Source of the DNA: a virus
Length of the DNA: 36,238 nt
Strand: one strand, 5' to 3'
Virus record (IMG/VR): IMGVR_UViG_3300032086_002567
Coordinates: 1-36,238 of that record
The position numbers and the translations under genes are program-made. The stretch's first letter is position 1, and every line of letters begins with the position of its first letter. The notes beneath the pieces were generated by a model. It made no database searches and was not told the DNA's origin. It saw only the letters and a list, made by a program, of their open reading frames with translations. Below, one piece after another: positions 1 to 36,238 of the stretch.

Positions 1-45
1 TTTTATTAAATAAATCGTCTTGTGGGTAATGCCTTAGCGGGTGAA
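1..45. repeat. Terminal direct repeat, left copy (circular join)
   Basis: These 45 bases are identical to 36194-36238. A methyltransferase reading frame continues through the duplicated segment without interruption when the two ends are merged. The simplest reading is an overlap left by assembly of a circular or circularly permuted genome; a true short terminal repeat is less likely because the repeat lies inside a gene. Confidence 0.9.
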
Positions 46-463
46 GGCCTTTCAACCACAAACAAGTTGTTTTTTGAAACTCATCACCAAAGTAGTAAGG
101 TTGAATTATCTGTGTTGGAGGATTGTACTTACTACTCATTATCCCAACAGGATTCTCAATTGCTATCTTATTGATTGGCGCGTCCACCATTTTCATAAAA
201 AAGTCTATACCCTGTTTTTGCCTGCCATCTTTTATTTTTTCATCGAACCAAGCCGCTCCGCTTACTGCTAAATGCGTACAGGGAGGGAAGGCTATCATCA
301 TATCCCAATCGTCATTTAAAATCTCCAAAACGTCACCCTGGATATGCCATTCAGGATGACCGCCTGAGCACTCTTGAATATCAGCGCTAAATGCATCATG
401 CCCTAACTTTCTAAACTCTTTGCACACGGCTTGACTTTCTTCGCAAGCAAGTAGAACCTTCAT
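1..463 (-). CDS. DNA cytosine methyltransferase-like protein, N-terminal part (gene spans the join)
   Basis: Starts at 463 behind a strong AGGAG ribosome site and runs off the left edge; it resumes at 36193 and stops at 36048, giving about 202 residues. The start MKVLLACEESQ is a nucleotide-fold N-terminus. FPPC (Pro60-Pro61-Cys62) matches the catalytic PPC motif IV of C5-cytosine methyltransferases, and IENP (Glu103-Asn104-Pro105) fits motif VI. The protein is much shorter than restriction-associated enzymes, but matches a compact family common in phages and usually annotated as cytosine methyltransferase. It would modify phage DNA, perhaps against host restriction. The missing large target-recognition domain leaves activity unproven. 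It is the last gene of the early minus-strand block. Confidence 0.8.
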   Translation of the reverse strand, partial: MKVLLACEESQAVCKEFRKLGHDAFSADIQECSGGHPEWHIQGDVLEILNDDWDMMIAFPPCTHLAVSGAAWFDEKIKDGRQKQGIDFFMKMVDAPINKIAIENPVGIMSSKYNPPTQIIQPYYFGDEFQKTTCLWLKGLHPLRHYPQDDLFNK

Positions 464-627
464 GAATCACTCCTATTAACATATCTAACCCTTCTATCAA
501 ATAACTCAGCCGCCTCTCTGCCCTGCTCTCGTAGTATGGTGGCTCTCCAGTCTTGCTGGTGCTGCCAAGTTATACCTTTAACCAGATAATTCCAGCGCTG
601 GGCTTCTTTGGCTTGTTCTGGGGTCAA
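460..627 (-). CDS. Small protein with a TTG start (55 aa)
   Basis: I do not recognise the family. The frame has no ATG; a TTG at 627 overlaps the stop of the preceding gene and sits about six bases after a GGAG ribosome site. It reads LTPEQAKEAQRW and continues with a charged, Trp- and Arg-rich helical sequence (WQHQQDW, REQGREAAELFDRR). The stop overlaps the methyltransferase ATG in an ATGA arrangement, so the three genes are probably translationally coupled. Open frame, spacing and both overlaps support a real gene despite the rare start codon. Confidence 0.65.
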   Translation of the reverse strand: MTPEQAKEAQRWNYLVKGITWQHQQDWRATILREQGREAAELFDRRVRYVNRSDS

Positions 628-788
628 AATAGCTCCGGTTGCTTATCTTCATCTAATATTAAAAATACGTTCCGATCGTCACACCTAAACAGACCTTTTG
701 TTTTATCCTTCATTTTGTTGTATAGCCATTCCATAGCCTCGGGTGATACGTTAGGTAGCTTTTGATTGTTGCAGATTAGGTGTCTCAT
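624..788 (-). CDS. Small hypothetical protein (54 aa)
   Basis: Begins MRHLICNNQKLP after an AAAGGA ribosome site; its ATG overlaps the stop of the DUF551-like gene (ATGA). The sequence is mixed alpha/beta and soluble, ending in an acidic tail (LDEDKQPELF). It has two cysteines but no metal motif. I do not recognise a family. Stop/start overlaps on both sides place it in the early operon. Confidence 0.65.
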   Translation of the reverse strand: MRHLICNNQKLPNVSPEAMEWLYNKMKDKTKGLFRCDDRNVFLILDEDKQPELF

Positions 789-997
789 TCGCTATCCTTT
801 TGCTTTGGTGGTTTCCAACTTATTACGTTGTCATGCTCCCAAACATAACCGTTAACTTTGAAATGCGGCCTATTGCCTCTGTTTTTGTGGCAGTAAAATG
901 TGCAATTAAACTCTCTGCCAAGACTGTCTTTAGTTGTAACTTTCTGATTATTTTCAGGCAATCTTGTTTTTACATCTATCCAGTTATTGTTATTCAT
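785..997 (-). CDS. DUF551-type phage protein
   Basis: NNNWIDVKTRLPEN near the N-terminus and the C-terminal VISWKPP are the hallmarks of DUF551, a short family of unknown function frequent in phage early regions. An upstream in-frame ATG at 1093 would give 102 residues, but the start at 997 is preferred: it follows a GGAGG ribosome site, matches the family N-terminus, and the extra upstream segment is explained by an overlapping cysteine-rich gene in another frame. Confidence 0.75.
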   Translation of the reverse strand: MNNNNWIDVKTRLPENNQKVTTKDSLGREFNCTFYCHKNRGNRPHFKVNGYVWEHDNVISWKPPKQKDSE

Positions 998-1163
998 TAC
1001 TCTTTGCCTCCTTCCAAATCTTAGAACTGCACACCCCGCAAATACCATCGCCTTTATAGATGATTTTTCCTGTTTTGTAATTTGATATTCCAACTACCCC
1101 ATCTGACTCACCGATAGAATTTAAACATCTAGCACAGTAGTTTTCTTTTTTATCTTCGCTCAT
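990..1163 (-). CDS. Small zinc-finger-like protein (57 aa)
   Basis: Starts MSEDKKENYCARC. Two CxxC pairs (Cys10/Cys13 and Cys42/Cys45) flank a short beta-rich stretch, the spacing of a zinc ribbon. It follows a good purine-rich ribosome site and its end overlaps the start of the DUF551-like gene. Binding to nucleic acid or to a host protein would be typical of such small phage zinc proteins, but nothing in the sequence fixes the target. Confidence 0.65.
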   Translation of the reverse strand: MSEDKKENYCARCLNSIGESDGVVGISNYKTGKIIYKGDGICGVCSSKIWKEAKSNE

Positions 1164-1167
1164 AACC

Positions 1168-1665
1168 CTAACCTCTCTTTAATTTATCTATAAACTCTGA
1201 CGGATTAACCGTTGTTTTAGGTCTCTCTGGCGCTCTGTATGGCTTAAATGATGCACTTCCCACTGCTGGCTGTGGTGAGAATTTCTGATAGTCTTTATTC
1301 TCGATTATTTCATCAAGCCATGCTTCCTTACTGATGTAGACTTCTGCATTCTTTCTTGACGGGTATCGAGCATCCTTATAGGTTGATTTAACGTACTTGG
1401 GTAAATGGTCGAATATTAGCTTCTTTTTCTTGTTGCTTAGCTTGCTCCATCTAGTTCGGGTAGTTTTGAGATTCCCTTTCTTTTCGTACATCGCCCAGAA
1501 TTTTTGAAACTCCGCTTCTCTTTCATCATCAGTTTGAATGCCTTCGTATTCCTGTAGGCGTTCGTTAAGGTAGTGAACTTCGTTTTCTAGGTGTTTGTGA
1601 GAGTTTTCTAGGTTTGTGTAAGCCTCTATGAAATCGGCTCTTGTGCAGGTTTTTAGGTCTATCAT
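1168..1665 (-). CDS. Phage replication-associated C-terminal-domain-like protein (165 aa)
   Basis: Residues 1-45 form a predicted coiled coil (NLENSHKHLENEVHYLNERL). The middle, FQKFWAMYEKKGNLKTTRTR followed by KLSNKKKKLIFDHLP, then YPSRKNAEVYISKEAWLDE, resembles the C-terminal module found in many phage replication or replisome-organiser proteins, in which a lysine-rich helical segment is followed by a Tyr-rich tail. No helicase or nuclease motif is present. It is the first gene after a candidate internal promoter and a long hairpin leader. A role in replication is inferred from that resemblance only. Confidence 0.6.
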   Translation of the reverse strand: MIDLKTCTRADFIEAYTNLENSHKHLENEVHYLNERLQEYEGIQTDDEREAEFQKFWAMYEKKGNLKTTRTRWSKLSNKKKKLIFDHLPKYVKSTYKDARYPSRKNAEVYISKEAWLDEIIENKDYQKFSPQPAVGSASFKPYRAPERPKTTVNPSEFIDKLKRG

Positions 1666-1706
1666 TTGTAACCCCTCAAGTTTTTATCCCCTTTATCGAA
1701 ATAATG

Positions 1707-1763
1707 CGCGGCTAACTCAAGGGGAGGGAGGAAAGCAAGTGATCAATCAAGCTCTTAGCCGCG
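1707..1763 (-). promoter_or_regulatory. Leader hairpin before the 165-residue gene
   Basis: A perfect 9-base inverted repeat, CGCGGCTAA (1707-1715) and TTAGCCGCG (1755-1763), closes a 39-base loop in the untranslated leader between the candidate promoter at 1771-1798 and the gene starting at 1665. There is no adjoining T-run, so it is not an ordinary terminator. It could stabilise the transcript, bind a protein or control translation. Confidence 0.5.
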
Positions 1764-1770
1764 TAAATCC

Positions 1771-1798
1771 ATTATAACTTAATTTCTATCTATCGCAA
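1771..1798 (-). promoter_or_regulatory. Internal sigma70-like promoter
   Basis: On the minus strand TTGCGA (1793-1798), a 16-base spacer and a perfect TATAAT (1771-1776). It lies at the very end of the 70-residue gene and would start a transcript with a leader of about 100 bases ahead of the gene at 1665. The same TTGCGA -35 box occurs in the promoter at 30549-30577. Confidence 0.5.
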
Positions 1799-1998
1799 AC
1801 TCTAAAAGTCACCGTCCCCGATTTTCTCAACTCTGCGTAGACAGTGATCTTACTCACAAGAAATTGACTAGCGTAAGCAAAGCTATTGCCGCAATCACGC
1901 TTGTTCAGCTTGCGTAGCTCTATAACCCTATCAATGCACTTTAGAGCAGTTCTAAGGGGTTTCTTTGACTCGTTGTGTATTATTATTTTATTGGTCAT
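1786..1998 (-). CDS. Small basic hypothetical protein (70 aa)
   Basis: Starts MTNKIIIHNESKK behind a GAGG ribosome site. Lysine- and arginine-rich, with two predicted helices (TALKCIDRVIELRKL and SFAYASQFLVSKITVYAEL) and a short C-terminal strand. A small DNA- or RNA-binding protein is possible, but I recognise no family. Its 3' end carries the candidate internal promoter. Confidence 0.6.
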   Translation of the reverse strand: MTNKIIIHNESKKPLRTALKCIDRVIELRKLNKRDCGNSFAYASQFLVSKITVYAELRKSGTVTFRVCDR

Positions 1999-1999
1999 A

Positions 2000-2227
2000 T
2001 TACCCTCGTTTAGTTGTGGCTAAAGCGGTGTCGGCCATACCAGAAACCTCATCTAGCCTCTCTTGCTCTATGTCTGCTATAAACTGCAATACAGCTCTAA
2101 ACTCTTCATTCTCTTTTTGTAGCTGCTCTATCTTAGGCGTGACAATCTCGTCTAACTGCAAACTAGCAAGTAAGCTTAAATTGTAATTATCACACCAATC
2201 AGCTAATTTTCCGTAAAAATCACTCAT
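2000..2227 (-). CDS. Small acidic helical protein (75 aa)
   Basis: The preferred start at 2227 (MSDFYGKLADWC) follows an AAGGAGAG ribosome site; an upstream in-frame ATG at 2272 lies inside the preceding gene and has no ribosome site. The central part, KIEQLQKENEEFRAVLQFI, is a heptad coiled coil, typical of small phage proteins that dimerise. The start overlaps the end of the preceding gene by eight bases. Function unknown. Confidence 0.65.
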   Translation of the reverse strand: MSDFYGKLADWCDNYNLSLLASLQLDEIVTPKIEQLQKENEEFRAVLQFIADIEQERLDEVSGMADTALATTKRG

Positions 2228-2456
2228 TGTTATTACTCTCCTTAAACCCGCAAATCCTAGCTGTATCCTCACCCCACGCCTGAACTATGTCTGGAACGCT
2301 TGACCCGTAAGTGTCCCTGCAATGATTTCTCGCAACTTGATAAATTTCTGATAGCGTCGGGTTGTTTTTTAAAACAAAATCCGCCTCATACGCACCAATC
2401 ATTGTGTTTACAAACTCCATTATTGCCTTTGTTTCTATATTTAAATCCTTATTCAT
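2220..2456 (-). CDS. Hypothetical protein (78 aa)
   Basis: Reads MNKDLNIETKAIMEFVNTMI, followed by a helical domain with LSEIYQVARNHCRDTYG and a polar Asn-rich tail. It is soluble and acidic, with no recognisable motif. It overlaps the following gene by eight bases, in line with the compact early operon. Confidence 0.6.
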   Translation of the reverse strand: MNKDLNIETKAIMEFVNTMIGAYEADFVLKNNPTLSEIYQVARNHCRDTYGSSVPDIVQAWGEDTARICGFKESNNNE

Positions 2457-2471
2457 TCTCTTATCTCCTAT

Positions 2472-2645
2472 TTAGTTAACTCTTAACACCCTTCGCGCCT
2501 TCCCAGCCTGAACAAGAATACTCTCAATCATTTCGCTTAACTCTGATAGTATTTTGCTTGTCTCATTATAGCCGCCATTATACCCAAGCATATGTTGAGC
2601 CTCTTTTATGCGAAGGTTGATATATTCAATTTGATCTGTATTCAT
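2472..2645 (-). CDS. Small helical hypothetical protein (57 aa)
   Basis: Starts at 2645 after an AAAGGA ribosome site and reads MNTDQIEYINLRIKEAQHML. Two amphipathic helices are separated by a Gly/Asn turn (GYNGGYNE), the second running ILSELSEMIESILVQ, with a basic tail (GKARRVLRVN). The helix-turn-helix hairpin shape suggests a small dimeric protein. No family recognised. Confidence 0.6.
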   Translation of the reverse strand: MNTDQIEYINLRIKEAQHMLGYNGGYNETSKILSELSEMIESILVQAGKARRVLRVN

Positions 2646-2671
2646 ATTGTTTTCCTTTAGTTGATAGGGGT

Positions 2672-2893
2672 TTATTCTTCAAAGCAACTCATTTCGCCTT
2701 TATTAATACACTGAAATACACCATTTATTCTACCTCTACCCTTTCCACAAAATTGCACCTTTACCGGAGCGCCTTCGTATGGAGGATTTTTTCGAACCCA
2801 CCATTTATACCCGTCCATTTCTACTATCTTGCAATCAATGTAATCTTCACTGTAATCAAGATGTTTGCATCCTTTGTGTGTTTTTTTGCCCAT
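2672..2893 (-). CDS. Cysteine-rich small protein (73 aa)
   Basis: Basic N-terminus (MGKKTHKGCKHLD) and five cysteines (Cys9, 21, 49, 62, 70) within 73 residues, with conserved-looking CKH, FCGKG and FQCINKG contexts and a WWVRKNPPYEG core. The pattern fits a small zinc-stabilised domain, though ligand pairs are not of the simple CxxC type. Located in the early operon between the GIY-YIG-type gene and other small genes. Function unknown. Confidence 0.6.
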   Translation of the reverse strand: MGKKTHKGCKHLDYSEDYIDCKIVEMDGYKWWVRKNPPYEGAPVKVQFCGKGRGRINGVFQCINKGEMSCFEE

Positions 2894-2927
2894 TCTTCTA
2901 TTCTCCAGCTATTAAGTTATAGGTTGT

Positions 2928-3503
2928 CTAACCCATCTTTTGTGATTGTTTGATCAATTCTAGATCGTGCTCATTTAATGATCTTGCTCGTTTCTCATCT
3001 TGGCCTCTAAACGTCTTTACTAGATCAAAGCAGTCCATAGAGAACCATTCGCCCCGAACTTTGTGTTTTTTACATCTTCTGTGTAGCTTTTTCTCGAGGT
3101 TTCTAGCCGTCTGAACACATTTACCAGTGTAGTAACTCCAAATCATTTTTAAATCTTTCGGGTTTGACGTTTGAAGCTCTTTTATTCTGCTTTTTGGATT
3201 GTAGCTCATGCCAAGCTTAATCATCTCTCCATCAGATATCCCATACAAATATTGCTTCTTATCTGTATTTTTTGATTCTCTAACCGCTTTATGCCTTCTA
3301 ATAATGACGTCCGCATAATCCCATTGAGATGGCGACAATCCATGCCTGCGTAAATACCAGGTTATTAGTGATGATGCTATCGACCTATCTTTCTCATCAA
3401 TTGTTTTTGATTTAACTATCCTATGCAAGTTCGCCATCAACTTTTGTTTCTCTGTTAAACCTCTCTTTGCTGATTTACTCTTCCACTTTTTCTTTTTAGC
3501 CAT
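2928..3503 (-). CDS. T5orf172/MUG113-type GIY-YIG superfamily protein (191 aa)
   Basis: A very basic N-terminus (AKKKKWKSKSAKRG) and a helical domain of about 80 residues precede a C-terminal domain reading YLYGISDGEMIKLGMSYNP, then RIKELQTSNP and finally GEWF. These are the signature elements of the T5orf172/MUG113 branch of the GIY-YIG superfamily: degenerate Y-Y strands, KLG, the arginine in helix one and the terminal GEWF. Family members are candidate nucleases or DNA-binding proteins. The start at 3503 is preferred because GGGGGAAG lies just upstream; an ATG at 3521 is also in frame. It is the first gene downstream of the large structured RNA. Confidence 0.75.
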   Translation of the reverse strand: MAKKKKWKSKSAKRGLTEKQKLMANLHRIVKSKTIDEKDRSIASSLITWYLRRHGLSPSQWDYADVIIRRHKAVRESKNTDKKQYLYGISDGEMIKLGMSYNPKSRIKELQTSNPKDLKMIWSYYTGKCVQTARNLEKKLHRRCKKHKVRGEWFSMDCFDLVKTFRGQDEKRARSLNEHDLELIKQSQKMG

Positions 3504-3513
3504 ATCTTCCCCC

Positions 3514-3591
3514 TTTCCCATAGGCTGGTAAGTTATCTAAACTCACTAAACCTTGGTACTCGTTACCCTTTTATATTTCCCATAGACTGGT
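3514..3591. repeat. 62-bp-spaced direct repeat
   Basis: Two 16-base copies at 3514-3529 and 3576-3591 differ at a single base (TTTCCCATAGACTGGT in the second). They flank the gap just upstream of the GIY-YIG-type gene, and the nearer copy overlaps its ribosome-site region. They may be a duplication scar or paired binding sites. Confidence 0.6.
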
Positions 3592-3829
3592 CCCATTAAA
3601 CGACCTAGATACAAGTAGTCAGCATTGCTAGGATTTATAAAGCCGTATTTAATGTCTTGCTTTCCTGACTCGTTTTCATTTCTGCTGAACAAGAATCTAA
3701 ATTCTCAAAGGACTTGTCAATTAGCATATCAACGCCACCTATTGAAACGGCATCGTCGGAATTAATATTCCCGCCAGTTATCTCCAAAAGGGACTTAAAC
3801 CCAATCTGTGACAAGTGGTCGTTGATATG
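3546..3829 (-). pseudogene. Coding-like stretch without a usable start, possibly frameshifted
   Basis: Two overlapping minus-strand open frames follow each other: 3635-3829 (64 codons, containing LLEITGGNINSDDAV and VDMLIDKSFENLDSC) and 3546-3704 (52 codons, containing KYGFINPSNADYLYLGRL). Both look protein-like, and a single-base shift near an A-run at about 3675 would join them, but neither has a well-placed ATG or ribosome site. This may be the remnant of a gene, or chance open frame over structured RNA. The upstream part overlaps domain 6 of the RNA, whose 14-bp inverted repeat is better explained by RNA structure. Confidence 0.25.
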
Positions 3830-4484
3830 CTAACTATAGATGATATATGAAGGGGAGCTATTAAGAGACTAAGCCTTGTATCGGTTTAGCAAAGCTAGGA
3901 GTCTAACCCTAAAATAGCAAATGCCACCTAAACCTATAACTCCACCTCATATATCATCTATTTACTGAGGAAGTGTTTATAAATATGGTGCGCTTGGAAG
4001 GATTCGAACCTTCACGGGTTACGCCAGCAATTTCTAGAAAACTAACTGACCCCACCTAAAAAAAACAACATTTAGGCGCGTCTACCAATTCCGCCACATG
4101 CGCATATATTTATAAACACTATTTAGACTGCTTAAGGGAGTGAGCTAACCTCCGCTAGGTGGCTAACGCCTCCCGCACAGGGACCACGTTTGACAGCTAT
4201 CGCGCGAACTTAACACCGTCTACGCTCCATCGTCGTTAGACCTAACTCACTCTATTAAACAGTCTATTGCTTTGAAAGGGAGCCCGTTGTTATCACAGCT
4301 AATTACCTAATAGTTAAGGTCACCTCTGTGCAACGGGCATAAAAAAACCTTTTAAAAGCAAAACCTCAGGTGGTGACAGCTCATAGTTTGAAACAAGATG
4401 AAAACAACTAAGGCTTACTGTAGATTCTGCTATTAAAAGGCTCTTAATATCTTGTTTCGTTCTTAAACTGACACCACATCAGCG
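3712..4484 (-). ncRNA. Large multi-domain structured RNA (GOLLD/ROOL-like candidate) with embedded tRNA-like domain
   Basis: There is no convincing gene here, but six nearly contiguous helical domains. From the 5' end: D1, 4370-4379 with 4468-4477 enclosing a perfect 10-bp helix 4390-4399/4449-4458, crossed by 4348-4359/4429-4440 (a pseudoknot; the same helix is followed by seven T on the minus strand and could attenuate). D2, 4282-4289/4331-4338 continued by 4294-4298/4326-4330. D3, 4124-4144/4246-4266, 21 positions with two mismatches, enclosing 4158-4168/4234-4242. D4, a perfect 15-bp helix 3972-3986/4106-4120 around a tRNA-like fold. D5, perfect 15 bp, 3836-3850/3947-3961. D6, perfect 14 bp, 3721-3734/3820-3833, crossed by 3712-3719/3809-3816 (second pseudoknot). 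Gaps between domains are only 2-15 bases. A promoter lies directly upstream. Size, ornateness, tRNA association and phage setting recall GOLLD and ROOL RNAs; membership is not shown. The 3' end is uncertain. Confidence 0.75.
3986..4103 (-). tRNA. tRNA-like domain with aberrant anticodon loop and variable arm
   Basis: The minus strand begins GCGCATG and continues TGGCGGAATTGGTAGACGCG, a classic leucine-type D arm. The 3' half has GAAGG-TTCGAAT-CCTTC (T arm) and ends CAAGCGC-A-CCA with CCA encoded. The acceptor stem pairs at six of seven positions (A-A mismatch at position five). The anticodon stem CCTAA/TTAGG encloses 12 bases instead of seven, including a run of eight T overlapping the 3' side of the stem, and offers no leucine anticodon. 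The variable region is 41 bases, as if a GGGGT/ACCC arm had gained about 27 bases. It is probably not a decoding tRNA; the elbow and acceptor could still be recognised by tRNA enzymes. Confidence 0.6.
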
Positions 4485-4490
4485 TTTTTA

Positions 4491-4518
4491 ATTATACCTC
4501 ATTCTTGGTTATTGTCTA
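4491..4518 (-). promoter_or_regulatory. Promoter of the large structured RNA
   Basis: On the minus strand TAGACA (4513-4518), a 16-base spacer and a perfect TATAAT (4491-4496). Transcription would start near 4484, at the first base-paired segment of domain D1. The -35 box overlaps the stop codon of the membrane-protein gene at 4516. Close agreement with the sigma70 consensus suggests strong use by host polymerase. Confidence 0.7.
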
Positions 4519-4776
4519 GTCTCCCATGATATCTGAATGCAAAAGTATAGATATTGGTAGCGCGTATATCAAAACCCTAGCCCACCAAGGGCATACTTTA
4601 AGGGTTTCTATGTAGTCATTAGCAAATGGTTCTGGTTTTATTAGGTCGGCTATACCTTCATCAGCTCTCCATTTTTCCATTACACTTCTCATCTTTACTG
4701 TTATGACAAAGTGAAGCATTAAATCCGCTGCAACCCCAGCTAGAAGCCACCATAAAATTATTTCAACATTACTCAC
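4516..4776 (-). CDS. Two-helix membrane protein (86 aa)
   Basis: Two hydrophobic segments, about residues 5-26 (IILWWLLAGVAADLMLHFVI) and 64-80 (WARVLIYALPISILL), are separated by a charged loop with acidic and basic residues. It should sit in the host inner membrane with both ends on the same side. No family recognised; roles such as superinfection exclusion or membrane remodelling are possible but unsupported. Its stop codon lies inside the promoter of the structured RNA. Confidence 0.6.
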   Translation of the reverse strand: MSNVEIILWWLLAGVAADLMLHFVITVKMRSVMEKWRADEGIADLIKPEPFANDYIETLKVCPWWARVLIYALPISILLHSDIMGD

Positions 4777-4779
4777 TAT

Positions 4780-5064
4780 CTATTCCTCCTTAGTTATTAG
4801 TTTTTGTAGTTTAACTGCAATAGCTCTATTTGATGTGCTCCACAAAGATTTCGAGTCGCATTCCAACAAATTATCAATCAACTCCTTTATACCCTCCACT
4901 AGAGACTCATTGTCTACGTTAAAGTGTTTGGCTATGGCTATGGCGTCTTGTTTGTTGAAACTAAATATCTCGGGAATTAAGGTAAACTCTAGATGTATTT
5001 CGTCATCACTATGGCCAAGCAATAAAAGTTGGCCATCACTCCAATTATGGTTTTCTATGCTCAT
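4780..5064 (-). CDS. Acidic hypothetical protein (94 aa)
   Basis: Starts MSIENHNWSDGQLLLLGHSD. The first 35 residues look beta-rich (LEFTLIPEIFSF); the rest is helical and ends in a short basic helix (AVKLQKLITKEE). Strongly acidic overall. Such small acidic early proteins often bind host proteins or mimic DNA charge, but nothing specific is visible. It follows closely on the preceding gene in the early operon. Confidence 0.6.
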   Translation of the reverse strand: MSIENHNWSDGQLLLLGHSDDEIHLEFTLIPEIFSFNKQDAIAIAKHFNVDNESLVEGIKELIDNLLECDSKSLWSTSNRAIAVKLQKLITKEE

Positions 5065-5067
5065 TGT

Positions 5068-5295
5068 TTAGTGCTCCTTTTGCGGTGAAGTTTTATATTT
5101 TGAAGGGCTGCACGTGAGCCAAATCTCTCTATTGCTGCCAACTCTATCCACGACACCGGTAAGGCGATATCGAAAATAAAATGCTGGCTTGCCATCGTTA
5201 GATTTGTAAATTCTTGATACACCTTGATCTGCGCTATTTTGCCACGAGATATAATCCCACCCAAAAAGCCAATTACATATCTTCCATATACTCAT
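5068..5295 (-). CDS. Conserved-looking phage protein with WDYI...WLTC pattern (75 aa)
   Basis: Reads MSIWKICNWLFGWDYISWQN, then FYFRYRLTGVVD and IWLTCSPSKY. This arrangement, an N-terminal amphipathic Trp-rich segment, a small beta domain with FRY, and a terminal WLTC, matches a family of short phage proteins of unknown function that I recall seeing. A second overlapping frame (5061-5264) lacks that pattern. The ATG overlaps the stop of the pentapeptide gene (ATGA), supporting coupled translation. Confidence 0.65.
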   Translation of the reverse strand: MSIWKICNWLFGWDYISWQNSADQGVSRIYKSNDGKPAFYFRYRLTGVVDRVGSNREIWLTCSPSKYKTSPQKEH

Positions 5296-5945
5296 TGTTT
5301 GTTATCCTCAAAACCATTTGACTCTGCTGGCGAATACTTAATGATCTTTCGCAAAATAGGCTTCCACACCTTCCACCATTCTAAAGCGCCTTCATCCATT
5401 CCTGATATTTTAGTATCACTGAACTTCCACCAATCTAAGATACTATGCTGCTCACAACCTATTTGTAAAACCTTATCCGTATAAGCTATATCGTAAGTAT
5501 CACAATGGATTGTTTTTATTGTTTTATTGTTACCACGGCAAGACCAATATACAGCGTAACGAAGGTTAGCGTAACTAAGGTCAGCGGAACTAAGGTCAGC
5601 GTAACGAAGGTTAGCGTAACTAAGGTTAGCGGAACGAAGGTCAGCGGAACGAAGGTCAGCGGAACTAAGGTCAGCGTAACGAAGGTTAGCGTAACTAAGG
5701 TCAGCGGAACTAAGGTCAGCGGAACTAAGGTCAGCGTAACGAAGGTTAGCGTAACTAAGGTCAGCGTAACTAAGGTCAGCGTAACGAAGGTTAGCGTAAC
5801 TAAGGTCAGCGGAACTAAGGTCAGCGGAACGAAGGTTAGCGGAACGAAGGTTAGCGGAACGAAGGTCAGCCCTTTCTCCTTCTTGCGATCCATTCAGCCA
5901 TAAATCATGTTTTCTTAATATTTCTTGTAATTTTTCATTATCCAT
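5292..5945 (-). CDS. Pentapeptide-repeat protein (217 aa)
   Basis: The N-terminus MDNEKLQEILRKHDLWLNG leads into 21 consecutive A(D/N)LxX units, residues about 25-130, which fold as a right-handed quadrilateral beta-helix. The C-terminal 85 residues form a separate domain (CRGNNKTIKTIHCDTYDIAY and SILDWWKFSDT). Family knowledge: Qnr and MfpA pentapeptide proteins mimic DNA and bind gyrase, but many phage members with this LWLNG start are of unknown role. The 15-base units are so alike that array length has probably changed by slippage or recombination. Confidence 0.85.
   Translation of the reverse strand: MDNEKLQEILRKHDLWLNGSQEGERADLRSANLRSANLRSADLSSADLSYANLRYADLSYADLSYANLRYADLSSADLSSADLSYANLRYADLSSADLRSADLRSANLSYANLRYADLSSADLSYANLRYAVYWSCRGNNKTIKTIHCDTYDIAYTDKVLQIGCEQHSILDWWKFSDTKISGMDEGALEWWKVWKPILRKIIKYSPAESNGFEDNKQ
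5553..5870. repeat. 15-bp tandem repeat array encoding the pentapeptides
   Basis: About 21 tandem 15-base units of the type AAGGTCAGCGTAACT, differing mainly at a few positions (TCAG/TTAG, GTAAC/GGAAC, TAAGG/GAAGG). The period matches five codons and keeps the reading frame, so gains and losses change only repeat number. Confidence 0.9.
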
Positions 5946-6170
5946 CTACTTATCCTCACATTCAATTACTATTCGATTAGGCCGTTTCCCCTTGTGTGGG
6001 ATGTCTTGACCATGCTCGATACTGGCTGATTTAACTTGCTGGTCGAATTCGCTTTGGCATGTAGGCTGGCGACCTTTCTTGAAATTTTGCCTCTGCTCCC
6101 ATATCGCACCAAAGATAAAGCTAAGAGCAGCCGTAAAGACAATTATCACAACTAAAATAGCATCTTTCAT
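5946..6170 (-). CDS. Membrane-anchored small protein (74 aa)
   Basis: One N-terminal transmembrane helix (residues 3-23, DAILVVIIVFTAALSFIFGA) is followed by a polar, basic tail of about 50 residues (EQRQNFKKGRQ...KGKRPNRIVIECEDK). Topology and size resemble small phage inner-membrane anchors. The single cysteine pattern is not a lipobox. No family recognised. Confidence 0.6.
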   Translation of the reverse strand: MKDAILVVIIVFTAALSFIFGAIWEQRQNFKKGRQPTCQSEFDQQVKSASIEHGQDIPHKGKRPNRIVIECEDK

Positions 6171-6352
6171 AATTCCTCCTTAAAATACTCTATCATGGCA
6201 TCAGCAAGCTCGAAATCGGCCTCTGATGGCGTTTTCTCTTCTAAATCGATAACTTCTACATCTTTCTCTATATCGTGCTTCTTAGGCTTGTTATAGCTCT
6301 TTACGAGCGATTCAAGTCTAAATTTCAAAGAGCTTCCCCTTAAGAATTTCAT
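6167..6352 (-). CDS. Small hypothetical protein (61 aa)
   Basis: A basic N-terminal half (MKFLRGSSLKFRLESLVKSY) and a strongly acidic C-terminal half (DVEVIDLEEKTPSEADFELA). It overlaps the preceding gene by 35 bases and the following gene by four. Charge asymmetry suggests a flexible binding protein. No family recognised; the long overlap with the preceding frame makes the exact start uncertain. Confidence 0.5.
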   Translation of the reverse strand: MKFLRGSSLKFRLESLVKSYNKPKKHDIEKDVEVIDLEEKTPSEADFELADAMIEYFKEEL

Positions 6353-6539
6353 CGTTTAGATTGTTTACTCCAACTTGAGGCTTATGGATAGCTTCAAACT
6401 TATCCACAGCGGTCTCAATAGTTGATTCATCTTTACGCATTTTTACAATTAGCTTATTGAACTCATTGACTACTGTAGGCGGTACTTGGCCTTGTAGGTG
6501 TTTAGCGACCAAGGTGCTTAGTTCGGTTGACTGTCTCAT
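6318..6539 (-). CDS. Small helical hypothetical protein (73 aa)
   Basis: Starts MRQSTELSTLVAKHLQGQVPP, with its ATG overlapping the stop of the preceding gene. The next 40 residues are helical and amphipathic (VVNEFNKLIVKMRKDESTI). Soluble, no motif recognised. The stop/start overlap and the uninterrupted frame support it. Confidence 0.55.
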   Translation of the reverse strand: MRQSTELSTLVAKHLQGQVPPTVVNEFNKLIVKMRKDESTIETAVDKFEAIHKPQVGVNNLNDEILKGKLFEI

Positions 6540-6985
6540 TTTTCTAGCTCCTTATTGTGTTTAATTAAATCGCCTAACTTCCAATAGTTGGCGTTATGAT
6601 TCTGTTTGGTTATTTTCACCTTTCCATCTAAATCTCTGATTTTATAAGGCGCTGGAATTAGGTGTTTTTTAGTGTATTCAGTCACAACCCAATCACTAGA
6701 GCACTCTAAAACTCTGACCATATCTTTAGTGGTTAGGATGGTATCTTCACCTCTAAAGCGCCACATGGGCAGGTTTAATACTGGCTTGGTGCGTTTTTTG
6801 TAGGCTCTGGATTTTTCAATATCATTCCTGAAATTAGCCTCTTTTTTATCAGCGTCGTAAATTTCGTTACCCTTCGCTAGCCACGCATCTACATCAGCTT
6901 GAAGCTTTGCGCTTTCTTCAATCTTTGGCGCTGCGATCGGAACTCTGTTTTTACAATGCTGGATTCTACTTTGAATAGTTCTCAT
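6536..6985 (-). CDS. Possible MerR/excisionase-type DNA-binding protein (149 aa)
   Basis: The preferred start (MRTIQSRIQHCK) overlaps the stop of a 33-residue membrane protein; the longer frame from 7036 simply covers that gene. Residues about 90-145 read ILTTKDMVRVLECSSDWVV, then KKHLIPAPYKI and YWKLGDLIKH, which resembles the helix-turn-helix plus wing of MerR/AlpA-type domains: a helix pair choosing a site, a short beta hairpin, then a helix starting at the W-K-L-G-D turn. The N-terminal half is basic and helical. Regulation of early genes is a reasonable guess. Confidence 0.5.
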   Translation of the reverse strand: MRTIQSRIQHCKNRVPIAAPKIEESAKLQADVDAWLAKGNEIYDADKKEANFRNDIEKSRAYKKRTKPVLNLPMWRFRGEDTILTTKDMVRVLECSSDWVVTEYTKKHLIPAPYKIRDLDGKVKITKQNHNANYWKLGDLIKHNKELEK

Positions 6986-7083
6986 GCTAATAAACTCCAT
7001 CCAATTAAAGTTAAACCCGCAATAATTAAACACCATGTTACTAATTTAATTACTGCTAACCCTTCGTCGTAATCGTTATTCAT
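6982..7083 (-). CDS. Tiny single-helix membrane protein (33 aa)
   Basis: Reads MNNDYDEGLAVIKL and then one transmembrane helix (VTWCLIIAGLTLIGWSLLA). A GAGGCGGA ribosome site precedes the ATG, which overlaps the stop of the DNA-binding gene upstream (TAATG), and the stop overlaps the next ATG (ATGA). This double coupling makes a real gene likely despite its length. It belongs with the 31- and 43-residue membrane proteins in the other early operon. Confidence 0.65.
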   Translation of the reverse strand: MNNDYDEGLAVIKLVTWCLIIAGLTLIGWSLLA

Positions 7084-7277
7084 TATTTCCGCCTCATTTG
7101 ATAGATTGCTATTAGTTTGTCAATAGTTCGTCCTACTGCTTGATCCTGCCCTTCCAGCCACTCTTTAGACGCTCTGCTAACTGTTGGTCTTATTTGAACT
7201 CTGCGCTCAATATCGCTCAATGGAGGCCGCCCTACTTGACCTTTAGTTTTTGGCGCTTTCTTGTCTATCCAGTTCAT
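7083..7277 (-). CDS. Ribbon-helix-helix-like DNA-binding protein (64 aa)
   Basis: A Lys-rich N-terminal arm (MNWIDKKAPKTKGQVGRPPL) with a GRPP AT-hook-like motif, a strand VQIRPTVS and two helices (ASKEWLEGQDQAVGRTIDKL, then IAIYQ) fit the Arc/CopG ribbon-helix-helix fold. It is the first gene after the strong early promoter at 7309-7337, a usual position for an early regulator that controls its own operon. A GGAG ribosome site precedes it. DNA binding is inferred from fold-like features. Confidence 0.6.
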   Translation of the reverse strand: MNWIDKKAPKTKGQVGRPPLSDIERRVQIRPTVSRASKEWLEGQDQAVGRTIDKLIAIYQMRRK

Positions 7278-7308
7278 TTTGTCTCCTATTGATTATGTAG
7301 TGCATATT

Positions 7309-7337
7309 ATAATAGGCAAAATAATACCCGCTGTCAA
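7309..7337 (-). promoter_or_regulatory. Strong early promoter
   Basis: On the minus strand a perfect TTGACA (7332-7337), a 17-base spacer and TATTAT (7309-7314; an overlapping TATAAT lies at 7306-7311). It should be the principal host-sigma70 promoter of the early block. The -35 box lies at the foot of the terminator-like hairpin 7326-7355. Confidence 0.8.
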
Positions 7338-7355
7338 ATTTAATTTCGAGCGGGT
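7326..7355 (-). terminator. Terminator-like hairpin at the end of the late operon
   Basis: Perfect 7-bp arms ACCCGCT/AGCGGGT (7326-7332 and 7349-7355) enclose a 16-base AT-rich loop just after the tailspike stop. On the minus strand the stem is followed by ATTATTTT, a modest U-tract. It coincides with the early promoter, so late transcripts would end where early ones begin. Confidence 0.55.
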
Positions 7356-7360
7356 TTAGA

Positions 7361-9211
7361 TTATGAGATTAAGCCTTTCTCTTGCATGTCTGCGATAAGA
7401 GTGCCAACAACATCAGCAAGCTCTGTTAATGCTACCGTGTCAGCATCAAACGCTCTGTCAGTTGTAACATTGGTTGGCGTATAGGTTCTTGTTGCAGACT
7501 CGGCGGCAGAATCAAGCAAATTGTTAAATGCTGCAAAAACTGTGCTGGAGCTAGCAACACCAGAAAAATCAGTAGTGTTATCATAACAAGTGTTATTCAT
7601 TAGTACGGTATTTGTTGGCGTTCCTGTTATATTTATTCCTGTCGCCTGCGTGTACGCTGCCGATGGCGTGGAGTCGTTGTAACAAAAATTGGCGCTAATC
7701 GTGCAGCGCGCTGGGCCGCTAATCTCTATACCTGAGTTTTGATTGCTCTTACAGTGGTTTGCTATAATATCTATAAATCTTCCCGTGGAAACCTCTATGC
7801 CGTTGTCGTCGTTGTCATAACACATATTATCAGAAATTTTACAGTGCCTGCTAACTGTTGCGCCAGTAAATTTAATCCCTGACCCTACCGAGTTAAAAAC
7901 AACATTATCTGCCACATTGCAGAAATAAGATTCCGATATCCATATACCAGAATGTTGAGTTGTATCAACTGGAGCGTTTGTCCCGCCTCCGGTGTTGCTA
8001 ATGGTATTCCCAGACACCACGCAATACTCGCTCTCATCTTCTAGATGGATCCCTTGGTATCCGCAATTATCTATAACGTTTCCAGATACTACAATATGCT
8101 TACCACCAGCAATGCCGACGCCAAACCCTGAGCTTGCCGAACCTGCATCATAATTTCTTATCACGTTATCTGTTATGTTTATATAGGGAAATGAACCCGT
8201 TGGTAGGTTTATTTCTATAGCATCACGGTTAGCTGTAAGGTTATTACCGTCAAAGGTGTTGTTCGCTATAATCATTCGCTCACCAGCTGCTGAAGAGTTC
8301 ACGAGAACACCATAAGCACCGCCAAAGAAGTCGTTATCTATTATTTTTATTCTTTTTCCTGTCGAATTATAGCTAATAGCTTGAACGTGGCCCTTGAAGT
8401 TATTCCCTTTGATAACAACATTCTCTCCCCCACTATCGCTAATGGCGAGACTATTAACAACGTCATCTAGATCAAACTCCAGCCCTGATATCTCGACATT
8501 ATCGCCAGATGAAGATAGAGCTATAGTAGCAGCGCCAAATAATTTAATAACGGGGTAGCCCTTACCTGTGACTTTTAGATTATCGGAGGTCGAAGCGTTA
8601 TTTATCTCGTATGTTCCCGTGTCGAAAATAACAGGGACTCCTAGTGTTTTTGCCTGGTTGAAAATTGCAGTGTTATCGCTTCCAGCCAAGCCCGTTGATC
8701 CAAGTTGCCTCATATTAATCTCTGAGCCGATTCTCAATACAAAGCACTTGGTGGCATCAACTGTTGATACGATAATATTGTAGCCGTTAGGTAGGTCTAC
8801 GTTTGCAGTAGTGCCAACTGTTACGCAATCATAAGTTCCGCCGCCGCCGTTACCGGTTGAGAATTCTTTAGTTTTTATTCCTTTTTCGCCAACCTTGATG
8901 TGCTTGCTTGCTGCCATGTCGGCAGTAGTTGACGGATTAAGTCTTGATCCGTCATCAATTAAAACAGATTCAGTTCTAGTTCCGCTGGTTATTGTGTAAT
9001 AGCCAGGCAAGACATAAAACTCCAAGACCCCATTTGAATCTGTCGCTGCTCCAGGTTGTGAAATTGGCGAAACCCCTGCCGAATCAGAGTAGATAGTTGC
9101 ATAAGTAGCGTCAAACTCCGATCTAACTGCAACTGCTTGAGATGCTACGATATTATCCCCGCCTGAATCGGTATCGATTAAGGCTGTAAATGAATAGTTA
9201 ACTAATGGCAT
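7361..9211 (-). CDS. Tailspike / receptor-binding protein with parallel beta-helix (616 aa)
   Basis: Residues 1-100 form a beta-rich head attachment region (VLEFYVLPGYYTI). KVGEKGIKTKEF and GNGGGGTYD begin the tailspike body. Residues about 170-540 contain repeated short strands with NN/GN turns (VISGNVIDNCGYQGI, VVSGNTISNTGG, KISDNMCYDNDDNGI), the pattern of right-handed parallel beta-helix (PbH1/pectate-lyase-like) domains. The C-terminal TYTPTNVTTDRAFDADT followed by LADVVGTLIADMQEKGLI is a tail piece seen at the end of many phage receptor proteins. It probably binds or cuts surface polysaccharide; catalytic residues cannot be assigned. Last gene of the late operon. Confidence 0.85.
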   Translation of the reverse strand: MPLVNYSFTALIDTDSGGDNIVASQAVAVRSEFDATYATIYSDSAGVSPISQPGAATDSNGVLEFYVLPGYYTITSGTRTESVLIDDGSRLNPSTTADMAASKHIKVGEKGIKTKEFSTGNGGGGTYDCVTVGTTANVDLPNGYNIIVSTVDATKCFVLRIGSEINMRQLGSTGLAGSDNTAIFNQAKTLGVPVIFDTGTYEINNASTSDNLKVTGKGYPVIKLFGAATIALSSSGDNVEISGLEFDLDDVVNSLAISDSGGENVVIKGNNFKGHVQAISYNSTGKRIKIIDNDFFGGAYGVLVNSSAAGERMIIANNTFDGNNLTANRDAIEINLPTGSFPYINITDNVIRNYDAGSASSGFGVGIAGGKHIVVSGNVIDNCGYQGIHLEDESEYCVVSGNTISNTGGGTNAPVDTTQHSGIWISESYFCNVADNVVFNSVGSGIKFTGATVSRHCKISDNMCYDNDDNGIEVSTGRFIDIIANHCKSNQNSGIEISGPARCTISANFCYNDSTPSAAYTQATGINITGTPTNTVLMNNTCYDNTTDFSGVASSSTVFAAFNNLLDSAAESATRTYTPTNVTTDRAFDADTVALTELADVVGTLIADMQEKGLIS

Positions 9212-11502
9212 TATATAACCGCCCCTTTCAATTGTTCTGAATTATTACCTGACACTATTGTAACAGTGTTACCGTTTGTTTGTATTGCAGCACCTGCCGC
9301 GCCGCCTGTTGCCGCACCGACATCACCACCTGCAACACCTAAAGACCCGCCGTTATCGCCTGCCGCTGCAATATTGCCAGCATCACCTGGGGAGCCATTA
9401 AAGGTCGTGCCTGTGCCGCCTGCGCCACCTGCGCCGCCAACTTGACCTTGACCACCACCGCCGCCTTTTCCGCCAATAGCAAACCAGCTTGGCGATTCAT
9501 TAACACATGCGCCCAAATTTCCAGCGCCTCCACCACCACCAGCAGCAATTAATCCGAAGCCATTTTCTATAATGGTGTCAGTAGTTAAATTCATAGCGTC
9601 GCCGCCAGCGCTACCGTTACCTGGAGTTCCAACCGAACAAGTTGCATCATCTGGATTTGTGTTTGCGCCTGTGCCGCCTGCGCCGCCAACGCCAACAATC
9701 CGACCCAAGACGTACAATTTAAGCGTTGCTCCAGCAAACAACGAACCCTCATCAAATGCAAACTCGCTAACTGTTGACGCCCCTAAAGTTACACCTGAAT
9801 TAATTACAACTACATACTCTCTAGCTTCTGTTGTTGTTAATTCATCAGTTAGTAAGTAGTCGGTCTTATCTTCTGTTATATATAGATCAGCTTCCGGAGG
9901 TGTTGCCGCGATATAAGAAAGGCCGGTAATTGACCAGTGGCCATCTTTATTACTTTCTTTTACTTCAATGCACTGGCAGGTGGTTTCAACATTATTGAGC
10001 CCGCCATCGACAATTTTAGCCGTGTTTATACCAAATATTGAACCAAGCCACATATTGCCGCCCGTTATTGTTCCGATATACCTTTGGTCAATGTCAAATT
10101 TAACGGTTAACGGTATTTGCGAAAATCTATTAATATTCCTTTGAGCATAAGAAGTAGCTAGCTGATTATCTTCTAACGTGTTTTCCAACCAGTTACATTT
10201 AAAGGCTTTCGGCTCTGATACGTTGTTAATATCAGCAGCGACCTCGACAACTCCATCAATCACCTGAAAGCGCTTGGTGTAATTTTTTTCTTCGTCTCCC
10301 TCGGTTGCGTTTGACTTATCCCAAAATATCGTTTGTCTCGTTATTTGCTCCTTGTAGTTTCTAGACACTTTAATAGTGTCCATCATTAAATGCTCATCTT
10401 CGTTGAATGTGATAATGGGAGTTGAAAAGTCGGGTACGGAAACAATCACAATTTCATTTGCTACGATGTCAACATACATTGAAAGGCCAGCAACCATGAT
10501 CAGCTCGTTAAATACTTTTTTGACGTCTTCTGGCTTATACAGTAATCGCGTCAAATTGTAATTAGCTAAATCTCCAGCCTTTAAAGCCGCCCAATCAACT
10601 GTTGGTATATAAGATGCTGGTATGTTGGTGTGGTCATTTATTAAAGTTGTAAAAATATCAATAATGTTTTCATCATCAAAATAGATAGCTTTTTGTATTG
10701 TTTCGCCACTTTTATGCTCAACCGCCTCAGTCCCTAAAACACCCCTAACAACCGTCAATGTTGTTGAAGTTGCCACCGTGTAACTCATAGCCTCCTTTTC
10801 TATGACGATATAGCCTGTGGCCGATACAGCCCCATATTCGTCGGTGACGGTGGTCGAAAATGTTACAGTGGTGACGCCAGCCGTTATATCTCCATTTAGC
10901 TCGCCTCGACTAACTTCTGGAATTTTAGATTTAGATCCCTCTATTAGAATTAACTCATCAACCATATTAATAGATACATTGTCGTTATTGTCTGGAAGCG
11001 TGATTGAATCAATTAAATAGCTCTCTATTTGACAGTTGGCCTCATCATAATTAAACGGGTCGTAACCTCTAATCACTCTAGCCCTGCGGTTTTTTTCATG
11101 GTTTCTTGCGAGAAGCTTCAAAAAATGGCTTCCTGTCACCCTTCTATCATCATAGGGTGATGGTAATTCGTAAGAGTCATTAGAGATAAAGTCTTTAATC
11201 GTTGCCTTTGCTGTCGCCCTAAATCCGATTGATTTGCCTGGGTCTATTTTTGGCGGTGAAGATGATAGCTTTACCAGGTTTGGAAAATGATCAACACCGA
11301 ATAATTGCTGGTCAGAGTATCGATAAGTCCTAAAATCAGCCCCTGTATAAGCCCTAGCGTCGTCGGTTGTTTTTGGCGTCCCGTAGCTATCAGCTTGCAA
11401 CGCAAATTCAGCATCCAATGCTGGGTCGTTTTTATCTAAAATAATCTCCAGGGCGGTAAAAGCAACCCGTTTAGCTTCCGCTTTTTTAATATCAAAGGTC
11501 AT
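9211..11502 (-). CDS. Tail tip / hub protein with glycine-rich C-terminal domain (763 aa)
   Basis: The N-terminal 550 residues look like a siphophage tail tip or hub protein (FTALEIILDKNDPA, FRTYRYSDQQLFGVDHFP). Residues about 600-740 are extremely glycine-rich (GVGGAGGTGANTN, AAGGGGGAGNLGA, GGKGGGGGQGQVGGAGG). Such stretches in phage adhesins, for example T-even gp38, pack as polyglycine type II helices with variable loops for receptor binding. The gene stops one base into the tailspike start. Tail position and length fit a central tip protein; the exact homologue is not identified. Confidence 0.75.
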   Translation of the reverse strand: MTFDIKKAEAKRVAFTALEIILDKNDPALDAEFALQADSYGTPKTTDDARAYTGADFRTYRYSDQQLFGVDHFPNLVKLSSSPPKIDPGKSIGFRATAKATIKDFISNDSYELPSPYDDRRVTGSHFLKLLARNHEKNRRARVIRGYDPFNYDEANCQIESYLIDSITLPDNNDNVSINMVDELILIEGSKSKIPEVSRGELNGDITAGVTTVTFSTTVTDEYGAVSATGYIVIEKEAMSYTVATSTTLTVVRGVLGTEAVEHKSGETIQKAIYFDDENIIDIFTTLINDHTNIPASYIPTVDWAALKAGDLANYNLTRLLYKPEDVKKVFNELIMVAGLSMYVDIVANEIVIVSVPDFSTPIITFNEDEHLMMDTIKVSRNYKEQITRQTIFWDKSNATEGDEEKNYTKRFQVIDGVVEVAADINNVSEPKAFKCNWLENTLEDNQLATSYAQRNINRFSQIPLTVKFDIDQRYIGTITGGNMWLGSIFGINTAKIVDGGLNNVETTCQCIEVKESNKDGHWSITGLSYIAATPPEADLYITEDKTDYLLTDELTTTEAREYVVVINSGVTLGASTVSEFAFDEGSLFAGATLKLYVLGRIVGVGGAGGTGANTNPDDATCSVGTPGNGSAGGDAMNLTTDTIIENGFGLIAAGGGGGAGNLGACVNESPSWFAIGGKGGGGGQGQVGGAGGAGGTGTTFNGSPGDAGNIAAAGDNGGSLGVAGGDVGAATGGAAGAAIQTNGNTVTIVSGNNSEQLKGAVI

Positions 11503-12269
11503 GCAACACCGTCGATAGTCATATTGATAGAGCTGAATAGGGATGATTCATAAGTCGGATCGCTGGCTGACCAATTTCCAAACACTGCTTGCGTTGCGTT
11601 GTTTTTATCCCATAAGAAGAAAACCGGAACCCCTTCCGCATTATCAATAAATGTTTTATAGTCAGCCTGCATAAAAGTGGTGGAAACATAGTTAATTTTA
11701 AATCGTTCTGTTTTTCCTACGGTCCTAATGGTCGAACCGGCAAACTGATTACCTTGAGTCCTTCCGGTTGTGATTTGATTATTAGATGACCATCTGGCCG
11801 GTTTATAGCCAACCGACACATTGCGAGGGAAGACCAAGCTTTCACCAAAATAAACCTCACCAACCTCTAAAGATGTATTCGCACAACTGAATTCAAATTC
11901 TATAGTCGTATAGGTCTGCTTTGTAAATATAAACATGACAGGTTGATTATCTTTCATCCCGCTAGCAGACCCTAGCGTATTGCCGCCAGAATCTTTCACA
12001 GTTATAGTGCAACCTGCTGTTTGCCAGTTTACACCCGCCAAAGCTGCATAATCAGTATTAGTGAACACTCCATCAAACTGTAGAGTGGGCGCTGTATTAG
12101 CTGGCCGCCATTTGTTGGTGGTCATGCCGTCATAAGTATATAAAGCATTAGCTGTATCATGCGATGCTGTCACAGTGGATGCGCTAGAGGCTTGAGTTGA
12201 ATAGGCCAACCTAGGGCTTTTTGATAAAGCTGGGTCAACTGCTGAATTGACTACAAAAACGCTACTCAT
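11499..12269 (-). CDS. Minor tail protein, distal-tail-like (256 aa)
   Basis: Beta-rich protein directly downstream of the tape measure, starting MSSVFVVNSAVDPALS. It contains a jelly-roll-like segment (WRPANTAPTLQFDG through TIEFEFSCANTSLEVGEVYF) and a C-terminal half (RTVGKTERFKINYV, FFLWDKNNATQAVFG) that resembles proteins linking the tail tube to the tip. Gene order, tape measure then this then tip, supports a distal-tail role. It overlaps both neighbours by a few bases. Confidence 0.7.
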   Translation of the reverse strand: MSSVFVVNSAVDPALSKSPRLAYSTQASSASTVTASHDTANALYTYDGMTTNKWRPANTAPTLQFDGVFTNTDYAALAGVNWQTAGCTITVKDSGGNTLGSASGMKDNQPVMFIFTKQTYTTIEFEFSCANTSLEVGEVYFGESLVFPRNVSVGYKPARWSSNNQITTGRTQGNQFAGSTIRTVGKTERFKINYVSTTFMQADYKTFIDNAEGVPVFFLWDKNNATQAVFGNWSASDPTYESSLFSSINMTIDGVA

Positions 12270-14578
12270 TATCCACCACCTGAAAATCGTTCGTATTCGC
12301 TTAAACTAGCAACGATCCTTTGCGTGTACTCCACTGGTAAAACCTCATCTGGGTCTAGATTTCTTAAAGCTTCCGCAACCTCAGTCAGCCCTCTAAACTC
12401 TAAAGACGATTGCTGTTGGATCGGCTCTTGCCTTTGGCTTGTTTGAACTTGTGAAGGCGCTGACACTCGCCCACCCCCACCGCTTGCCGAATTCATATTA
12501 GCTATCTGGGCTTCCGTACTTGCAGCAATTAAGATAGTCATACCTAAGGCTTCATAAAATTCATGCTCCGCCCACGCTCTAACAATACCAGCCGCGCCAT
12601 TGACTCTAGCTTCTCGAGTTCTTCTTTTTTTGTTTGCTTTTTCTGACTTCGAACCAAACAGCTCATTTAATTGTAGTGAGGCATTAGCGTAAAGCTGGAA
12701 AGTATTTATACGTTGCGCGAATTCGTTTCTGGCAATATCCGCCCTTTCTGCTGCTGCGTCTTCCGCTATTCTTGTTTTTTCCATCTCGAATAGTTCATTC
12801 TGGGTTAGCTCTTGCTGTTCGAGTTCCGCTTGTAGCTCGAATTTAGCCTCAGCATCTAATCTAGTATTAGTTAAAAGCTGCTCTCTTCTTTGTTGAAAGT
12901 CTAACTGTGCATTAGTCTTTCTTGTTTCAAGCTCGGCAAGGTCTGCTAACCGGTTGAACTCTGCAATAGCTCTCTCTTGGTCGGCTACTGACTGGAATTC
13001 ACCAACTAAAAACTCATTGTATGCGCGCTGTATGGCTTGCCTTTCGTTTAGCTCAGCTTTTAAGCTTTCCGTTCTGAATCGTTCAGTATTAACAAATGGA
13101 TCTGATTTAGGCGAGGCTTTTTCCGTTTCTCCTGGGCGTTTGCCCGTACCCTCCTCTGGAGTTCGGCCAGACGAAAGCCCCGCTTGAAATAACGCGTCTC
13201 TTTTGAGAATAGCTTGTTCTAGCTCTTTGTTTAGCTCAGCTACAACCCTTTTTTGAGCATTAACAGCCGCTTTCATTTTGTCGCCTGAGAAATTTTCTAA
13301 CTTGTTTAGCTTTTCGCTGGCTAAAAATATTTGCTTTTCTAATCTATTCGCTTCAACTGTTGCGTTTGCTAGCTTAACCTCGATTTGGCTCTTGGTTAAA
13401 TTATCAAAACTCTGCGCTAATTCGTCGGTTCTTTCTGCTAAATTCCTAGCATCATCAGCCGCATCATCAGCCGTCAAGGCAAAAAATGCTATTGCGCTTG
13501 CTGCTGTAATAGCTAAGCCTACCGGTCCACCTAAAAGCCCAACCACGCGATTTAATGATGTTGATGCTACCGTCGCCGCCTTTTGCGCTGCTGTCATTGC
13601 TACAATCCTTTTAGTAGTGCCACCTATACCATTACTTAAAAGTTTAACAGATGTTAGATTGGCGGTATTAGCTACAGTATTTTTAACAGTCTCGACCGTT
13701 GACAGAATTATTGATGAGGAAAGTCTACCAAACCCGACAATTGCACCAGCAACCGCAACATCTGCCAGCAATTCTAAGTTTTGACTAATACCAAGAATAG
13801 CCTCACCTGCCAAATTGACTGAGCCTGTTATTGCATCCGATGAACCTACAAATAAAACCGCATTGTTTTCTGCCTCTTGAGCGAATTGTGCGAATGTTTT
13901 AGAGGAATTTTTTAGCTTTTCGTCAATCACATCAGCCGCACCACCAAGAGCGGTCACCAATATTTCCGCTGTGATTCCTCCGGTTGTAGCAAAATCTCTC
14001 AATTCGCCTTGTGTTAGGTTAAGGCTTCGCTGCAACGCTCTCATTATTTCTGGCGCACCTTCGGCTATTGAGTTGAACTCATCACCCCGCAACGCCCCAC
14101 TTGAAAACGCTTGACCTAATTGCCTAATAGCTCCCGCTGATTCTGCTGCACTTTTGCCGGATGCTGAAAACGACTTTCCAATAGTCTCTGTTAATCTAAC
14201 CAGCTCATCTGTGGATAAGTTTAAATTTTCTGTGGATAAGGTTAGTTGAGTATATAATTCAGCCGTTGCGCCAAATTCGGTGCGTGACCGTTGAGCAACC
14301 GCGAATAATTCGCCCGTTCTTTGAGTTAATTGTTGTGTAGTTGTGACGGTTTGTCTTATTTGGTTTTGTGCAGAAGTGAAAGCGTCCGCATATTTAACAA
14401 TTACACCCGCTTGAAGTGCGGCTGCTACAGCTATAACGGTTGTTTTTAATGTGCCGAAGGATTTGTTTGTTTTATCGGCTGATTTGTCAAGGTTGTTGAC
14501 TGAGCGATCAAGGCTGTTAACATTTCTTTCAGCTTTTGAGCTGTCAACCTTTATTCTGATTTGCTTTTCTAAAGCCAT
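12269..14578 (-). CDS. Tape measure protein (769 aa)
   Basis: Starts MALEKQIRIKVDSSKAERNV, a typical tape-measure opening, followed by long amphipathic helices, a lambda-H-like segment (ALRGDEFNSIAEGAPEIMRA with GGITAEILVTALGG), hydrophobic stretches at about 255-300 and 335-370, and a Lys/Glu/Gln-rich coiled-coil region to about 640. It sets tail length; at the usual 0.15 nm per residue the tail would be roughly 115 nm. The ATG overlaps the stop of the frameshifted chaperone product (TAATG). Confidence 0.9.
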   Translation of the reverse strand: MALEKQIRIKVDSSKAERNVNSLDRSVNNLDKSADKTNKSFGTLKTTVIAVAAALQAGVIVKYADAFTSAQNQIRQTVTTTQQLTQRTGELFAVAQRSRTEFGATAELYTQLTLSTENLNLSTDELVRLTETIGKSFSASGKSAAESAGAIRQLGQAFSSGALRGDEFNSIAEGAPEIMRALQRSLNLTQGELRDFATTGGITAEILVTALGGAADVIDEKLKNSSKTFAQFAQEAENNAVLFVGSSDAITGSVNLAGEAILGISQNLELLADVAVAGAIVGFGRLSSSIILSTVETVKNTVANTANLTSVKLLSNGIGGTTKRIVAMTAAQKAATVASTSLNRVVGLLGGPVGLAITAASAIAFFALTADDAADDARNLAERTDELAQSFDNLTKSQIEVKLANATVEANRLEKQIFLASEKLNKLENFSGDKMKAAVNAQKRVVAELNKELEQAILKRDALFQAGLSSGRTPEEGTGKRPGETEKASPKSDPFVNTERFRTESLKAELNERQAIQRAYNEFLVGEFQSVADQERAIAEFNRLADLAELETRKTNAQLDFQQRREQLLTNTRLDAEAKFELQAELEQQELTQNELFEMEKTRIAEDAAAERADIARNEFAQRINTFQLYANASLQLNELFGSKSEKANKKRRTREARVNGAAGIVRAWAEHEFYEALGMTILIAASTEAQIANMNSASGGGGRVSAPSQVQTSQRQEPIQQQSSLEFRGLTEVAEALRNLDPDEVLPVEYTQRIVASLSEYERFSGGG

Positions 14579-15278
14579 TATTTCGACCGCCGTTTAATTT
14601 TTTCCGCTTCATTCTTTAACCATTCAGCATCGACCGACTCAATTACATCTAAAGACTTGTCTAAATTGGGTAAATGCTTAACCTCGTCAATTATATCAGA
14701 CTTTTGGAGCGGTCTATGGTCTATTCTTCTACGGTTAAGTTTAGAAAAGCAAACAAATAAGTCTCTCGTTCTATTTTGTAGTTTTGGTCTTTCTTTTTCG
14801 TAATCTATTCCGAGGGCTTTACATTGGCTGGCAGCGATTTTGTCATTATCAAATTGGTCGTACCAGCTTAAGGCTTTTTTATTTCTTCTGATTCCTCATA
14901 GACTTGATCGGCTAAATAATTTTCATAGTTTGCAGCGTGAGTAATTAAAGCTTGATTTAAACTCATCCAGTAAGCTTCGTTAAGAAATAACTGCCTAGCA
15001 AAAGCCTCGCTGTATTCCATCGGCTCGCCATCATCATTATCAGTGACGTTTTCCCAGTTGCACACGCCGTAATAAGCTAACCAATTTGCAAATATTTCGT
15101 TCTCGTTGATTTCTTTTGGCTTTGGAAATAAGCCGTATAGCTTTTCTTTGATTTCGGCTATCTGGGTCTGAGCTTGCTTGGTGCCAATGCGTCTAACATA
15201 AAAAGTCATATCGGCAATATAACAAGGCGAGCCAGAGGAATGCTTCTCAACATCCTCTCTGTATAGGTCCAGGCTCAT
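14578..15278 (-). CDS. Tail assembly chaperone GT, made by -1 frameshift (233 aa)
   Basis: The G frame runs from 15278 to the heptamer A AAA AAG at 14874-14880, which is in the correct X XXY YYZ phase three codons before its stop. A -1 slip there continues as ALSWYDQFDNDKIAASQC and stays open for 98 codons to a stop at 14578-14580 that overlaps the tape-measure start. This is the classic lambda G/GT arrangement between tail tube and tape measure. The T extension recruits tail tube subunits to the tape measure. Confidence 0.85.
14868..15278 (-). CDS. Tail assembly chaperone G (136 aa, unshifted product)
   Basis: Starts MSLDLYREDVEKH; an acidic, helical protein with FYVRRIGTKQAQTQI and ENEIFANWLAYYGVCNW, ending EESEEIKKP just past the slippery heptamer. 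G proteins coat the tape measure during tail assembly and are absent from the finished virion. Position between the tail tube and tape measure genes and the shared frameshift site support the call. Confidence 0.85.
   Translation of the reverse strand: MSLDLYREDVEKHSSGSPCYIADMTFYVRRIGTKQAQTQIAEIKEKLYGLFPKPKEINENEIFANWLAYYGVCNWENVTDNDDGEPMEYSEAFARQLFLNEAYWMSLNQALITHAANYENYLADQVYEESEEIKKP
14874..14880 (-). promoter_or_regulatory. Programmed -1 ribosomal frameshift site
   Basis: The minus strand reads A AAA AAG in the zero frame, the most efficient slippery heptamer known in E. coli. It lies two codons before the G stop (CCT TAA), and the -1 frame is open for 98 codons. No obvious strong hairpin is seen directly downstream. 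Confidence 0.85.
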
Positions 15279-15280
15279 GA

Positions 15281-16453
15281 TTAAGACCAGTTACGGTAAA
15301 CTACGCAAGTATACCCGCGCGAATCCTCTTCTGCCGTGTAGGTCATTTCTGAGTTTGCTACCACTCCAGAGCCGTCTGGAATTTCATGCTCAGTGATAAC
15401 CGCTTGAGGGACTTCAATGATAGTATAGTCGCCACCACCGTGATCTAACTCAAAAGCTAGCGCCACATTAGTTCCATTAATATATCGGTCACGCCATGCG
15501 CTTGATACATCAACCGGAAGTCTTGCAGCTAATGCGCCAGTTAAGGTCATATCGCCATTGGCATAGGTAGCACCTTCACAACCAGCCGCTCTGTCTTCTT
15601 GCATGTTGTTTGAGAACTCGAACCCTGCCGATTTAACAGTACATACTGAATCAGCGCCATCTACCCAAATTCTAACTACATCATTCACGGCAGATAAAAC
15701 ACTTGAGCTATCCGCTGTTGCATCTGTTTGTCCAGATATTTCAGCCGTGCCAGAGGTTAAAGCTTCGGCCACAATTGCTAGCGCACCTGTCATCATGCCA
15801 GATTCGCCAATCTCAAACGATGCGCTATTGATTTGACCATCGTAAAACGTTTGGTAATCGGTATCTGCTGCCTTAGATGTATCTACCATTCGAGTTTGAA
15901 CAGTGTAATAAGGGATTGTGGAGGCGCTTGATGTTCTTTGCGATGTAAATGTAACGCTTGCACCTGCCGCCTCGACCGCTGTTGGAACGGGTGACACTTC
16001 AACATCTAAAGAGCTGTTAACCGCTGTTATGCGGTAATTTCTGTTTAATGTAGTATCTGCATAACCCGAAACAAACAAATAGTCACCAACTGCCATACCA
16101 GAGAATGGCGTACCAGTTGAAGCTACAAAACCATTAGCATCTGAGGCGATAGTGGTCGCTGTAGCCGTTACCGTCGCCTCCGTACCTTGAATAGCCTTAA
16201 TTAAGTAGTTGACTGTCTGCTTGGTGAATTCAACCGATAAATCAGCCGCAAAGCTGGAATTATCCTTTACATTCTCGCGCGCTTGCCTGTTTGTTTTAAC
16301 CTCGGACGATTGAACATAGGAAACATTTTGTCTAGCTTTCCCCTCTGTTCGTCTGAATGGTGTAAATACGGGGCTAGCATCAATGGCCCCTTTCGCGGTT
16401 TGCTCTGACAAGTAAACCCCGAAATCGTTACCTGATAATAATCGTTCAGCCAT
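15281..16453 (-). CDS. Major tail tube protein (390 aa)
   Basis: Starts MAERLLSGNDFGVYLSEQTA and is beta-rich, with TFYDGQINSASFEIGESG and FEFSNNMQEDRAAGCEG segments typical of siphophage tail tube proteins. An inserted region at about 90-170 (TEATVTATATTIASDANGF to VSPVPTAVEAA) looks like an added Ig-like or carbohydrate-binding decoration domain, which explains the length. It lies between the tail terminator and the G/GT chaperone genes, the standard place for the tube. Confidence 0.85.
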   Translation of the reverse strand: MAERLLSGNDFGVYLSEQTAKGAIDASPVFTPFRRTEGKARQNVSYVQSSEVKTNRQARENVKDNSSFAADLSVEFTKQTVNYLIKAIQGTEATVTATATTIASDANGFVASTGTPFSGMAVGDYLFVSGYADTTLNRNYRITAVNSSLDVEVSPVPTAVEAAGASVTFTSQRTSSASTIPYYTVQTRMVDTSKAADTDYQTFYDGQINSASFEIGESGMMTGALAIVAEALTSGTAEISGQTDATADSSSVLSAVNDVVRIWVDGADSVCTVKSAGFEFSNNMQEDRAAGCEGATYANGDMTLTGALAARLPVDVSSAWRDRYINGTNVALAFELDHGGGDYTIIEVPQAVITEHEIPDGSGVVANSEMTYTAEEDSRGYTCVVYRNWS

Positions 16454-16456
16454 CTT

Positions 16457-16864
16457 TTAACCCTCGTAATAAAATTCTATTGTAATCTGCACATTATACC
16501 ATGCAGACTCTATCGTATTAACTTCAATTAGTGCGTTCTGGCATTTTACACCAGTAAGCTCTACATCTTCAAATGCAGCCGCTATTGTTTCAGCCTCAGT
16601 TAATTGTGCTAAATCGTCGCCACCTATTGGATAAAAAGTATCAATAACAAAAAGCCCGTCGTAACGCTTCCATAAGCCACCCGCTTGAGCGTTAACCACA
16701 TCTTGCACTATAACGGTAGGCCGCATCCATTTAGATGCTTGCGGAGTTGTAAAGGCGCGGTTAGGTAGCTTTACCTCGCCACTAGTGTAACCGGCTGGTA
16801 GATTAGCTAAAAGTGTACTAATAAGTTGCTCGTGAGCATTCTTTGTACTTGGGTTAGCTGGCAT
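16457..16864 (-). CDS. Tail terminator / tail completion protein (135 aa)
   Basis: Starts MPANPSTKNAHEQLISTLLA. A helix followed by an alternating alpha/beta core (MRPTVIVQDVVNAQ, YDGLFVIDTFYPIGG) and a final strand pair (WYNVQITIEFYYE) match the lambda gpU/DUF4128 type of tail terminator. It would cap the tube and join it to the head. Position, after the HK97 gp10-like gene and before the tube gene, fits. Confidence 0.75.
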   Translation of the reverse strand: MPANPSTKNAHEQLISTLLANLPAGYTSGEVKLPNRAFTTPQASKWMRPTVIVQDVVNAQAGGLWKRYDGLFVIDTFYPIGGDDLAQLTEAETIAAAFEDVELTGVKCQNALIEVNTIESAWYNVQITIEFYYEG

Positions 16865-17213
16865 TCTCTACCCTTTTAATTACTGCCTCTACAAACTTTG
16901 CGGGGGCTTGTGTTGATGTTCCGCGGTTTAACTCTTCAATGTAAGGCAGGTTGTTAACTACCCAAAATACCGGATACTTAGACTTTTTAGCCGCAAGGGT
17001 TTTTTTAACGCCTTTATTGATCGTTGAACCGCCTGATTTGTCATTTATATCGGTTTGACTGTTAATAGGGTTTGATACTGACACCTGCCAGTTGCCCCTA
17101 GCTCGACCAGTATCAACTGGGGTCGCAAAAACAACACCTTTAAGTATGTTAATTGTGGTAGCTCTGGCTTCCCTGTTAACTTCTGCTTCAAGCGCTTGTA
17201 AAGAATATTTCAT
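16854..17213 (-). CDS. HK97 gp10-like neck / tail completion protein (119 aa)
   Basis: The core TPVDTGRARGNWQVSVS is the hallmark of the HK97 gp10/lambda Z-type family, followed by a Lys-rich loop and YIEELNRGTSTQAPAKFVE, also diagnostic. It acts in head-tail joining. The start overlaps the preceding gene by four bases. Confidence 0.85.
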   Translation of the reverse strand: MKYSLQALEAEVNREARATTINILKGVVFATPVDTGRARGNWQVSVSNPINSQTDINDKSGGSTINKGVKKTLAAKKSKYPVFWVVNNLPYIEELNRGTSTQAPAKFVEAVIKRVENAS

Positions 17214-17566
17214 TTTCGTCTAGCCGTTATAAAATAAGCTGCGTTATCTGCATCTTTTTCGACTAGGATTATTTGATAGTTAACGCCATCAAAAGTGATG
17301 TCTACATTATCTAATTGAGGATCGGTAGTCCATTGGCTAGCATTTGTAGCTATTCTAATGTCGCCTGATTCGATCAAATCATTATTAAACGCGCTTAAAT
17401 CTAAATTAGTTAATACGCCCGTTCCAGTTTCGCTCGTGTAAGTCTGAGCTGATCCATAAGTAACCGCTGCCGCTGTTCTCATGACCAACACTTTAGCAAA
17501 GGCTGAAAATGTATCAGTTATTAATGTGTTTGCAATTGTTTGGAATGTCCCAGCCGCAATAGTCAT
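17210..17566 (-). CDS. Head closure / stopper-like protein (118 aa)
   Basis: Small beta-barrel-like protein: MTIAAGTFQTIANTLITDTF, then LVMRTAAAVTYGSAQTYTS, and ITFDGVNYQIILVEKD near the end. The spacing of a helix followed by five or six strands and the place between the adaptor and gp10-like genes fit a head-closure (stopper) protein. Sequence alone does not prove it. Confidence 0.65.
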   Translation of the reverse strand: MTIAAGTFQTIANTLITDTFSAFAKVLVMRTAAAVTYGSAQTYTSETGTGVLTNLDLSAFNNDLIESGDIRIATNASQWTTDPQLDNVDITFDGVNYQIILVEKDADNAAYFITARRK

Positions 17567-18051
17567 TAGATAACCCGCTGGATATACATTGCATTCGAGC
17601 TTGAGCTTGACACGTAATCATTAATTTTCTTGATAGCCTTCGCATAAAACCGTTCATAGGTTGCACTTGCGTTAGCATCATACTCAGTGTCTTGCTCTAG
17701 TTCGCCTAAGCGATTCTTTTGCCGCTTGATAACTTGTCCGTCAAATAAAGGCTGCAAGCCGCCTGTTTGAGTTTGTTGAATATAAGCTAATTCTGAGCAG
17801 CAATCTTTCACCTTTGCGGGAACGGCGGTTGAATCAATTAATATACCTTCGCTATTATAAAGGCTTGAGCGGGGGAATTTTTGATCTTGAGTTGATACTG
17901 TTCGCTGGCCGTTAAAGTCGAAGGTGTCGTCAATATACTCAGTAGCTACCAAACAAGCCGCATCAATAGCCGCATCAGTTTGAGCGCTTACATCAACACC
18001 TCTAGCATAAAAATAAGCTTTATACTCTGCCGCTGTGGTGTAAGCAGCCAT
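17566..18051 (-). CDS. Head-tail adaptor (gp6/DnaT_2-like, 161 aa)
   Basis: Starts MAAYTTAAEYKAYFYARGVD; helical, with DAAIDAACLVATEYIDDTF, then KFPRSSLYNSEG and VPAKVKDCCSELAYIQ. This is the pattern of a common phage family variously annotated DnaT-like or head-tail connector: helical bundle, a PR turn, and a cysteine/alanine helix. Given the neighbours it should be the adaptor that docks on the portal. Its ATG overlaps the stop of the 40-residue gene. Confidence 0.75.
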   Translation of the reverse strand: MAAYTTAAEYKAYFYARGVDVSAQTDAAIDAACLVATEYIDDTFDFNGQRTVSTQDQKFPRSSLYNSEGILIDSTAVPAKVKDCCSELAYIQQTQTGGLQPLFDGQVIKRQKNRLGELEQDTEYDANASATYERFYAKAIKKINDYVSSSSSNAMYIQRVI

Positions 18052-18173
18052 TATGCTTTAACCCAGCCGTGAGACTCGTAATTCTCGACTTCTTTAGGGT
18101 GTACATCTGCTTTTTTTTCGCCTTTCTTCATTTTAACAAGGATAGGCGCTACGCTTTTCTTAACTTTCTTCAT
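18051..18173 (-). CDS. Small conserved-type basic head protein (40 aa)
   Basis: A perfect GGAGG ribosome site eight bases upstream of ATG 18173 introduces a Lys-rich N-terminus (MKKVKKSVAPILVKMKKGEK) and an ending ADVHPKEVENYESHGWVK. Short proteins of this shape, with an HPxEVxxY...GW ending, recur between coat and adaptor genes in phages. The function is unknown, but the strong ribosome site implies high expression. Confidence 0.75.
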   Translation of the reverse strand: MKKVKKSVAPILVKMKKGEKKADVHPKEVENYESHGWVKA

Positions 18174-18193
18174 TTTAAAAACCTCCACAAATT

Positions 18194-18219
18194 AAAAAAA
18201 TACCCCGCCTAGACGGGGC
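18194..18219 (-). terminator. Rho-independent terminator after the coat gene
   Basis: On the minus strand CCCCG (18214-18218), a six-base loop and CGGGG (18203-18207) are followed by TA and seven T (18194-18200). It lies 18 bases after the coat stop codon and before the strong ribosome site of the next gene. Since connector genes follow without another visible promoter, it probably acts as a partial terminator that raises coat protein relative to downstream products. Confidence 0.85.
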
Positions 18220-18236
18220 TAAGTACCTATGGAGAA

Positions 18237-19379
18237 TTACCCTAACAAGTTGGCAACGCCTTCCTGCTTCCAAGTTTTATAACCCCAAACAGCTGACACA
18301 TTGATCATCGCTTTTTGGAATCCTTTGTAGAACGAAATATCGAAAGGAATACCTGAACGAGGGTCAACAACAATCATACTGTCACTTGCTGCATCACCGC
18401 CCTCTGGCATAGCTGGGGCGCGTACCGCAATTTCTGCTGCTGAGCGAGCTACTAAGATATTTCCAGCGTAGTTATCGCCAACTGTAATAGCGTTGTTATC
18501 AGCAATCGCAACTCTAAGACCTGGAGCGCCAATAGTAAACGAGCCGCCAGACAGAGCCTCAGTAACAACATATTTATTGTTTGCGTCTGCCGCAAAAGTC
18601 ACTACGTCACCGGCTAGAATAGTGCCTGAGCCGGTATCTGCTGCTATCACAACATCGCCAGCTGACAACGAAGCATCATTAACTAAGTAGCCAGTGCCTG
18701 TACCTTTTGTGTGAGCTGCAACTTGTGCCGATTCTCTAATTCTATTCCCAGCAACATCTAACAATACACCTTGGCGAAGGATAGAGTCTGAACCTTGACG
18801 GTTTGCGTCTGCCTGCTTACCAATCATTTTGGCGCCTGCTGCTGTATTAAGGATTAAAGTATTATCGCCGCTTGCCTGCCCGTTATCTTTCAAGATTCTG
18901 AGAGTTTCTGACATGTCAGTATAATCGCCAGCTGTGGCGAATGGGGTTGTTCCTGCCGTACCATATGCGCGCGATGCGTTTTGATATAAATCCGTACACA
19001 CATCGGCTTCCATTTCATTAGTGATCGTTCTGAATGCTTGCTCGAATTGATCACCTAAAATACTTTGATAGCCTGATCCGTTATTAACATGACGAACATC
19101 TTCCCCAGTCCAAGGGATTTGAACACCTTTCGACTTGCTAAGCGTCATGGTTTTATTGCCAATAGTTTGGTCTGTTCCTTCCGGAATAGTCATGCTCGGC
19201 GTGTTAATTACCGATGTTGCCGCTGGAGCCACAAACGATCGAACAGTATCATTTAATGCCGCTCGCTGAGTTCCGTCACCGTTAATTGTAATTGACGGGA
19301 TTGCTCCAACCAATTCACGCGAAACGACATCAGCCGCTTTGTAGATGTCACCTGCTAAATCTGTTAATACATTAGCCAT
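18237..19379 (-). CDS. Major capsid protein, P22 coat-like (380 aa)
   Basis: Starts MANVLTDLAGDIYKAADVVS, as P22-type coat proteins do, with MTIPEGTDQTIGNKTMTL and IPWTGEDVRHVNNGSGY in the N-terminal arm and beta regions. Residues about 225-305 (VNDASLSAGDVVIAADTGSG, VTFAADANNKYVVTEAL) form a beta-rich insertion resembling the P22 coat I-domain. The C-terminus (FDISFYKGFQKAMINVSAVW) is typical. It follows the scaffold gene and is followed by a terminator, fitting the most abundant virion protein. Confidence 0.9.
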   Translation of the reverse strand: MANVLTDLAGDIYKAADVVSRELVGAIPSITINGDGTQRAALNDTVRSFVAPAATSVINTPSMTIPEGTDQTIGNKTMTLSKSKGVQIPWTGEDVRHVNNGSGYQSILGDQFEQAFRTITNEMEADVCTDLYQNASRAYGTAGTTPFATAGDYTDMSETLRILKDNGQASGDNTLILNTAAGAKMIGKQADANRQGSDSILRQGVLLDVAGNRIRESAQVAAHTKGTGTGYLVNDASLSAGDVVIAADTGSGTILAGDVVTFAADANNKYVVTEALSGGSFTIGAPGLRVAIADNNAITVGDNYAGNILVARSAAEIAVRAPAMPEGGDAASDSMIVVDPRSGIPFDISFYKGFQKAMINVSAVWGYKTWKQEGVANLLG

Positions 19380-19398
19380 TTTAATTTACCTTTTAAGT

Positions 19399-20094
19399 TT
19401 AATCGTCGGCCAATTTGCCGCCGGATTTGAAAAAATCAGCCCTTTTTGAGTGTGACATTGTATCAAACTCTGAGCGTGATATGGTTTTTTGTCCGGCCCC
19501 GCCGATTTCGCTCTTGGATGCCCCGCTTCCAGACGCTTTACTACCAATTAAGAGACTTTTAAATTCCTCATTGGTTGAAAATTCTTTCTTTAAATCTTCA
19601 AGGCTTGAGACTGTTAAATTACCATCATTATCGGTAACCTTAACCGCTCCACCTTCATACTTTAATCTATCAATAACGAATCGACTTAAAATCTTGACGT
19701 TTGCACCTTCTGCTAAATCCATAGCTATTTGTGTTGCTGCTTTTTCTTTAGCGTTTCTTGACTCTTTTTCATTAAAAGATTCAATTTTTTTAAGGTAGTT
19801 TGACTCTTTCTCTTTCCAGGACTTCATCAAACTTTCAACATCGCCGCTTTTTGCTGCCGCTTCGTCCCTTACTCTTTTAGCTTCCTCAGCCGCCTCATTT
19901 GCCAGCCGCTTCTGCTCTTTTTTCTCTGCTAACAGTTTGTCGTGATTCGCCTTTAACCCTGCCACTTCTGATGATGGGATAAATCTATCGCCTAAATCAA
20001 CATCTAAGCTGAACTTCCCATCTTTTTCAGTGTACAAACTTTTAACTGAATCATCTAAACCGTCTAAATTTTCTACTTGATATTGTAGCGCCAT
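19399..20094 (-). CDS. Scaffolding protein (231 aa)
   Basis: Starts MALQYQVENLDGLDDSVKSL, then a Lys/Glu/Ala-rich coiled coil (residues 50-125, LLAEKKEQKRLANEAAEEAK) and a flexible Ser/Gly-rich C-terminal part (GSKASGSGASKSEIGGAGQ) with a basic final helix. Charge pattern, length and position just before the coat gene are diagnostic of a capsid scaffold, removed after shell assembly. Confidence 0.85.
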   Translation of the reverse strand: MALQYQVENLDGLDDSVKSLYTEKDGKFSLDVDLGDRFIPSSEVAGLKANHDKLLAEKKEQKRLANEAAEEAKRVRDEAAAKSGDVESLMKSWKEKESNYLKKIESFNEKESRNAKEKAATQIAMDLAEGANVKILSRFVIDRLKYEGGAVKVTDNDGNLTVSSLEDLKKEFSTNEEFKSLLIGSKASGSGASKSEIGGAGQKTISRSEFDTMSHSKRADFFKSGGKLADD

Positions 20095-20121
20095 TTCAAA
20101 ACCCCGTTTTTAATGGTTAAA

Positions 20122-20132
20122 CCGACCATCGG
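20122..20132 (-). promoter_or_regulatory. Short hairpin in the scaffold leader
   Basis: CCGA/TCGG arms around three bases, extendable to six pairs with one wobble, followed on the minus strand by TTTAA. Too weak for a convincing terminator; it may attenuate or protect the transcript starting at the promoter just upstream. Confidence 0.3.
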
Positions 20133-20140
20133 CTAATGTA

Positions 20141-20169
20141 ATTATATACTTGTTGATTAAAACACACAA
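20141..20169 (-). promoter_or_regulatory. Possible promoter for scaffold and coat genes
   Basis: On the minus strand a perfect TATAAT (20141-20146) with a weak TTGTGT (20164-20169) 17 bases upstream, in the only sizeable gap of the head gene cluster. An extra promoter here would boost scaffold and coat expression. Confidence 0.4.
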
Positions 20170-20172
20170 ATT

Positions 20173-21234
20173 TTAGCCAAACAGGCCAAGATTTAGCCTT
20201 TTATCTTTTTCTATCATTTCAGCAACAGTTAAAGGCTCTAATCTTGCGTTCAATGTAAGCTTTGCAAATTCTTTACTGGTCAACTTTCCAGATAGCAATA
20301 AATCAGCCCTGGTTTTGCCAATTGAATCTATCACAAATTCTCTTGGTTGTGTTTTTAGCCAATCGTAATCATTTAAGCTTGCCTTAACTTGGCCACCACC
20401 GGACGCCCCTTTAGCTGAGCGTGTAAAACTGCTCTCATCTATTGCATAACGACTATCTAACTCTGGAATTGATGTTGATCTGCAATTAGGATGCCTTGGC
20501 GGATATGGGCCTTTGCCGACAGGGTAAACTTTATCTAATGCAGCTATTGACCTGCACTCACTTGACGTTCTTTCATCGAATACCGCTAAAAACCGCCAAC
20601 CTGTTACTAAATCGTTATTAGCTTCCCATGTTATCGTTCTAGCAACTTGCGAAGCGTGATTAATAGCCGTCCTAACGACTGCTTGAGCAGTTCTAGCCGT
20701 TTGCCCTGCGATATTAGATTTAACCGCGCTAGCCATCTGGTTAACCGTCTGACCCTCAAACCAACCCTGCCTTATTATTCCGTTAACTGCATCGATTTGA
20801 GCTTTTTTCCAATCAGCTATAAATGGGGCTAATAGTTTACCAGCGCCATTAGTGCCAATTGATAATGGTGTTGTTCTTAATGCAGATAATATTTGGCTGA
20901 TAGCAGGTTGAGCTACAACATAAGAAGAATTCGATAATAATGCAGACTTGAGCAGGTCGGCCTCAAAATTACCCTCCATGCCTGCAATTTTATTCAGTGA
21001 TTCATTTAGATTATTAATATAAGAATCATACAAATCAACCTGAAAAGGATTTAAGGCTCTTAACTGTTCATTAAGTCTAGTGCGTGAAAATTCAGTTAAA
21101 TTAGCAGGTAATCGATTAAGGATACCCCGCTCTAACTCATCTAGTATTTTAGAGAATCGGTTAAATTCACTTGTGCCGACTCTTTGCAAATAAACAAAGT
21201 GCCTTGCGTGAGCGTTTACTAGTTGCTGATTCAA
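20173..21234 (-). CDS. Head morphogenesis protein, SPP1 gp7 / Mu gpF-like (353 aa)
   Basis: The N-terminal two thirds are helical (LVNAHARHFVYLQRVGTSEF). The diagnostic motif is near residues 215-255: DERTSSECRSIAALDKVYP, then GPYPPRHPNCRSTSIPEL, the Cys/His-containing core of the Phage_Mu_F/SPP1 gp7 minor head family. Such proteins enter the procapsid with the portal and influence DNA injection. The gene sits immediately after the portal gene, the usual order. Confidence 0.9.
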   Translation of the reverse strand: MNQQLVNAHARHFVYLQRVGTSEFNRFSKILDELERGILNRLPANLTEFSRTRLNEQLRALNPFQVDLYDSYINNLNESLNKIAGMEGNFEADLLKSALLSNSSYVVAQPAISQILSALRTTPLSIGTNGAGKLLAPFIADWKKAQIDAVNGIIRQGWFEGQTVNQMASAVKSNIAGQTARTAQAVVRTAINHASQVARTITWEANNDLVTGWRFLAVFDERTSSECRSIAALDKVYPVGKGPYPPRHPNCRSTSIPELDSRYAIDESSFTRSAKGASGGGQVKASLNDYDWLKTQPREFVIDSIGKTRADLLLSGKLTSKEFAKLTLNARLEPLTVAEMIEKDKRLNLGLFG

Positions 21235-22632
21235 TTATAATCCTAACCCTGCAGGGCTATTTGATATTTGCTCTCTTAAATCATCGTCGGTTACGCCGTC
21301 TTGAACTTTGCCAGATTGACGCATTCTATGGAATAACACCGAATCAGGGATTACGCCTTTGAATACGCTATCGACTAACACTCTTAGCTCGTCAGCATTA
21401 AGTGATGATGTTGCGAACTCTCGGCTGAACGAAACTTCAATATCGCCACTTGATACTCTGTCCAGCATCATCTTAAATACTCGTCTGTAAGCATCTTCTA
21501 AATTTGATACGATAGTTAGGATAGACGCTGATTCACTGCTTGAGATAATATCAGCCTCGGTTGCGCTCATGTTTCCAGAATTACTATCTAACAACTTGGC
21601 TCCGATTGCCTTAGCTTGTTCTTCTTTGTGGGTCATCGACTCCATATTAGCCGAATTAGGTTGAGCTTGTAATAGTTGAGCGCTTGCCCCTTCACCAAAC
21701 ACCCAAGCAACACCAGAGCCAAACTCGAGTGAGCCTTTCTCGCCTGTGTTTTTATCAATTTCCGTTTGACTAACCCCAGAGATAAACGGTTGAACCTGCC
21801 CTAATTTAAATCTAAAATCCTCATAGTCTGCGCTTGATTGAAAGTGAGACACGTTTAAAGCTGCCAATTCATACAATAAAGCATCATCTACCACCTCATC
21901 ATTGTTTAACCCGCCTGCAAATTGAAAAGGCACATAACTTAACCTTTGACCGCTTGCGTTTTGAGCTGGAAATGTTTCCACGCTAATTAACTCGCCGTCC
22001 TCATAATCATAAACCTCAATAGAGCACTGGCCATCCTCTAGATAAATTACACGCTCCCTATCATGATCTTTACTTTCACTACTGCGCCATTCTGCTAGCA
22101 CAACCTTGCTCAATACCCGCCGATGATTGATAGTAGACGTTTCCCAATTAAGTATTTGTGATGCTTTGTAAAGTATTGCTACTGGCCTAGCCCCCATAGC
22201 AGCCTCATCAGCTTGGCTCAATGGTTCCTCTGTTGCCGTATAGTCAACAAACCACCCACAACGGCTAGTTTCTGCTATTTCTCTTGCTGCTGCCTTTGCT
22301 TGCTGAAAAAATGACAATCCGGCGCCATCAATATCAGTCTCAATATAATTAACTCCAGCAACATCCAAGTCAGCCTCTTTTTTGAATATTGAGCCTACAA
22401 TAGTATTTTCTGTTGGTTTAGTGAAGTTGTAAAAATGCGCACGCTTAACATAGTTCTCATATGCAGCGGTATTTCTCATGCTTAAATCATGCGGGTTCGG
22501 CTTCGGTAGGTAAAACTGCCTAGAATTACACCCTCCGCCCTTTACTCGTGAGCGTATAACATCTTCAACCAGATTCCAGCGGTCGATATTGTTTTTATAT
22601 TCTCGGTGTAAATCGTTATATTCGTGGGTCAT
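21235..22632 (-). CDS. Portal protein (DUF4055-like, 465 aa)
   Basis: Starts MTHEYNDLHREYKNNIDRWN. FTKPTENTIVGSIFKKEADL and the central wing (FVDYTATEEPLSQADEAAM) followed by LSYVPFQFAGG and ALLYELAALNVSHFQSSADY match the DUF4055 portal family. NMSATEADIISSSESASILT is the conserved helix before the C-terminal clip and crown. The portal forms the dodecameric gate for DNA packaging. It overlaps the terminase stop. Confidence 0.9.
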   Translation of the reverse strand: MTHEYNDLHREYKNNIDRWNLVEDVIRSRVKGGGCNSRQFYLPKPNPHDLSMRNTAAYENYVKRAHFYNFTKPTENTIVGSIFKKEADLDVAGVNYIETDIDGAGLSFFQQAKAAAREIAETSRCGWFVDYTATEEPLSQADEAAMGARPVAILYKASQILNWETSTINHRRVLSKVVLAEWRSSESKDHDRERVIYLEDGQCSIEVYDYEDGELISVETFPAQNASGQRLSYVPFQFAGGLNNDEVVDDALLYELAALNVSHFQSSADYEDFRFKLGQVQPFISGVSQTEIDKNTGEKGSLEFGSGVAWVFGEGASAQLLQAQPNSANMESMTHKEEQAKAIGAKLLDSNSGNMSATEADIISSSESASILTIVSNLEDAYRRVFKMMLDRVSSGDIEVSFSREFATSSLNADELRVLVDSVFKGVIPDSVLFHRMRQSGKVQDGVTDDDLREQISNSPAGLGL

Positions 22633-23879
22633 ATTCTGAACTCTATTTTAGTGTTAGATGCCGGTTTAATTACCGGATAATCGTAAACTATGAAATAGCC
22701 CCCAGCGTCATTCATATGGTCTTTATCTTGCTTTTTGTCTGGCTCGCCATTTTCACCCCACACTTGCTGCTCTAAACAGTCGGCGTAGTTGGGGCATTTA
22801 TCGACATTAACAAGATAGTCTCTATTGTTGCCATTATCGCAAAAAGCGCGATTCATTGCTAATATACGCTCTTTAACGAATGGATTCCTAGATTGCGCCA
22901 TCACTCTAAATCCGGCCTCTTCAAGTAATGCTATATCGGTTTGACTAGCATTAACTGATTTTCTGCTTTTCCCGCTTGCGTCTGGGTAAACGCTAATAGA
23001 GCAATCTTTGTATCTGTTTTTTATAATGTTGATCATGTCTGGGGTGTCATATCCATTAGCTATCTCGTCAACCGCTATCGGCTTACCGTTATCCTTCACG
23101 TGAATAACCGCTGCCATTTTGCCAACATTGAAATCCATGCCGATATAAACAGGCTCTTTGCCATCCCAAACCTTATTTGTGTTGTTTAACTTTCTGTCAA
23201 AACTTGTGTAAATAGTGCCGCTTGTTAGGTTTACGAACTCACCCATCAAATAAGCTTCAATCAATTGAGCTGGGTAGCTGTCTTTCATTGATTTAATGTA
23301 GCCGTCTGGTAGGTGTGGATTTGACGCGGTAGGCGCTTGGATTATCTTGTACCCCTCTTTTGGCGACTTCTTCCACGACTGATAAACGAATTTAAAACCT
23401 TCTGGGGTCGTTGTGACTCCAATAGTGTTTGGCATACCATCAGGTTTATATTGCCGATTTCTTGACTGTATCCTACGCCACACGTCGGCCGCATCGTCTA
23501 TTTTTAAAGTGTCTAACTCATCAACATCAGCATCAGCGTGCTCATAACCTATAATCCTGGAGGGTGTATCCATGCTTCTAAAAAATATCTTTCCAGCGTT
23601 TTCTATTTCGATGTAGTTTAATGGTGATTTATACAGCTTGTAAGGAATGTTTAATTCTTCTAACGCTTCCTCAAATCTTGGGAATGCAATCATCCTAACT
23701 AAATCATATGTCGGTTCATAGAATCCACGGTTAAGAGTTGGGTACTTAAGTTTGCCTATTATAGCTCTTTTAATTGCCGCTTCGGTCTTTCCAGCTCCGA
23801 ACCCTGCCACCATTGCAGGAAATAAATCATTTGAAGTTATATAGTCAAACTGTGGCTTGGTTGGATTAATCTGTGACAT
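22629..23879 (-). CDS. terL: Terminase large subunit (416 aa)
   Basis: Walker A is GFGAGKT (residues 26-32, Lys31), Walker B is VDELD (Asp120-Glu121), and the motor coupling segment VTTTPEGF follows at about 155. The RNase H-like nuclease has its acidic residues in IGMDFNVGK (Asp249), VYPDASGKS (Asp300) and HMNDAGGY (Asp391). It cuts concatemers and drives DNA into the procapsid. The short N-terminus before Walker A is normal for this branch. Cohesive-end versus headful type cannot be told from sequence alone; the circular assembly is compatible with headful packaging. Confidence 0.95.
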   Translation of the reverse strand: MSQINPTKPQFDYITSNDLFPAMVAGFGAGKTEAAIKRAIIGKLKYPTLNRGFYEPTYDLVRMIAFPRFEEALEELNIPYKLYKSPLNYIEIENAGKIFFRSMDTPSRIIGYEHADADVDELDTLKIDDAADVWRRIQSRNRQYKPDGMPNTIGVTTTPEGFKFVYQSWKKSPKEGYKIIQAPTASNPHLPDGYIKSMKDSYPAQLIEAYLMGEFVNLTSGTIYTSFDRKLNNTNKVWDGKEPVYIGMDFNVGKMAAVIHVKDNGKPIAVDEIANGYDTPDMINIIKNRYKDCSISVYPDASGKSRKSVNASQTDIALLEEAGFRVMAQSRNPFVKERILAMNRAFCDNGNNRDYLVNVDKCPNYADCLEQQVWGENGEPDKKQDKDHMNDAGGYFIVYDYPVIKPASNTKIEFRI

Positions 23880-24276
23880 GCGGGTTGACTATTTCAATTT
23901 TATAGTTTGTTGGCGGCCTTTCTTCGTTTTGACCATCAGCCCAGCCCATATTTTTTAAGGCAAATATTGAACCTGTGCATGATGTAGATCTAAGCCCTTC
24001 CTCGTAGCTGTTTTCGATAAAAAGCCTTGCACGCTTTATTGTGTAAGAGAACTCAGGTCTTTTTTCATAGTCGTAAAATGATTGTCTTGATGCAAAACCT
24101 AGTGCCCAACATAGACCACTTATAGTAATACTAGGCACTTCAAACTCCGCACCATCTCGCGATTTATGCTTTATTGTTGGAGGATTGTTTATGTAATCAT
24201 CTATCTTTGATTGCAACTCTTCCGCACTTTTATAGTTTGGAGGGCTTCCAACCTTATTTCTATCTGCCACTTTCAC
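23866..24276 (-). CDS. Terminase small subunit (136 aa)
   Basis: No ATG is available; GTG at 24276 or GTG at 24270 is the start, with GGGG just upstream. The sequence has KVGSPPNYKSAEELQSKIDD, TISGLCWALGFASRQSFYDY (a DNA-binding helix-turn-helix) and the family ending GSIFALKNMGW. Small terminase subunits recognise the packaging site and load the large subunit. It overlaps terL by 14 bases. Confidence 0.9.
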   Translation of the reverse strand: MKVADRNKVGSPPNYKSAEELQSKIDDYINNPPTIKHKSRDGAEFEVPSITISGLCWALGFASRQSFYDYEKRPEFSYTIKRARLFIENSYEEGLRSTSCTGSIFALKNMGWADGQNEERPPTNYKIEIVNPHVTD

Positions 24277-24285
24277 GCCCCGCGA

Positions 24286-24387
24286 TTAGTGTATAGTTAT
24301 TGCTTCTGCAATATCTCCGAATTCGTTAATAATATACCAAATTTTATCAATTAAGATCCAAGCTCCGCTCTCGTCTTCATGTATCAT
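24286..24387 (-). CDS. Possible tiny acidic protein (33 aa)
   Basis: ATG 24387 overlaps the stop of the 38-residue gene (ATGA). The frame reads MIHEDESGAWILIDKIWYII followed by an acidic helical end, filling the gap before the small terminase gene. The ribosome site is poor and coupling would be needed. It may be a genuine tiny gene or a chance frame. Confidence 0.4.
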   Translation of the reverse strand: MIHEDESGAWILIDKIWYIINEFGDIAEAITIH

Positions 24388-24500
24388 TTTGGCTTATTAG
24401 CATTATCAATTCTTTTAGCAAGTCGCTTTGCCTCTTTCTCTTCCATACCTTCTTTGATTAATCTGTCGTAAGTTGAGTTATCTTTTTTAGATTTTAGCAT
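24384..24500 (-). CDS. Small charged helical protein (38 aa)
   Basis: ATG 24500 overlaps the end of the preceding gene. It reads MLKSKKDNSTYDRLIKEGME and continues as one highly charged helix with alternating Glu and Lys. No motif is present. Its place between structural genes and the terminase, with overlaps on both sides, supports expression; function unknown. Confidence 0.5.
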   Translation of the reverse strand: MLKSKKDNSTYDRLIKEGMEEKEAKRLAKRIDNANKPK

Positions 24501-24805
24501 CCTGTCGCCTCCGTAGCTTGTTTAGTACACTCCCAATGTCCAACTAACCCGCCCGCTGTTGAGTCAATAATTATTTTGTAGTACTTACCATCAATTATAT
24601 CAACATCTGGAGCTAGTGTGGCTCTGTATATACCGTCACTTGCTGCAACATAAGGCATTGAGAAGCTAGCAACCGCTTGTGTGTCGTCTATGTTGTCAAT
24701 CTTGCCTGTGACAGTTGCATCATTAATGAACTCAGACGTCAATGCGTTAGTCAGAGTGATCTGAACATATATTGAATTGTCAGCCGCTAGCTCTATTGTA
24801 GCCAT
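24494..24805 (-). CDS. Small beta-rich virion-associated protein (103 aa)
   Basis: MATIELAADNSIYVQITLTN and the later strands (YRATLAPDVDIIDGKYYKII) give an Ig-like beta sandwich of about 100 residues, ending with HWECTKQATEATGC. Such one-domain proteins occur beside tail fibre or decoration genes. It follows the repeat protein directly, and a joint role on the virion surface is likely but unproven. Confidence 0.6.
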   Translation of the reverse strand: MATIELAADNSIYVQITLTNALTSEFINDATVTGKIDNIDDTQAVASFSMPYVAASDGIYRATLAPDVDIIDGKYYKIIIDSTAGGLVGHWECTKQATEATGC

Positions 24806-24806
24806 A

Positions 24807-26306
24807 CTATGCCCCGTCTATCGCATTAAATACTGAAATCTCACCTGAGATTGCCTTGTTAGCGCTTAAAACGCCTGATGTTTCTATTTTAACAGACATT
24901 TCGCCAATAACATAACCAACAACATTCACTATCTCGCCATCTCCGACTACATCACCAGAAATATATAGAGATGTTACGCCGGTTATTGACGGGTTTATAT
25001 CCAATGTTAATAAGTCGGCCGTATATGTTGCCTGCTGCCCGCTTAACTGTAAAGATATACCCTTAACTACTGATCCCGCTGAATAGCTTGTGTTTACCCC
25101 TGTGATCGCCTTTGACAATCCAATCGACAAACTTTCTATTGCTATTACCGATGAAACTCCGCCTATTGCGACTGTTGCAGAACCATCTACAGAAAGCGAG
25201 CCCATGCCATAAGTTGCACCAACCCCAGACAGTGAAACGCTAATTGAAGGGCTTGCACTCTCAGTTGAAAATGTAGAAGATAGCCCACTTAAGGCTGTGC
25301 TTAATGATGGACTTATTGATTCTATTGAGGCTGTGGCACTGACACCTGAACCGCTGACGCTTGTTGAAGCTATAACGGAATCTATTGCTGATGTTAAAGC
25401 CACTCCGGTCAACGCATCCTCAACTCCACTGGGGACACTAACAGAGCCAACGTTAGAAGATGCAGAAACGCCTGTTAATGCTTTTTCGGTTGATGATGAA
25501 AGGCTATCAATTGAATAAGAAAGGCTTAAACCCGTGATCGAAACACTAACAGAAGGCGAAACGCTATCAATCGCGCTTGTTGCGCTTTCTCCTGTTGTTG
25601 TTTTTGATAATTCTGGGCTAGTGCTTCCAGTTGATAACGTTGCTGACGCGCCGGTCAAGGCGGCCTCTACGCCACCCGCAATCTCGTTAATTGCAAACCC
25701 GAGAACTTGAGCGTCGTCACCACTGCCGGTATTATCAAAACCGCAACTAACGTCAGCGGTTCCAATCGTATCATAAGAATAGAACGCTGAGACTAGCGCA
25801 CCCATGTCGCCTTCGCCGCGATCAGACCACCCAGTTATTGGGGAAATGTTGGTAACTTGAGAGAATCCGCTCGTTACAATTTCAGCAACAAATGATTCCA
25901 CGCCGCCAATCGCAAGTGTGGCTCTAGGGTTGTTTTCGCTGCTAGAATCTATTAACTCGCTGCTTGTGCCGACCTCAGTGTCAGCGGCAGCGGTTAGCGT
26001 CATCACTATACAATGCTTACCAGTGTTTGAGCTGGTAGATATAACTGCGTCTTGCGCGCCTGTTGGGACGCTAGTACCTAAAAAGTACAAATACTGAACA
26101 GTGTGCTCTGCCGCTGTGCCAACAAACCTATGAACCCTAGTCATGGATGTGCCGCCGTACGTCACGCCAGTTATAGTGTCAGTATCATTTGTTCCCTGAC
26201 AGATGCCAACCCACACCCCGCGAGGCGTGCCGACCGGCGTAATACTCATTGTAACGTCACCGCCAAAGCCGGTATCGGTCACATGATTATCATAAGCCAT
26301 AGCCAT
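24807..26306 (-). CDS. Repeat-containing virion protein (499 aa)
   Basis: Residues 1-210 are one globular beta-rich domain (MTLTAAADTEVG, VLGFAINEIAGG). From about 213 to 455 there are roughly 12 tandem units of 20-22 residues of the form (A/S)LTGVSATxSIxSVSPSxS, predicted as regular strands, then a C-terminal cap (GEIVNVVGYVIGEMSVKI). Ser/Gly/Thr-rich solenoid repeats like this are found in phage tail-associated and decoration proteins. It is encoded immediately after the secreted beta-propeller gene. A fibre-like virion role is inferred. Confidence 0.7.
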   Translation of the reverse strand: MAMAYDNHVTDTGFGGDVTMSITPVGTPRGVWVGICQGTNDTDTITGVTYGGTSMTRVHRFVGTAAEHTVQYLYFLGTSVPTGAQDAVISTSSNTGKHCIVMTLTAAADTEVGTSSELIDSSSENNPRATLAIGGVESFVAEIVTSGFSQVTNISPITGWSDRGEGDMGALVSAFYSYDTIGTADVSCGFDNTGSGDDAQVLGFAINEIAGGVEAALTGASATLSTGSTSPELSKTTTGESATSAIDSVSPSVSVSITGLSLSYSIDSLSSSTEKALTGVSASSNVGSVSVPSGVEDALTGVALTSAIDSVIASTSVSGSGVSATASIESISPSLSTALSGLSSTFSTESASPSISVSLSGVGATYGMGSLSVDGSATVAIGGVSSVIAIESLSIGLSKAITGVNTSYSAGSVVKGISLQLSGQQATYTADLLTLDINPSITGVTSLYISGDVVGDGEIVNVVGYVIGEMSVKIETSGVLSANKAISGEISVFNAIDGA

Positions 26307-27146
26307 TTATTGAAGGGTTCCGTTGGCCTCAATGGTAGGGCAATCAAAGGTAACCGTCTGAGGGTCAAAGCTACCGTCCTCAATAGTCACGACAACATTG
26401 CCGGAAAATGTGCAAGTCTCTTCAGTGGGTGGTGGTGGGGGCGGCGGCGCTATTCCGTCAGCTTCATAGCATTGTAGTTGATCAGGTTCGCCACCAGCAC
26501 ACATCTGAGTATCGGTGAAATAAATCACTTCTGTATTGGTAAATGACACTAAATCATTAGACGACATAAAATTGCCTGACAGGTCATATTCAACAATGTT
26601 AGGCCTTGACTCGCACACTAGCACAATATTATTGCCATTCATTGCTAAGTCGCCAGCATTAACGCAACTCGGCTCGCTAAAAACCAAATCAGGATAAACA
26701 GTGCAACGGTCGCAACCGTTATCAATAAAAGAATAAACCGAACTTGAGCGTTCATCTAGTAAATAAACAACTCCGTTATGAACTGTTATACCTTCAATTC
26801 CATCGTTACCTGTTCTCGGGACGCTAACAAAGAAACGCCTTTCTACAGAACAAGTGTCAACGTTGATTACTGATATACCGTTTTTAGCTTCATTGACAGT
26901 GTAAACTTTGTTAGTTTCGAAAAACTCAACAGCTTCCAGGTCTCCACCACTGGCGCAAGACTTAGTATTTAGATCAACATATCCTTTTTTATTGTCCACA
27001 TAAGCAACGCCCCAAATTGAGCTGTATGCTCCACCACTTAGATCTGTATAGCCGCTTAGTGATTGCATTTCACCAACCGGCTCATATTCTGAAATGTTAG
27101 CAGCAGACAAAGGGAAAACAAGAAGTACCAATAAATACTTAATCAT
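26307..27146 (-). CDS. Secreted beta-propeller-like protein, SdiA-regulated-type (279 aa)
   Basis: A clear signal peptide opens the protein (MIKYLLVLLVFPLSAANI, cleavage after Ser-Ala). The body has repeated four-strand blades with GGDLEAVEF, VYTVNEAKNGISVINVD, DGIEGITVHNGVVYLLDER and CVNAGDLAMNGNNIVLVCES, closely resembling SdiA-regulated/phytase-like propellers. About ten cysteines suggest disulphides in an oxidising compartment. A Pro7 linker (about residue 235) precedes a short beta tail (CTFSGNVVVTIEDGSFDP). Signal-peptide proteins are unusual inside a morphogenesis operon; export to the periplasm or cell surface is inferred. Confidence 0.65.
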   Translation of the reverse strand: MIKYLLVLLVFPLSAANISEYEPVGEMQSLSGYTDLSGGAYSSIWGVAYVDNKKGYVDLNTKSCASGGDLEAVEFFETNKVYTVNEAKNGISVINVDTCSVERRFFVSVPRTGNDGIEGITVHNGVVYLLDERSSSVYSFIDNGCDRCTVYPDLVFSEPSCVNAGDLAMNGNNIVLVCESRPNIVEYDLSGNFMSSNDLVSFTNTEVIYFTDTQMCAGGEPDQLQCYEADGIAPPPPPPPTEETCTFSGNVVVTIEDGSFDPQTVTFDCPTIEANGTLQ

Positions 27147-27160
27147 TTTTAACCCCTTTA

Positions 27161-27619
27161 TTATGCGTTACGAATCAACCCAGTAGTTCCATCATTTGTC
27201 GGCATTGTTAAAGTAAAATCTGCCGCCGTCACAGTTTGACTACCAAAAGTATGAACTGAAATGGAGTTTTTACCTGTCGCCGTGTCGTTATAAAGCAAAA
27301 CAGCGTCGAAAGCAGTTTCTAAGGTCACATTGGAGTAGACGATTGATGCGCTGGGTGTGAAATGCGCTGTATCGCCATCTAGAGCGGGCGCTGTTGCTGT
27401 TGTAACTGTAACGCCGCCTGCTGTGTAGTTTGTGCCAGATACTTCATTGGTCGCACTATAAGCAGTTGTAGTTTTATCTACTGTGGCAGTTGCTAAATAA
27501 AGCGCCGCTTTGATTGTGTCTTTTGTCGTTCCTGCGCGAATAACGGAAGCCCCTAGAGCGGTTATCCCGTTCATAAAGTCCAGTTTTGCACTATTGCATA
27601 AAGCTTGTGTATTAGCCAT
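27161..27619 (-). CDS. Conserved phage virion-type protein (152 aa)
   Basis: Starts MANTQALCNSAKLDFMNGIT, then TTKDTIKAALYLATATVDKT, TNEVSGTNYTAGGVTV and SVHTFGSQTVTAADFTLTMP. This set of segments is characteristic of a beta-rich family recurrent in phages of proteobacteria, usually next to tail or structural genes, without a proven function. Likely a virion accessory protein. Confidence 0.7.
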   Translation of the reverse strand: MANTQALCNSAKLDFMNGITALGASVIRAGTTKDTIKAALYLATATVDKTTTAYSATNEVSGTNYTAGGVTVTTATAPALDGDTAHFTPSASIVYSNVTLETAFDAVLLYNDTATGKNSISVHTFGSQTVTAADFTLTMPTNDGTTGLIRNA

Positions 27620-27643
27620 CTTTTAACCCTCGTTAAATAAAAA

Positions 27644-27856
27644 TTATCCTATTGATTCTGCAAACATCTCGCCCACCACATTACTTTTAAGATGTACGTG
27701 TGGCGCTCTATGAACGCATCTATCGCCTAGCCAGTATTCTAACACGTAGGTCTTTTCGTTATCATCTTCATAGTGTATTTCGTTTTTTCTTAGAAGCGAT
27801 TCGTCCATTTGTGTGATAGGAGCGCCATCTTCTAGTTGTACGTTAATCATTGCCAT
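27644..27856 (-). CDS. Hypothetical protein (70 aa)
   Basis: The start overlaps the o-spanin stop (TAATG). It reads MAMINVQLEDGAPITQMDES and then YVLEYWLGDRCVHRAPHVHL, with a histidine-rich centre (HRAPHVH) that could bind metal. Small and acidic. No family recognised. Position between the spanins and virion genes gives no firm hint. Confidence 0.6.
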   Translation of the reverse strand: MAMINVQLEDGAPITQMDESLLRKNEIHYEDDNEKTYVLEYWLGDRCVHRAPHVHLKSNVVGEMFAESIG

Positions 27857-28137
27857 TATTTTTTACCATGAAGTTCGTTGTGCTTGTTGATCGATTCGCA
27901 TATTGAGTCAATGCGAGCTTGATAGCTGATTATGTGTTTTTCAAGTTTATCGAAAACTGGATCGGAAATAGAGTTCAATTCTTCATCGCTCAGCCTATCG
28001 CCCAGTGTTTGACTAGGGTATAGCATGCAGTTTAGGTCGCTGTGGGCTATTTCAATAGTGCTACAGCTTTGAAGCCCTATCACGCCTGCTAGCAAACTGG
28101 CTATTTTTAACCCTTTTATTAATCCGCTTTTGCTCAT
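27856..28137 (-). CDS. Outer-membrane spanin lipoprotein (Rz1-like, 93 aa)
   Basis: The preferred start at 28137 gives MSKSGLIKGLKIASLLAGVI followed by the lipobox GLQSC, a signal peptidase II site with the lipidated Cys at about residue 24. The mature part is soluble and helical (KLEHIISYQARIDSICESIN-like segments). It overlaps the inner spanin gene in another frame by 77 bases, the classic Rz/Rz1 layout. It spans the periplasm with the inner spanin and fuses the membranes at lysis. Confidence 0.8.
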   Translation of the reverse strand: MSKSGLIKGLKIASLLAGVIGLQSCSTIEIAHSDLNCMLYPSQTLGDRLSDEELNSISDPVFDKLEKHIISYQARIDSICESINKHNELHGKK

Positions 28138-28318
28138 CTTTTCGCACCTGCTGTTCAAAAACTTCCTGCTCTGCATCGATTTCAATTAACTTGTCTTTTA
28201 TTCTTACTTCTTTCTGCGCCTCCTGTTTGGCTTTTCGTTCAGACTTAGCCCACACAAAAAGAACACCACTTAATAAAGCTAAAGCGCCCGTTATTTTCGC
28301 CCAGATACCACTAAACAT
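28061..28318 (-). CDS. Inner-membrane spanin (Rz-like, 85 aa)
   Basis: Start 28318 (MFSGIWAKITGALALLSGVL) overlaps the stop of the holin-like gene; the longer frame from 28372 lies inside that gene. One N-terminal transmembrane helix (residues 4-23) is followed by a long coiled coil rich in Lys, Glu and Gln (KAKQEAQKEVRIKDKLIEID). This is the i-spanin architecture, and the o-spanin overlaps its 3' end. Confidence 0.8.
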   Translation of the reverse strand: MFSGIWAKITGALALLSGVLFVWAKSERKAKQEAQKEVRIKDKLIEIDAEQEVFEQQVRKDEQKRINKRVKNSQFASRRDRASKL

Positions 28319-28532
28319 GACTATCCGCCTTTGTTTTGTTCCTACCCCAGTAAACGCCACCGGCTGCACCAATAATTAAAGCTAAGCCTGAATAGTCAAC
28401 ATCACCACCATTCCAGTCACCATAAACCATGCCGGATATGACTAATTTAAAAAGGCAGGTTATAACGGTAATATTATACATTATTTTAGCGTTGCAGATT
28501 TTGCCGTTCGTGTCTCTTACTAAGTCATTCAC
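28311..28532 (-). CDS. Holin-like membrane protein (73 aa)
   Basis: Two hydrophobic helices, about residues 18-36 (MYNITVITCLFKLVISGMVY) and 46-62 (YSGLALIIGAAGGVYWG), with a short charged tail (RNKTKADSHV). Size, topology and place between endolysin and spanins fit a class II holin or a related small phage membrane protein. Other holin candidates exist upstream, so the assignment among them is uncertain. Confidence 0.6.
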   Translation of the reverse strand: MNDLVRDTNGKICNAKIMYNITVITCLFKLVISGMVYGDWNGGDVDYSGLALIIGAAGGVYWGRNKTKADSHV

Positions 28533-28533
28533 G

Positions 28534-28884
28534 TTAATAGCTCCAAACAGTAGGCCTTAAGCCTTCCGTGATGTCATCTAAATGAATAAAACGGCCTTGG
28601 CCTTTTTGTTTAACGCCTATGCCGGTGAACCCGTACTTAAAAGCTAGCCTTAAAACTTCGTGCGCGTGACCTCTATCACAGATAACATCTACAGCTTGGC
28701 CGCTTGCGTGGGTCTGCGTGAACCCTCTAAGATTATTATATTCTTCACATCGATAGCCACTTGAAACTAGTAAAGGTTTGTCGTATTCGTATCTAAGTTT
28801 GTTAAGTCTTTCTAATGTTTTCTCGCTAAAAGCGTACTCGTCGCAATGGGGGCACTTTAACTCGTCTTTTGAAAAGTAACTCAT
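28534..28884 (-). CDS. Endolysin, M15 peptidase (116 aa)
   Basis: SSGYRC, THASGQAVDV and RFIHLDD form the zinc site of M15 D-Ala-D-Ala-type peptidases: His59 and Asp66 (HxxxxxxD) and His101, with Asp103 near the active site. N-terminal Cys11 and Cys14 (CPHC) add a further metal-binding pair common in the M15A branch. It cleaves peptidoglycan cross-bridges. No signal peptide, so release depends on a holin. Length is normal for single-domain enzymes. Confidence 0.9.
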   Translation of the reverse strand: MSYFSKDELKCPHCDEYAFSEKTLERLNKLRYEYDKPLLVSSGYRCEEYNNLRGFTQTHASGQAVDVICDRGHAHEVLRLAFKYGFTGIGVKQKGQGRFIHLDDITEGLRPTVWSY

Positions 28885-29258
28885 TTCAACCCCATGTAAG
28901 CAAGGATGGCAGCTAAAATAACAGAGTTACTTATTCCGGTAATTCTGTCAAAGCTTGTTTTAGTGTTTGATTGTCGTTCATTAATAAGAATTAATTGATT
29001 AGCCATCTCGGACATTTTTTCACCTTGGTCTTTCTGGTTTTGATCAAGGCGCTCCATTCGAGCTATATCATATTCGCGATCTTTTCGTGTTTCTATATGT
29101 GATTGAGTGAGGGTCGTAACTGTTTCAACAAGCTTATCTAACTTAGCATCCGACTTAGCTTGCCTCCTTTCGCTTGCCTCTTGATGCTGGCTTAGCAATG
29201 AGGCGAAGCCTCTCAATATCTCGTCGCTGTCTACGCCTTTCGTGCTTTCTATTTTCAT
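28881..29258 (-). CDS. Coiled-coil protein with C-terminal membrane anchor (125 aa)
   Basis: A long helical body (residues 20-100, QHQEASERRQAKSDAKLDKL and MARMERLDQ-type heptads) ends in a hydrophobic C-terminal helix (SVILAAILAYMGLK). Similar tail-anchored coiled-coil proteins sit next to phage endolysins and are thought to act in lysis or holin control. The ATG follows AGGGG. It overlaps the preceding 65-residue frame by 104 bases. Confidence 0.65.
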   Translation of the reverse strand: MKIESTKGVDSDEILRGFASLLSQHQEASERRQAKSDAKLDKLVETVTTLTQSHIETRKDREYDIARMERLDQNQKDQGEKMSEMANQLILINERQSNTKTSFDRITGISNSVILAAILAYMGLK

Positions 29259-29352
29259 AGTAGCCCCTACTTACCCATCCGACCGCAACGCCGAAAAAGA
29301 GCACCGACAGCGCCTGAACGATTATTGAGACTGTCAACGCGTTTAGCTCCAT
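29155..29352 (-). CDS. Small one-helix membrane protein with basic tail (65 aa)
   Basis: MELNALTVSIIVQALSVLFF begins a single transmembrane helix, followed by a tail crowded with arginine and lysine (ENRKHERRRQRRDIERLRL). The profile resembles small holins or antiholins. It overlaps both neighbours (86 and 104 bases) in different frames, which either marks a tightly packed lysis cassette or makes it a chance frame; the intact helix and strongly basic end argue for the former. Confidence 0.5.
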   Translation of the reverse strand: MELNALTVSIIVQALSVLFFGVAVGWVSRGYYENRKHERRRQRRDIERLRLIAKPASRGKRKEAS

Positions 29353-29737
29353 GCCCTAGACCCCACATATAAAGTAAACAGAGAATCATTATAATTCCCG
29401 CAAGATATGGGTAAATATTATACACCGAATAACCTATTGAATTGCTTATGAAATAGAATGATACAACAATATTTAACAAAACGTTTATTGAAATTAGCGC
29501 CAATGCTATGAGATGCGCGCCACTTTTTTTAAGATTCCACATAACGCCTAAATTAATAGCGTTATAAATCCAATAGATAGCCCAGTTATTATTTACTCTG
29601 AACTCTTTGAATAAGTAATGATATGCGACATCGGAAACGACAAAAAAGCACAACATTGTAAACGCGGTGCTTTTATCATCATTCCAAACTTTTGTGTAAA
29701 GATACAAAGAAGCTAGAATGCACAAACCGTCGAACAT
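29267..29737 (-). CDS. Polytopic membrane protein (156 aa)
   Basis: About five hydrophobic helices: residues 3-15, 24-42 (TAFTMLCFFVVSDVAYHYLF), 52-69, 74-98 (LIALALISINVLLNIVVSFY) and 107-126 (LAGIIMILCLLYMWGL). The C-terminal 30 residues are basic. The start at 29737 overlaps the stop of the small zinc gene; a GTG three bases earlier is also possible. It may help form the lysis lesion or alter the host membrane. No family recognised. Confidence 0.6.
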   Translation of the reverse strand: MFDGLCILASLYLYTKVWNDDKSTAFTMLCFFVVSDVAYHYLFKEFRVNNNWAIYWIYNAINLGVMWNLKKSGAHLIALALISINVLLNIVVSFYFISNSIGYSVYNIYPYLAGIIMILCLLYMWGLGHGAKRVDSLNNRSGAVGALFRRCGRMGK

Positions 29738-29892
29738 CACTTTTTATCCGTGATTCTACGGTTATATTTTACATATTCAGCTTTTTTGCTTGCTGGCAGC
29801 GCTTGACCGCACAAATTGCAAACATCAGTATTAGCTGAATTGCCGCTTGCTGGTGGTGGCTTTTTATCGCCATCCTGACCCGTTGGACACAT
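29737..29892 (-). CDS. Small CxxC protein (51 aa)
   Basis: Reads MCPTGQDGDKKPPPASGNSA, then CNLCGQALPASKKAEYVKYN. One CxxC pair plus Cys2 could hold a metal ion or act as a zinc knuckle; the first half is Pro/Gly/Ser-rich and likely flexible. The stop overlaps the start of the membrane gene (TGATG). Function unknown. Confidence 0.55.
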   Translation of the reverse strand: MCPTGQDGDKKPPPASGNSANTDVCNLCGQALPASKKAEYVKYNRRITDKK

Positions 29893-29904
29893 ATTATGCT
29901 GCTC

Positions 29905-30054
29905 TCAAATAGTTAGATTCTTTAACTCTGACAATACAAACCCGTAACGCTTAGCAATTGCTATCGCTTGTTGGGTAGATCCAATCCCAGACAATACAGT
30001 TCTGTTGTTTTCTGAGATTCGCCACCGTTTATTAAATACGGATAGCCTGACCAT
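29905..30054 (-). CDS. Small hypothetical protein (49 aa), first gene of the late transcript
   Basis: Reads MVRLSVFNKRWRISENNRTV and ends with a helix containing STQQAIAIAKRYGFVLSELK. A competing frame (29961-30065, 34 residues, MPIQWSGYPYLI) has the better-spaced AAGGTG ribosome site, but its sequence looks less protein-like. Either way one small gene follows the late promoter. No family recognised. Confidence 0.45.
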   Translation of the reverse strand: MVRLSVFNKRWRISENNRTVLSGIGSTQQAIAIAKRYGFVLSELKNLTI

Positions 30055-30095
30055 TGTATCGGCATTATTCTTACACCTTGATTAAAAGATAGGTA

Positions 30096-30124
30096 ATTAT
30101 AGCACGGCATAAAAAAACCGCCAA
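30096..30124 (-). promoter_or_regulatory. Candidate late-operon promoter, overlapping a terminator
   Basis: On the minus strand TTGGCG (30119-30124), a 17-base spacer and a perfect TATAAT (30096-30101). It is the only good promoter upstream of the lysis and morphogenesis genes. The -35 box is part of the terminator stem at 30118-30141 and the T-run forms the spacer. Confidence 0.65.
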
Positions 30125-30145
30125 TCTGTTAGGAAAGGCGGCTTT
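30111..30145 (-). terminator. Rho-independent terminator of the single-gene unit
   Basis: CCGCC/GGCGG arms (minus-strand stem 30137-30141 with 30118-30122) enclose 14 bases and are followed by seven T (30111-30117). It lies 35 bases past the stop of the 106-residue gene. Confidence 0.8.
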
Positions 30146-30179
30146 ATTCGACATGACTTAATCACACCGAGCAGACTCT

Positions 30180-30500
30180 TTAATTATACAAATACTTGTC
30201 AATTGTTTTGCCATCATTATTCATAAGGTAAATTTCAGTACCTTTGTAAATATGAAGATGCCCGCCTCCGTCATCCTTATAGTTATACACTATTACCGCT
30301 TCAGGCTTTACTGCCTCGCAAACGTTTTCCGATTCATTTCTATCTGTTTTTTGCGGAAATTCTACCAAGTAAGCGTTATATTCATAAACGTATAGCTGGT
30401 GTCTGGCTTCTTTGTATTGAATTGTTGAATATTGAACACGATCCGCTTGATCGGTAGACCCATTTGGAGAAAATATCTTTTTTACAATCTTAATAATCAT
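30180..30500 (-). CDS. Isolated hypothetical gene between two terminators (106 aa)
   Basis: Starts MIIKIVKKIFSPNGSTDQAD and is beta-rich (YVYEYNAYLVEF, AVIVYNYKDDGGGHLHIYKG). It has its own consensus-like promoter and an AAGG ribosome site, with a terminator on either side, so it is transcribed alone. That layout is typical of accessory genes (morons) expressed independently of the lytic programme. No family recognised. Confidence 0.65.
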   Translation of the reverse strand: MIIKIVKKIFSPNGSTDQADRVQYSTIQYKEARHQLYVYEYNAYLVEFPQKTDRNESENVCEAVKPEAVIVYNYKDDGGGHLHIYKGTEIYLMNNDGKTIDKYLYN

Positions 30501-30548
30501 TTCTATCTACCTTCTGTCTAGTTAAAATAATCCATCTCTGGAGTTGTC

Positions 30549-30577
30549 ATTATAACAGCTATTGGCTAGAGTCGCAA
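30549..30577 (-). promoter_or_regulatory. Promoter of the isolated 106-residue gene
   Basis: On the minus strand TTGCGA (30572-30577), a 17-base spacer and a perfect TATAAT (30549-30554). A leader of about 40 bases follows to the ATG at 30500. Confidence 0.65.
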
Positions 30578-30608
30578 TTTAGGGCTGCTTATTCCTTATG
30601 GCTGGTTA

Positions 30609-30682
30609 ATAAAAAAGCGCCTAGCCTAAAGTGAGAGTTGGGATATTCGGCCAAAACCCACAGAAAATAAGTGCTAGACGCT
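30609..30682 (-). terminator. Long-loop terminator after ninG
   Basis: AGCGTCTAGC (30673-30682) pairs with GCTAGGCGCT (30616-30625) over ten positions with one G-U, and is followed by six T on the minus strand. The loop is 47 bases and contains a smaller TGGG/CCCA hairpin. The 5' arm overlaps the NinG stop codon, so translating ribosomes may interfere with folding. Confidence 0.75.
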
Positions 30683-31243
30683 GTTAAGCTGTTTTAATTT
30701 ATCTTTGTAGTAATCTTCAATCTTTTTGTAATCTTGAGCGGTTCGCTTTACTGCTCCGCCTTTCATTGATTCCAGCCTTAATACCCTGTTCAATCCTATT
30801 TTCTTAATTAGGTTTACCCGGTAAAGCCCGGAGTCGCCGCCTTTAAAGTAATTGCAGTCTAGCCTTTGCCCGTTAATATTATCCTCTTCATACCTTACTA
30901 ATGGGTTGTTGCCACTCTCTAAATAATGCCCGGCTTGGTAGTTTTCGCCTAGTTCCCGGTCGCAGCATATGCACAACTGATTCTTATCCCGGGTTCTTAC
31001 ATATAAATGACAAGCCTCCTTTGCCGCCCTTTTCCGGGTCTTTACCGGGTTAGAGACTTTTGTATTACTTCTGCCCGGCGAGTAAACTTTCGCTATTTGC
31101 TTCTTAACCGCTTTCTTGCCTTTGCTAGCTGCGTACTCAACAATGCAATCCTGAGAGCAGAAGTTACCCGCTGGTAATCTGGTCATAGATTCGCGCCTGA
31201 ACCTATCTTTGCAGTTGCAGCATTTTAGTTTAGCGTTTGGCAA
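30674..31243 (-). CDS. ninG: NinG recombination protein (Rap-like, 189 aa)
   Basis: An N-terminal zinc ribbon (CCNCKDRF...CSQDC) and a basic linker lead to the NinG domain: HLYVRTRDKNQLCICC, YQAGHYLESGNNPLVRY, NINGQRLDCNYFKGGD and YRVNLIKKIG. These are the signature segments of lambda NinG/Rap, a structure-specific endonuclease that cuts branched DNA and helps Red-type recombination. It shares the operon with RecT and the NinB-like protein. Confidence 0.95.
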   Translation of the reverse strand: MPNAKLKCCNCKDRFRRESMTRLPAGNFCSQDCIVEYAASKGKKAVKKQIAKVYSPGRSNTKVSNPVKTRKRAAKEACHLYVRTRDKNQLCICCDRELGENYQAGHYLESGNNPLVRYEEDNINGQRLDCNYFKGGDSGLYRVNLIKKIGLNRVLRLESMKGGAVKRTAQDYKKIEDYYKDKLKQLNSV

Positions 31244-31678
31244 TCACTCTCTCCACTCAGGCGGCGGCGCATGCTGTCCGTTAATTCCCAGGAAATTAAT
31301 GCAATCTTCAATATAATCACGCATAGGTTTTACTTTCATTTTGGCAATCGATGGCTTGACCTCAAAAGGCTTCCCCATCACTTCAACAAAAATCGGGCTG
31401 CAGCAATTATCTTTGAGGAATTGATCGGCTGTATCTTCTGGCTTAACTGATTTATCAATAACAGCCTTACTTAAGCCTTGCCATTCCACAACTACAGGTA
31501 TTATGACGCCCCAGTAATAGCCTAGCTGTCTAACCGTTTTAGCGTTTGAGTACGGTGTTATTTCGACCGTATATTCTTGACCTTCTTTTACGTCTAGCTC
31601 ATCAATATTCTTGATTGCTCTTAACTTGTGAATTTCTTGATTTTGGACGCGGATATGCTGAGCGAATATTGTTTTCAT
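31244..31678 (-). CDS. NinB-like recombination protein (144 aa)
   Basis: EYTVEITPYSNAKTVRQLGY followed by YWGVIIPVVVEWQGLS, a central FVEVMGKPFEVKPSIAKM and the end YIEDCINFLGINGQHAPPPE match a NinB-like phage family, which in lambda (Orf) binds single-stranded DNA and SSB and substitutes for RecFOR. Gene order directly upstream of ninG, as in lambda nin regions, supports it. Confidence 0.65.
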   Translation of the reverse strand: MKTIFAQHIRVQNQEIHKLRAIKNIDELDVKEGQEYTVEITPYSNAKTVRQLGYYWGVIIPVVVEWQGLSKAVIDKSVKPEDTADQFLKDNCCSPIFVEVMGKPFEVKPSIAKMKVKPMRDYIEDCINFLGINGQHAPPPEWRE

Positions 31679-32091
31679 TTAGCTTTCTCCTGCATCAACT
31701 CATAACCCGCTTGAAAGGCATACCTCATATCTTCTCTTGAATACGGAACGTTGCCAAAAGTGTTAGTATTTTGTCCGACATAATCATTAACCCAGTGTAA
31801 AAATATAGGCCACATTTCGTCTAGGTTTTTAATCTCACTCTTAGGAACTGACTCGGCTAACTGATTTTCGAGTTTATTTATACGCTTACCATTTAAAGAC
31901 GCCTGAAAACATGCGTTTGCATTAGCCGTTTCCAGTTGCTTTTCAAGCTCTTGGATTCTTTCTTTATCAGTCATTCGTCGAGTCACACCACCAGAACCAT
32001 CTAAGCTTAATTTGTCACTGTTGAGGGGGTTTTCTTCACAAGCGCAATACATATAAGCCTCACCGCAATCTGAACACATGAACTTACTCAT
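31675..32091 (-). CDS. Hypothetical protein with N-terminal zinc motif and coiled coil (138 aa)
   Basis: MSKFMCSDCGEAYMYCACEE carries a CxxC-x6-CxC cluster likely to bind zinc. Residues 40-85 form a coiled coil (RIQELEKQLETANANACF, KLENQLAES), and the C-terminal domain reads PIFLHWVNDYVGQ and AFQAGYELMQEKAK. The ending resembles the C-terminus of several small phage early proteins. Overlaps its neighbours by four to eight bases. Confidence 0.6.
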   Translation of the reverse strand: MSKFMCSDCGEAYMYCACEENPLNSDKLSLDGSGGVTRRMTDKERIQELEKQLETANANACFQASLNGKRINKLENQLAESVPKSEIKNLDEMWPIFLHWVNDYVGQNTNTFGNVPYSREDMRYAFQAGYELMQEKAK

Positions 32092-32542
32092 TATTAGCTT
32101 TCTCTTGTAGTACTAGAAATAAACATTCGGCTAGTGCGCGTTGCGGTATTTTGTTTTTAGTTGGATGATAACTGTTGCTCCCAGCCACCCAAAACAAAGC
32201 AGGTCTGTCTATAGGATTAAAGGCTATCTCATGCTCAATAACCAAAGGCATTAAATCATTCCAGTTGTTGCAGTAGTCAGGCAAATCAATATAATCACCA
32301 CCAGCCGTTAAACACCTATTCTGACCAACGTAATAAAATGCAAAAAATCTAGCTACCCTTTTGTTGAGGTCTTTATCACTCAACTCACTCACTTGCTCTT
32401 GTGTTAGTTTTGGCTGGACCTTGGTAAGCTTGTCATTCATTTCGCATTTAGCACACCAACCACCAGCAAAACCATTAGTGCGCCTTCTCCCAATATGCCC
32501 GCAATGCCCGCACTTATATTGCTCTTGTGTTAGGTTATTCAT
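32084..32542 (-). CDS. Zinc ribbon fused to a NinX/DUF2591-like domain (152 aa)
   Basis: Residues 1-37 form a zinc ribbon (CGHCG...CAKC). The rest, beginning LSDKDLNKRVARFFAF, has DYCNNWNDLMPLVIEHEIAF and ends with RALAECLFLVLQE, the layout of the phage NinX/DUF2591 family: an N-terminal LSD-x-N motif, the DYCNN pocket and a C-terminal helix. The function of the family is unknown. The added N-terminal ribbon is uncommon. It fits with the neighbouring nin-type genes. Confidence 0.7.
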   Translation of the reverse strand: MNNLTQEQYKCGHCGHIGRRRTNGFAGGWCAKCEMNDKLTKVQPKLTQEQVSELSDKDLNKRVARFFAFYYVGQNRCLTAGGDYIDLPDYCNNWNDLMPLVIEHEIAFNPIDRPALFWVAGSNSYHPTKNKIPQRALAECLFLVLQEKANNE

Positions 32543-32703
32543 GCTTGCGTCCTGAAATTACCAACACCACAATCCCGGCGAATAGCGCCATAGTATTTAC
32601 CCTCAAACCACGGAGCATCCCACTTCCTAGCTTGATAAATCCTTAACCTAGTTAGCACATCTACCATTTTGACCATCTCGGATAATTGACTTTTATAGCT
32701 CAT
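32539..32703 (-). CDS. Small hypothetical protein (54 aa)
   Basis: Reads MSYKSQLSEMVKMVDVLTRL, then WDAPWFEGKYYGAIRRDCGV. An N-terminal helix and a Trp/Tyr-rich turn suggest a small folded domain. A purine-rich ribosome site (AAGGAAGG) lies upstream, and the stop overlaps the start of the next gene (ATGA). No family recognised. Confidence 0.6.
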   Translation of the reverse strand: MSYKSQLSEMVKMVDVLTRLRIYQARKWDAPWFEGKYYGAIRRDCGVGNFRTQA

Positions 32704-32728
32704 TTTTCGTTACCTTCCTTATGGTTGG

Positions 32729-33001
32729 TTAATATTTAGGCTTCACTTCTGGCTTGTCGTGCGGATAAGGAACACCAGAAAAGCCGCGTCTAAATAAGAC
32801 TGTTTCAACCTGAGCCTTTCTATCCTTTGTAGTCCAGTATGCTTTATCGCCCTGCCACCAAACAACATCGTTAATTGATACCGACTCTGAGTTTTTGTCT
32901 CTTTCCACATAGATAGCGCACTCACTACCGTCAGTTGTGTTTATATAAACTTTTTCATCGAATATTTTATGATCTATTACTTTCCCGCCTACACTCATCA
33001 T
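32729..33001 (-). CDS. Small beta-rich hypothetical protein (90 aa)
   Basis: MMSVGGKVIDHKIFDEKVYI, then ECAIYVERDKNSESVSINDV and VWWQGDKAYWTTKDRKAQVE suggest an SH3-like or OB-like barrel. It resembles short phage early proteins in length, but I do not recognise the family. It shares the leader AAGGAATAG-ATGATG with the gene at 33413. Confidence 0.6.
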   Translation of the reverse strand: MMSVGGKVIDHKIFDEKVYINTTDGSECAIYVERDKNSESVSINDVVWWQGDKAYWTTKDRKAQVETVLFRRGFSGVPYPHDKPEVKPKY

Positions 33002-33008
33002 CTATTCC

Positions 33009-33140
33009 TTATCCAAAAGTTACACTGACATTCTTAATCAGCCATATAAAAAGTTCTATGACTGCCCATCCTACAAGCGCAGAAATTAGAATGACTATTG
33101 CTAGTAATGGTTTAAAACTAAATTTTATTGGTCCCATCAT
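33009..33140 (-). CDS. Tiny single-helix membrane protein (43 aa)
   Basis: An AAAGGAG ribosome site precedes ATG-ATG at 33140/33137. The protein starts MMGPIKFSFK and has one long transmembrane helix (LLAIVILISALVGWAVIELF) with a short polar end. It fills a gap between two longer genes. One of three similar tiny membrane proteins in the early blocks. Confidence 0.65.
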   Translation of the reverse strand: MMGPIKFSFKPLLAIVILISALVGWAVIELFIWLIKNVSVTFG

Positions 33141-33149
33141 CTACTCCTT

Positions 33150-33413
33150 TTAAGTAGTTGTGGCGAGAGAGAATAAATCTTTAATTGCCTCGAATTCCGT
33201 ATCGCCGAATCCGGTGAGTCTAGCTTCGTCAATAAGCCTGCAATAACCTGCCATTAAAGCGGGTAGTGATGTTTTTTCTTCATCCGTTAGGCCGTAACCT
33301 TCAAGCCTTTTTAGCGCTACTGTCATGTTTACTGCGAGGTATTTCGGCTCAGCAAATTCAGAGGACCAAGTCGAAATCTTAAAATCGTCAATTATTAAAT
33401 CGTTCTGCATCAT
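33150..33413 (-). CDS. Hypothetical protein (87 aa)
   Basis: MMQNDLIIDDFKISTWSSEF is a beta-rich N-terminus; the rest is helical (NMTVALKRLEGYGLTDEEKT, then EFEAIKDLFSLA). Acidic and soluble. The double ATG follows AAGGA, overlapping the end of the XRE regulator gene. No family recognised. Confidence 0.6.
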   Translation of the reverse strand: MMQNDLIIDDFKISTWSSEFAEPKYLAVNMTVALKRLEGYGLTDEEKTSLPALMAGYCRLIDEARLTGFGDTEFEAIKDLFSLATTT

Positions 33414-33641
33414 CTATTCCTTATGGTTAAGTACTGTTAAATGATCCCCATACACATCATTAAGAGTTACACCTAAAGCGTTACACAACTCAATAGCAGT
33501 CCTTATTCTGGTATTATCACCAGCCTCAGCTCTAACTACCGTTGTGACCGATATCATAGAGTCAGTGTCTAGAGATAACGCTAACCGGCTCAACCCTTTA
33601 GACTCTCTAATGCTTCTTAGGTTGCTTGCCAATCTAATCAT
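33414..33641 (-). CDS. XRE-family transcriptional regulator (75 aa)
   Basis: A complete Cro/cI-type helix-turn-helix covers residues 5-62: LRSIRESKGLSRLALSLDTD (helices 1-2), SVTTVVRAEAGDNTRIRTAI (recognition helix and helix 4) and ALGVTLNDVYGD. There is no room for a cI-type dimerisation or cleavage domain, so it resembles Cro rather than an autocleavable repressor. The ATG overlaps the RecT stop (ATGA). It probably regulates the divergent promoter region near 35.8 kb. Confidence 0.8.
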   Translation of the reverse strand: MIRLASNLRSIRESKGLSRLALSLDTDSMISVTTVVRAEAGDNTRIRTAIELCNALGVTLNDVYGDHLTVLNHKE

Positions 33642-34654
33642 GCGTTAAATCTCCTTAATATACCTTCCAACTCTTCACCGCTAGTATACTCAACCTGCTC
33701 AGGGTTTATTATTGCCACACACTCTTCAGATTGAGCGTATTTATTGATTGCCGCTCTCTCGTCACTAGCGAAACACTTCCAAACAGCGTTTTTCTCTTCA
33801 ATTAATGAGAATGTTGATAAAATCTCTTGGCATTGTTGAAAGTCTTCCATCTCAAAAGCTTCATACATTCGATAGAAAACCTCTCGGAGTTTTGACGGTA
33901 AAGAGTCTGGATTGTTTCCAGGTCGCCAATTGCCACTTTTGCCTTTTGGCTTTTCATCTTCAAAGTTAATACCTTCTTCATTCTCAATGTTTAACATTTG
34001 AATAGCTGAGTCCAGCCGCTCAACTTTAGGCCAGTAGCTCGAAGCTCTTTTGACAACAGTTTTTCTAATCATTTGTTCTGGGTCTGTTACCCATGGACCA
34101 GAGTTCTTTTTGAACGCCATTGAGCGATCACGAATGTCATAGACCGCATTGAGGCTCATTTCCTCAGTTAGATAATCGCCTTGAGCTGTTTTAACGGTGC
34201 AATATGTGCCGACTATCGCCCCTCTATCGACAAAAGGGTTGTATTGATGCTCTGGAGCTTTATCTATCCCCATACTGCGATAATTATCGTTTTCTCTAAC
34301 TATTTTAGCTTGACCCCAAACGATTGAGCCAGACGCGCAAGCTAGGTGAAGCAAGCCCATATATGAAACATCGAGACAAACTTTTTTATCTCTAGGAACT
34401 AGATAGGCATGCTTTAAGGCCGGATTTAGACTAATACCAATAGCAGACACGTTAATTATTGCATTTCTCAAGCTGTCAGTATTTGACCAAGCAACATCAT
34501 CTAAGTATTTGTTGGCCTGCAAAAGCTGCATAGCAAAATTAAACTCTTTTTCCCAAGCAACCCTTTTGTCGATTGAAACGCTCAAAAATTGGTTTTTAAC
34601 CTGCTCGATCACCTGCCTATTATTCACAGGCTCTTGAATTGCTAAATTAGTCAT
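33638..34654 (-). CDS. recT: RecT-family single-strand annealing protein (338 aa)
   Basis: Start 34654 ([20 protein letters not shown]) is preferred over 34711 because it overlaps the stop of a 31-residue gene and follows GGTGGA. GISLNPALKHAYLVPRDKK followed by CLDVSYMGLLHLA is the RecT signature core, and MIRKTVVKRASSYWP completes it. It anneals complementary single strands during replication-recombination. No recE/lambda-exo-like nuclease is seen nearby, so host or another nuclease must make single strands. Confidence 0.92.
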   Translation of the reverse strand: MTNLAIQEPVNNRQVIEQVKNQFLSVSIDKRVAWEKEFNFAMQLLQANKYLDDVAWSNTDSLRNAIINVSAIGISLNPALKHAYLVPRDKKVCLDVSYMGLLHLACASGSIVWGQAKIVRENDNYRSMGIDKAPEHQYNPFVDRGAIVGTYCTVKTAQGDYLTEEMSLNAVYDIRDRSMAFKKNSGPWVTDPEQMIRKTVVKRASSYWPKVERLDSAIQMLNIENEEGINFEDEKPKGKSGNWRPGNNPDSLPSKLREVFYRMYEAFEMEDFQQCQEILSTFSLIEEKNAVWKCFASDERAAINKYAQSEECVAIINPEQVEYTSGEELEGILRRFNA

Positions 34655-34746
34655 ATCGAATCCACCAAACTCATTAATAATATTAAAAATATGCAGCCAG
34701 CTATTACCCATGCTAGCTCTTTTCTTTCCTCTGTTGTTAGTTTCAT
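34651..34746 (-). CDS. Tiny single-helix membrane protein (31 aa)
   Basis: An AGAGG ribosome site precedes ATG 34746, which overlaps the stop of the YopX/HNH gene (ATGA). It reads [20 protein letters not shown] and continues with a transmembrane helix ending LMSLVDSI; the stop overlaps the RecT ATG (ATGA). Coupling on both sides strongly suggests a real gene. It may be a leader for RecT translation as well as a membrane peptide. Confidence 0.65.
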
Positions 34747-35396
34747 TGTTTAACCTCTAGCAGTTCTGGGTTTTCGTGAATATTACCGATTACTTGATAT
34801 CGAAAAAAATCAACAATAGCCGAAGGATTGCCATCTGAAAAGTTTAACCCTTTAAAAGTAAACCTACCTTCCCAAAAAACAATTACAGCAAGCCGATTAA
34901 ACCCATAGTCGATAACATCCCCTTCGTAAATCTCAACGCCGCTCTTGTCTTTTAGGCCGGTAAACTCTCCGCAATACTCAAATTGACTTCTTCTAAATGT
35001 TGTAGATATAAGCTTTTGCAGAGTAAAAATTTGAACCTGTTTAGAATTTTTATTAAAAAGTTTAAATTTTTTGTTTTGAAATTCTTGCGATTCTGCAACA
35101 AACTGCCCGTTTTTATTTCTAACTCCGGAATCATGTGACTTTGCGTGCCTAGACTGCTCTTGATGATACTCTAAGTTTTCCAACCTGTTATCATCTCTAA
35201 CACCATTTTTATGATGGATAACCGCCCCTTTTTCCAAATACCTACCAAGATGATTCTCCATAACAAGCCTATGCTCTAAAACATAACCGCGAGAAGTGGC
35301 TAAAGGGTGATATTCAGCTTTTCTATACTGATAGCCGTGCATCAGATAACCCTTGCTTTTATCTTTATCCCACGCCCTGAACTTTATTTCTCTCAT
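34743..35396 (-). CDS. YopX protein interrupted by an HNH endonuclease domain (217 aa)
   Basis: Residues 1-13 ([13 protein letters not shown]) are the YopX N-terminus, and residues 142-217 ([20 protein letters not shown] to [13 protein letters not shown]) are the YopX C-terminal domain. Between them, residues 19-90 form an HNH module of homing type: [26 protein letters not shown], the catalytic HHKNG (His61-His62) and [11 protein letters not shown]. Residues 95-140 include RNKNGQF and a helix-turn-helix-like [20 protein letters not shown]. The frame is unbroken, so the product is a fusion. It may be a selfish nuclease inserted in frame or a domesticated chimera. Confidence 0.85.
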
Positions 35397-35770
35397 AACG
35401 CCATCTCCCTAGCGCATTTAGCTTCATAAGAGCCGTCACGCTCTGGATTCGCGCTCTTGTATGCGATTTCTTCTTGGACTTCGTCAATGAAAGCTTTGAA
35501 TTCGATTATCATTAATCGCTCTAATTCCATAACGAATTTCATAGGGTTTCTATTAGTGATAGCATCGGTTAGCTCGTCAAGGTCAAAATCTTTACCTGCT
35601 GGAGGCTCATAACTAGCATTAACTTGATCGATTATCTCTTGGTATTCATCAGGGTGATTGACCTGCATAAATCCTAGATTTGACAATGCTTGCTCGTCTG
35701 AAATGTACGTTATATCTTCTAGGCCAAATACTGATTCTACATACTGTTCAAAAAATGTTAACTGGCTCAT
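35393..35770 (-). CDS. Acidic hypothetical protein, first gene of the RecT operon (125 aa)
   Basis: Starts [20 protein letters not shown]. Strongly acidic and helical, with [20 protein letters not shown] and [20 protein letters not shown]. It lies first after the divergent promoter. No nucleic-acid motif is visible; the charge could mimic DNA or bind a host protein. No family recognised. Confidence 0.6.
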
Positions 35771-35781
35771 TTATTTATTCC

Positions 35782-35810
35782 TTAACTTTTCAACTTAAAC
35801 CTAGTATAAT
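35782..35810 (+). promoter_or_regulatory. Rightward promoter of the plus-strand regulator gene
   Basis: TTAACT (35782-35787), a 17-base spacer and a perfect TATAAT (35805-35810) on the plus strand, followed about 50 bases later by the gene with its AGGGG ribosome site. Its -10 box overlaps the leftward -10 box at 35803-35808. Confidence 0.6.
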
Positions 35811-35830
35811 CCTTTTAAAACATATTGCAA
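35803..35830 (-). promoter_or_regulatory. Leftward promoter of the RecT operon
   Basis: On the minus strand TTGCAA (35825-35830), a 16-base spacer and TATACT (35803-35808). It would express the operon from 35770 downward. The overlap with the rightward promoter means that only one can be occupied at a time. Confidence 0.5.
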
Positions 35831-35863
35831 GTATATTTTAAATATTATTCACAGGGGTTAAAA

Positions 35864-36025
35864 ATGTATAAAGAAGGAAATATTAAGTTAGAGTCTCACA
35901 CAAACAAAAATCTTGATGAGTTATCAGCATGGAGAAGGTATAACGCAATACTTCCTTGGAGAAAAAAGGATATTGTGGCCGAACTGGTCGAAAAAGCCCG
36001 TAAACGAGAGGTTAAGCACTCTTAG
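35864..36025 (+). CDS. Plus-strand ribbon-helix-helix-like regulator candidate (53 aa)
   Basis: The only convincing rightward gene. AGGGG seven bases before ATG 35864 sets the start; an ATG at 35825 is in frame but lacks a ribosome site. The protein reads MYKEGNIKLESHTNKNLDEL, then LPWRKKDIVAELVEKARKRE. A short N-terminal strand, a first helix and a basic second helix with KKDIVAELVEKA fit the Arc/MetJ/CopG fold of small dimeric repressors. It diverges from the RecT operon and converges on the methyltransferase gene, and probably controls the shared promoter region. Confidence 0.6.
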   Translation: MYKEGNIKLESHTNKNLDELSAWRRYNAILPWRKKDIVAELVEKARKREVKHS

Positions 36026-36047
36026 CTTATAGCTTTAGGTGAGTGAG

Positions 36048-36238
36048 TTAACCCCATTGGTTGGCCATTGCTTTAGCGATACCAGGAAAGGTTTTACTTC
36101 TCTCTTTTCCTTTTCCGCTTAACTCTGCGTACCACTTAGGCATAACCACGCCGCTAGCATAAGTTACCATCTCCCCCCTATCCACCCATGTTTTTTTATT
36201 AAATAAATCGTCTTGTGGGTAATGCCTTAGCGGGTGAA
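36048..36238 (-). CDS. DNA cytosine methyltransferase-like protein, C-terminal part (gene spans the join)
   Basis: Continuation of the gene starting at 463. After the shared 45 bases the frame reads KKTWVDRGEMVTYASGVVMP and ends SKTFPGIAKAMANQWG before the stop at 36048. The TFPGIAxAMAxQWG ending is characteristic of this compact phage methyltransferase family, which confirms that the join is genuine. Its 3' end faces the plus-strand regulator gene with 22 bases between the stops. Confidence 0.8.
   Translation of the reverse strand, partial: HPLRHYPQDDLFNKKTWVDRGEMVTYASGVVMPKWYAELSGKGKERSKTFPGIAKAMANQWG
36194..36238. repeat. Terminal direct repeat, right copy (circular join)
   Basis: Exact copy of 1-45. 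Removing one copy gives a circle of about 36,193 bp with an intact methyltransferase gene. Confidence 0.9.

Follow-up and report, generated by a model that had tools for sequence, protein, structure and literature searches.

The window (the whole stretch of DNA analysed here) is a 36,238-base virus record from IMG/VR, in which the late genes lie on the minus strand. These begin with an endolysin gene (28534-28884; phrog_894, E 5e-19), an Rz-like and Rz1-like spanin pair (27856-28372; phrog_1026 at E 5e-4 for 28061-28372, with the Rz1 lipobox read by eye), a 70-aa gene, and a gene whose product matches phrog_644 in PHROGs (27161-27619). The propeller gene follows (26307-27146; ATG start, 279 aa), coding for a predicted exported five-bladed propeller protein, and then a 499-aa fibre-like gene (24807-26306), whose ATG abuts the propeller stop codon and whose product has an N-terminal domain followed by low-complexity repeats. 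A 103-aa gene 3′ of the fibre (24494-24805), with homologues in contigs L082 and L003, precedes terS, terL, a portal gene (phrog_145), and genes for a Mu F-like head protein and a scaffold, and the order ends with a P22-like coat gene (phrog_283), connectors and long-tail genes; all of these coordinates refer to the minus strand. The propeller gene therefore has the lysis genes on one side and the terminase on the other, and the gene that immediately follows it is the fibre-like one. The coordinates and strand given in a preliminary description of this DNA proved exact, and its placement of the gene within the virion gene cluster is fair, with lysis and two small genes before it and fibre-like, terS, terL, portal and head genes after it.

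The sequence AAAGGGG sits just 5′ of the propeller ATG. In the window, a scan for sigma-70 promoters returned fewer sites than in shuffled sequences, and a terminator scan somewhat more (8, versus 4.6 in shuffles with sd 2.5). No integrase was identified among the scanned window genes, which comprise part of the open reading frames. The Rz1-like lipoprotein gene overlaps the end of the Rz-like gene, and its lipobox start is internal to a listed TTG open reading frame.

A Sec-type signal peptide is predicted at residues 1-16 (27099-27146, minus strand), with cleavage after LSA or SAA; the N-terminus of the protein reads MIKYLLVLLVFPLSA/A. Signal peptides were judged with a crude home-made screen of hydropathy, charge and cleavage context applied to 44 minus-strand open reading frames of the window, among which the propeller frame has the top leader score. 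The sole other frame to be flagged (9211-11502, with a tail-fibre match) scored lower and has several charges ahead of its hydrophobic stretch. In all eight full-length members of the family (the window protein and the seven relatives described below) the leader has a K/R, then a hydrophobic stretch, then a cleavage site in an A/S context; in most of them the conserved motif (A)(D/N)(V/I)S(E/Q)Y comes next. The clean signal peptide that had been noticed from the sequence is thus borne out, both by the screen and by a comparable leader in all seven full-length relatives. A lipobox cysteine at the predicted cleavage site is absent from all eight proteins; the mature window protein has its first cysteine at residue 64, and the L091 leader has one cysteine, inside the hydrophobic run and upstream of the cleavage site. 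From these leaders we infer that the propeller protein is probably exported from the cytoplasm.

An AlphaFold2 model built from eight sequences has a mean pLDDT of 80 (about 90 across the propeller) and a pTM of 0.74, and replaces an earlier, poor model from two sequences (pLDDT 55). Model secondary structure and pLDDT delimit a propeller domain at residues ~18-228 (26463-27095, minus strand) with five blades – our own count, from the DSSP strand list – of which the last is closed by the N-terminal strand. The top structural match to the model in the PDB is E. coli YjiK (3qqz; Z 23.8, rmsd 2.6, 212 residues aligned), for which we know of no function, and the glutaminyl cyclases 3mbr, 3nol and 2iwa come next (Z 22.0-23.4), tied or nearly so with YjiK; a 'viral' fold library added many phage and giant-virus propellers to the structural matches.

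The SdiA-regulated family of Pfam (PF06977) matches the window protein at 27.8 bits against a gathering cut-off of 21 (E 1.8e-6). Six of the eight full-length proteins were scanned (all except L085 and L095), and the family is also above cut-off in L082 (24.0 bits) and L091 (23.4 bits) and below it in L090, L084 and L092 (20.8, 18.8 and 18.2 bits). The phytase-like family PF13449 (cut-off 27.6 bits) has no match in the window protein even at E<=1, and reaches only 12.8 bits in L092 and 11.9 bits in L090. Of the two families suggested in the preliminary description, SdiA-regulated propellers are therefore upheld, by the PF06977 match together with the YjiK-type fold model, and the phytase-like assignment is not supported; the AlphaFold check that it had advised gave a confident propeller from the eight sequences. 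NCBIfam and PADLOC yielded weak matches, none of which names the protein: a generic beta-propeller repeat, with the window protein below cut-off (three of eight members at E<=0.1), and a match at E 0.035 in one member.

Likeness to YjiK thus consists of the Pfam match in the window protein and the best structural match over the whole propeller, at ~15% identity; unlike YjiK, the window protein is phage-borne and has several cysteine pairs, a poly-proline spacer, and a C-terminal segment of no known family. With the glutaminyl cyclases it has a fold class in common (Z 22-23), but no glutaminyl cyclase is matched by sequence in the PDB at E<=10, and catalysis is conjecture. None of the eight full-length members, which have one or two tryptophans each, has an invariant tryptophan. 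Six glutamates (E71, E86, E118, E132, E206 and E220) are invariant in all eight and occupy similar places in successive blades, and these recurring acidic residues suggest a charged ligand or a metal site at the channel.

The window protein has exactly ten cysteines (64, 99, 145, 148, 161, 178, 216, 226, 245 and 269), where about ten had been estimated. Columns 64/99, 161/178 and 245/269 are kept in all eight full-length members, whereas six members have both 216 and 226, and L084 and L091, which are not sisters but lie on separate branches of the propeller tree, have neither; 145/148 occur only in the window protein. Every one of the eight has an even number of cysteines in its mature form. 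Partners were assigned from co-loss and order, and for 216/226 additionally from their position on neighbouring hairpin strands of the model. Paired gain and loss and even counts are as expected for disulphides in an oxidising compartment, and each protein probably forms three to five of them.

Beyond the propeller lie a poly-proline spacer (residues ~229-242; 26421-26462, minus strand) and a 37-residue C-terminal segment (26310-26420, minus strand) that in the alignment contains the invariant cysteine pair 245/269. Searches with this segment found nothing convincing outside the propeller family, the only matches being at E ~5-10, and it is modelled at pLDDT <60. It is the most conserved part of the protein, with a mean pairwise identity of 72% compared with 50% for the propeller. 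In the three pairs that were compared, this segment shows reduced synonymous divergence as well, so that the conservation may in part be due to constraint or exchange at the DNA level. The propeller gene overall is under purifying selection: dN/dS is 0.086 for L090 versus L092, the most informative pair, and 0.10 for L082/L085, which are almost identical; for L084/L082 it is 0.16 with synonymous sites close to saturation, a state that window/L082 has reached. By segment, with few sites, the values are 0.43 for the C-terminal segment (L090/L092) and 0.9 for the leader (L084/L082). Conservation in nine records, the value for L090 and L092, and the confidently modelled propeller together place the gene beyond chance.

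Stepwise alignment searches recovered eight further IMG/VR contigs with the propeller. Seven have full-length genes, 39-70% identical (L082/L083, L085, L084, L095, L090/L093, L092/L094 and L091/L096), and one is a contig-end fragment (L089/L097) with the last 67 residues of the propeller protein. The window protein has no match at E<=0.01 in collections of phage and plasmid records, and the L095 protein has a single match among phage records, at 29% identity and E 0.4, in Pseudomonas phage Deifobo. Pattern scans of cellular genome contigs returned 24 and 88 matching stretches, none of which was confirmed; such scans are incomplete – among viral contigs, an initial scan with one sequence yielded 17 stretches, none confirmed, and overlooked relatives that came to light later – and absence from cellular genomes therefore cannot be claimed. 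In the open-licence literature, where absence would prove nothing, we found neither phage-encoded SdiA-regulated or YjiK proteins nor an exported propeller that a phage encodes beside a fibre gene.

The carriers are of unlike lineages. L084 has a phrog_15 terminase, which we take to be of the GpA type, and a phrog_21 portal; L091 has a phrog_1216 portal, L095 a phrog_334 capsid, and L082 encodes a DNA polymerase and a phrog_469 tail protein. The window, L090 and L092 all have phrog_145 portals, with the terminase matches of L090 and L092 differing from that of the window. None of 80 recovered loci with relatives of the window TerL carries the propeller, and in 54 of these (by hand count) the sequence extends 3.3 kb or more upstream of terL. 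L002, the closest with full upstream sequence (80% terminase identity), is without both the propeller and the fibre-like gene. Given this diversity of carriers and the absence from the TerL relatives, the propeller gene is best regarded as a mobile accessory gene. In L002 the propeller/fibre place just before terS is taken by a 106-aa protein (5142-5462, plus strand) that is unrelated and begins like a signal peptide.

A homologue of the window fibre-like protein is encoded directly downstream of the propeller in all nine records, at spacings of -1 to +6 nt. The two genes overlap by one base (TAATG) in L082, L085 and L095, abut in the window, L090, L092 and L089, and are separated by 1 nt in L091 and 6 nt in L084; this spacing has the pattern of predicted translational coupling. 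Stop-codon readthrough joining the two proteins was considered and rejected in favour of translational coupling, as the genes abut in frame in only four of the nine records (window, L090, L092 and L089), the frames differ in L082, L085, L095 and L091, and L084 has the 6-nt gap. The preliminary view that such a protein is unexpected in a morphogenesis operon thus needs qualification, since the propeller and a fibre-like gene recur together as a unit of two genes.

PHROGs gave weak minor tail matches for the fibre-like proteins of L082 (phrog_553 and phrog_2106) and L092 (phrog_2106), and no family for those of L090, L095 and L089. Phage records held no match for the window fibre, for a propeller borne on an L091 fibre, or for three fibre-domain queries. 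The fibre-like protein is probably located in the virion, and may be a head or decoration fibre rather than a receptor-binding protein. Its tail ends vary between phages with no obvious fit to the propeller groups, and homologues of its N-terminal domain occur in L103 and L104 without a propeller upstream. Among the fibre-like proteins, that of L082 (6001-7878, plus strand) is built from many near-identical 'LTPDEVNQSQTIDSP' repeats, and a Pfam TAL_effector repeat match in it was taken as a chance match of the LTPDEVNQ-type repeat.

Propeller and fibre distances show a modest correlation (r 0.45, equalled or exceeded in 218 of 5,040 permutations), and they agree only partly because partners have been exchanged. 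Across the propeller/fibre junction, nucleotide identity between the window and L095 climbs from ~0.5 to mostly 0.7-0.77, and that between L090 and L092 drops from ~0.7-0.86 to ~0.5-0.7. The sharp change at the junction (window 26307) points to repeated recombination there. The persistent adjacency of the two families through these exchanges speaks for a functional connection and against a chance neighbourhood.

The upstream side is less regular. Spanin-like genes lie zero to two genes upstream of the propeller in six of the eight full-length loci (called by PHROGs in the window and by eye in L082, L085, L084, L090 and L092), and phrog_644 genes are upstream in L084 and L082 too. In L095 the propeller/fibre pair is flanked by the major capsid gene and a head structural gene; L091 has, immediately upstream, a gene for a 114-aa membrane-like protein and no adjacent Rz1-like lipoprotein gene. 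The lysis neighbourhood is common but inconstant, whereas the fibre partner is constant.

We tentatively propose, as the favoured reading but one that is short of probable, that the gene encodes a ligand-binding propeller that is exported and acts at the host envelope, where it would occlude a receptor or glycan, and so block superinfection and/or shield progeny from debris. The protein would be made late with its signal peptide, passed out by the host Sec system, and fold in the oxidising periplasm as a YjiK-type propeller of five blades braced by three to five disulphides, to which the poly-proline spacer and the small, conserved, disulphide-bearing C-terminal segment are added. There it would bind a cell-surface or periplasmic ligand – a receptor or surface glycan – that is also relevant to the fibre-like protein, and this binding would prevent superinfection and/or keep virions, once released, from adhering to the remains of the lysed cell. 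A protein that is predicted to be exported, disulphide-braced and made late in step with a fibre-like protein would suit such a place of action. Both the class of ligand and the occlusion of a receptor are what we infer here; the roles put forward in the preliminary description (a change of the cell surface, binding of receptor or debris, exclusion, or carriage on the virion) cannot be separated by sequence, and the pairing with the fibre-like gene favours those in receptor binding, debris binding or exclusion.

A functional parallel is offered by the superinfection-exclusion proteins Cor/Llp of T1, N15, phi80 and T5, which are likewise exported phage proteins with a disulphide. In unrelated FhuA phages, the Cor cassette directly follows the tail-fibre genes, and it is missing from close relatives that do not rely on FhuA (PMC13164509). 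Cor travels with tail-fibre genes (PMC13164509) and the propeller adjoins a fibre-like gene in nine of nine records, although that gene is only putatively tail or receptor-binding. Superinfection-exclusion proteins, reviewed in PMC11436027, are described in PMC9586334 as blocking receptors, secondary infection and useless adsorption to lysed fragments. Cor/Llp are small outer-membrane lipoproteins, whereas the window protein is a large, soluble-looking propeller with putative receptor blocking; because it has no lipobox, it would work like Cor/Llp at most, without being a member, and its anchorage at the outer membrane is unexplained.

A five-bladed phage propeller is also found in phi11 Gp45, a receptor-binding protein in which the propeller has a cavity that could hold GlcNAc and the glutaminyl cyclase 3NOL as its best DALI match (PMC4901313). 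There the propeller is a domain of a leaderless virion protein, and the window protein differs in standing alone and carrying a leader. The phi11 pattern is resembled by a 1,481-aa fibre-like protein of L091/L096 (L096:2508-6953, plus strand, extending L091:202-4185), which has its own SdiA-regulated propeller (57 bits) and no visible leader; the same phage also has the exported propeller.

Constant coupling to the fibre-like gene would also suit a virion part that is exported, matured in the periplasm and freed at lysis, its C-terminal segment then docking onto the fibre to provide a disulphide-braced adhesin unable to fold in the cytoplasm. Such docking agrees with the C-terminal segment being the best conserved region (72%), attached through a poly-proline spacer, and with the leader carried by a related fibre domain in L103. 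The conservation may, however, be partly at the DNA level, given the lower synonymous divergence in three pairs, and we know of no tailed-phage virion protein obliged to pass through the periplasm, and we consider this virion part unlikely. The wider claim, under which a tailed phage would assemble some of its adhesion apparatus beyond the cytoplasm and complete the particle only after lysis, seems to us distinctly unlikely. At L103:4805-6600 (plus strand), two adjacent genes with strong signal-peptide-like starts encode a virion-structural-like protein (phrog_692, E 3e-4) and a homologue of the window fibre N-terminal domain, and exported virion-like proteins may be a wider theme.

An enzyme of the YjiK, glutaminyl cyclase or lactonase fold class, altering the host envelope or capsule from the periplasm or from outside the cell, would accord with the closeness of the glutaminyl cyclase folds after YjiK (Z 22.0-23.4) and with the six invariant acidic residues at similar blade positions. 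Plant-type glutaminyl cyclases use an aromatic (Trp) active-site pocket, and the lack of an invariant tryptophan here, along with the lack of a sequence match to enzymes of this class, makes this rather improbable. Spanin-like genes just upstream in six of eight loci might instead point to a lysis accessory that disrupts or loosens the outer membrane together with the spanins; the position after capsid genes in L095, the lack of an adjacent Rz1-like gene in L091 and the lack of a membrane anchor on the propeller render that very doubtful. Highly improbable is a passenger gene that is carried in the late region and benefits the host or lysogen, for example in adhesion or biofilm formation: the sporadic, mobile distribution agrees with it, but the gene is always tied to the fibre-like gene in the late block, and no integrase was identified among the window genes scanned (part of the open reading frames).

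The occurrence in several unlike phages of a predicted exported propeller with a fibre-like gene hints at an action on the host surface as well as on the phage's own particle. If the propeller protein is a receptor blocker, it would represent a propeller-based exclusion or debris-shielding protein transferred among unrelated phages together with its fibre-like gene, and the pair could serve as a guide to receptors not yet known. Should it become part of the virion once exported, it would violate the rule that assembly of tailed-phage particles is completed in the cytoplasm. Under either reading, the two-gene propeller/fibre unit is small and directly testable.
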